From a virus, in IMG/VR virus record IMGVR_UViG_3300034073_004426, positions 1 to 32,349 of that record: DNA of 32,349 bases; one strand, given 5' to 3'. The notes under the pieces were generated by a model. It saw only the letters and a program-made list of their open reading frames with translations. It did not search any database and had not been told where the DNA came from. Shown one piece after another: positions 1 to 32,349 of the stretch. The position numbers and the translations under genes are program-made. Each line of letters opens with the position of its first letter. Position 1 is the stretch's first letter.

Positions 1-176
1 CCATCACGATAAAGATTCGTGTCATATACGCCTTCGCCGTCGCTCCACGAAATGCGACCGCCCGCTTCAATTTTTACGCGACCGTAAACCTCACCATTTA
101 CGAAAACCGTGAGCGCATCAGACCCAGCAGACGCCAACTGCTTAATTGTTATGGGGACTGTAAATTTTTGCGCCAC
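1..176 (-). CDS. Tail fibre/structural protein, N-terminal part (runs off the left edge)
   Basis: An open frame of 58 codons starts at a GTG at 176 and continues through position 1, so only the N-terminus is present. The product begins VAQKFTVPITIKQLASAG and continues with a segment containing FVNGEVYGRVKIEAGGRISW, a beta-rich sequence of the sort seen at the start of phage tail-fibre proteins. A GAGG lies a few bases upstream of the GTG. It is the last visible gene of the leftward tail cluster, 54 bases downstream of the 437-aa fibre gene, whose protein also begins AQKF. That suggests a shared N-terminal attachment module or a duplicated start. The function is inferred from position and style; the receptor-binding part, if any, lies outside the window. 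Confidence 0.65.
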   Translation of the reverse strand, partial: MAQKFTVPITIKQLASAGSDALTVFVNGEVYGRVKIEAGGRISWSDGEGVYDTNLYRD

Positions 177-202
177 GACCTCAATCGCTTTCGACTATGT
201 TT

Positions 203-226
203 TGATTGACCCCTCGAGGTCAATCA
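203..226. other. Intergenic hairpin between two fibre genes
   Basis: A perfect 9-bp inverted repeat, TGATTGACC (203-211) and GGTCAATCA (218-226), flanks a 6-base loop in the 54-base gap between the 437-aa fibre gene and the next gene. In the leftward mRNA the stem is followed by AAAACA rather than a U run, so it does not look like a standard intrinsic terminator. It may be an mRNA-stabilising or expression-setting hairpin. Function unknown. Confidence 0.5.
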
Positions 227-230
227 TAGA

Positions 231-1544
231 TTAGCCCGTGACGACGATTGTGTAGTCGTTTGCGCTAATCGTTCCGTTTAGGACAACGCTGACCGAGTTG
301 CTGTTTGCACGAATGGTGTCGCCGATGACAGTTGCACCGCTTGACACCTCGTACACCTGAATGAGAACATCAGTCGTGTTGAAATTGTGGGTAACGGTCG
401 TCGTGGAGACACCGCCGACGCTTGCTGCGCAACCCTGCTTGGCAACTCTCGCCAAGGACGGAACGCTCGTCGTGCGACCAGTGGCTTCAGAAGCGGCAGA
501 AGCAAGATTGGTTCTTGCACCAGACTCGGTAGAAGCATTTGTACCACCGTGCTCGACAGCGACATCCGTTGCCGCCCATGTGCCCGTGGTAATCGTGCCA
601 AGGGTGGTGATGCTCGACTGACCAACATAGGTGGCGGCAATGTCAACCGCATCACTAGTAATTGCAGTTCTGTCAGCAACGACGTTGACATTGATTTGGT
701 TGCCGACTTGCGAAAGACCATCACCAGCAATAAACGAACCAGCGCCAGAGAACTGCGTCCACGCGATTGCCGTAGAGCCAACGGTGATTGTTCCGTTGGT
801 TGAGATGACAAAGCCCTTGTCGGAGTTGACCGTACCTTCTTCAACGAAGGTGAATGTTCCTGGGGAGAGTTCACCAGTGTCGGCAGTGCCGTTTGAATCA
901 GATGCTCTTACTGGCGCGCCACTTGCCTGAACGACATAGATGCCGTTATCTACATGCGCGACACCAGGACCGCCTTGGTCTTTGACCAAGATTCTGTCGC
1001 CGGCAACAAGTGTGACGCCATCGAGTTCATCTCCAGCCTCGAGGTCGGCAGCAAGATTTACCGAGGCAGTGGTAGCAGCGCGAACTGACTGCTTGACATC
1101 GAGACCTTGACGGGCAGCATCGACATAGCCCTTGGTCGCGATGTGTGCGGCATCGGTCGGGGTCGCAACTTTTGCGTTTCCGTTTGCATCGCGCTTGACT
1201 AGTTTGCTCGCAGTCGCATCAGCGGTCGCATCATTGAGCATGTTCCAGAAGGTGCTGGAGAGAAGACCTGCACTGTCAGTATCGGCAAGGTTGAGCGTGA
1301 GGGTAATTTGACCGTTGGACTCACCAATTGTGAGCGCATCCGTATAGGAGCCGCCAGCAACGACGCTGTGCAGCATTTTTCTCCACGCAGAACCAGACCA
1401 AACCTTGATGGTGTCTTCGGTCGAGTTGTAGATGAGGCGACCCTCAAAATTGCCAACGCTCGGGTCGGTAGCAAGAACCTCAAAGGTGGCATTAACCAGT
1501 TGATTCTGATTGAGGTCAATATTTGTGAGGAACTTTTGCGCCAT
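231..1544 (-). CDS. Tail fibre / receptor-binding structural protein
   Basis: A 437-aa protein starting MAQKFLTNIDLNQNQL. Residues about 30-60 carry a GRLIYNSTEDTIKVW-type segment common in phage fibre N-termini. The middle (about 150-280) is rich in beta-forming Gly/Val/Thr stretches such as AGDRILVKDQ and DNGIYVVQASG, as in trimeric fibre shafts. The C-terminus ends with a beta domain (TVTHNFNTTDVLIQVYE followed by VVLNGTISANDYTIVVTG) like the distal domains of many tail fibres. A purine-rich AGGCAGGA precedes the ATG. It follows three small fibre-associated genes, so it probably sits at the tail tip and contacts the host surface. No enzymatic motif was seen. Family assignment is from composition and context, not a specific homologue. 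Confidence 0.75.
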   Translation of the reverse strand: MAQKFLTNIDLNQNQLVNATFEVLATDPSVGNFEGRLIYNSTEDTIKVWSGSAWRKMLHSVVAGGSYTDALTIGESNGQITLTLNLADTDSAGLLSSTFWNMLNDATADATASKLVKRDANGNAKVATPTDAAHIATKGYVDAARQGLDVKQSVRAATTASVNLAADLEAGDELDGVTLVAGDRILVKDQGGPGVAHVDNGIYVVQASGAPVRASDSNGTADTGELSPGTFTFVEEGTVNSDKGFVISTNGTITVGSTAIAWTQFSGAGSFIAGDGLSQVGNQINVNVVADRTAITSDAVDIAATYVGQSSITTLGTITTGTWAATDVAVEHGGTNASTESGARTNLASAASEATGRTTSVPSLARVAKQGCAASVGGVSTTTVTHNFNTTDVLIQVYEVSSGATVIGDTIRANSNSVSVVLNGTISANDYTIVVTG

Positions 1545-1554
1545 TAGTCCTGCC

Positions 1555-1902
1555 TTATGTCAAATACGCGTAGCCACTGAAAGGTGCCGAGAAAATTACC
1601 CGAACCTGTGTGTCACTATCATACACTATTTCGCCGTAAACCTTAGTAAGACTTGAATCCACAACGGTAACAGAAGGCTTCCCACCAAGTGCGTGAGTAA
1701 TTGTCCATGTAGAACTTGCCGTGTTTTGGGTATGCACATGGCGGTCATTGAGAACTGCCTCGTCCACCGTAAAAGAAGTAAGGGCAGTGAAAAACGGTGT
1801 GTCTGGCCACCCTTCAGCAGTTTTAGGTCCGTAAAAGTCACCCGTGACCACATCGATGTAAATATCTCCGATGTTTCCGTAGTTTGACGGGATGCTGGGC
1901 AT
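1555..1902 (-). CDS. Small tail-fibre-associated protein
   Basis: A 115-aa protein. Its N-terminus contains GNIGDIYIDVVTGDFYGPK, a pattern widespread in phage fibre and minor tail proteins, often linking to collagen-like segments. Its C-terminal half (about 60-115) contains WTITHALGGKPSVTVVDS and a closing FSAPFSGYAYL, a small beta domain that recurs at the ends of tail fibres. The ATG overlaps the stop of the upstream gene as TAATG, implying translational coupling. Probably a short fibre, adaptor or adhesin tip. The two-module reading is inference from sequence patterns. Confidence 0.7.
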   Translation of the reverse strand: MPSIPSNYGNIGDIYIDVVTGDFYGPKTAEGWPDTPFFTALTSFTVDEAVLNDRHVHTQNTASSTWTITHALGGKPSVTVVDSSLTKVYGEIVYDSDTQVRVIFSAPFSGYAYLT

Positions 1903-2087
1903 TAAATCTCTACCTCAATCTCCCAAGGAACACCATTCCCATAAATTAGCGACTGCCTGTCAATCAAACCTGGAATCGTGATACGCACAACATTTGGCTG
2001 TTCTTCCACGATTTGAACAATATTTCTTTGGTCTTCAAGAACGGCATTGAAGTCCGCATTGTTGATGGTGACTGGTACGGTCGGCAT
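1902..2087 (-). CDS. Small tail/fibre cluster protein, unknown function
   Basis: A 61-aa protein with beta-strand-like stretches (NVVRITIPGL, PWEIEVEI) and no membrane segment, signal or catalytic motif. Start and stop are both shared with neighbours as TAATG overlaps, which strongly supports it being translated as part of the fibre operon. Its placement between two small fibre-associated proteins suggests a structural or adaptor role at the tail tip. I do not recognise the family. Confidence 0.65.
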   Translation of the reverse strand: MPTVPVTINNADFNAVLEDQRNIVQIVEEQPNVVRITIPGLIDRQSLIYGNGVPWEIEVEI

Positions 2088-2440
2088 TAGCGAGTCACTT
2101 CTTTCTCTAGACGGAATTCGCCTCGAAGAACCTTAAAAACTTGACCTGTTGAAGTTTTAACTATCTCAAGGTCGTAGTATCCGCCGCGAGACAGGGCTGC
2201 AGTTTCCGTGGGTGTGAGCCGTATGTCTATTATGCCCAACGTTGGGGATATCGTGATGCGTCCGTTGGAGGTGGAAAGTTCAATAAGCGGAGAGCCAGTG
2301 GACTCCACCTCGCGCCGAACCTGCATTCTTGCCGTGTAACCAGTGAGATTGTATGGGGTGCCGTCAGAATCCTGAAGTTCAAGGCTGCGCTCAAACGTCG
2401 ACCCTTGGTCGCACACCATGTTGTATCTACCAGCGAGCAT
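2087..2440 (-). CDS. Minor tail protein with BppU-N-like beta domain
   Basis: A 117-aa protein starting MLAGRYNMVCDQGSTFERSL and continuing with LTGYTARMQVRREV and RGGYYDLEIV. The order Gln-Gly-(S/A)-(D/T)-x3 ... PYNLTGYTARMQVR ... YYDLEI resembles the N-terminal immunoglobulin-like module of phage baseplate upper proteins (BppU type), which attaches receptor-binding proteins to the baseplate. A GAGGTG site lies 6 bases before the ATG. It is the first gene of the fibre sub-operon, after the hairpin at 2454-2491. The attachment role is inferred from the family pattern. Confidence 0.7.
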   Translation of the reverse strand: MLAGRYNMVCDQGSTFERSLELQDSDGTPYNLTGYTARMQVRREVESTGSPLIELSTSNGRITISPTLGIIDIRLTPTETAALSRGGYYDLEIVKTSTGQVFKVLRGEFRLEKEVTR

Positions 2441-2453
2441 TTAGACACCTCAT

Positions 2454-2491
2454 AAAAGACTGATTTTATTATAAATCAGCAGGCGTCTTTT
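2454..2491 (-). terminator. AT-rich hairpin after the holin-like gene (possible weak terminator)
   Basis: In the leftward transcript, CTGATTT and AAATCAG (2479-2473 and 2466-2460) form a 7-bp stem with an ATAATA loop, followed by TCTTTT. An outer pairing of AAAAGAC with GTCTTTT extends it with a bulge. It begins about 10 bases after the stop of the holin-like gene and lies before the fibre sub-operon. The stem is weak (AT-rich), so partial termination or attenuation is more likely than a full stop. Confidence 0.4.
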
Positions 2492-2501
2492 CGCCGTCAG
2501 A

Positions 2502-2741
2502 TTACTTCTTCTTCTTTTTGGAATGCTCCTCAGCAACAGCGGTCACAACAGAAAAAATGGCTGTGGTGGTCTTGTCGCCGATTTTCGTGGAAAGCCACGC
2601 CATTCCCGCCAAAGCAACAGGGGTAAACAACGCCACCACCTCGGAGCCAAAGCCCGCCTTGCCTGCCAGATAAGCCAAAGCGCCAATGACGGCACCCTTG
2701 ACTGCTTGGTCGCTGACGTTTGCCTTAATGTTATTGTCCAT
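2502..2741 (-). CDS. Small membrane protein, putative holin
   Basis: A 79-aa protein with two hydrophobic segments (about residues 14-31, AVKGAVIGALAYLAGKAG, and 36-54, VVALFTPVALAGMAWLSTK) and a charged end HSKKKKK. Small size, two membrane helices and a lysine-rich cytoplasmic tail fit the general holin plan, in which the protein forms lesions in the cell membrane for lysis. The ATG at 2741 is preferred over the in-frame GTG at 2753 because GGAGG sits just before it. It lies in the tail region, where holins occur in some phages, but no endolysin is adjacent. A membrane-bound tail or superinfection factor is an alternative. Confidence 0.55.
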   Translation of the reverse strand: MDNNIKANVSDQAVKGAVIGALAYLAGKAGFGSEVVALFTPVALAGMAWLSTKIGDKTTTAIFSVVTAVAEEHSKKKKK

Positions 2742-2753
2742 TGTTTCCTCCAC

Positions 2754-3017
2754 CTATTCGGTTTCGTCTGTTTCTTCATTTGCTGTAGGGAAATGCACTT
2801 CACCTTCGCTGAGCATCGTGCTCGCCGAGTGAAGCATCCCGTATGCCAACCACGGAGTCATCGTGTCCGAGACAGAAAGATGAAGCATCTGTGTCTCTTC
2901 GTCGGCAACCTCCGCAATAATTATGTAGTTGGTGACAAGTTTTGAAGGCAAATTTTCGCGCATAAATTTCTGCATTTGCTCCATAATCGGCTCGCCGATT
3001 TGCTCGTCATCACTCAT
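2754..3017 (-). CDS. Small acidic protein, unknown function
   Basis: An 87-aa acidic protein. Residues about 10-25 look helical (PIMEQMQKFMRENLPSK) and the centre has beta-like stretches (NYIIIAEVADEE, MLHLSVSD). The end is very acidic (EETDETE). The start has a GGGGAG ribosome site 5 bases upstream and the gene ends directly before the ribosome site of the holin-like gene, so the two are co-translated. It has no membrane segment or enzyme motif. I do not recognise a characterised family; a lysis-linked or phage-accessory role is possible from position only. Confidence 0.6.
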   Translation of the reverse strand: MSDDEQIGEPIMEQMQKFMRENLPSKLVTNYIIIAEVADEETQMLHLSVSDTMTPWLAYGMLHSASTMLSEGEVHFPTANEETDETE

Positions 3018-3082
3018 ATGGCTCCCCTCTAGGGATACTTTAAGTTTACACCAATTAAGCCCACCCGAAAAGCGAAGTAAAC

Positions 3083-4375
3083 CTATGCCACCAATTCGTG
3101 ATGTATCACCATACCGAGAGGTCTTGCAGGTTCGATAACTTGCAAAATATAGGGATTCTCGTCACCGACAATCAAACCCAAAACATCAGAAGCAAACGTT
3201 TCCCCAATTTTTGTTTCAAAAGTTATTTCATTTGTCCCAACGGTATATGAAACAGTTTTTGTTTCCGAAAGCAACAATTGTATCGCCGAAATCATAGCCG
3301 TGATTGTTCCTGCGTTATGACCGTAAAAACCTGTTTCTACTTGCCACCTAAAGTATCCGTCTGTTCCTCCAGAGAATCCCGACGAAGAAATGGCAGACGA
3401 AGCCAAAACATGTGTGCTGTCAAGTTCTGATTCATCAAGAACAAACTCCGTCCATTCCTCACCGTTCGTCGATGGCTCGTATGTGACAAGTAGTTCTCTC
3501 CCCCTGAAGTGCGATAGCCATTGAAGTGTTTCCAATGTTTCGGCTGTTTCGGCGCTTATCAGGGTGCTGTATGTGCTTGAGTCATTTGGGTCAAAATCGG
3601 ATTCACTGTCCAAATATTGTGATGCTTCATACTTGTCTTCAACAGTTCCGGCAGTTGCAAATGAAACATCAATAAGGCGGGCAAGGGGGAATGAGACAGT
3701 ATTGTCCAACTCAATAAAATCTTGCGCCAAAAAAACTTCAGGTATTAAACCAACTACTTCTCGGGAAAAATTGTTGAGGAATAGGTCGTTAAGCATTGTT
3801 ATGGTTGGGCGTGCCACATTTGCAATACCAACTTCTGAATCATAAACAATGCGAACCCGCACACCGATTGAATATCTTTGTGATGCGGGTGAACTAGGTA
3901 CCGCTAATCGATTTGCGCGAACCAAAACCCATTTTACGGCGTCATCAGCACCATAGCGTATTTGGCGCGAGCCGAATTCCCCCTCGATGACATCTGCGGG
4001 GTTTGTGGACAGCAGGTATTTATTGGAAACCGCATCATATGAAACTTTGGTAATTATTGATTGCACATAAATAGTGCAGTCTTTCGTGGGGCGAATCCAC
4101 ACAAACGACTCAATCCCGTCGTCTGCATCATCGAAGTCTGTTACGGCAAACTGAGATGGTATATCGTAAGACGGGTCTCCCCAAATATTGAAGTAGACAT
4201 TTACTTCGGACGCCCCTTCTGCACGCAGGGAGCCGAATTCCGCATCAAGGTATACCGTCGGGTCGCTGTTCAGGGTTTGGTCGCTAGACCAAAGACCTCC
4301 AAGCGACGTAACATAAACCGCTTCGTTGAAGCGACGTTCGGACTCATCAATATAGTTCCGTATATATACAGTCAT
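3083..4375 (-). CDS. Baseplate/tail protein following gpJ (gpI-like position)
   Basis: A 430-aa protein read from the ATG at 4375, two bases after the gpJ stop. An upstream in-frame ATG at 4408 lies inside gpJ and is not needed. It begins MTVYIRNYIDESERRF. The centre contains FLAQDFIELDN ... FPLARLIDVSFATAG and then LQWLSHFRGRELL, which recalls the 'xxWLAxxxG' helix of P2 gpI-type tail proteins that bridge baseplate wedge and fibres. The C-terminal third is beta-rich (TYEPSTNGEEWTEFVLDE, YFRWQVETGFYG). Position immediately after a gpJ-like gene matches the gpW-gpJ-gpI order in P2. The gpI assignment is an inference; an alternative is a T4 gp7-like wedge component. Confidence 0.55.
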   Translation of the reverse strand: MTVYIRNYIDESERRFNEAVYVTSLGGLWSSDQTLNSDPTVYLDAEFGSLRAEGASEVNVYFNIWGDPSYDIPSQFAVTDFDDADDGIESFVWIRPTKDCTIYVQSIITKVSYDAVSNKYLLSTNPADVIEGEFGSRQIRYGADDAVKWVLVRANRLAVPSSPASQRYSIGVRVRIVYDSEVGIANVARPTITMLNDLFLNNFSREVVGLIPEVFLAQDFIELDNTVSFPLARLIDVSFATAGTVEDKYEASQYLDSESDFDPNDSSTYSTLISAETAETLETLQWLSHFRGRELLVTYEPSTNGEEWTEFVLDESELDSTHVLASSAISSSGFSGGTDGYFRWQVETGFYGHNAGTITAMISAIQLLLSETKTVSYTVGTNEITFETKIGETFASDVLGLIVGDENPYILQVIEPARPLGMVIHHELVA

Positions 4376-4377
4376 GT

Positions 4378-5559
4378 TTAAGTGCCAGATACAGCAGTGG
4401 TCGTGCAATTACCAATAGGTATCACGCCTTTTTCCAATATTGTTACATTGTTGCCAGATTCGGTGGCAAGCGAAGACGATGCCGCAAGTTCGCTGACACA
4501 TGTATCGACATACCTAACCCCAGGTACGCGTGATGCGATAGAGGAGAGATATTTGGAGTCGACTGTTTCTTTCCAGTCCCAACCCGCAACAGACAGATAC
4601 GCTTCAATAGCATCGGTGACAGCAAGGGCGACTGTTGCGGTTGAATAATTTGGTTCCGAAACAACATTTATCGTGACATCAACCAAAATGACTTGTGTAT
4701 CGTGCATATCAACTGAAACACCCGCAACTATTCTTGATTCCAAATCATTTTCTATAATGGTTTTTTGGGCAGACGAAATTGCGTTGCCGTCGCTGTCACA
4801 AAGCGACACGGTTACGGAACCTGGTGCGTCAGCAGCGCTGAATTCCATATCGGATGAATCCGTCAAATCATAAACCTTGAACCGCGCAACAGTCGGATAT
4901 GCTGTCGAAATATAGTTAGTCATTTGAGAAGCGGTAACCAACGAGGCATTCAACGATGCAAGAAAACGAACAGCCCTGTTGAAGTAGTCGGTGTCCGTTT
5001 CAGCATCAGTTCCGACGGTCGAAACTGACCCCATGGTTACCGTCAAAATGAAAGGGCTTGTCGATATGAGGGTCAGGGTCGATGCTGCGGGTATGTCTGG
5101 ATATTGTGATGGAGTTACCGCTGTCGCGGAAACAGTTCCAGATGTATTCCCTGAAGCAATTTCCAAATCTTCAGAAGTTTCGTAAAGGTATTGTGTCAAT
5201 ACACCGTCACTATCGAAGACATCGAACGAAACAACTGTTCCTGCCGCAATGGTCACCCCAGTGTTAATCGTGACCTCGAAAGTAATGTTTGCTTGCGATG
5301 GTGTTGCCGAGATGCGGTCAAAACCCATCAAGGAAAGAAGACCTTGCATCAAAGAGTTTGGCAACCTGTTTATTGCCGTAATGAGAGATTCCGTTTGTAC
5401 GGAAGAAGCCTCAAGTATCGCATTTTCTGTGGTTCCGGGTCGAGGATTGAATTCCGGAAATGCAGTTTTAGCGTATTCCACCGATTCGTCATAAATCGTC
5501 TGCGCAGTTTTGTCAAATAGCGTCAGGTCTACATATGGTGTGAAGTCGGGTGTCGCCAT
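4378..5559 (-). CDS. Baseplate J-like protein (gpJ family)
   Basis: A 393-aa protein. Features matching the baseplate J family are the N-terminal helix with a PRPGTTENAILEASS segment (about 41-55), QTESLITAINRLPNSLMQ, then GFDRISATPSQANITFEV, and a middle TDTDYFNRAVRFLAS segment (about 190) where this family usually has an E(T/S)DxxxRxR region. The C-terminal part carries the conserved IEAYLSVAGWDW and LSSIASRVPGVRYVD elements. In contractile phages gpJ connects the hub to the outer wedge of the baseplate. It lies directly after the gp25-like gene with 1 base between stop and start, as in P2-like baseplate operons. Confidence 0.9.
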   Translation of the reverse strand: MATPDFTPYVDLTLFDKTAQTIYDESVEYAKTAFPEFNPRPGTTENAILEASSVQTESLITAINRLPNSLMQGLLSLMGFDRISATPSQANITFEVTINTGVTIAAGTVVSFDVFDSDGVLTQYLYETSEDLEIASGNTSGTVSATAVTPSQYPDIPAASTLTLISTSPFILTVTMGSVSTVGTDAETDTDYFNRAVRFLASLNASLVTASQMTNYISTAYPTVARFKVYDLTDSSDMEFSAADAPGSVTVSLCDSDGNAISSAQKTIIENDLESRIVAGVSVDMHDTQVILVDVTINVVSEPNYSTATVALAVTDAIEAYLSVAGWDWKETVDSKYLSSIASRVPGVRYVDTCVSELAASSSLATESGNNVTILEKGVIPIGNCTTTAVSGT

Positions 5560-5560
5560 G

Positions 5561-5860
5561 TCAGTTCCTTACCGTGAATTTGATTCCTAAAGAAATATTT
5601 CCTTCATCGTTCGCCCTAACAGAAGATACCTCTGTCACGGTTATTTCTTGTACGAATTGAGCAGCCTGACGAACATAAGAATCCGCCACGGATTTTGTGT
5701 TGAAGGAAGGGTCTTTCACTCCGTACAACTGGCTCATAGGCAATTCCCCGACTTCTATCTGAAGTGTGTTCGAGAGCAGGGTTGCGTAATATTCGTCGGT
5801 TCCTTCGGGAATGGTGGACATTGTTCCGTCGGCTTTAAAAGAAATAGGCAGTTTCAACAT
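5561..5860 (-). CDS. gp25/W-like baseplate wedge protein
   Basis: A 99-aa protein. It reads MLKLPISFKADGTMSTI, then DEYYATLLSNTLQIEVGELPMSQLYGVKDPSFN, then a C-terminal helix and strand (QAAQFVQEITVTEVSSVRA ... LGIKFTV). This order (N-terminal strand, helix LLxTxxGE, LYGxxDPxF, C-terminal strand) is that of gp25-like proteins that join the sheath to the baseplate wedge. Length and position between a spike-like OB protein and gpJ match the family. The N-terminal pattern is divergent from the classic version, so the call rests on pattern plus synteny. Confidence 0.7.
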   Translation of the reverse strand: MLKLPISFKADGTMSTIPEGTDEYYATLLSNTLQIEVGELPMSQLYGVKDPSFNTKSVADSYVRQAAQFVQEITVTEVSSVRANDEGNISLGIKFTVRN

Positions 5861-6274
5861 TTATAGTTTCCCAACTAGGACACCTTGGTCTAAGGAGTCG
5901 TTTATCAAGACTACCAAAACACGCTGACCGACAGAGGGCAAATTCAGATTTCCGTAAACGCCCTGTATGTCCGTTGTGGTGCTCGAAAGCGCTACAGATG
6001 TCACAACAGTAACCCCATCTGCTGTCCCCGTCGTGACACTCAAAGTTTGTTTTACTGGCGTCTCGACAGACCTAGTAAACAATTCCAAACATTTGTATGG
6101 TCCGAGTTCCGCGCCATCGTTAATAGCAGGAATCCGAACAAAAGCAGTATTCGTGGAAGAGGAAACAGCAGTAACTATCCCGATGTGAATAGAGGAACCA
6201 CGGCTGTCATTCCTCTGCAAAGAGTCTGCGCGTTGAAAAATGCCCATCCCGTCATTCATGTTCACTACCGACAC
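5861..6274 (-). CDS. Baseplate spike / gpV-like OB-fold protein
   Basis: A 137-aa protein read from a GTG at 6274 with GGGAG 6 bases upstream. An internal ATG at 6259 is less well supported. The sequence HIGIVTAVSSSTNTAFVRIP followed later by PSVGQRVLVVLINDSLDQGVLVGKL follows the N-terminal OB-fold of gpV/gp5/gp45 central-spike proteins, where strand 1 gives 'xxGxVxxVxx' and the end gives 'vGdxVxvxxxxg....vvlG'. It lacks the long beta-helix and metal-binding tip of complete spikes, so it may be only the OB adaptor or a short spike. Lies between the hub and the gp25-like wedge gene. Confidence 0.65.
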   Translation of the reverse strand: MSVVNMNDGMGIFQRADSLQRNDSRGSSIHIGIVTAVSSSTNTAFVRIPAINDGAELGPYKCLELFTRSVETPVKQTLSVTTGTADGVTVVTSVALSSTTTDIQGVYGNLNLPSVGQRVLVVLINDSLDQGVLVGKL

Positions 6275-6276
6275 AA

Positions 6277-7392
6277 CTAACTCCCACTTCCTGAGATAAC
6301 GGTTATTTCGTTAATTTTTTCGTTTAACTTTCGCTTATCTGCCGGAGCAAGTTTATCCACCGTAGCAAAAGAAATCGCAATCGGTTCCGGTTGAGCAAAT
6401 TGATATTTGACATTCGTAATTATGTACGCGTTATCAAAACCTTCAATAACTTTGTCACCTTGGATGACATTTTTCCCATCAATAATAACTCTCGGCATCA
6501 CTGTCATCCCCGCACGCAACCTGTAGGCAGAACCTTCACCTTTGTCATACAGCGGACCGCCCCAAATCTCCGCAGAACCCTCTGACTCTTTCGGTGAGTC
6601 CTCCGAACGCCTAAATGAAGGTGCCTTCAGCAAGAGAAGACGTTTTGTTTCGGGGTCAATATCGCTGAATGCATTATGAGGGTAAAGAAGTGGAACATAG
6701 TAAAGTTGGCGTTTCTCGGTTTTGCCTTGATATGTTTCCACGGAAACACCCTCAACTGACTCGAAGCCCCATCTGCCGAGCATCCACTGAGGTGAACCGA
6801 AGAACAGTTTGTTGTTCGCGACGAAACACATGAACGATATGTCCTGTGCTGCCCTCAAGAGAACATCCCAAACAGAATCACGGTTATTCTTTTCTTTAAT
6901 CTTGATTGTTGACTGCTTGATGCCAGGTATTTCCTCTATGTAGGGTTCCAAGCCGAACTTTGTCGCAACTTTTCTGGCGTATTCAAAACCGGTGGAAGAC
7001 CTAAACGATTGCGGCGTTTTATCTTCCTTCATTTCCTGTACAGCCTTGTCGCGCAATTCCAACTTGACAGTCCAATGCTCTCCATCGGATTGGTTGATTT
7101 CAATCGTTGAAATACGGAATGTCATCCCATAGCCTTCTGGTTCTGCGGGGTTGTAGCCCCCCTTGAACAGCACTGGTGTTCCGATTTGAAAATAGTTGTT
7201 TTGGTACATCTTCAACCCAACATCAACCAACTCGACAGTTAACTGAGCGCAACCGTTCACCGTGTAATCGACGAGAAGGCTTGTAACATTCTGTGCTATT
7301 TCAAAAGTTCGACGCTCATTCTCCCAAGGCGTTTCAAACTGTTGTTTTGGAGCCTTCGTCCAATCTATGAGCAGTACATCGTTGCCTATCAT
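6277..7392 (-). CDS. Baseplate hub protein (gpD/gp27/XkdQ-like)
   Basis: A 371-aa protein. It contains FEIAQNVTSLLVDYTVNGCAQ and LTVELVDVGLKMYQNN, typical of the first beta-barrel of tail hub proteins, then FRISTIEINQSDGEHWTVKLELRDKA. The central part has FEYARKVATKFGLEPYIEEIPGIKQS and the motif DSVWDVLLRAAQDISFMCFVANNKLFF, the helix-strand element conserved in XkdQ/gpD hubs. The end includes NAYIITNVKYQFAQPEPIAISFATVD. The hub closes the tail tube and holds the spike. Synteny (tape measure, tail protein, hub, OB spike, gp25-like, gpJ) fits closely. Confidence 0.8.
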   Translation of the reverse strand: MIGNDVLLIDWTKAPKQQFETPWENERRTFEIAQNVTSLLVDYTVNGCAQLTVELVDVGLKMYQNNYFQIGTPVLFKGGYNPAEPEGYGMTFRISTIEINQSDGEHWTVKLELRDKAVQEMKEDKTPQSFRSSTGFEYARKVATKFGLEPYIEEIPGIKQSTIKIKEKNNRDSVWDVLLRAAQDISFMCFVANNKLFFGSPQWMLGRWGFESVEGVSVETYQGKTEKRQLYYVPLLYPHNAFSDIDPETKRLLLLKAPSFRRSEDSPKESEGSAEIWGGPLYDKGEGSAYRLRAGMTVMPRVIIDGKNVIQGDKVIEGFDNAYIITNVKYQFAQPEPIAISFATVDKLAPADKRKLNEKINEITVISGSGS

Positions 7393-7398
7393 GGTCGC

Positions 7399-8190
7399 CT
7401 AGTCGTTGCGCCTAGCCAAAGCATCAATTGCCGCCTGCGCAGCCTTCTGGTTCTTAACCCAATCGATTCCCAAAGCCGCCAAGTGGTCTTGAATAACCGA
7501 AAGGGGAAGACCCTTTTTGTTGATTTTTTCAGGAAAACAAATTTCTGGATGTCGCCTAGCCCACTTTTTGTTTTTGCAGTTTTTGGGTGGGCGCACCTTC
7601 TTCAAAATGGGGATATAAGAAATATTTTGATAAGGATTTCTGTTCTCAATCAAACTCAACTGACAATTAGCCTGAGTAATTTGATTCAGGGTATTTCTGC
7701 GTGTTGACTCAAATGAAAACTCGACAATACTGAAAAACAATCCTTCGGCATTCGCCTCGGCAGACATGTTTCTGTAAGCCTGAGGTTGTGTCAGCAACTC
7801 ATCAAAATTAAGCAACGATACGAGCCTGTTTGAACTAGCCGCGAACCTTCGCAAAGCCTGCAAATCGTTCTCAATTGAAGTAACAAGACCATCGCCAGGT
7901 TTAGCAAGAGTAAATGTCATATTTACGGTCATCAACCTGTGGGATTTGAAAGTAACTATTGGTGTAGTGCCGGGTCTAGGTATTTGCGCTATCTCATCAG
8001 ACAAATCTCCATACTGAACACTTATCGGATTGTATGGCAAGTAAAAATCTTCCGTGTCCTCACCGCCGGTTGGGGACGGGTGAAGACGGATAATCAGCGA
8101 GCGCGCAGAGGCAGATTCACCAGCCAACAAAGAAGCGCCAAGTGAAGTATTTTCGTTGAGACGCAACCACACCGTAACTGTTTTAGCCAT
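7399..8190 (-). CDS. Tail/baseplate protein next to tape measure (XkdP/gp53-like position)
   Basis: A 263-aa protein with a GAGGTG site before the ATG, directly downstream of the tape measure. It has a beta-rich N-terminal domain (SLIIRLHPSPTG ... FYLPYNPISVQYGDLS) with PIVTFKSHRLMTVNMTFTL, then a helix and strand pair (DLQALRRFAASSNRLV; FSIVEFSFESTRRNTLNQITQA). The C-terminal tail is Lys/Cys/Trp-rich (PPKNCKNKKWARRHPEICF) and ends in helices. In many contractile phages the protein here carries a LysM-type domain and joins the tube to the hub. I see no clear LysM. The baseplate role is inferred from position. Confidence 0.6.
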   Translation of the reverse strand: MAKTVTVWLRLNENTSLGASLLAGESASARSLIIRLHPSPTGGEDTEDFYLPYNPISVQYGDLSDEIAQIPRPGTTPIVTFKSHRLMTVNMTFTLAKPGDGLVTSIENDLQALRRFAASSNRLVSLLNFDELLTQPQAYRNMSAEANAEGLFFSIVEFSFESTRRNTLNQITQANCQLSLIENRNPYQNISYIPILKKVRPPKNCKNKKWARRHPEICFPEKINKKGLPLSVIQDHLAALGIDWVKNQKAAQAAIDALARRND

Positions 8191-8205
8191 AAAACACCTC
8201 AGTCA

Positions 8206-11200
8206 TTATCTAGGTCCTAAAGATGATGGCGTTGGTGGATTTCCTCCGCGCTCCTGCTGGTCTCTAATCGCCCGTTGCGTAGCCGCCTCAATCTGTCTGA
8301 TTATGTCAGGTGTCAACATAGGTGCGTTGATGTTGTTCGTCACCATGTATTGCTTCATGGCTGGTGAAAGCGTCTTTTCCACATATCGTTCACGCCTATC
8401 CGCAGGACCTGCGCCAACAGCCGTACTAATGTTCCCGATTGCGGACGGTCCTGTGTTGATACCTAACAATTTTTGAAGGTCACCCATTCCTCCGCCAAGA
8501 TTAAATTTTTGTCCTGCGTCCGCCAAATTAGCCAAAAAGAAAGGATTATCCTTCATTCCTGTCTCTATGCGACTCATTATTTGAGCGCTAGACATACCGC
8601 CCAAACCTTCAACACCACCAAGCAAATCAGTCAAAAGTTCTGGATTTTCCGCAACACCTCTTCTTAGGTCAGCAATTAATTGCTCTGGTCCGATTACTTC
8701 AAGTAGGCGCGCTTTAATCCTGTCTTTTGAGGCTTGGTCAACACCAGACATCAAGCCCATCTCAAGGTCTTGACTGATTGCGGCAAACGCGGAAGCAGCA
8801 CCACCAGCCTCACCATATTTAGCGGTTCCACGCAACAGCGACTGTTCGATAAGGTTGTCGATTTGTTCAGCCGAAGTATCACCGCCAGCGATGGCTTCTT
8901 GCGCAGCGTTCATGCCAGCGACAGCCTCGCGCTCTTGTCTGGCTTTCTCGATACGGCTCATTGCTCCTGTTGTGATAAGACCAGTAAGTTCACCCCATTT
9001 AGCCTTCACGATTCCAGCCAACTGCGTCATGTTGCGACCGCTCATCATGAGCACATCACGGAATGAAAGAACTTTGCTCCTGAGGTTTATGCCTGCTTCG
9101 TTAGCCAACTTGTTCATGGCATCAGTGCCCATGCCCATCATTCGTTCTGCGAGACCTGCGTTAGCCGTATAGATGTTCACCTGTTTATCAAATCGTGTTA
9201 ACTGCGCTTCAAATTTCGCAACATGCTTATTGTATTCCTCCATGTGCGTAACAGTCTTCATGTTTGCTTCATGTTGGGCTATTGCATCGGCTCTTGCTTG
9301 GGCAAGACCCTCTATGTCGCCAGCGTTGAACGCATCGTTCATCGACGAAGTGAATCCGTCAACAAGTTGCTCACCCATCAACTTTGCTTCGCGTTGCGCT
9401 GCACCAGAAGCCATCCATCCTTTTACGCCACCGACAAGGGCGCCAAGACCTGCGCCAACAGCGGTTCCAATAACTGGAATGAAACTACCCACGGCTGCTC
9501 CAATTGCTGCGCCCGCTAAAGCACTTGACCCGGCACCCATAGCACGAGATTTGCCAGAAGTATTTTTGAATTTGGAGCCAATAAAATCTCCAGCGGCATA
9601 AGACCCGCCGGCAATCAAGGCAAGTCCACCTAATCCACCTACACCAACTTTCCCTCCAGCGCTTCCCAATTTGCCCAATTTGCCACCCTTACCCAAAAGC
9701 CCTCCACCGCCAGTAGCGCTAATTTTTGCTCCACCCAAACCCATCATGGACGCCAAACCAAAACCAGTCATCGCAATACCTGCGCCCTGCTTCAATGCAC
9801 CACCAGCAGTAGATGTGTCGCCGGCATTTGCCATTGTGTATGCTCCGCCCGCTGCTAGTAGAGCAGGCAAAATAGGACTTGCCTTCAATTTTCCGTATCC
9901 AGAACGGAAAGAACTCTGCATTCTCTGGTATCGCGTTCCTCTATATCCCGCCCCACCAGGGAAGTTAGTGGGAGTGCCACCAGAGCCAGGAATTACACCT
10001 CCCCCAACGGGTGCGCCGTTGACATAAACATTGTTGGCGCGGATAGCCATATCTTTTCCGAACATGCTTCCGAAAACTTTAAAAAATCTTGAAAATATTG
10101 TTAGAGACGCATAGATAGCCAAAATAGCGGTAACGGCTTTAACCAGAGTTCCCCCTTTACCACCCAAATCCATGATGCGGTTCATAATCTTGGTGAAAAT
10201 CTCAAAGACCTTTGTTGCGCCCTTGACCATTGCATCCAATGCGGGCAAGGCGTCAACAAAAGCGCGTTTTAACATGTTCGCATAGTCACCAATAGCGCCT
10301 ATGAACTTGACCATGGTGTCGGCGAACTGCTCGATTCTGTCACCATTTTTCAAAACCAAGTCGGACAAAAAGTTCATTCCGCCACCGAACTTGTCCATCA
10401 AACCTTCAAATAAAGGTCCGAAAAATTTATCAATCAGCATTTGACCAGCGGGAACAAATTGTCGCGCCCAGTCCTGCATTTTTTCAAAACCACCACTGAT
10501 TTTGTCAAAAATCGACTTTATTTGCTGGAAGAAAGTTGGCGTCGTATTGATGTACTTGTTCACCAAATTGACCAGCAAATCACTCGCCTTTTGAACGAAA
10601 GATTCTGCATCTCTAAAAAACTTGTTGGCACCAAATTGTCTCAAAACAGGTGAAAGCCTGAGAATCGTAACTTTCAGAGTCGTGCCAATTCTCTCAACCG
10701 CATCACCAGCAGGACCAAGAAATTCTTGACCCAAATCTTGCAACAACGCCTTAATATCAGCCATCGTCGTCTTGAACCGACCAATAAGCGTGTTATTCAA
10801 CAAATCCAACTGACCCGCATATTTCTTTTGGAAAGTCTCACCAAGATTTCCTTCCGCGGCTGCTTTAAAGAACTCCTCCTGAGTCTTAATGCCGAGCGCT
10901 TTAGCCTCTTTGATAATTTTCTCAAAGTCAGGACCGAGTGCCTTAGCCTCCTCGCCCGCACCACCAAGACCGCTCTTTTGAACCTTGGCAAAAAACTCTG
11001 CAAGTTTCTCAGTGTTCTTGCCAATGTCGCCACCACTTCCTGTGACGATGTTCATCAACCCCTCAAACGCAGCGACAGTTTGCCCCGTAACGGGAGCCTG
11101 CTTGCTCAAAGTTGTGAACGCAGACTGCAAAGACTTTGCGCCAGCAACTGCGAGCGAAGACCTGTTAACAAACATATCCATTGCTTGCGATGCTGCCGTC

Positions 11201-11772
11201 AAACGGTCAGAGGTGTTCATGCTCCCTTCCGCATACATCGGAGCGACCTGTGCGGCTTGGAATTCACGCTGAGCAGCAATAAATGTGGTTAGCGCGACAG
11301 AAGCAGCAGCAAAACCATAGGCAAGACTGCTCATCGCCGCGCGATACAGTTTTACGAAGCCTGTGCCAGACTTAAACAAAGCGGTAATGAGAGCCATACC
11401 GCCAGCAAGAAGAGGCAACTCAATCAAGGCAAGTTTGTTGACAAGGCTTATCATCCCACCAAACGCGCCAATCAGTTTCCCCATATCTTGACGGAAAGCA
11501 AAAGTCTGTTTCAACAAACCCGCATAACGACCCCTCAAAAGCCTTGATGAGTTTCCAGCCCTGCGCATTGCGTTACCGAGACGGTCTTGGTCTCGGGTGG
11601 TACGGGTGTTTTCTTCCCGAACGCGTCTCGTGCTTTCATGAAGACGCTCAGTCTCATCATTCAGTTCTTCAACATCACCAGCCAAACGTCGCAAGGCTCG
11701 GCGCATAGCCTCAATCTGCGCCGTATCCGCATCAACATCAATTGTTATTACTACGCGCTCTGCTGCTGGCAT
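8206..11772 (-). CDS. Tape measure protein
   Basis: A 1188-aa protein. The N-terminus (about 1-80) is a charged coiled coil (MRRALRRLAGDVEELNDETERL). Hydrophobic segments follow (about 110-170), then helices with DMFVNRSSLAVAGAKSLQSAF. The middle has Gly/Pro-rich stretches and glycine-zipper segments, for example near 780-815 (SSALAGAAIGAAVGSF, GTAVGAGLGALVGGVKGW), which could insert in membranes during DNA injection. No lysozyme, peptidase or transglycosylase motif was recognised. It is the longest complete gene and lies after the tail assembly chaperone, as is usual. At about 1.5 angstrom per residue (a general rule) a tail of roughly 170-180 nm is predicted. Confidence 0.9.
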   Translation of the reverse strand: MPAAERVVITIDVDADTAQIEAMRRALRRLAGDVEELNDETERLHESTRRVREENTRTTRDQDRLGNAMRRAGNSSRLLRGRYAGLLKQTFAFRQDMGKLIGAFGGMISLVNKLALIELPLLAGGMALITALFKSGTGFVKLYRAAMSSLAYGFAAASVALTTFIAAQREFQAAQVAPMYAEGSMNTSDRLTAASQAMDMFVNRSSLAVAGAKSLQSAFTTLSKQAPVTGQTVAAFEGLMNIVTGSGGDIGKNTEKLAEFFAKVQKSGLGGAGEEAKALGPDFEKIIKEAKALGIKTQEEFFKAAAEGNLGETFQKKYAGQLDLLNNTLIGRFKTTMADIKALLQDLGQEFLGPAGDAVERIGTTLKVTILRLSPVLRQFGANKFFRDAESFVQKASDLLVNLVNKYINTTPTFFQQIKSIFDKISGGFEKMQDWARQFVPAGQMLIDKFFGPLFEGLMDKFGGGMNFLSDLVLKNGDRIEQFADTMVKFIGAIGDYANMLKRAFVDALPALDAMVKGATKVFEIFTKIMNRIMDLGGKGGTLVKAVTAILAIYASLTIFSRFFKVFGSMFGKDMAIRANNVYVNGAPVGGGVIPGSGGTPTNFPGGAGYRGTRYQRMQSSFRSGYGKLKASPILPALLAAGGAYTMANAGDTSTAGGALKQGAGIAMTGFGLASMMGLGGAKISATGGGGLLGKGGKLGKLGSAGGKVGVGGLGGLALIAGGSYAAGDFIGSKFKNTSGKSRAMGAGSSALAGAAIGAAVGSFIPVIGTAVGAGLGALVGGVKGWMASGAAQREAKLMGEQLVDGFTSSMNDAFNAGDIEGLAQARADAIAQHEANMKTVTHMEEYNKHVAKFEAQLTRFDKQVNIYTANAGLAERMMGMGTDAMNKLANEAGINLRSKVLSFRDVLMMSGRNMTQLAGIVKAKWGELTGLITTGAMSRIEKARQEREAVAGMNAAQEAIAGGDTSAEQIDNLIEQSLLRGTAKYGEAGGAASAFAAISQDLEMGLMSGVDQASKDRIKARLLEVIGPEQLIADLRRGVAENPELLTDLLGGVEGLGGMSSAQIMSRIETGMKDNPFFLANLADAGQKFNLGGGMGDLQKLLGINTGPSAIGNISTAVGAGPADRRERYVEKTLSPAMKQYMVTNNINAPMLTPDIIRQIEAATQRAIRDQQERGGNPPTPSSLGPR

Positions 11773-11816
11773 TTCCGAACCTCTTGGCTAGGTCGGATAT
11801 GAGCGCTCCAGCGAAA

Positions 11817-12026
11817 TCAGCGACTACGGCGCTTTTCTTCCGCTTCCTGTTTTTCTCTATCCTGCTCTACAACTTTAGCACAGGCGAGACGAATCAGCCA
11901 TTCCTCTTCCGTGCAGTCAAGCAATGCAATAGGGTCAGTGCCCCAAAGTTCGCCTAGCCGCGCCGCTGTGGCGACGCGTCCGTCATTGACTAGTTCGACG
12001 AACGCGTCTTCGTAGGGTCCAGTGCC
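11817..12026 (-). CDS. Second frame of tail assembly chaperone (-1 frameshift extension)
   Basis: A 69-codon open frame, bounded upstream by an in-frame TGA at 12027-12029 and ending with TGA at 11817. It has no ATG, GTG or TTG in its first half. Its product includes YEDAFVELVNDGRVAT, then LGELWGTDPIALLDCTEEEW and LIRLACAKVVEQDREKQEAEE, a pattern typical of the second ORF (gpT-like) of tail assembly chaperones. It must be reached by a -1 ribosomal frameshift from the 168-aa gene within 11990-12026. The fusion would be about 226 aa if the shift is at the CCCT near 12014-12017. This frame fills what would otherwise be an unexplained gap before the tape measure. Confidence 0.75.
   Translation of the reverse strand, partial: GTGPYEDAFVELVNDGRVATAARLGELWGTDPIALLDCTEEEWLIRLACAKVVEQDREKQEAEEKRRSR
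11990..12026 (-). other. Predicted -1 frameshift window
   Basis: This is the only stretch where both the 0 frame (open until TAG at 11990) and the -1 frame (open after TGA at 12027) can be read. I see no canonical X-XXY-YYZ heptamer. The best candidate is C-CCT-A at about 12013-12017, where a proline tRNA could re-pair from CCT to CCC. Slippage efficiency cannot be judged from sequence alone. Confidence 0.5.
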
Positions 12027-12496
12027 TCAACATTGTCACCATAACCTGCAGCCTCAATAATCGCGACAGCAGCAGCCTCAATGTGAGGCTCCAAACCGAA
12101 AAAGGCGTGAACACAGTCAGGATGCGGACGAGTAGTCCCCGTCATCTCCATAATTTCAGGAGACGCAAAAGTCAACTCAACACCCTTGTCATCAGTAACG
12201 ACTTCGTCGTTCACAACGATGCCCGTGCAAGTAGCGGCAATCAACTGACACGAAAACTTGAGGGTGTCCATGCCCTTCTTGGTCTCTTCGCCTGCGTTCT
12301 TGCGCCATGCACGCATCTGATTCTGCGTGATGTTCGGCGAAACTCTGACCATTACCCCCGGTCGCTCAGGAACCTGAACATAAATATCAGGACGGGTAAC
12401 CTTCTGTGTGATGATGCTGCGCAACTGACCAAGAACAGTCGGTTCGCTAGCGGTATTTGGTGTGTCGTCAGAAGACGAAAAAGTGAAGTTGCTCAT
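11990..12496 (-). CDS. Tail assembly chaperone, upstream frame (gpG-like)
   Basis: A 168-aa protein between the tail tube and tape measure genes. It contains DIYVQVPERPGVMVRVSPNITQNQMRAWRK, then FSCQLIAATCTGIVVNDEVV and FASPEIMEMTG, resembling the first product of tail assembly chaperone pairs in actinobacteriophage-type genomes. These proteins coat the tape measure while the tube polymerises and are not kept in the virion. The C-terminus ends FFGLEPHIEAAAVAIIEAAG followed by a short end. A downstream frame can be joined by -1 frameshifting. The ribosome site is weak. The assignment rests on synteny, dual-frame structure and sequence pattern. Confidence 0.85.
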   Translation of the reverse strand: MSNFTFSSSDDTPNTASEPTVLGQLRSIITQKVTRPDIYVQVPERPGVMVRVSPNITQNQMRAWRKNAGEETKKGMDTLKFSCQLIAATCTGIVVNDEVVTDDKGVELTFASPEIMEMTGTTRPHPDCVHAFFGLEPHIEAAAVAIIEAAGYGDNVEALDPTKTRSSN

Positions 12497-12552
12497 ACGG
12501 CAGACACTAGCACCACGGCATAGCCGCGAAATGCAACTACCTCAAGCAAGAA

Positions 12553-13035
12553 TCAGGCTGTACCAGACGGGTTGGTTCCAACCGAAACCGTCGAAATGCT
12601 GAAAGTCATCGCGAAGGTGGCAGGGGTTCCCGAGGTGGCGTCACCATCAGGCTCGGTCAAACCGACCAAGAGAGCCTGCGTGTACTGCCTGTCGGCACCC
12701 GGCACCGCAATATCACAGTCAAAGACATGGATGTCGATGTTGTAGCGGGCGCGACCAACCAACTGACGCAAATCCTGCAACTTGTTGAGGAACGCCGCGT
12801 CTTGCGAAACATAGCCCGTGACCGTCACATCGCCAATTTCGGCAGGTGCACACAGCGTCTCGGGGAACAGGTCACCACCGTGATAAACCTTTTCCACAGC
12901 CGCAGTGATTTCGCCACCGCTGACCTGCGTAAAGTAGTCAGGAAAGGTGGGAAGATTTGCACCCTGAACCGGCGAAATCTTCGCGACAATCTGTCGCTGA
13001 GTCGCAAGATTCTTGAAGAGAGTCGGACGCGCCAT
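12553..13035 (-). CDS. Major tail tube protein
   Basis: A 160-aa protein immediately downstream of the sheath gene, with a strong GGAGG site. It starts MARPTLFKNLATQRQIVAKI and contains a GGEITAAVEKVYHGGDLFPE segment, GDVTVTGYVSQDA, and a closing QALLVGLTEPDGDATSG. This is the tube-fold pattern in which a beta hairpin and loop (EKVYHGG...) contacts the next subunit, and the length matches contractile-tail tubes. It polymerises into the inner tube through which DNA passes. No unusual insertion seen. Confidence 0.85.
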   Translation of the reverse strand: MARPTLFKNLATQRQIVAKISPVQGANLPTFPDYFTQVSGGEITAAVEKVYHGGDLFPETLCAPAEIGDVTVTGYVSQDAAFLNKLQDLRQLVGRARYNIDIHVFDCDIAVPGADRQYTQALLVGLTEPDGDATSGTPATFAMTFSISTVSVGTNPSGTA

Positions 13036-13046
13036 TTATTCCTCCG

Positions 13047-14510
13047 TTATTCGAGTGCTGTGGTCAGGTTGGACTTGATAAGGTCAACTTCAATCTTGTC
13101 TCCGATGCTGGAGACTCGGACACCGACGCGAGCCTTCACGGTTCCCGTCTCAAGTTGGCTTGCGGGGTTCAAAGCCGCGTCGCACTTGATTGTGTAGCCG
13201 TAGTCAAGTCTCTTGCCGAGGGCATCGAAGCCCTCATAGAAACCACCAGCGATACGAATCGGCTCAAGGATGCCTTGGAGGGCGTTGATGATGTTAGCGA
13301 ACACCACTGAGCGACCGTCAATCGTGGAGAAGACGAGGTCATCGAGTGCGTTCTCAGCCTGCACGACGATGTAGTTGATGACATCGCGGGCATTGATGAA
13401 ACGCCACTGCTGAGTGAGCGTCGAGTGCGAACGCGCACCGTAGATTCTCACACGACCGTTAACAAGGCGAAGCGGGTTGACCCTGTCGCCTTCCATTCCG
13501 TCTGCATCAGAACGGCTCACCGTAAGGGCTAGACCGCTGACGAAGGAAGCCTCGGACGCAACTCCTGCGTAAGCCTTCCACGGACCTGCCGCGTTGTGCG
13601 TCTTGGAGCGAACAGCCGCAACGAAACCGTCGGGCGGAATGTTCACAGTGACAGAACCGTTGGGAATCTGCACCCAAGGATGATAGAAAGCCATGTACTC
13701 GTGGTACTCCGTACCCGTGTACCCCGTTGACGCGGCGCGAGCCTGTGAAAGCGTCGCAGTCGAAGCAAACGAACAGATTGCAATTCGGTTGTTTTGATAG
13801 GCGTGCGTGCGCATCGCATCATAAACAGCGGCATCGCTCGAGCCGGTTGCGACACCGGGGATGGACACCGCACCAGAACCGAGTTCAGTCGTGAACAGCG
13901 AGAGCGCTGCAGTGTAATCGGTTTTTGCGATAGCACCGTCTGTGCCACTAGTGAAAGCCGACTCCGAAACGGCGACCAAAAGGCTCGAACCACTTGCACC
14001 AGATGTGAGTGAAGCAGAGAAATAGTTGGCGGCAGTTGAGGAGAAGTTGATTGCAGTAATCGCCTCGTCAAGGCTCGTAAATCCGAAACCGCTGAAAACC
14101 TCGGCGTCCGCATATGTAACAGTCAAATCAAAGTTGATTGTGTTGTTGACGACAGTCGCTTCAAGACTGTTTCCCCAAGTGCCTGCACCGACAGCAGTAA
14201 GAGTGATTCCGGGAGCACTCGAAGGAGCATCCAAATCGACACTTGCGGCAACTGCTGCCGAGGCGGTTGCCCGCGCAACATACGCCTGAACTCCGCCTTC
14301 CTCGAAGAAGGTCTTCAGCGTGTACCAAGTGTAGTGCCCAGAAACATGTCCACCGAACTTCGTCTCAAAGTCCTCAAGCGAAGTGACAAGCACTGCCTCT
14401 CCGTCGATTCCTCGTGCTGTCTGACCGACGACGAAGAAGGTTTGTGCTGGTGCTGCACCGGCATTGACGGCGCCTGTGCGAACTGCTGTTGAAATCGTTA
14501 CTCCGGGCAT
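13047..14510 (-). CDS. Tail sheath protein
   Basis: A 487-aa protein with GGAGG 7 bases upstream. It begins MPGVTISTAVRTGAVNAGAA and has QTFFVVGQTARGIDGEA, then VTSLEDFETKFGG and YVARATA, the standard sheath N-terminal fold. The C-terminal domain has WRFINARDVINYIVVQAENALDD, VFANIINALQGILEPIRIAGG and GYTIKCDAALNPA, matching the conserved sheath C-terminal domain that carries interlocking strands. Contraction of this protein drives the tube into the cell. Its presence identifies the tail as contractile. The upstream 87-base gap may hold its promoter. Confidence 0.93.
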   Translation of the reverse strand: MPGVTISTAVRTGAVNAGAAPAQTFFVVGQTARGIDGEAVLVTSLEDFETKFGGHVSGHYTWYTLKTFFEEGGVQAYVARATASAAVAASVDLDAPSSAPGITLTAVGAGTWGNSLEATVVNNTINFDLTVTYADAEVFSGFGFTSLDEAITAINFSSTAANYFSASLTSGASGSSLLVAVSESAFTSGTDGAIAKTDYTAALSLFTTELGSGAVSIPGVATGSSDAAVYDAMRTHAYQNNRIAICSFASTATLSQARAASTGYTGTEYHEYMAFYHPWVQIPNGSVTVNIPPDGFVAAVRSKTHNAAGPWKAYAGVASEASFVSGLALTVSRSDADGMEGDRVNPLRLVNGRVRIYGARSHSTLTQQWRFINARDVINYIVVQAENALDDLVFSTIDGRSVVFANIINALQGILEPIRIAGGFYEGFDALGKRLDYGYTIKCDAALNPASQLETGTVKARVGVRVSSIGDKIEVDLIKSNLTTALE

Positions 14511-14597
14511 CCGGTGTCCTCCGTCGTTTAGTGCAACTCAGGAAATATTGCTATTAGCGAGTATACATTAGGTGAGTTGCGCAAAAATGAAACTCGC
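14511..14597 (-). promoter_or_regulatory. Intergenic region upstream of the sheath gene with possible promoter
   Basis: One of the longest gaps between leftward genes. On the minus strand it contains TATACT at about 14565-14560, a good -10 match, but no convincing -35 at 16-18 bases; TTTTTG is the closest. The GAGTT/AACTC pair upstream may form a small hairpin. A dedicated promoter for sheath and tube would make sense because both are needed in high copy. Low confidence. Confidence 0.3.
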
Positions 14598-14924
14598 TTA
14601 AATATCTGTGGGTTCTTCATTGGACGAAGGCTCTGACTCTTCAGCCGGGGCAACAGGAACGCTTTCTTCCACCGATGGTTCGATGGGTGCTGGTTCTTCT
14701 TGCTTCGCCTTCGATTTTGAAACTTTTTTTGCGGGTTCACCAACCACAGTCAAGAAACCTTCGTCAAGCAAAGACACCAAAACAGGGCTTTCCTTTACCC
14801 ATGCAGTTTGGTGGCTGTCCAATAGGTGACCTTCATCCGTTACCTGAAGCGCTCCACCTGTGGCATTCCAAACTTTGAGCATCCCCGATGCGCCAGCAAA
14901 TGTTGGGTCTAGGTTAATCTTCAT
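14598..14924 (-). CDS. Small neck-region protein with acidic tail
   Basis: A 108-aa protein. The first 60 residues form a compact beta-rich domain (MLKVWNATGGALQV, SPVLVSLLDEGFLTVVG). The rest is a low-complexity Lys/Pro/Glu/Ser tail (VSKSKAKQEEPAPIEPS ... SNEEPTDI). It starts 3 bases after the stop of the tail-terminator candidate and lies before the sheath gene. It is probably a neck or tail-assembly protein. The tail resembles disordered C-termini of structural proteins. I do not recognise a characterised family. Confidence 0.6.
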   Translation of the reverse strand: MKINLDPTFAGASGMLKVWNATGGALQVTDEGHLLDSHQTAWVKESPVLVSLLDEGFLTVVGEPAKKVSKSKAKQEEPAPIEPSVEESVPVAPAEESEPSSNEEPTDI

Positions 14925-14926
14925 GC

Positions 14927-15520
14927 TTAAGCCTCACGTAAATTGAAGGTATCTAGGTCGGTGCTCAAATGAGAACCGACTTGGTCTCTGTATATAATTT
15001 CGTTAATAGTTAGATTATACCCCAAATAAGCACCCGCAAGAACTCTGTCACCTTTTATCAAGGTCAAATCAGAAAACTCTTCAGTCAATGTTGATTCATC
15101 CAAATTGACATCACAACCATATGTTTCATCATGCCTATTCAGGGAAGGTCTGTCAAGCAATGCCGAGCGAAGAACAGTTGTGAGACGGTCACGCATCAAA
15201 GTAACCTGCTCAGAACCTTCGGTTTTCGTCCAAACATAAGTTCGCATCGTGTAATTCACCCGATACATGGGGTCACCCTCCGCACCCATCATCAATCTGT
15301 CAAATCGGTTTGTGGAAATAACAACCGTAATCAGAGTCGGCCAGTGGTCAAGGGCTATCGGCTCATAGGTTAGGTACAACTCGGGTGTCGGAAGTTCCCT
15401 ATCGTCGAGGTTCCATCCACTTCTGTACTTGATTAACCTATTCGGAAAATCAGAAGACAGATAATTGTTGACGTAGTACTTCGCGAATTGGGCGCCCTGC
15501 ATCAACTCACCGTAACTCAT
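14927..15520 (-). CDS. Putative tail terminator / neck protein
   Basis: A 197-aa protein from the ATG at 15520, chosen because this ATG overlaps the upstream stop as TAATG. The longer frame to 15586 lies inside that gene. It contains LYLTYEPIALDHWPTLITVVIST, a strand-rich segment with MYRVNYTMRTYVWTKTEG, and MRDRLTTVLRSALLDRPSL, similar in plan to tail terminator/neck proteins that form a ring closing the tail tube. The position after a gpG-like morphogenesis gene and before the sheath agrees. The function is inferred mainly from order and size. Confidence 0.65.
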   Translation of the reverse strand: MSYGELMQGAQFAKYYVNNYLSSDFPNRLIKYRSGWNLDDRELPTPELYLTYEPIALDHWPTLITVVISTNRFDRLMMGAEGDPMYRVNYTMRTYVWTKTEGSEQVTLMRDRLTTVLRSALLDRPSLNRHDETYGCDVNLDESTLTEEFSDLTLIKGDRVLAGAYLGYNLTINEIIYRDQVGSHLSTDLDTFNLREA

Positions 15521-16047
15521 TATGACTCCGGTAGCAGTTGTCCAGCAGCCACGCCGATACGACCTTCGACAACATGGCGTGCACAAAGAACCGCGAGCAT
15601 CGCCGAAAAGCCGGCAGGCTCATAGACGATTTGTCGTTTCGGCATTTTGCTTGTTCCATATTGATGGAACTTTGCGTACTCAATATGGGTGCCGAATTCT
15701 GCGCTCATGTCATTAATTTTGTTTGCAGGACCATCCAAGTTGCGCAAAGAATTAAACAATCGTTTCGTGAGGACAAGCATTGCGCCAGCACCAGCAGTTC
15801 CCCTTGCACCTCTGCCACTAACCCCGACACCACCACCTTCTGCCTTCCATGCCGCATATCGCGAGTTCAGAGGCGCCCAACCACCGACGGGCAAGCCATT
15901 TGTGGCAAAATTATTTCCGTTCATTAAACCTAGTTCTCGTTTAGCCCACTTGAAAACAGGTTTGAAGTTTCGCATTCTGTCACTCATGCCTTCGAGCAGA
16001 CGCTGAGCATCGTCGTCATCGACGCGAATTCTCATTTGGACAGGCAT
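15520..16047 (-). CDS. Phage virion morphogenesis protein (Mu gpG/P2 gpS-like)
   Basis: A 175-aa protein from ATG 16047, which overlaps the upstream stop as TAATG. An alternative TTG at 16068 has no ribosome site. The sequence FATNGLPVGGWAPLNSRYAAWK, then LTKRLFNSLRN and EFGTHIEYAKFHQYGTSKMPKRQ, is the signature of the phage virion morphogenesis family: a (W)xPLxxxYxxxK segment, LxxTGxLxxS-like segment, and YAxxHQxG. Members act in head-tail joining or tail completion. A Gly/Ala-rich loop (about 75-95) is inserted in the middle. Confidence 0.8.
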   Translation of the reverse strand: MPVQMRIRVDDDDAQRLLEGMSDRMRNFKPVFKWAKRELGLMNGNNFATNGLPVGGWAPLNSRYAAWKAEGGGVGVSGRGARGTAGAGAMLVLTKRLFNSLRNLDGPANKINDMSAEFGTHIEYAKFHQYGTSKMPKRQIVYEPAGFSAMLAVLCARHVVEGRIGVAAGQLLPES

Positions 16048-16685
16048 TAAATTCTCACTCTTCGCCAACGCTTCAGCGAAGCAAGTTCCTTTTCCATGAA
16101 TCCAGTTTCTAGCGGAGCAACATTTCTAGTCTCCAAGTCCTTGATACCAACAACGTCATCGTGCATGTTCTGCATTTCCCGTGTTGCGGCGCGAAGAATG
16201 GTGAGTTTGAACATTTTGATGTTTTCGCCAGCAAGACCAGCGTCGTATTCAATAACGATTCTGTCGTTAGCAAAAGATGTGTACAAGTCCAATCCGTATT
16301 TGCGTACGATGTAGTCGCGCCCCTCGACTTGCAGATGCGCAACAGTGGGTTCTTGCGGTCTATAAATGTTCACAGAAGCAACTGAAACAACTGGCGAGTT
16401 TTCAAGATAAATGGTTGGAGGCGGAGCCGCGATTAAGCCGATTTCTCTTGTTGCGCCGTCATCGCCTGCATCGTCCCAATCGTAGAGAAACGATGTGAGC
16501 GGAAGACCAGAGTGGTTATGTTCCATCACATGCTCTTCAGTGAAAGTTTGAACTTCTACGGGTCTGCCCAAGTACGACTCAAGTTCGCTTTGCAAGCCCT
16601 CAAGAACGTATTCGGCAGCCTGCTCCTGCCTATTGGAGAAACGAATATCCATGTAGTTTTGAAGTTCAGTTACCGTTACGAGCAC
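16047..16685 (-). CDS. Head-tail connector protein (HK97 gp6-like)
   Basis: A 212-aa protein read from a GTG at 16685 with GGGAGG 8 bases upstream. The N-terminus LVTVTELQNYMDIRF, followed by AEYVLEGLQSELESYLGRPVEVQ, is the helical start typical of gp6/gp15-type head completion adaptors that dock on the portal. A strand-rich middle (PPPTIYLENSPVVSVASVNIYR) and the DRIVIEYDAGLA segment also fit. The C-terminal helix LTILRAATREMQNM completes the fold. It precedes the gpG-like and terminator genes, matching connector order. It is on the strand opposite to the portal gene, unlike most phages. Confidence 0.75.
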   Translation of the reverse strand: MLVTVTELQNYMDIRFSNRQEQAAEYVLEGLQSELESYLGRPVEVQTFTEEHVMEHNHSGLPLTSFLYDWDDAGDDGATREIGLIAAPPPTIYLENSPVVSVASVNIYRPQEPTVAHLQVEGRDYIVRKYGLDLYTSFANDRIVIEYDAGLAGENIKMFKLTILRAATREMQNMHDDVVGIKDLETRNVAPLETGFMEKELASLKRWRRVRI

Positions 16686-16701
16686 GGTTCAACCTCCCGT
16701 G

Positions 16702-17106
16702 TTATCGTCTACGGGAACGGCGACGCTCCAAAAGGTTTGCGGCTGCTCTCGCTGCTCGCGCCAAACCCCTTCGGATTCTCCCAACTCGTCTACCCGATGA
16801 ACGGCTTGCTACTTGACGCGCAGGTCTACCACCGCCGGCTGCCCTTGCGTTGCCAGCAGCCCTGCCTGCCCTACGACCAACTGCTCTAGTTCTGTCTCTT
16901 CCGGATGCCGCTCTTTGCGCTGCTCGACGACCAGCAAGAAGTTCCTGCTGACGGCGACGATAGTAGCGAGCATTACCGGGAACTGTTCGCCCACCGACAC
17001 GACGAGGACGACGCACAAAACGACCGCGGCGAACAACATTGCCTCGTCTGTCTAGACCGGTTCTGAACTCAATATCTTCGGTAAAAGGTGACCTTGGGCG
17101 TGGCAT
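16702..17106 (-). CDS. Arginine-rich, lysine-free basic protein (protamine-like), unknown
   Basis: A 134-aa protein from ATG 17106, with GGAGGG 3 bases before the start (short spacing). Counting the translation gives 43 Arg (32%) and no Lys. After an N-terminal stretch MPRPRSPFTEDIEFRTGLD the rest is Arg runs separated by Gly/Ala/Ser (for example RRGRFVRRPRR, GRRVGRIRRGLARAARAAANL). An upstream ATG at 17256 would overlap the ParB-like gene and lacks a ribosome site. Such a composition fits nucleic-acid binding, DNA condensation or a virion-internal basic protein, but a structural neck role cannot be excluded. Alternative frames here give no better ORF. Function unproven. Confidence 0.6.
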   Translation of the reverse strand: MPRPRSPFTEDIEFRTGLDRRGNVVRRGRFVRRPRRVGGRTVPGNARYYRRRQQELLAGRRAAQRAASGRDRTRAVGRRAGRAAGNARAAGGGRPARQVASRSSGRRVGRIRRGLARAARAAANLLERRRSRRR

Positions 17107-17161
17107 ATCCCTCCAAAAAGTACACTCAGACTTTACCACACTAATTATGGCTGTGAAATCA

Positions 17162-17710
17162 CTACCTATCAGGATTTGGCGGTCGCTCAATAATCGAAGA
17201 TTCAACTTCCGTAACCTTGGGAACTTCCACTGGGACCCAGGCACGGGAATACTCATATTTCTCTAAATCTTTTCGCTTCAGCAAATCCCCAGTAGCCAAA
17301 AGTTCTATTTCGTCATCCGACATTGACAGTATGGTCGCAAGTTCGTCGTCACCATATTTATTGGAATTGAGTATCCTTTTTACAGCCCTGCTCAAAAGAA
17401 CAGGATGGGTTGCGCCCCTAGCCCTATTCAAACGGATATGCAAAATCATTGCGTCTATTTCGTCCACATCGTGATACAAAACAGGAACAGAAGAGCCGTG
17501 CCTCTTCACGAATCGCTCTTCAGTGGAAGCAATGTGCCATCGGGTGGTTCCGTCAATAATCGTCTGGTCTTCAAGTCTGACAACAATCGGCTGTAGCCAT
17601 CCAGACTCAATCAAAGAAGTGCGCAACAACACCACGTCAGGGCGCAGGATATATGTCGCTTTCCATGAAGGTGGTTTTATGGAAGAAGATGGAACTGTAT
17701 GAATTTGCAC
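17162..17710 (-). CDS. ParB-like nuclease-fold protein (IbrB-like)
   Basis: A 182-aa protein with a GTG start that overlaps the upstream stop as TAGTG, so it is translationally coupled to the PAPS-reductase-like gene. The first 90 residues show the ParB/sulfiredoxin fold: VPSSSIKPP, LIESGWLQPIVVRLEDQTIIDG, then DGTTRWHIAST (about 53-63), equivalent to the 'DGxHR' nucleotide-binding/catalytic motif of this family. The C-terminal half is helical (HIRLNRARGATHPVLLSRAVKRIL). It lacks the DNA-binding and CTP-dimer domains of chromosomal ParB. In E. coli, IbrB-like ParB proteins act with IbrA in controlling prophage genes. The function here is inferred from this pairing. Confidence 0.8.
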   Translation of the reverse strand: MQIHTVPSSSIKPPSWKATYILRPDVVLLRTSLIESGWLQPIVVRLEDQTIIDGTTRWHIASTEERFVKRHGSSVPVLYHDVDEIDAMILHIRLNRARGATHPVLLSRAVKRILNSNKYGDDELATILSMSDDEIELLATGDLLKRKDLEKYEYSRAWVPVEVPKVTEVESSIIERPPNPDR

Positions 17711-18843
17711 TAGTAATCGTTTCCTTCCTCTAATGCTTTCATTCTCATTGTGTGCGCCCGAGTTTTCGGACCGACAGGTGTTGGCGTTGATTGATGAAAC
17801 TCGTTCAACAAAAGTGTACGAATCAAATACTCGAACGGAAACCCGAACGGGTCTACGGCACGCTTTTTTCTGAACAAAGCAGCGAACTTCATAGCCTCTT
17901 TGTGGATACCGTCGGAAAGCATGTTGTCATCAATGCACATCTTCACGCCGTCCCATCCTTGAGATGCATAATAAGAAATGAGTCCTTCTATATCGAAGAA
18001 TTGCCAGTATCTTCTCTGCGCATCTATCTGCGGGAAACACCTGACAAGTTCATCGAAGAAATCAGGTTCCGTGGCAACAACATCACCAATTCTTCGCGAT
18101 GCGACAGAGTGGAGTGGGATGCCGACACGCGAGTTACTCCTCGTTAAATGTGCATAGTCGTAGTAGGCGCAGTATTCTGCCCCATGCTCATCGACGATGA
18201 ATTTCATGACATCTTCTGTTCGCCAGTCGTAGATTATTTTTGCGAATTTAAGCGGAATGGATTTAGGCAAAAGAAATGGGGAAACGATGTAGTTCTCATG
18301 CAACTTTTGAACGCATGACCTATATCTGACCATTGATTCGTTCGCTCTAACGCCTGTGATGAAGGCAACCCTGCCTGTTTTGCCTTGCATCGTGTAATAG
18401 TCAACGATTTTGGGGGTTGGCTTGTTCGGGTCTAACCCGAAATGTTCGGCACGAATAGCCCAAGGGGGCATATCTCTGACTAGTCGACCTTCTTGCTTTC
18501 TTTGCTCTGACCACAACATCAAGTATTCACGCCTACCCAAAACCCAAACCTCCTGTGAAGATGGGAGGCAGTACCACTCCATATCAACCCACGTGTAGTT
18601 TTTTACCTTGGTGACAAAATCGATAACCGACGGACTAACCATCTCTTCGTCACGAAAAATGACTTTTACAGGTCCTAGCCCGCGTTCTTCATGGATTTCC
18701 TTCGCAAGATAAAGAATCGCTGTTGAGTCCTTACCTCCGCTGAACTGCAGGCATACCGTATCGAAAGTGTCGTACACATGACGGATTCGTTGACGCGCTG
18801 CATCAACGCATGAAATATCCAGAAACATTCGTTGGCGAGGCAC
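17710..18843 (-). CDS. PAPS-reductase-like ATP pyrophosphatase (IbrA/DndC-like)
   Basis: A 377-aa protein from GTG 18843 (an internal ATG at 18828 is possible). The PP-loop SGGKDST is at about 35-41 after VCLQF, and FRDEEMVSP follows at about 65. This is the N-type ATP-pyrophosphatase fold used to activate sulfur or other chemistry. Later elements include GRVAFITGVRANESMVRYR and AHLTRSNSRVGIPLHSVASRRI, seen in phage PAPS-reductase-like proteins and in IbrA. The enzyme is unlikely to be a true sulfate-assimilation reductase, because no partner pathway is present and it is paired with a ParB-like gene. Candidate roles are regulation or nucleic-acid modification. Substrate unknown. Confidence 0.8.
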   Translation of the reverse strand: MPRQRMFLDISCVDAARQRIRHVYDTFDTVCLQFSGGKDSTAILYLAKEIHEERGLGPVKVIFRDEEMVSPSVIDFVTKVKNYTWVDMEWYCLPSSQEVWVLGRREYLMLWSEQRKQEGRLVRDMPPWAIRAEHFGLDPNKPTPKIVDYYTMQGKTGRVAFITGVRANESMVRYRSCVQKLHENYIVSPFLLPKSIPLKFAKIIYDWRTEDVMKFIVDEHGAEYCAYYDYAHLTRSNSRVGIPLHSVASRRIGDVVATEPDFFDELVRCFPQIDAQRRYWQFFDIEGLISYYASQGWDGVKMCIDDNMLSDGIHKEAMKFAALFRKKRAVDPFGFPFEYLIRTLLLNEFHQSTPTPVGPKTRAHTMRMKALEEGNDY

Positions 18844-18868
18844 TTGGTGATACTACACCAATCGGCGA

Positions 18869-19282
18869 CTACTTTGTCGTCGTGTAAATCTCTATGAAAT
18901 GTTTTCTGTCGTCATTCGTGTGCAAATTCAAACCAACCTGCTGAATCGTTTTTTGCAGTTTGGGGTGAGGGGGCTGATATTGGGTCGTACCCGAATTGAC
19001 CGCATCGCGTATCTGCGTGTAGTGACTCCAAGCCTGATGAGGTGTCGGCTCCTTGCTGGTGAATTGCCTGTGTTCGGTCACGAGCATCCCCGGTGTCGGC
19101 AAGAACTGTTCCCGCTCGGCGAGTCTCTTCGCAGCAGCGATAATGTCGTCGTCGCTGTACTCCGAGAGGATGATATTCCAAGCGCGAAATGTGGACTTGC
19201 GAGACTCTATCCCGACAGGAAGTTCCTTATTCCACATGGCATAAACAACCTCTACCACTTCGGCTAATTGCTTTTTGTCCAC
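18869..19282 (-). CDS. Replicative helicase loader/inhibitor-like protein
   Basis: A 137-aa protein with a GTG start overlapping the upstream stop (TAGTG). The N-terminal helical region reads QLAEVVEVVYAMWNKELP, then STFRAWNIILSEYSDDDIIAAAKRLAER followed by FLPTPGMLVTEHRQF. This 'W...iL.(d/e)y.d..i..A..r.......fPPxPgeL' order is that of G39P/LIG40P-type helicase loaders, which recruit the replicative helicase to phage origins. The C-terminus is less ordered. No helicase is encoded nearby in the window, so the partner would be host DnaB or a phage gene elsewhere. Moderate confidence, from pattern and its location in a recombination block. Confidence 0.5.
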   Translation of the reverse strand: MDKKQLAEVVEVVYAMWNKELPVGIESRKSTFRAWNIILSEYSDDDIIAAAKRLAEREQFLPTPGMLVTEHRQFTSKEPTPHQAWSHYTQIRDAVNSGTTQYQPPHPKLQKTIQQVGLNLHTNDDRKHFIEIYTTTK

Positions 19283-19893
19283 TAGTTACCGCCAGAAATG
19301 TATTCGTCGTCCTTGTCAATGTCGTGACATGCTTCGTCGAATTCCCATCTTCCGTCAAGGGAAGCCCACAATGCTTCATCTAGTCGCGTCGGCTCAAACT
19401 CGTACTCGCGCATGAGTTCGCGATGTCGTTCAATCGCGCGACGGTAAAAGTCAACTATCGTCCCATTCGGGGAAGCCTCACCATCGGCGATGAGAGCCAT
19501 CTTTGAAACCTCATCAAACCGCTTTTCGACATGGAAACGGAATGAAATAACCTTGCGTTTCTTTGCCTCAAGATTTGATGTCACTTCTTCTATGTGAAGT
19601 AGACCTTCGCGCCCAAGATTCGAGTACCTGTCAACGCATTCATTGATTTGGTCGTCGAACCGCTCAACCTGTCGGGTCAGATTAAGCAACAGCGACGAAA
19701 GCGCGTCACGCCAACGACCGAGATTGTCTTCGCGACGCAGAAAAGCGGCACCATCCTGGCTTGCTCGTTTCTTGACATCCAAAGCAACAAGTTGCGCAAA
19801 ATCTTCGTCGTTCATGTTTTCCCTGACAATAACATCACGATTGTTCTTTTCCTTGAAGTATCCGTCATGGTATTTCGTATCTTCTCTATACAC
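19282..19893 (-). CDS. Unknown protein, helical/coiled-coil
   Basis: A 203-aa protein read from GTG 19893, with AGGAG 7 bases upstream. The body is mostly long charged helices, for example LTRQVERFDDQINECVDRY and KKRKVISFRFHVEKRFDEVSK. The terminal part is acidic with a Trp cluster (DEALWASLDGRWEFDEACHD). No enzyme motif, membrane segment or signal was seen. It lies between the Fe-S nuclease and the helicase-loader-like gene and overlaps the latter, so it is likely a replication/recombination accessory. I do not recognise a family. Confidence 0.6.
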   Translation of the reverse strand: MYREDTKYHDGYFKEKNNRDVIVRENMNDEDFAQLVALDVKKRASQDGAAFLRREDNLGRWRDALSSLLLNLTRQVERFDDQINECVDRYSNLGREGLLHIEEVTSNLEAKKRKVISFRFHVEKRFDEVSKMALIADGEASPNGTIVDFYRRAIERHRELMREYEFEPTRLDEALWASLDGRWEFDEACHDIDKDDEYISGGN

Positions 19894-19917
19894 ATTAACT
19901 CCTATTTTGTTGTGTGT

Positions 19918-20676
19918 TTATCGCGCCCAAGCAGGGCAAATAGTTTTAAAGTGACACCAACCGCAAAGATTGCTAGTGCGGTACTCGAATTCCTCCGATT
20001 CGCACCGTTCGTCAATCATTTTGCGTGTTTTCACTATGTGCTCTTTTACCTTGCTTATGCGTTCCTCCGTAGGGGAGAATGTCAACTTAACCCCTTCTTT
20101 CAGATAAATCAAATTGAGCGAACCAATATTTTTGTTACTTGCGTCACCAGCCAAGATTCCGTAAATGACAAGTTGGTCGAATTTGTCGTCTCGCCACTCT
20201 TTGCGAGGAACTTTGCCAGTCTTGTAGTCGCTGACCTGAATCAAATCCTCTTCATCAACAACCCAACGGTCGATAATGCCCTTGACGCGCACCCCGTCGA
20301 CATCTCCAACAAATTCTGTTTCCACTCCGTTGAGAACAACAAGTTCAGGGTTTTCTACCTTCCACAGATTTTCCACACAAAACCATGCCCGCCAACGAAA
20401 ATCCCTTGCCCCCTGCTCCGTTTTGGTTAAGTGTTCCGCAGGGTCTTTGTATTGGTTCCAAACATTCGAGGCGATAAACCGAGCATTCTGAATAGTTCTC
20501 TCGGATGGTTCCAACTTGTAGAAGACCTCAAGAATCTCATGCACGAAATTCCCGAGCAAGGTTTCCTGCGTCGGCGGTTCCTTGAGATTGTCTATCCGCG
20601 AATACTTGTATTTGAGCGGACACTGATGAAATGTGGCGATTGAACTCGCGGAAAGATAATCGGGTGCTACAAGCAA
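19918..20676 (-). CDS. Cas4/RecB-like PD-(D/E)XK nuclease with Fe-S cluster
   Basis: A 252-aa protein, most likely from TTG 20676, since the conserved LSASSIATFHQCPLKYKY begins immediately after it and no ATG is available. Visible core: H46 (GNFVHEILE), E119, D136 (GIIDRW), then D150-x-K152 in SDYKTGK. Four cysteines, C19 and C238-x2-C241-x5-C247 (CGWCHFKTICPAW), are placed as in Cas4/AddB-type 4Fe-4S nucleases. Such enzymes make 3' single-stranded tails or trim DNA ends. It follows the Rad52-like gene by 6 bases, forming a nuclease plus annealing protein pair as in phage recombination systems. Confidence 0.88.
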   Translation of the reverse strand: MLVAPDYLSASSIATFHQCPLKYKYSRIDNLKEPPTQETLLGNFVHEILEVFYKLEPSERTIQNARFIASNVWNQYKDPAEHLTKTEQGARDFRWRAWFCVENLWKVENPELVVLNGVETEFVGDVDGVRVKGIIDRWVVDEEDLIQVSDYKTGKVPRKEWRDDKFDQLVIYGILAGDASNKNIGSLNLIYLKEGVKLTFSPTEERISKVKEHIVKTRKMIDERCESEEFEYRTSNLCGWCHFKTICPAWAR

Positions 20677-20682
20677 GATGAA

Positions 20683-21387
20683 TCAGTTCGTGAATGTTCC
20701 GCCGAAACTGAGACGCACAACTTCCGCACGAATCAGGTTCAACTCTTCGTCATTCATCTTCGACAAGGGCTTCTGCACACCGTTGCTGTGTTCAGCCCAA
20801 TACGCTTTCACAGCCTTTTTACCGTCGTCGCTCAAGGAATCAAAAAGCGACTTGACCTCATCGTAGAGACTGTTGACAACGGTCTGTTGTGTCGGTGCCA
20901 CCTGCTTGCTGATGTCAATCATTTCTTCAACTTCCATCGCGTCTTCGCTACGAGCAAGATACAAGCCCACTCCCAATGCCTGCGCCGCTTTCTTGAGCGC
21001 ATCAGAAATAGCACCCTTGAACTCATCGCCAAGGTCAAGAATTTGACCCTGCTTCGTGCGCTTAATTTTTTGACCGCCGATACCGTCGCGGATAACCGAA
21101 CTGAACTCGGTGATGTTGTACTCAAGGCGGACATGGGCGATGACAAAATCGGGGTCGTGTTGGTCGCGTTCGCACTTGACAACAGTCATCGACCAATTGT
21201 CAACACCTAGCACCTTGTTGAGTCGGTTGATTACTTCGCTTACTGGAATGTAGGTGAGGTTGACACCACCTTTGTTGATTTTCCGTTCCATCTCCTGTGC
21301 GAATGGTTCGGAAAGGTCTTTGTAGATGTCTACCTTTGGTGTTTGTTCGGTCACTGTGTGTTCTCCTGTTTCGTTGATTACTGACAT
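20683..21387 (-). CDS. Rad52/22-like single-strand annealing protein
   Basis: A 234-aa protein read from ATG 21387, because AAGGAGG lies 6 bases upstream and the preceding gene ends at 21389. A longer frame to 21438 overlaps that gene. Residues about 45-145 follow the Rad52 fold: VSEVINRLNKVLGVDNWSMTV, then VRLEYNITEFSSVIRDGIGG, and DEFKGAISDALKKAAQALGVGLYL, the classic GD..KgA.sDAlKrA...fG..lYL element. It probably anneals single strands during phage recombination and concatemer formation, working with the adjacent Fe-S exonuclease. The C-terminal region (SLFDSLSDDGKKAVKAYWAEH) is helical. Confidence 0.85.
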   Translation of the reverse strand: MSVINETGEHTVTEQTPKVDIYKDLSEPFAQEMERKINKGGVNLTYIPVSEVINRLNKVLGVDNWSMTVVKCERDQHDPDFVIAHVRLEYNITEFSSVIRDGIGGQKIKRTKQGQILDLGDEFKGAISDALKKAAQALGVGLYLARSEDAMEVEEMIDISKQVAPTQQTVVNSLYDEVKSLFDSLSDDGKKAVKAYWAEHSNGVQKPLSKMNDEELNLIRAEVVRLSFGGTFTN

Positions 21388-21388
21388 C

Positions 21389-21907
21389 TTACGCCTCCTT
21401 GTGGACGATGAGATTTGTTTTGGCTTCGCCGATTTCACAGTATTGGTCGGCGTTTATGCCGATTTTTGAAAGTTCCTTGACGCGCCAATACGAAGGCTGT
21501 ACATAGTCGAGCAATTTCAACGCGATTTGCTCGGATGTCATAACAACCTCGCCCGTGTCCATGTCGACGGACATTTGGTTCAATCTGCGCAAAACCTCAC
21601 GAGTCAGGTTTTCGTGTTGCCAAGTTTTCCTGTCCGCACCCGTTTTCTTCTCAATGGATTGACCGTTGGAAGCAGAGAACGGGATATCGGGAAGAGAGTC
21701 GATGACCATTCCCGAATAGTCCGAATACATCACACCAATTTCAGCCTTGATGGTGTGCATCAAAACGAGTGCATCAATGCGGTCTTGTGTGCTCTCGCTT
21801 TCGGCAATGTTTTTGAGCGTCGCCTGAACTTCAATCAGTTGCTTGCGCAACGCCATGAGAGAGCCGAGGGTAGGCGAGTCTGCCCACTTTTCGTTTTGGT
21901 TTGACAT
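21389..21907 (-). CDS. Unknown protein of the recombination cluster
   Basis: A 172-aa protein with AGGAAA upstream of ATG 21907. The N-terminal half is helical (LGSLMALRKQLIEVQATLKNI). The C-terminal half contains DRKTWQHENLTREVLRRL and ends PSYWRVKELSKIGINADQYCE followed by NLIVHK. I recall similar 'YWRxxxLxxLGIxxDxYC' endings in actinobacteriophage proteins encoded next to Rad52 or Cas4-like genes, but no function is known. It probably assists recombination or replication. No catalytic motif was seen. Confidence 0.65.
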   Translation of the reverse strand: MSNQNEKWADSPTLGSLMALRKQLIEVQATLKNIAESESTQDRIDALVLMHTIKAEIGVMYSDYSGMVIDSLPDIPFSASNGQSIEKKTGADRKTWQHENLTREVLRRLNQMSVDMDTGEVVMTSEQIALKLLDYVQPSYWRVKELSKIGINADQYCEIGEAKTNLIVHKEA

Positions 21908-21923
21908 GAGTGTTTCCTGTGTC

Positions 21924-22184
21924 TTAGATGCGCGGGATATTGGTGCGCAACACTACCGAAAGACGGGTCATCGTGTCAAGCGACGGAGAGAAATGTCCGT
22001 TCTCGATGCGGTTGATGGTCTTGCGGTCTACGCCTGCATATTCGGCAAGAGCCTCTTGGCTCAACTTCGCCTTAACACGGCTGTTTTTCACCCAAGAAGA
22101 AAACACTTCGCGACTGTTGTCGGAAGCCTTCCGTAGTTCGGTCTTTGTGGGACGCTTGAGGGTCTTTGTTGCTGTTGTTGTCAT
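21924..22184 (-). CDS. XRE-family helix-turn-helix regulator
   Basis: An 86-aa protein read from ATG 22184 with TGGAGG about 10 bases upstream. The much longer frame (to 22367) overlaps terL and is rejected. Residues about 25-82 form a lambda-repressor-like HTH: NSREVFSSWVKNSRVKAKLSQEALAEYAGVDRKTINRIENG ... PSLDTMTRLSVVLR, with the recognition helix near VDRKTINRIE. It is encoded 17 bases after terL, before the recombination genes. It could control the divergent promoters at 23506-23583 or bind DNA as part of the packaging machinery; no small terminase is otherwise visible. Confidence 0.8.
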   Translation of the reverse strand: MTTTATKTLKRPTKTELRKASDNSREVFSSWVKNSRVKAKLSQEALAEYAGVDRKTINRIENGHFSPSLDTMTRLSVVLRTNIPRI

Positions 22185-22200
22185 AGTGGTATAACCTCCA

Positions 22201-23505
22201 CTAGACGATGATAGTGACAGGTTTCCTCTGTGGCAACCCCAAACCCGTAAGAAACACGAATGCCCCAACCGCAGAGTCGACTTGGTCATCATGGTTGCAA
22301 GCCTCGGGGAAAGAAGAAAACTCATCAAGCCAATCGGTGAGCCAAGCACCGCGTACAAGGCGCACATTGCCGTTGGCTACCGCAGCAGCGAACGGTCTCG
22401 CTCTTGTGACTTTGTCCCCCGTGGGTCGTTCGCCCATAAGGTCGTAGCCGGGGACGACATAGCGCGCGTATTGGTCAATGAGTGCCTTGCCTGACGAACC
22501 CGGTTCCTGTTCCATGCGGATGGCTACATTTGCCCCGTCTTCTCTGGCTGTCTGAGCCACAAAAGCCTCCACCTTTTCCCCTTTTGCCCGTATTTTGCGG
22601 ACATCAATCACATAGGCAATTCCCGCCTCGAACATCATTAATGTTCCTACCGTCCAGTCGGGGTCGGGGTTCCCTGGGTGGGGTTCGGTGGCAGCCAAGT
22701 CCCAATATCTGACGAAACGACTAGAACTTGATGGATTTGGGAGTTCTGTGTAGTCAATAATAGGAAAATTGGTTCTATCAAACATGGTTCCTAGCGTTGT
22801 AGCCCACCAATCGCCACTTTCCAGCCGTCGGCGCTCAATAGGGTCTAGGGACGCAAGCGCTTGACGATAGGAATCCGCGTCGATTCCGGGGTTATCCGTC
22901 AGGAACGAAGGCACAAAAATACGGTTTTCTTCCTTGCCCTCGACAATGAACCTCTGCCTAACCCAATTGGGTGCGGGGTTGGAAGCCGCCCTCATTCTTA
23001 AAGGAACCTCAGAAAGCGGACCAGAAGCGGGTCGACGCAAACGGGAAAACAGATAGCGGTAATCCGACTCCCTGATTTCGGTCACTTCGTCCATGCCAAT
23101 GAACTGAAACTCCGAACCTTTGTATCGAAGGTAGTCGTTCGTATTATTTAGATAGCCGAACGAGATTCTCGCACCAGACGGGAAAGTCGCCACATAACTG
23201 TTGGCGTTCCAATGAACATCGTCATAGTTGGAAATCCAAGTACGGAAGCGGTCCATAAGCGCTCCCGGCAAAGATAGGTCGGCATAGGTTTTTCTGAAAA
23301 GAATCGCCGAATAGTTAGGAACATCCACATACTGCAAAGCGGACATCAAAAGAGCCGAAGATTTACCTCCACCCGCAGCCCCACCGAACAGAGCCTCCAA
23401 AGCGTATGTTCGCAGAAAAACAAGTTGGGTAACGGAAGGCTGCTCAGGGCAAAACAAAGGCTCCTTCGGCATCAGGTAATCGTAAATAGATTTCCAGTCA
23501 GGCAT
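22201..23505 (-). CDS. terL: Terminase large subunit
   Basis: A 434-aa protein. The ATPase domain has Walker A GGAAGGGKSS (41-50), Walker B FQFIGMDE (133-140) and coupling motif ASNP (about 174-177). The C-terminal RNase H-like nuclease shows D269 (RYWDLAATEP), IDVRKIR (about 300) and HDDQVDSAVG (405-414). This motor pumps DNA into the prohead through the portal and cuts concatemers. Length is typical for a compact TerL. It is transcribed leftward, divergent from the portal gene, which is unusual because terL and portal are normally adjacent on one strand. No SD consensus is clear (GGAAAA before the ATG). Confidence 0.93.
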   Translation of the reverse strand: MPDWKSIYDYLMPKEPLFCPEQPSVTQLVFLRTYALEALFGGAAGGGKSSALLMSALQYVDVPNYSAILFRKTYADLSLPGALMDRFRTWISNYDDVHWNANSYVATFPSGARISFGYLNNTNDYLRYKGSEFQFIGMDEVTEIRESDYRYLFSRLRRPASGPLSEVPLRMRAASNPAPNWVRQRFIVEGKEENRIFVPSFLTDNPGIDADSYRQALASLDPIERRRLESGDWWATTLGTMFDRTNFPIIDYTELPNPSSSSRFVRYWDLAATEPHPGNPDPDWTVGTLMMFEAGIAYVIDVRKIRAKGEKVEAFVAQTAREDGANVAIRMEQEPGSSGKALIDQYARYVVPGYDLMGERPTGDKVTRARPFAAAVANGNVRLVRGAWLTDWLDEFSSFPEACNHDDQVDSAVGAFVFLTGLGLPQRKPVTIIV

Positions 23506-23583
23506 GGTTTTCCATAATCTGTTTAAGAAGCACCTGTACTGTACTATGGAAGCACATACGTTTTTGCTAAGGTGACGGGCGGA
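23506..23583. promoter_or_regulatory. Divergent intergenic control region between terL and head operon
   Basis: This 78-base gap separates the two outward-reading transcription units and must hold promoters for both or read-through signals. It contains a short tandem repeat TGTAC-TGTAC (near 23535-23544). On the plus strand TACTAT at about 23541 is a possible -10, and on the minus strand TTAGCA lies about 17 bases before ATAGTA. Neither side has a convincing -35/-10 pair, so a phage-specific or weakly conserved promoter is likely. The XRE protein encoded just downstream of terL is a candidate regulator. Confidence 0.4.
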
Positions 23584-23760
23584 ATGGACAAAATCAACTA
23601 TTTTCGCAAACTCACCACTCGTACATCCGCGGCAAACACTCTGATGGTTTTATTCATAGTAGGAACAACGATTGGTGCGGGAATGATAATGCTTCCGGCG
23701 GGATTCATAGTCGGTGGGGTCACCTGCGGCGTTTACGGGTTCCTGTTGGGGTCTGAATAA
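23584..23760 (+). CDS. Small membrane protein upstream of portal
   Basis: A 58-aa protein read from ATG 23584; an in-frame GTG at 23572 is possible. It has a short charged N-terminus (MDKINYFRKLTTRTS) followed by hydrophobic, Gly-rich segments (LMVLFIVGTTIGAGMIMLPAG and IVGGVTCGVYGFLLG), so one or two membrane helices. The stop overlaps the portal ATG as TAATG, so it is the first gene of the rightward operon and coupled to the portal. Possible roles are membrane anchoring of prohead assembly, a holin-like factor or superinfection exclusion. No family recognised. Confidence 0.6.
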   Translation: MDKINYFRKLTTRTSAANTLMVLFIVGTTIGAGMIMLPAGFIVGGVTCGVYGFLLGSE

Positions 23761-25964
23761 TGGCTTGGAACAACACGAATAATAAAAATCTTGCGAACTC
23801 GCAAGAAGAAAAAGTGCTGAACCCTGGCGCGCCCGTCGTCTACGACATGGGCAAAGTCGGACGCCCATACCGAGACGGTTGGGATATTGAACGCGCATAC
23901 CGAGAAGGACACCAAAAAGTTACTTGGGTGTTCCGATGCATTGATGCGATTGCCGGCAACCAATCACGCCTGCCCATCATGTTGCGAAAAAACAATGACC
24001 AAAGAGGCGAGCGGGTAAAAGCAGACAGACCAATCATGGAATTGCTCAACAGCAAATCCAACATGGGGGAAAACTCGTTCATTTTCCGCTACAGACTTTC
24101 GGCTCAACTACTGATGAGCAGCCGCGGAGTCTTCATCGAAAAGATTCGAGGCAACGACGGACGCTTGATTGCCCTGCATCTTCTCCCTCCGCAACACACC
24201 GCACCAATACCCGATGCAAGAAAGTTTGTTTCGGGATTCGAAGTTGACATGCACAACGGAACAAAAGTTCGCCTCAAGCCAGAAGATGTGTGCTGGATTC
24301 GCAGACCACACCCATTAGACCCGTATCTCTCAATCACACCAATGGAAGCAGCGGGAATCGCAATTGAGTTGGAAAACCTTTCCAAGATGTACAACCGCAA
24401 CTACATGCTCAACGATGGAAGACCTGGCGGTTTGCTTGTCGTCCGAGGGGACATGGAGGAAGACGACAAGGCGGAGTTGCGCTCTAGATTCCGTGGAAAC
24501 ATCACAAAGACGGGGGCGACAACCGTTATCGCATCTAGCGATGGCGTTGATTATGTCGACACGTCAGCGTCACCGCGTGATGCCGCATATACGCAAATGC
24601 GCCAAATACAGAAAGAAGAAATCCTTTCGGCATTCGGCGTTCCAGAGTCAGTCATAGGAAATGCCGCGGGCAGAACATTTAGCAACGCATCAGAAGAGTT
24701 AAGAGTTTTCTGGATGGAAACAATGGTTCCCCATCTGCACACTCTTGCTCGCGCCCTCGACGAACTCGACGACAAATATTATGTCGACTTTGACACTTCA
24801 GATATCCCCATTTTGATTCTCGCCAAACAAGAACGCGAGCGATACCACATGGACGAGTTCCAACAGGGTTTGATTTCGCTCAACGAATACCGAGATGCGA
24901 CAGGCAAGAAAAAAGTTGAGTCAGAACTCGCTGACTCACTGTTGTCCAACCCGAACCTCACCCCGATTGCCAACACGGAAAAGCCGTTCAAGCCAGAACA
25001 GCAACAACCAGTTGACATGGTCGGAGCAGAGCAGGGAGCACCCGCAGGGGGAATGCCTCCCATGGAAGGCGCGCCCGCGATGCCACAGCCAGCGCCCCCC
25101 GCACCCATACCGGCACCTGAACCAGCGGGCGGAGAAGTTTCACCAGAAAACACTGCGATGGCGCCAGCAGAACAACTCAGCGAATTTGAATCTTTACAGA
25201 ACGATATTCACAGCAAGTTCATTGAGCAGTTGGAAAGCAAGGCTGATGCCGACACTGACAGATGGACAGAAATTTTGGACAGAAGCCTTGAACGCTTGTT
25301 CGAAAGACAACAGCGTGTTGTCATGGAGAAGGCAAACGGCAAAAAAGCGTTGAAAGCAATTCAAAATGGGACGCTCACTGCCGAGATGATTTTCGACAAA
25401 GATGTTTGGGATAAGCAAATGAACGACGACATCAAGCCAGTGATTGTCGCAATTTGCAACGAGGCGAAGGAATATGTTTCTACGCGCTCCAATATGCCTG
25501 CGGAACTAGACGAAGAAGAACTCGAGAAGATGGCGCAGGAACAGATTGCGCGAATGCAACAGGCGAATCAGTCAACATTCGAGGAAATTGTTTCTGCCGT
25601 TCTTGTTGCTCTTGCTGGTGGGGACGACGACGATAAGTCCGCTCTCCTGAGGCTTGCCCTTGTCGCCATTTTCATTAATCTGCTCCGTAAGCGCAAGCGT
25701 GCAATGGCTGAGCATGAGGCTCAGACTGCCTATAATGCTGGTGTTTTCCTTTCAGGTAAAGACGCTGGCGGTCTCTCCAAGACATGGTTGACACGCAAAG
25801 ACCCCAATGTTCGTGCCACCCATCAGTTCTTGGAAGGTAAGACCGTCGACTTTGGTGAGGGTTTTGTTGTGAACAACATGATTCTGAGGTTCCCCGGCGA
25901 CCCGCTCGCCCCACCGTCGCTCACCTACAACTGTCGATGCCGCCTCAGACTGAGGTTCGATTAG
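23760..25964 (+). CDS. Portal protein fused to a MuF-like (SPP1 gp7-type) domain
   Basis: A 734-aa protein. Residues about 1-400 are an HK97-type portal: VTWVFRCIDAIAGNQSRLPIML, DEAEL-like helices, YTQMRQIQKEEILSAFGVPESVIG and NASEELRVFWMETMVPHL. A Pro/Ala/Glu-rich linker (about 415-470, APAMPQPAPPAPIPAPEP) leads to a helical second domain. The C-terminus (about 675-734) has the Mu gpF signature KTWLTRKDPNVRATHQFLEGK ... FPGDPLAPP ... YNCRCRL, including R685, H688 and C725/C727. The portal forms the DNA gate; MuF proteins lie inside the head and can carry effector domains. Fusion of the two in one chain is unusual; no extra enzyme motif is visible in the linker. Confidence 0.9.
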   Translation: MAWNNTNNKNLANSQEEKVLNPGAPVVYDMGKVGRPYRDGWDIERAYREGHQKVTWVFRCIDAIAGNQSRLPIMLRKNNDQRGERVKADRPIMELLNSKSNMGENSFIFRYRLSAQLLMSSRGVFIEKIRGNDGRLIALHLLPPQHTAPIPDARKFVSGFEVDMHNGTKVRLKPEDVCWIRRPHPLDPYLSITPMEAAGIAIELENLSKMYNRNYMLNDGRPGGLLVVRGDMEEDDKAELRSRFRGNITKTGATTVIASSDGVDYVDTSASPRDAAYTQMRQIQKEEILSAFGVPESVIGNAAGRTFSNASEELRVFWMETMVPHLHTLARALDELDDKYYVDFDTSDIPILILAKQERERYHMDEFQQGLISLNEYRDATGKKKVESELADSLLSNPNLTPIANTEKPFKPEQQQPVDMVGAEQGAPAGGMPPMEGAPAMPQPAPPAPIPAPEPAGGEVSPENTAMAPAEQLSEFESLQNDIHSKFIEQLESKADADTDRWTEILDRSLERLFERQQRVVMEKANGKKALKAIQNGTLTAEMIFDKDVWDKQMNDDIKPVIVAICNEAKEYVSTRSNMPAELDEEELEKMAQEQIARMQQANQSTFEEIVSAVLVALAGGDDDDKSALLRLALVAIFINLLRKRKRAMAEHEAQTAYNAGVFLSGKDAGGLSKTWLTRKDPNVRATHQFLEGKTVDFGEGFVVNNMILRFPGDPLAPPSLTYNCRCRLRLRFD

Positions 25965-25995
25965 TTTCAGTAAACTGTGTGGCACTTTACTGAAA
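25965..25995 (+). terminator. Perfect 10-bp hairpin after the portal gene
   Basis: TTTCAGTAAA (25965-25974) and TTTACTGAAA (25986-25995) are exact inverted copies, and GTG/CAC within the loop can extend pairing. It starts right after the portal stop codon and is followed, 8 bases later, by TTTTT. This could be a weak intrinsic terminator, an RNA processing site or a control hairpin before the protease gene, which has no visible ribosome site. Low GC in the stem argues against strong termination. Confidence 0.45.
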
Positions 25996-26040
25996 GTGTT
26001 GCATTTTTGAACAGTCAAATAGTTTATTGTGGTAGTACCT

Positions 26041-28551
26041 ATGTCGGACACAATAAGCACACAACAGGAAAGCCTCACCGAATATAAGGCGTCCCAAGGT
26101 CAGTTCAATATTGATGAAGCACAAGGCATCATCGAAGCATTCGTCGCAGGAATCGGAAACAAGGACTCTGTCGGCGACATCATCGTCTCGGGGGCGTTCA
26201 ACGGAAGCCTAAAGCGACGAAAGCCTCGCGTTGTGTGGGGTCACAACTGGAACGAGCCAATCGGAAAAGTCTTGGAAATCTACGAAGTTCCGAGAACCGA
26301 CCCGCGTCTTCCCGCGAAAATGAAGAATGCGGGAATCGGTGGTTTGTATGCCCGTGTGCAGTTCAACCTGAAATCGGAGCGCGGGCGTCAGGCTTTCGCC
26401 GATGTCGCCTTCTTCGGGGAAGAGCAGGAGTGGTCGATTGGCTACAAGACGCTTGATGCCGACTTTGACCCATCAAAAAACGCAAATGTGTTGAAGCAAG
26501 TTGAGTTGTACGAGGTTTCACCTGTTTTACATGGCGCCAATCAGTTGACTGGAACCATCAGCATTAAGGCTGACCAACCGTTGAAAGACCCCAAGGGCGG
26601 TTTGACCGCCGCCGGACGGCGCCATTTCAACCGAACAGAAGGTTCAAATCTTAAACCGGGTGTCAAGGGACGCGCGGACACCCCCGAAAAAATGAGACGC
26701 AAGGGTTCGTTCCTGACAAGATTCTTCACGAATCCATCAGGACCGATGAAGGACGAAAATGGAAAACCAACCAGATTGGCTTTGTCAGCAGCAGCGTGGG
26801 GTGAACCCGTTCCGCAGGACAGGTCAGATGCCGCTGCTCTAGCAGCAAAGGGTCGTCGCCTTTTGGAAAGATATGAAAACTCCAAAAAGAAAAAGAAGGA
26901 TGACGCCGACTTCGAAGAACTTCAAAGCAAGGCTTTGGAACAGTACGAAAATGACAGCGAAATAAAAGCAGAAGAAAAAATGCATGTCAAGCGGGCGATT
27001 CTTGCGTTCGGTCCGAAACCACAAAACCCGATGGCTTTGCAAATGCTTCGCGCTCGAGCGATGGAGCAGTACAAAAAACGGAAACTCGCAGAACTCATGA
27101 TGCGGATGATGCAAGAACGGGAACAAGATAACGACGAAGACGACGACGATGGCATCCCGGCGAAAAATCCGATGGCTGGTCGCGTGCAAAATCTTGCCTA
27201 TGCGCTTGCAGAAAAGTTCGGTGGAGCAGTCCGAGTGCGGGAATCAGATGCAAACAGCGTAATTTTTGACCATAAAGGAGATGAAGGGAAGCAGACCCTT
27301 CGAGTCTCCTATCACTACGAAGACGGAAAGTTCATGTTTGGCGACCCGACAAGGGTAAAGCCAAAAGTCGTTTACATGAACTTGGACAACGACAATGTCC
27401 CCTCCGGCTCCGATGAAGAGCGTCGATACATAGACCGATACAACATGGACGAAGACCCGCAGATACCCGAAGGTGTTAAGCCGAAGATGCCAGAAAAGGC
27501 TGACCCGCTCGGCGGTCTCATCCCTCAGGAAGTAGTAACTGCACGGACAAGAGGATACGGTCCGCGAAGAGGCAACCTAGAAAGACTTCTTCGCTATTGG
27601 CGTCCGATTATGCGAAAGCCCGGTGGGTTCCGTCGTTGTCGAGTGATTCTTGCCAACCACCCAGAGTTGTATCCGTTGAACAACATCTGCGCGTGGCTGC
27701 ACCACGAAACAACAGGACTCTGGCCGAACGAGGGTTGCCATCATCCGGGTATGAAGAATTGCCGAAAAAAACTCAAGGGAATCAAGAACGGTTCCATCTG
27801 GAGTGATTCACAGTGGAACGAGCGACTTGCGAGACTTGCCGGCAAGAAAGATGACGGCTCGTTCACGATAGACGATGTGATTGACGAATTCGGTGATATG
27901 GGCACAGAGGAAAAAAATGCCATGATGATGGAAGAAGTCGCGGAACGCCTCGCTTTCAAGCCGATGGACGATTACGAAACAGACGACGATGATGACGCCA
28001 ACGAGAAGGCTTATGGTGCGCTTAGGGACTTCATGAATTCCGAACCAGAGTTCGTCTCTTACATGACTGGTGACGACAATTGGGTCATGGAGGGCGAGGA
28101 TGAAGACGGGATTACGGTCGAGTCTCCGCTTAAGGGTTCTGGTGGCGGTGGCTGTGGATGCGGTGGCTCCTGTGGCGGTGGTGGCAAAGAAATGATTGCT
28201 GCCTTGGCGGCTGCACTGGCGGACATGGTCAAGGAATTGGAAGACGATGTGGATGTCAAGGCTGGTCGGGTGCTCAACGGTCGAAATATGAAGCGCCTAA
28301 AAGAGGCGTATCAACTTCTGCAAGATGTCTTGATGTCTGGCGGCGCTGAGGATATGGAGAGCAAATCTCACCTAATCCAAGCCGAAAACACAAGTGTTTA
28401 CAATCTGAAACAGGCTCTTGACCCCGTCTTCGATTACCACGGAATTGAGGCAGTTGCGAACGAGGACGGCGTTCTCATCCGTGACATCGCATCGATTTCG
28501 GATGAAGCAGCGGAGGCATTGGTTATTCGACTAAAATCATTAGAAGTCTGA
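26041..28551 (+). CDS. Prohead protease with large multidomain C-terminal extension
   Basis: An 836-aa protein from ATG 26041 (a GTG at 26029 adds 4 residues; neither has a clear ribosome site). Residues about 25-175 are an HK97-type prohead protease: VGDIIVSGAF, H68 in VVWGHNW, S132 in QEWSIGYKT, and the closing VELYEVSPVLHGAN. About 195-280 hold a conserved-looking module (LKPGVKGRADTPEKMRR ... PTRLALSAAAWGEPVP). A charged coiled region follows. About 505-580 contain a Cys/His cluster (C533, C550, HH554-555, CHH566-568, C574) in GGFRRCRVILANHPELYPL, possibly zinc-binding. Near 701-715 is a Gly/Cys run (GGGGCGCGGSCGGGG), then KAGRVLNGRNMKRLKEAYQLL as in protease/scaffold tails. A typical family member has about 200 residues, so the extra 650 are remarkable. 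Confidence 0.8.
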   Translation: MSDTISTQQESLTEYKASQGQFNIDEAQGIIEAFVAGIGNKDSVGDIIVSGAFNGSLKRRKPRVVWGHNWNEPIGKVLEIYEVPRTDPRLPAKMKNAGIGGLYARVQFNLKSERGRQAFADVAFFGEEQEWSIGYKTLDADFDPSKNANVLKQVELYEVSPVLHGANQLTGTISIKADQPLKDPKGGLTAAGRRHFNRTEGSNLKPGVKGRADTPEKMRRKGSFLTRFFTNPSGPMKDENGKPTRLALSAAAWGEPVPQDRSDAAALAAKGRRLLERYENSKKKKKDDADFEELQSKALEQYENDSEIKAEEKMHVKRAILAFGPKPQNPMALQMLRARAMEQYKKRKLAELMMRMMQEREQDNDEDDDDGIPAKNPMAGRVQNLAYALAEKFGGAVRVRESDANSVIFDHKGDEGKQTLRVSYHYEDGKFMFGDPTRVKPKVVYMNLDNDNVPSGSDEERRYIDRYNMDEDPQIPEGVKPKMPEKADPLGGLIPQEVVTARTRGYGPRRGNLERLLRYWRPIMRKPGGFRRCRVILANHPELYPLNNICAWLHHETTGLWPNEGCHHPGMKNCRKKLKGIKNGSIWSDSQWNERLARLAGKKDDGSFTIDDVIDEFGDMGTEEKNAMMMEEVAERLAFKPMDDYETDDDDDANEKAYGALRDFMNSEPEFVSYMTGDDNWVMEGEDEDGITVESPLKGSGGGGCGCGGSCGGGGKEMIAALAAALADMVKELEDDVDVKAGRVLNGRNMKRLKEAYQLLQDVLMSGGAEDMESKSHLIQAENTSVYNLKQALDPVFDYHGIEAVANEDGVLIRDIASISDEAAEALVIRLKSLEV

Positions 28552-28599
28552 AATATGATTACATCGATTTGGTATGAGTAGCATCAGGCGAATACTTAT

Positions 28600-30156
28600 A
28601 TGAGTTATACTTCTAGAACAGGTTTACCACAAAAGTCAGCAAAGTATCAGTGCATGGTATCGGGCGAAAAACGCTCGACTCCTTGTAGCGGATGCTCCAG
28701 TCCAAAGTCTTGCCTCGTGAAGACGATGCAATACAAGGAGTCAGAAAACATGGCAGATACACCAACAGTCGGATTGAACGCAGACGGCACCATTAAGTGT
28801 GCAAAGAGTCTCGATTTGAAAGAGTGCGGCTACAAGCCGGGCGAGAAAGTTTGCGGCAAATGCGGCGCCGAGGCTGTCTCTGTGAAGGGTGAGGGTTACG
28901 GCGGAATGTCATCCGAGTGGGTGTCCGCCCCGAAGAAGAAGAAGACTCGCAAGATGATGGGCAACACTTTGCCGTCGGACGTTGACGAGGATGACGAAGA
29001 GCAGATGCCAGAAAAAGGCAAAAAGCCTATGGTCAAGCCAGCATCAGTCATGGAGAACATGGTTGACGATGCCGACATGATGGACGACGACGAAGACGAC
29101 GACGACATGGAGGACACCGAAAAGGAAGACGGTGCCGAAGGTTCGGACATGATGGACGACGACATGATGGACGACGAAGACGAAGAAAAAATGTGGACAG
29201 AACTTGAGGACATGCTCAAGAAGCGCAAGAAGGCTCGCAAGAAGCGTATGGCTTCAATGGGCATGAAGAGCGCTTTCGAAGGTGATGACCAAGCGTTCGT
29301 GTGTGGCATTGAGCGCAAAGTGTTCGGCGGTGGAAGTTCACCGTGTGCCAACTGCCCTGGCGGTTGCGCTCCGCATGATGACATGCCAACACTTGTCGAG
29401 ATTGAGGGAATCGCCGAAGACATGTTCTCGGGCAAGATTCTTGATTCTGGCTACGCAGACCTGTCGGACATTTTCGTCGTTGACATTGAACGCAAGGACG
29501 GAAAGCCGATTGAGGCGTACTTTGACGGAACCAGCGGAGAGTGCATGGGTTGGCACCTTCTCAACGAAGACCTGATTGGTGAAGTTGCGGGAATCCCCGG
29601 CGAGAAAATCATTTCGTTTGACGATGCCGCCAACATCGCAGTTAAGTCGATTGAGGGCGAAGTTGTCGCTGTCGACGCCGACATGTTCGAAGGCTATGAC
29701 GCATACGCTGTCGAAATCGAAGGCGTGGACGGCAAGTCATACGATGTGTTCGTCGGTGTTGACGGAGAAGTTCTCGGCTATGACGAGTACGAGCCTGAAG
29801 AGGCTGCCGACATTGACGCAGAAGTTGCTGACCTTGCGTTGAAGCGCATGTACAGCGATGAGCGTCGCGATGAACTTGCCAAGGAAGGCATGGCTCTCCC
29901 CGATGGTTCTTACCCAATCGTTGACGAGGCTGACTTGCAGAACGCAATTCAGGCTTTCGGTCGCGCGAAGGACAAGGAAGCCGCTAAGAAGCACATCATG
30001 AAGCGTGCTCGCGCCCTCGGCAAGGAAGACATGATTCCCGAGAACTGGATGAATGAAGAGAAGACACTCAGCGACGACGAGGCGAAGAAGTTCATCGGCG
30101 ATTTGATGGAGTTCGAAATGCTTTCCGTCGAGCAAGATGGAGTGGATGGACGATGA
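28600..30156 (+). CDS. Acidic head-associated protein with Cys clusters and PepSY-like repeats
   Basis: A 518-aa frame. Residues about 18-38 (QCMVSGEKRSTPCSGCSSPKSC) and 225-250 (FVCGIERKVFGGGSSPCANC) contain similar Cys clusters that may bind metal. About 120-205 is extremely acidic (Asp/Met/Glu runs), followed by a basic patch KKRKKARKKRM. Two adjacent beta segments, FVVDIERKDGKPIEAYFDGTSG and YAVEIEGVDGKSYDVFVGVDG, resemble PepSY units. The C-terminus LPDGSYPIVDEADLQNAIQAFG ... AKKHIMKRARALG is a conserved phage module of unknown function. No clear ribosome site precedes ATG 28600, whereas AAGGAG lies 9 bases before ATG 28750. The N-terminal Cys cluster argues for the longer form; both may be made. 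Confidence 0.75.
   Translation: MSYTSRTGLPQKSAKYQCMVSGEKRSTPCSGCSSPKSCLVKTMQYKESENMADTPTVGLNADGTIKCAKSLDLKECGYKPGEKVCGKCGAEAVSVKGEGYGGMSSEWVSAPKKKKTRKMMGNTLPSDVDEDDEEQMPEKGKKPMVKPASVMENMVDDADMMDDDEDDDDMEDTEKEDGAEGSDMMDDDMMDDEDEEKMWTELEDMLKKRKKARKKRMASMGMKSAFEGDDQAFVCGIERKVFGGGSSPCANCPGGCAPHDDMPTLVEIEGIAEDMFSGKILDSGYADLSDIFVVDIERKDGKPIEAYFDGTSGECMGWHLLNEDLIGEVAGIPGEKIISFDDAANIAVKSIEGEVVAVDADMFEGYDAYAVEIEGVDGKSYDVFVGVDGEVLGYDEYEPEEAADIDAEVADLALKRMYSDERRDELAKEGMALPDGSYPIVDEADLQNAIQAFGRAKDKEAAKKHIMKRARALGKEDMIPENWMNEEKTLSDDEAKKFIGDLMEFEMLSVEQDGVDGR
28735..28740 (+). promoter_or_regulatory. Strong internal ribosome site (AAGGAG) for start at 28750
   Basis: AAGGAG lies 9 bases before ATG 28750, inside the 518-aa frame, and reads into MADTPTVGLNADGTIKC. 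The upstream ATG at 28600 lacks such a site. The gene may start here (468 aa), or both a long and a short product may be made. Confidence 0.55.
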
Positions 30157-30404
30157 GGAAACCCGGCGCGGAACACGCAGGCTCTTGGCGGGGACTCGCC
30201 AAGGGTGATGCCCCAACCCCAACTCCTGTTGTGAGTCGTGAAGTTGAGGCTCCGAAGAAGACACGCAAGAAGAAGGAACCAGAGGCAAATGTTGCACCAG
30301 CAGAACCTGAGAATGTTGCTGTGGTGGAAGAAGCCGCTGTCGTCGAAGAAGTCGCTGTCAAAGAAACTTCAGAAGAGTCCGAGAACCAGACAGAATCATT
30401 GTGA
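30153..30404 (+). CDS. Small protein with acidic tail, unknown
   Basis: An 83-aa protein whose ATG overlaps the upstream stop (ATGA), with GGAGTGG about 8 bases upstream. The N-terminus is RKPGAEHAGSWRGLAKGDAPTP, then a basic patch (EAPKKTRKKKEPEA), then Val/Glu repeats (VVEEAAVVEEVAVKE) and a Glu-rich end. It has no membrane segment or enzyme motif and looks largely disordered. It lies between two large head-associated genes, so a scaffolding-like or decoration role is possible. Unrecognised family. Confidence 0.6.
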   Translation: MRKPGAEHAGSWRGLAKGDAPTPTPVVSREVEAPKKTRKKKEPEANVAPAEPENVAVVEEAAVVEEVAVKETSEESENQTESL

Positions 30405-30416
30405 TTCGGAGAGACG

Positions 30417-32349
30417 ATGAGTTCGTCTCTCATGTTTGACGCAAACAGACGGGTAGAGAACTACCGCAAATCGGTAGCGTTCGTTGACGAAAATGTTTTG
30501 ATGTTCAAGGGTTTCCTTGGACCTTCGTTAAAGGACAAACCTGAACTTGTTACGGTTGGTGCGAGGGCTGCCCGTGCTGCTGGTGTGATTGTAGACAGCC
30601 TCGGCAAACTGCGATGCCCTCCCGGTACGCCTAACGCAAACCAATTCACAGACATGCAGATGTCGAACTGCATGGTGCCGGGGATGGGAACAGCCAAAAA
30701 ACTTAAAGACCGTGCAGCCAACGCGATGGGAACACTTCTTAGCACAGCGGGCAAAGCGATGGATAAAAAAGGCGTCAAGGGTGCGATGCGGGTAGCCGCG
30801 ATGGCAAGTTTGGCGAGTTTGGATGTGCTTGATTACAAACAAAATGATGGAAGTGGGGCGATGTCTGCGACCATTCTGGCGATGGGCGACATAGTTCGTT
30901 CTGCCGGACGAGAAGTAGCAGAAAGAGCATTGGACAGGTTGCAACGCAATGGAAAAATCTCACAAGAACAACGCGAACAACTTGACAAAGTTGTAGACAA
31001 ACTTGCTCCGATAGCCGCCGAAAGACTTGTCTTGGGCGGTGTTCAAGCGGTCAATGCGTGGAGACGAGCACGAAAACAGCGGACACCAACAACCGAAACA
31101 GCGGATGCGCTTGAACCAAGGCAACCGAAACTGAAACAACCGAGACACCTTATTGAACCAAACGCAATGGGTTCAGTAGATGTTTCTCAGGTTTTGCCAA
31201 GCGCACCAGAAAAATCTATGCGCACCGAGAACAATATGCCAATCACTGTTGATGCGGAAAGATTCAATGGGGAACTCGCACAAAAAGTTTCGTCCCTGTT
31301 GGACAAATATGGAATAGACAAATCTTTACCTCCAAGTCAGCAGTTGGATGGGCTAGCCAAAAAAATGGGAGTTGTGCTTCCTCGTTCGATGTCAAAACAA
31401 TTGGACGATTCGGTGGAATACCTGCTCGGTGAAGGCAAGACGGTCGCAGACGGTTTTGTTCAAGGGATAAACAATCCAGACCCATTGGCTGTGGACGTTC
31501 TTAGGGTCAAAGGGCAAAGCATCCTTGATGCAGTCAAGTTGGCGGAGTCAGGTCCTGAAGGAAGAGCACAAGTGAGGGAAGCAATCGCGCAGGGCTACTT
31601 GGAGACGATAACCGGCGTGGAGATGATGTTCACGGATAATCCCGCCATGAGGGGTGCGCTCATGCTTGATTTGCACGGAGATGAATACTCCAAGAAATTC
31701 CCAGCAATGAAAGAGGCGGCTGGATATGCGTACCAAACCTACACCCCGAATGGGATGATGACTCAGGTCAATTTCCTGCCGCATTCATTGATGTTTGACC
31801 AAGATGCAATCCAAGGAATTGTTCCAAAAGGTCAAGGGCTGAATCACAGCGTAAGATTTTCTGGTGCAGACGACCATCAAATAGGTTTGGGTATACACGA
31901 AGCGGCGCACGCGGAGCACTTCTACCACCAATACGCAGCGTTGGGCATAAAAATCGGGCAAGACTCAGGAACGATAGAACAACAGGTAAGAGCAAAAGGA
32001 CCGCGACTTGAAGATTCGTATATTGGGGTTATGTTCGCCCACAGATACGAATTCTCGTCAGAAATGACATGGGACGAAGTGGTGGAACAGTTGGATAAGG
32101 CGGGTAGCAATGAGTCGCTTGATTCGTTGATGGCTGTTGTCGCCCAAGATGCGACGAGAATCAACATGAAGACTGGCACCCCTGCAGATGATGCAAAGAC
32201 GGGATATTTGTACTCTCACTTCGGAGGCGCGAACGGAATACAATCAGGTAAGCAAACTGTCTCCGTGATTGAGGCAGTTGAGAATTACACGAGGGCACAG
32301 CAATTCCCCAACATTGTTCCATTTTTGCCGAGGGACGAACAAGGAAACC
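30417..32349 (+). CDS. Large head-associated protein with HExxH zinc-protease motif (runs off the right edge)
   Basis: An open frame of 644 codons from ATG 30417, with GGAGAG 4 bases before it, continues to the end of the window without a stop. The N-terminus includes a Cys-containing segment CPPGTPNANQFTDMQMSNC (C67, C85), which I recall in other phage head-region proteins, then long Ala-rich helices. Residues 494-498 are HEAAH in GLGIHEAAHAEHFYHQY (31896-31910), a zincin metallopeptidase signature, followed by a later acidic stretch (EFSSEMTWDEV, about 535-545) that could supply a third ligand. It may be an ejected or internal virion enzyme. The C-terminus and full domain structure lie outside the window; the peptidase call rests on one motif. 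Confidence 0.65.
   Translation, partial: MSSSLMFDANRRVENYRKSVAFVDENVLMFKGFLGPSLKDKPELVTVGARAARAAGVIVDSLGKLRCPPGTPNANQFTDMQMSNCMVPGMGTAKKLKDRAANAMGTLLSTAGKAMDKKGVKGAMRVAAMASLASLDVLDYKQNDGSGAMSATILAMGDIVRSAGREVAERALDRLQRNGKISQEQREQLDKVVDKLAPIAAERLVLGGVQAVNAWRRARKQRTPTTETADALEPRQPKLKQPRHLIEPNAMGSVDVSQVLPSAPEKSMRTENNMPITVDAERFNGELAQKVSSLLDKYGIDKSLPPSQQLDGLAKKMGVVLPRSMSKQLDDSVEYLLGEGKTVADGFVQGINNPDPLAVDVLRVKGQSILDAVKLAESGPEGRAQVREAIAQGYLETITGVEMMFTDNPAMRGALMLDLHGDEYSKKFPAMKEAAGYAYQTYTPNGMMTQVNFLPHSLMFDQDAIQGIVPKGQGLNHSVRFSGADDHQIGLGIHEAAHAEHFYHQYAALGIKIGQDSGTIEQQVRAKGPRLEDSYIGVMFAHRYEFSSEMTWDEVVEQLDKAGSNESLDSLMAVVAQDATRINMKTGTPADDAKTGYLYSHFGGANGIQSGKQTVSVIEAVENYTRAQQFPNIVPFLPRDEQGN

Follow-up and report, generated by a model that had tools for sequence, protein, structure and literature searches.

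A recurrent gene set for an IbrA-like PP-loop protein and two ParB-fold partners in tailed phages, with a candidate role in adenylation-driven modification

The IbrA and IbrB proteins of E. coli (COG3969 and an IbrB-like domain) bring together a PP-loop protein resembling PAPS reductase and a protein of the ParB fold, and activation of the prophage eib genes is the sole genetic phenotype ascribed to the family (Sandt et al., 2002, as cited in PMC10434257). These names were attached to phage proteins long ago, as two earlier papers indicate (PMC4490671, PMC4541368), and the papers searched hold no solution of the mechanism. ParB-like proteins also stand beside nucleic acid modification enzymes, DndB with DndC and DpdB with DpdA, and DpdB has been described as a ParB-like ATPase that serves in the insertion of dPreQ0 into DNA (PMC12839542). 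A recent survey shows CTP, ATP or GTP to be ligands of the ParB/Srx fold, and ATP or GTP to be those of a DndB-like protein (PMC12704722). Phage genes that carry the PHROG label 'phosphoadenosine phosphosulfate reductase' have elsewhere been taken as belonging to sulfur or host metabolism, and two papers count them among sulfur AMGs (PMC10434257, PMC8879888). Here we describe a phage locus of this kind and show how it compares with these systems.

The window, by which we mean the whole stretch of 32,349 nucleotides that was analysed, is an IMG/VR fragment of a larger virus, as its positions 3069-32349 match a 100,569-base contig (G001) with 100% identity. On its minus strand lie the two genes proposed in the initial annotation, both of which were confirmed as open reading frames: an ibrA-like gene (17710..18843) for a predicted PP-loop ATP pyrophosphatase or adenylyltransferase of the PAPS-reductase superfamily, of 377 amino acids and without DUF3440, and an ibrB-like gene (17162..17710) for a putative NTP-binding protein of the ParB/Srx fold, of 182 amino acids and with a short helical tail. 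The TAGTG overlap reported between them was read directly at 17708..17712 (minus strand): in the junction ...GATTACTAGTGCAAATT..., with the codons GAT TAC TAG TG CAA, the first gene's TAG stop runs into the GTG start of the second. Upstream of ibrA, PHROG and Pfam searches place genes for the terminase large subunit that heads the ibrAB block (22201..23505, minus strand; phrog_979, E 6e-103), a Cro/C1-type HTH protein, a Rad52-type annealing protein (20683..21438, minus strand; PF04098, E 5e-13) and a PD-(D/E)XK nuclease (19918..20676, minus strand; PF12705, E 1e-33). Downstream of ibrB, PHROG assigns head-completion and tail genes, and since a tail sheath is among them the window phage is a myovirus. 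The context thus differs slightly from the packaging-to-tail operon in which the pair had been placed, its position being between the terminase/Rad52/PD-(D/E)XK block and the head-completion and tail genes.

Some further features of this virus were observed. A listed open reading frame at 16702-17256 overlaps ibrB; relatives suggest that it truly starts with MPRPR at about 17105, and it encodes a small, strongly arginine-rich protein that precedes the head-completion genes. On the strand opposite to terminase, a portal and a C-terminal head-morphogenesis stretch form one polypeptide (23760-25964; phrog_2662 and phrog_2468). The minus strand of G001 carries twelve copies of GACGGTGG[CA]GGAAA between bases 1327 and 21702, mostly as TGACGGTGGCGGAAAGC, with none in the window; these repeats of the first 22 kb, several of them right ahead of an ATG, resemble start-associated repeats, and three copies of another motif, AACACACGGAGGTAATAAAGAA, stand ahead of start codons in the same 22 kb.

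The ibrA product matches PF01507 (PAPS_reduct) above the gathering threshold in a Pfam search (E 3e-9) and phrog_2302 in a PHROG search (E 5e-74). The PP-loop SGGKDST that had been pointed out in it (residues 35-41; 18721..18741, minus strand) recurs as SGGKD[ST] in 131 of 132 unique homologues, as does the substrate-side motif GxRxxES, here GVRANES (residues 164-170; 18334..18354, minus strand), while DWRTEDV (residues 206-212; 18208..18228, minus strand), common to FAD synthase and CysH according to a PDB profile match, is represented by DWxxxD[VI] in all 132. The catalytic ECGxH and iron-sulfur CCxxR motifs of CysH were found in none of these 132 proteins, nor is any cysteine universal among them or their 21 clusters; at the position richest in cysteine, 76% of the clusters have Cys, and the DUF3440 type has Asn instead. 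The AF2 model of IbrA (pLDDT 87, pTM 0.82) is nearest in fold to human FAD synthase (E 3.5e-7), CysH and FMN adenylyltransferase, and FAD synthase and CysD are its top sequence-profile matches among PDB profiles, a single-sequence PDB search having returned noise only. Neither FAD synthase nor CysD needs a sulfur-carrying cysteine to function, and because of this likeness AMP transfer is the likeliest chemistry of the modelled protein. With its ATP and substrate motifs intact and the cysteine motifs absent, IbrA is no PAPS reductase, judged by its sequence, and it looks built for adenylating something, perhaps DNA, rather than for sulfur metabolism. DUF3440 (PF11922) is strongly matched by IbrA proteins from an E. 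coli plasmid, from Streptococcus and from locus L123, and gave no match in the window protein or in its Kovu, Bacillus and Taranis homologues. Because the domain is absent, the window protein is not filed as IbrA proper: the IbrA/IbrB likeness claimed at the outset stands as distant relatedness, at about 30% identity for both proteins, but does not extend to membership with the E. coli protein.

The ibrB product matches the ParB-like family phrog_2159 in a PHROG search (E 7e-31) and scores 17.7 bits against PF02195 (ParB_N), below the 26.3-bit cut-off. The IbrB family profile aligns with solved ParB/Noc chains (E 7e-10), and the predicted fold (pLDDT 83) resembles ParB, Noc and KorB in Foldseek (E about 1e-7), with weaker matches to sulfiredoxin (Srx). 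The ParB/Srx DGTTRW motif noted earlier was found at 17540..17560 (minus strand), where IIDGTTR (residues 51-57) would form the GxxR nucleotide-binding box of ParB; NRARG (residues 95-99; 17414..17428, minus strand) would form the second, N..R, box. Residues D53, G54, R57, N95, R96 and G99 are invariant in 29 homologues, and IbrB thus presents a ParB fold with both the G-x-x-R and the N-x-x-R box. Past this fold the model contains short helices and a disordered tail only, with no complete ParB DNA-binding domain (HTH) or C-terminal dimerisation region predicted.

At least 599 homologues of ibrA were found in IMG/VR, and 210 GenBank phage records match it, including phages of Arthrobacter, Mycobacterium, Bacillus, Rhizobium, Faecalibacterium, Streptococcus and Flavobacterium. 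A check of whether the two genes co-occur across phages, as the initial annotation had expected, found ibrB encoded in 122 of 127 loci with ibrA. The five loci in which it was not detected comprise two contig ends, one real lone ibrA (L079) and two of the DUF3440 type, which are too divergent for the search used; one of these two, Streptococcus phage D4276, does carry an annotated ParB. With terminase as an anchor independent of ibrA and ibrB, both genes were present in 36 of the 40 loci with room for them. Comparison with L002-L073 gave dN values of 0.06-0.27 for ibrA and 0.12-0.56 for ibrB, dS being saturated. Both proteins are constrained, and the locus is not a chance one.

Variants of the locus were also seen. 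At the same place, L234 (12784-14720) and L250, both contig fragments from the same phage group, have ibrB without ibrA; there ibrB comes after HNH/RuvC/phrog_1389-like genes, and a second ParB lies elsewhere on the L234 contig. An open reading frame of about 167 amino acids lies between ibrA and ibrB in L006 (5191-5694), L011 (7135-7638) and L028 (7135-7638), and that of L006, the one searched, matched nothing in Pfam or PHROG. In L183 (3577-4707) an open reading frame runs from IbrB, truncated near residue 68, into the middle of a terminase; this fusion was rejected as evidence, because it more likely arose through deletion within a decayed prophage or through a join made during assembly.

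To call the locus a pair captures the co-occurrence of ibrA and ibrB but leaves the set incomplete, because a second ParB_N protein belongs to the module as well. When homologues were clustered at 60% identity, ibrB lay just downstream of ibrA in 19 of the 21 divergent lineages and a second ParB_N gene just upstream in 17, often overlapping the ibrA start; in a control segment 2.5-6.5 kb downstream such a gene was found in none of the 21. Some of these loci match the second-ParB profile by construction, because it was built partly from a few of them; this does not apply to the others. Several annotated regions of cultured phages likewise read ParB, PAPS-like, ParB near terminase. The second ParB is phrog_723, a subfamily different from IbrB, to which it aligns weakly. 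In the window lineage it lies about 51 kb from ibrA (G001:33117-33890; PF02195, E 4e-7), behind HNH, RuvC and phrog_1389 genes, and in L058, L074 and L077 this same row of genes continues directly into ibrA-ibrB; one of the two arrangements, adjacent or separated, must therefore have come from the other, by splitting or by joining. A split in the window lineage is the favoured reconstruction, because the adjacent form recurs among unrelated phages. Among 30 long contigs IbrA was found in 27, IbrB in 28, the second ParB in 28 and all three in 25; in nine, more than 40 kb separates the parts. None of the 14 contigs that reach 100 kb or more lacks any of the three genes. Co-presence within a group is by itself weak evidence, because related phages share core genes, and the stronger argument is that the triad recurs in unrelated phages. 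On these sequence comparisons, the pair is part of a conserved three-gene set of a ParB_N partner, IbrA and IbrB, and the module is an IbrAB-type, DUF3440-less subfamily with three proteins in its full form.

The function that we favour, tentatively and at something short of an even chance, is to modify phage DNA or nucleotides by way of adenylation. According to this proposal, IbrA would split ATP into AMP and PPi and adenylate a phosphate or oxygen of its substrate, like FAD synthase and CysD. Both ParB-fold proteins would bind NTP and serve as switch and substrate-positioning parts that gate IbrA, a role modelled on the ParB-like companions of modifying enzymes in the Dpd and Dnd systems. 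The likeliest substrate would be phage DNA, DNA ends or a nucleotide during recombination and packaging, and the resulting modification would protect or mark the phage genome. We prefer this reading because a DndC above cut-off, a cysteine desulfurase and TGT are missing from 14 long relatives, because the neighbourhood is terminase-led and because ParB-like proteins accompany modification enzymes elsewhere. Across diverse loci terminase is the commonest neighbour family, followed by SNF2 helicases, primase/helicase, portal and methyltransferases, and in the window virus the second ParB sits behind HNH and RuvC. Against DNA modification, the linkage to terminase could be ordinary phage gene order, and the eib phenotype in E. 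coli suggests regulation; the ibrB genes without ibrA in L234 and L250 speak against it as well, though these contigs are fragments.

That phenotype makes a transcriptional (co)activator, with IbrA and IbrB jointly switching on phage genes, the main rival, and the IbrB fold also resembles the ParB-family repressor KorB. However, the effect in E. coli could be indirect, the IbrB model ends in short helices and a disordered tail in place of a complete ParB DNA-binding domain, and no palindrome was repeated more than twice in 100 kb of the virus, which leaves none fit for an operator set; an ATP-pyrophosphatase site intact in 131 of 132 homologues is also unexpected for a plain regulator, and we consider this role unlikely. 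The same palindrome search bears on genome partition or plasmid-prophage maintenance through the ParB proteins, which we regard as highly improbable. The ParB fold is in keeping with it, but canonical ParABS partition involves a ParA partner, parS sites and HTH and dimerisation domains, and we found no parS-like repeated palindrome in that sequence, and no linked parA in the loci examined, while the IbrB model shows neither a complete ParB HTH nor the dimerisation region of the C-terminus. AMP-transfer chemistry and NTP binding by the ParB fold would serve equally well in counter-defence or host takeover, where a host protein, a tRNA or a signalling nucleotide would be adenylated, and PHROG files phage PAPS-reductase-like genes under host takeover/moron. 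We hold this, too, to be an improbable account: the terminase, recombination and RuvC/HNH neighbours that recur across unrelated phages favour phage DNA, and the near-universal presence of the module in its phage group, at 36 of 40 terminase loci, is unlike typical variable counter-defence genes.

Explanations based on sulfur have the superfamily of IbrA to draw on. In DNA phosphorothioation, IbrA would behave like DndC or SspD and place sulfur in the backbone of the phage DNA. In keeping with this, the N-terminal part of the protein weakly matches DndC, BrxP and SspD, and prophage PAPS-reductase homologues have been likened to DndC (PMC8092301). The comparison with DndC made in the initial annotation nevertheless proved weak, as the window protein scores 16.9 bits against the DndC model, whose cut-off is 290, and has no universal cysteine in its family. 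The accompanying statement that sulfur-pathway and dnd genes are lacking nearby was borne out: a DndC above cut-off, a cysteine desulfurase (PF00266) and TGT, the 7-deazaguanine partner, were each absent from 14 long relatives, the PF00266 and TGT searches being positive in 14 of 14 control genomes. A DndC assignment calls for a curated model match together with linked dnd or cysteine desulfurase genes, and neither was found here; with their supporting genes absent from the long relatives, phosphorothioation by DndC and 7-deazaguanine partners were rejected. Sulfur could still come from a host desulfurase, and phosphorothioation seems very unlikely to us. A true PAPS/APS reductase acting in auxiliary sulfate assimilation, as the automatic PHROG label implies, is scarcely credible. 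CysH enzymes are recognised by ECGxH and/or CCxxR, and with both motifs missing from all 132 homologues, and the catalytic cysteine with them, we rejected this candidate; its partners, moreover, are ParB-fold proteins, and no sulfur genes were found among the neighbour families of diverse loci. In this respect the original placement of the protein outside true sulfate assimilation holds.

The reading that we carry forward is thus the modification, through adenylation, of phage DNA or nucleotides. Taken to its full extent, it would make the triad a system, so far undescribed, by which tailed phages modify DNA or process its ends without sulfur; the system would be adenylation-based, tied to recombination and packaging, and mislabelled in public databases as an auxiliary sulfate-reduction gene. 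So complete a claim is doubtful, and we put it forward as such. The open-access passages searched contain no description of the three-gene form or of its split arrangement. New here are the triad, a motif pattern that is not that of a PAPS reductase, and the lack of DndC above cut-off, cysteine desulfurase and TGT in 14 long relatives. Since ibrA is extremely common in phages, with at least 599 homologues in a single collection, and routinely passes for a sulfur-cycling viral 'PAPS reductase', it matters that the missing cysteines argue against such a role in this subfamily. Cultured phages with the triad (Phlyer, Kovu and Bacillus phage 055SW001) make a function that has been open since 2002 testable in ordinary laboratory phages, and if their DNA is modified, an adenylation-based route would join the known phage DNA modifications.

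Among known systems, DndC, SspD and BrxP with DndB, and DpdA with DpdB, likewise couple a modification enzyme to a ParB-like protein, DndC within the PP-loop superfamily. The window protein differs in a DndC score far below cut-off and in weak matches to BrxP and SspD, and from 14 long relatives a DndC above cut-off, a cysteine desulfurase and TGT are all absent. FAD synthase and FMN adenylyltransferase provide the nearest solved folds and profile matches, share the DW...D and YC..YD motifs and transfer AMP without sulfur, but identity is only 11-17% and IbrA adds a helical C-terminal region and ParB partners. E. coli IbrA and IbrB are likewise a PP-loop PAPS-reductase-like and a ParB-fold protein, at 30% identity to the window's IbrA (E 2e-19) and 30% to its IbrB (E 3e-8; hhalign probability 99.9), although E. 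coli IbrA has a C-terminal DUF3440 that the window protein is without. Relatives of the window have the second ParB_N partner. By contrast, an SNF2-type helicase lies upstream in the single phage locus of the DUF3440 type that was examined, from Streptococcus phage D4276, and in L191 (E. coli CP55_Sichuan) a 3'-5' exonuclease gene stands between ibrA and a divergent ibrB-like gene; the L191 ibrA allele was found in 36 of 5,426 complete genomes. Mycobacterium phage Phlyer (gp1, gp4 and gp5, with gp4 and gp5 annotated IBrA and IBrB) and Arthrobacter phage Kovu (gp5-gp7) encode these proteins too, with unchanged gene order and a short way ahead of terminase. Their proteins are 34-37% identical to those of the window, and they keep the second ParB nearby, whereas in the window virus it lies about 51 kb off.
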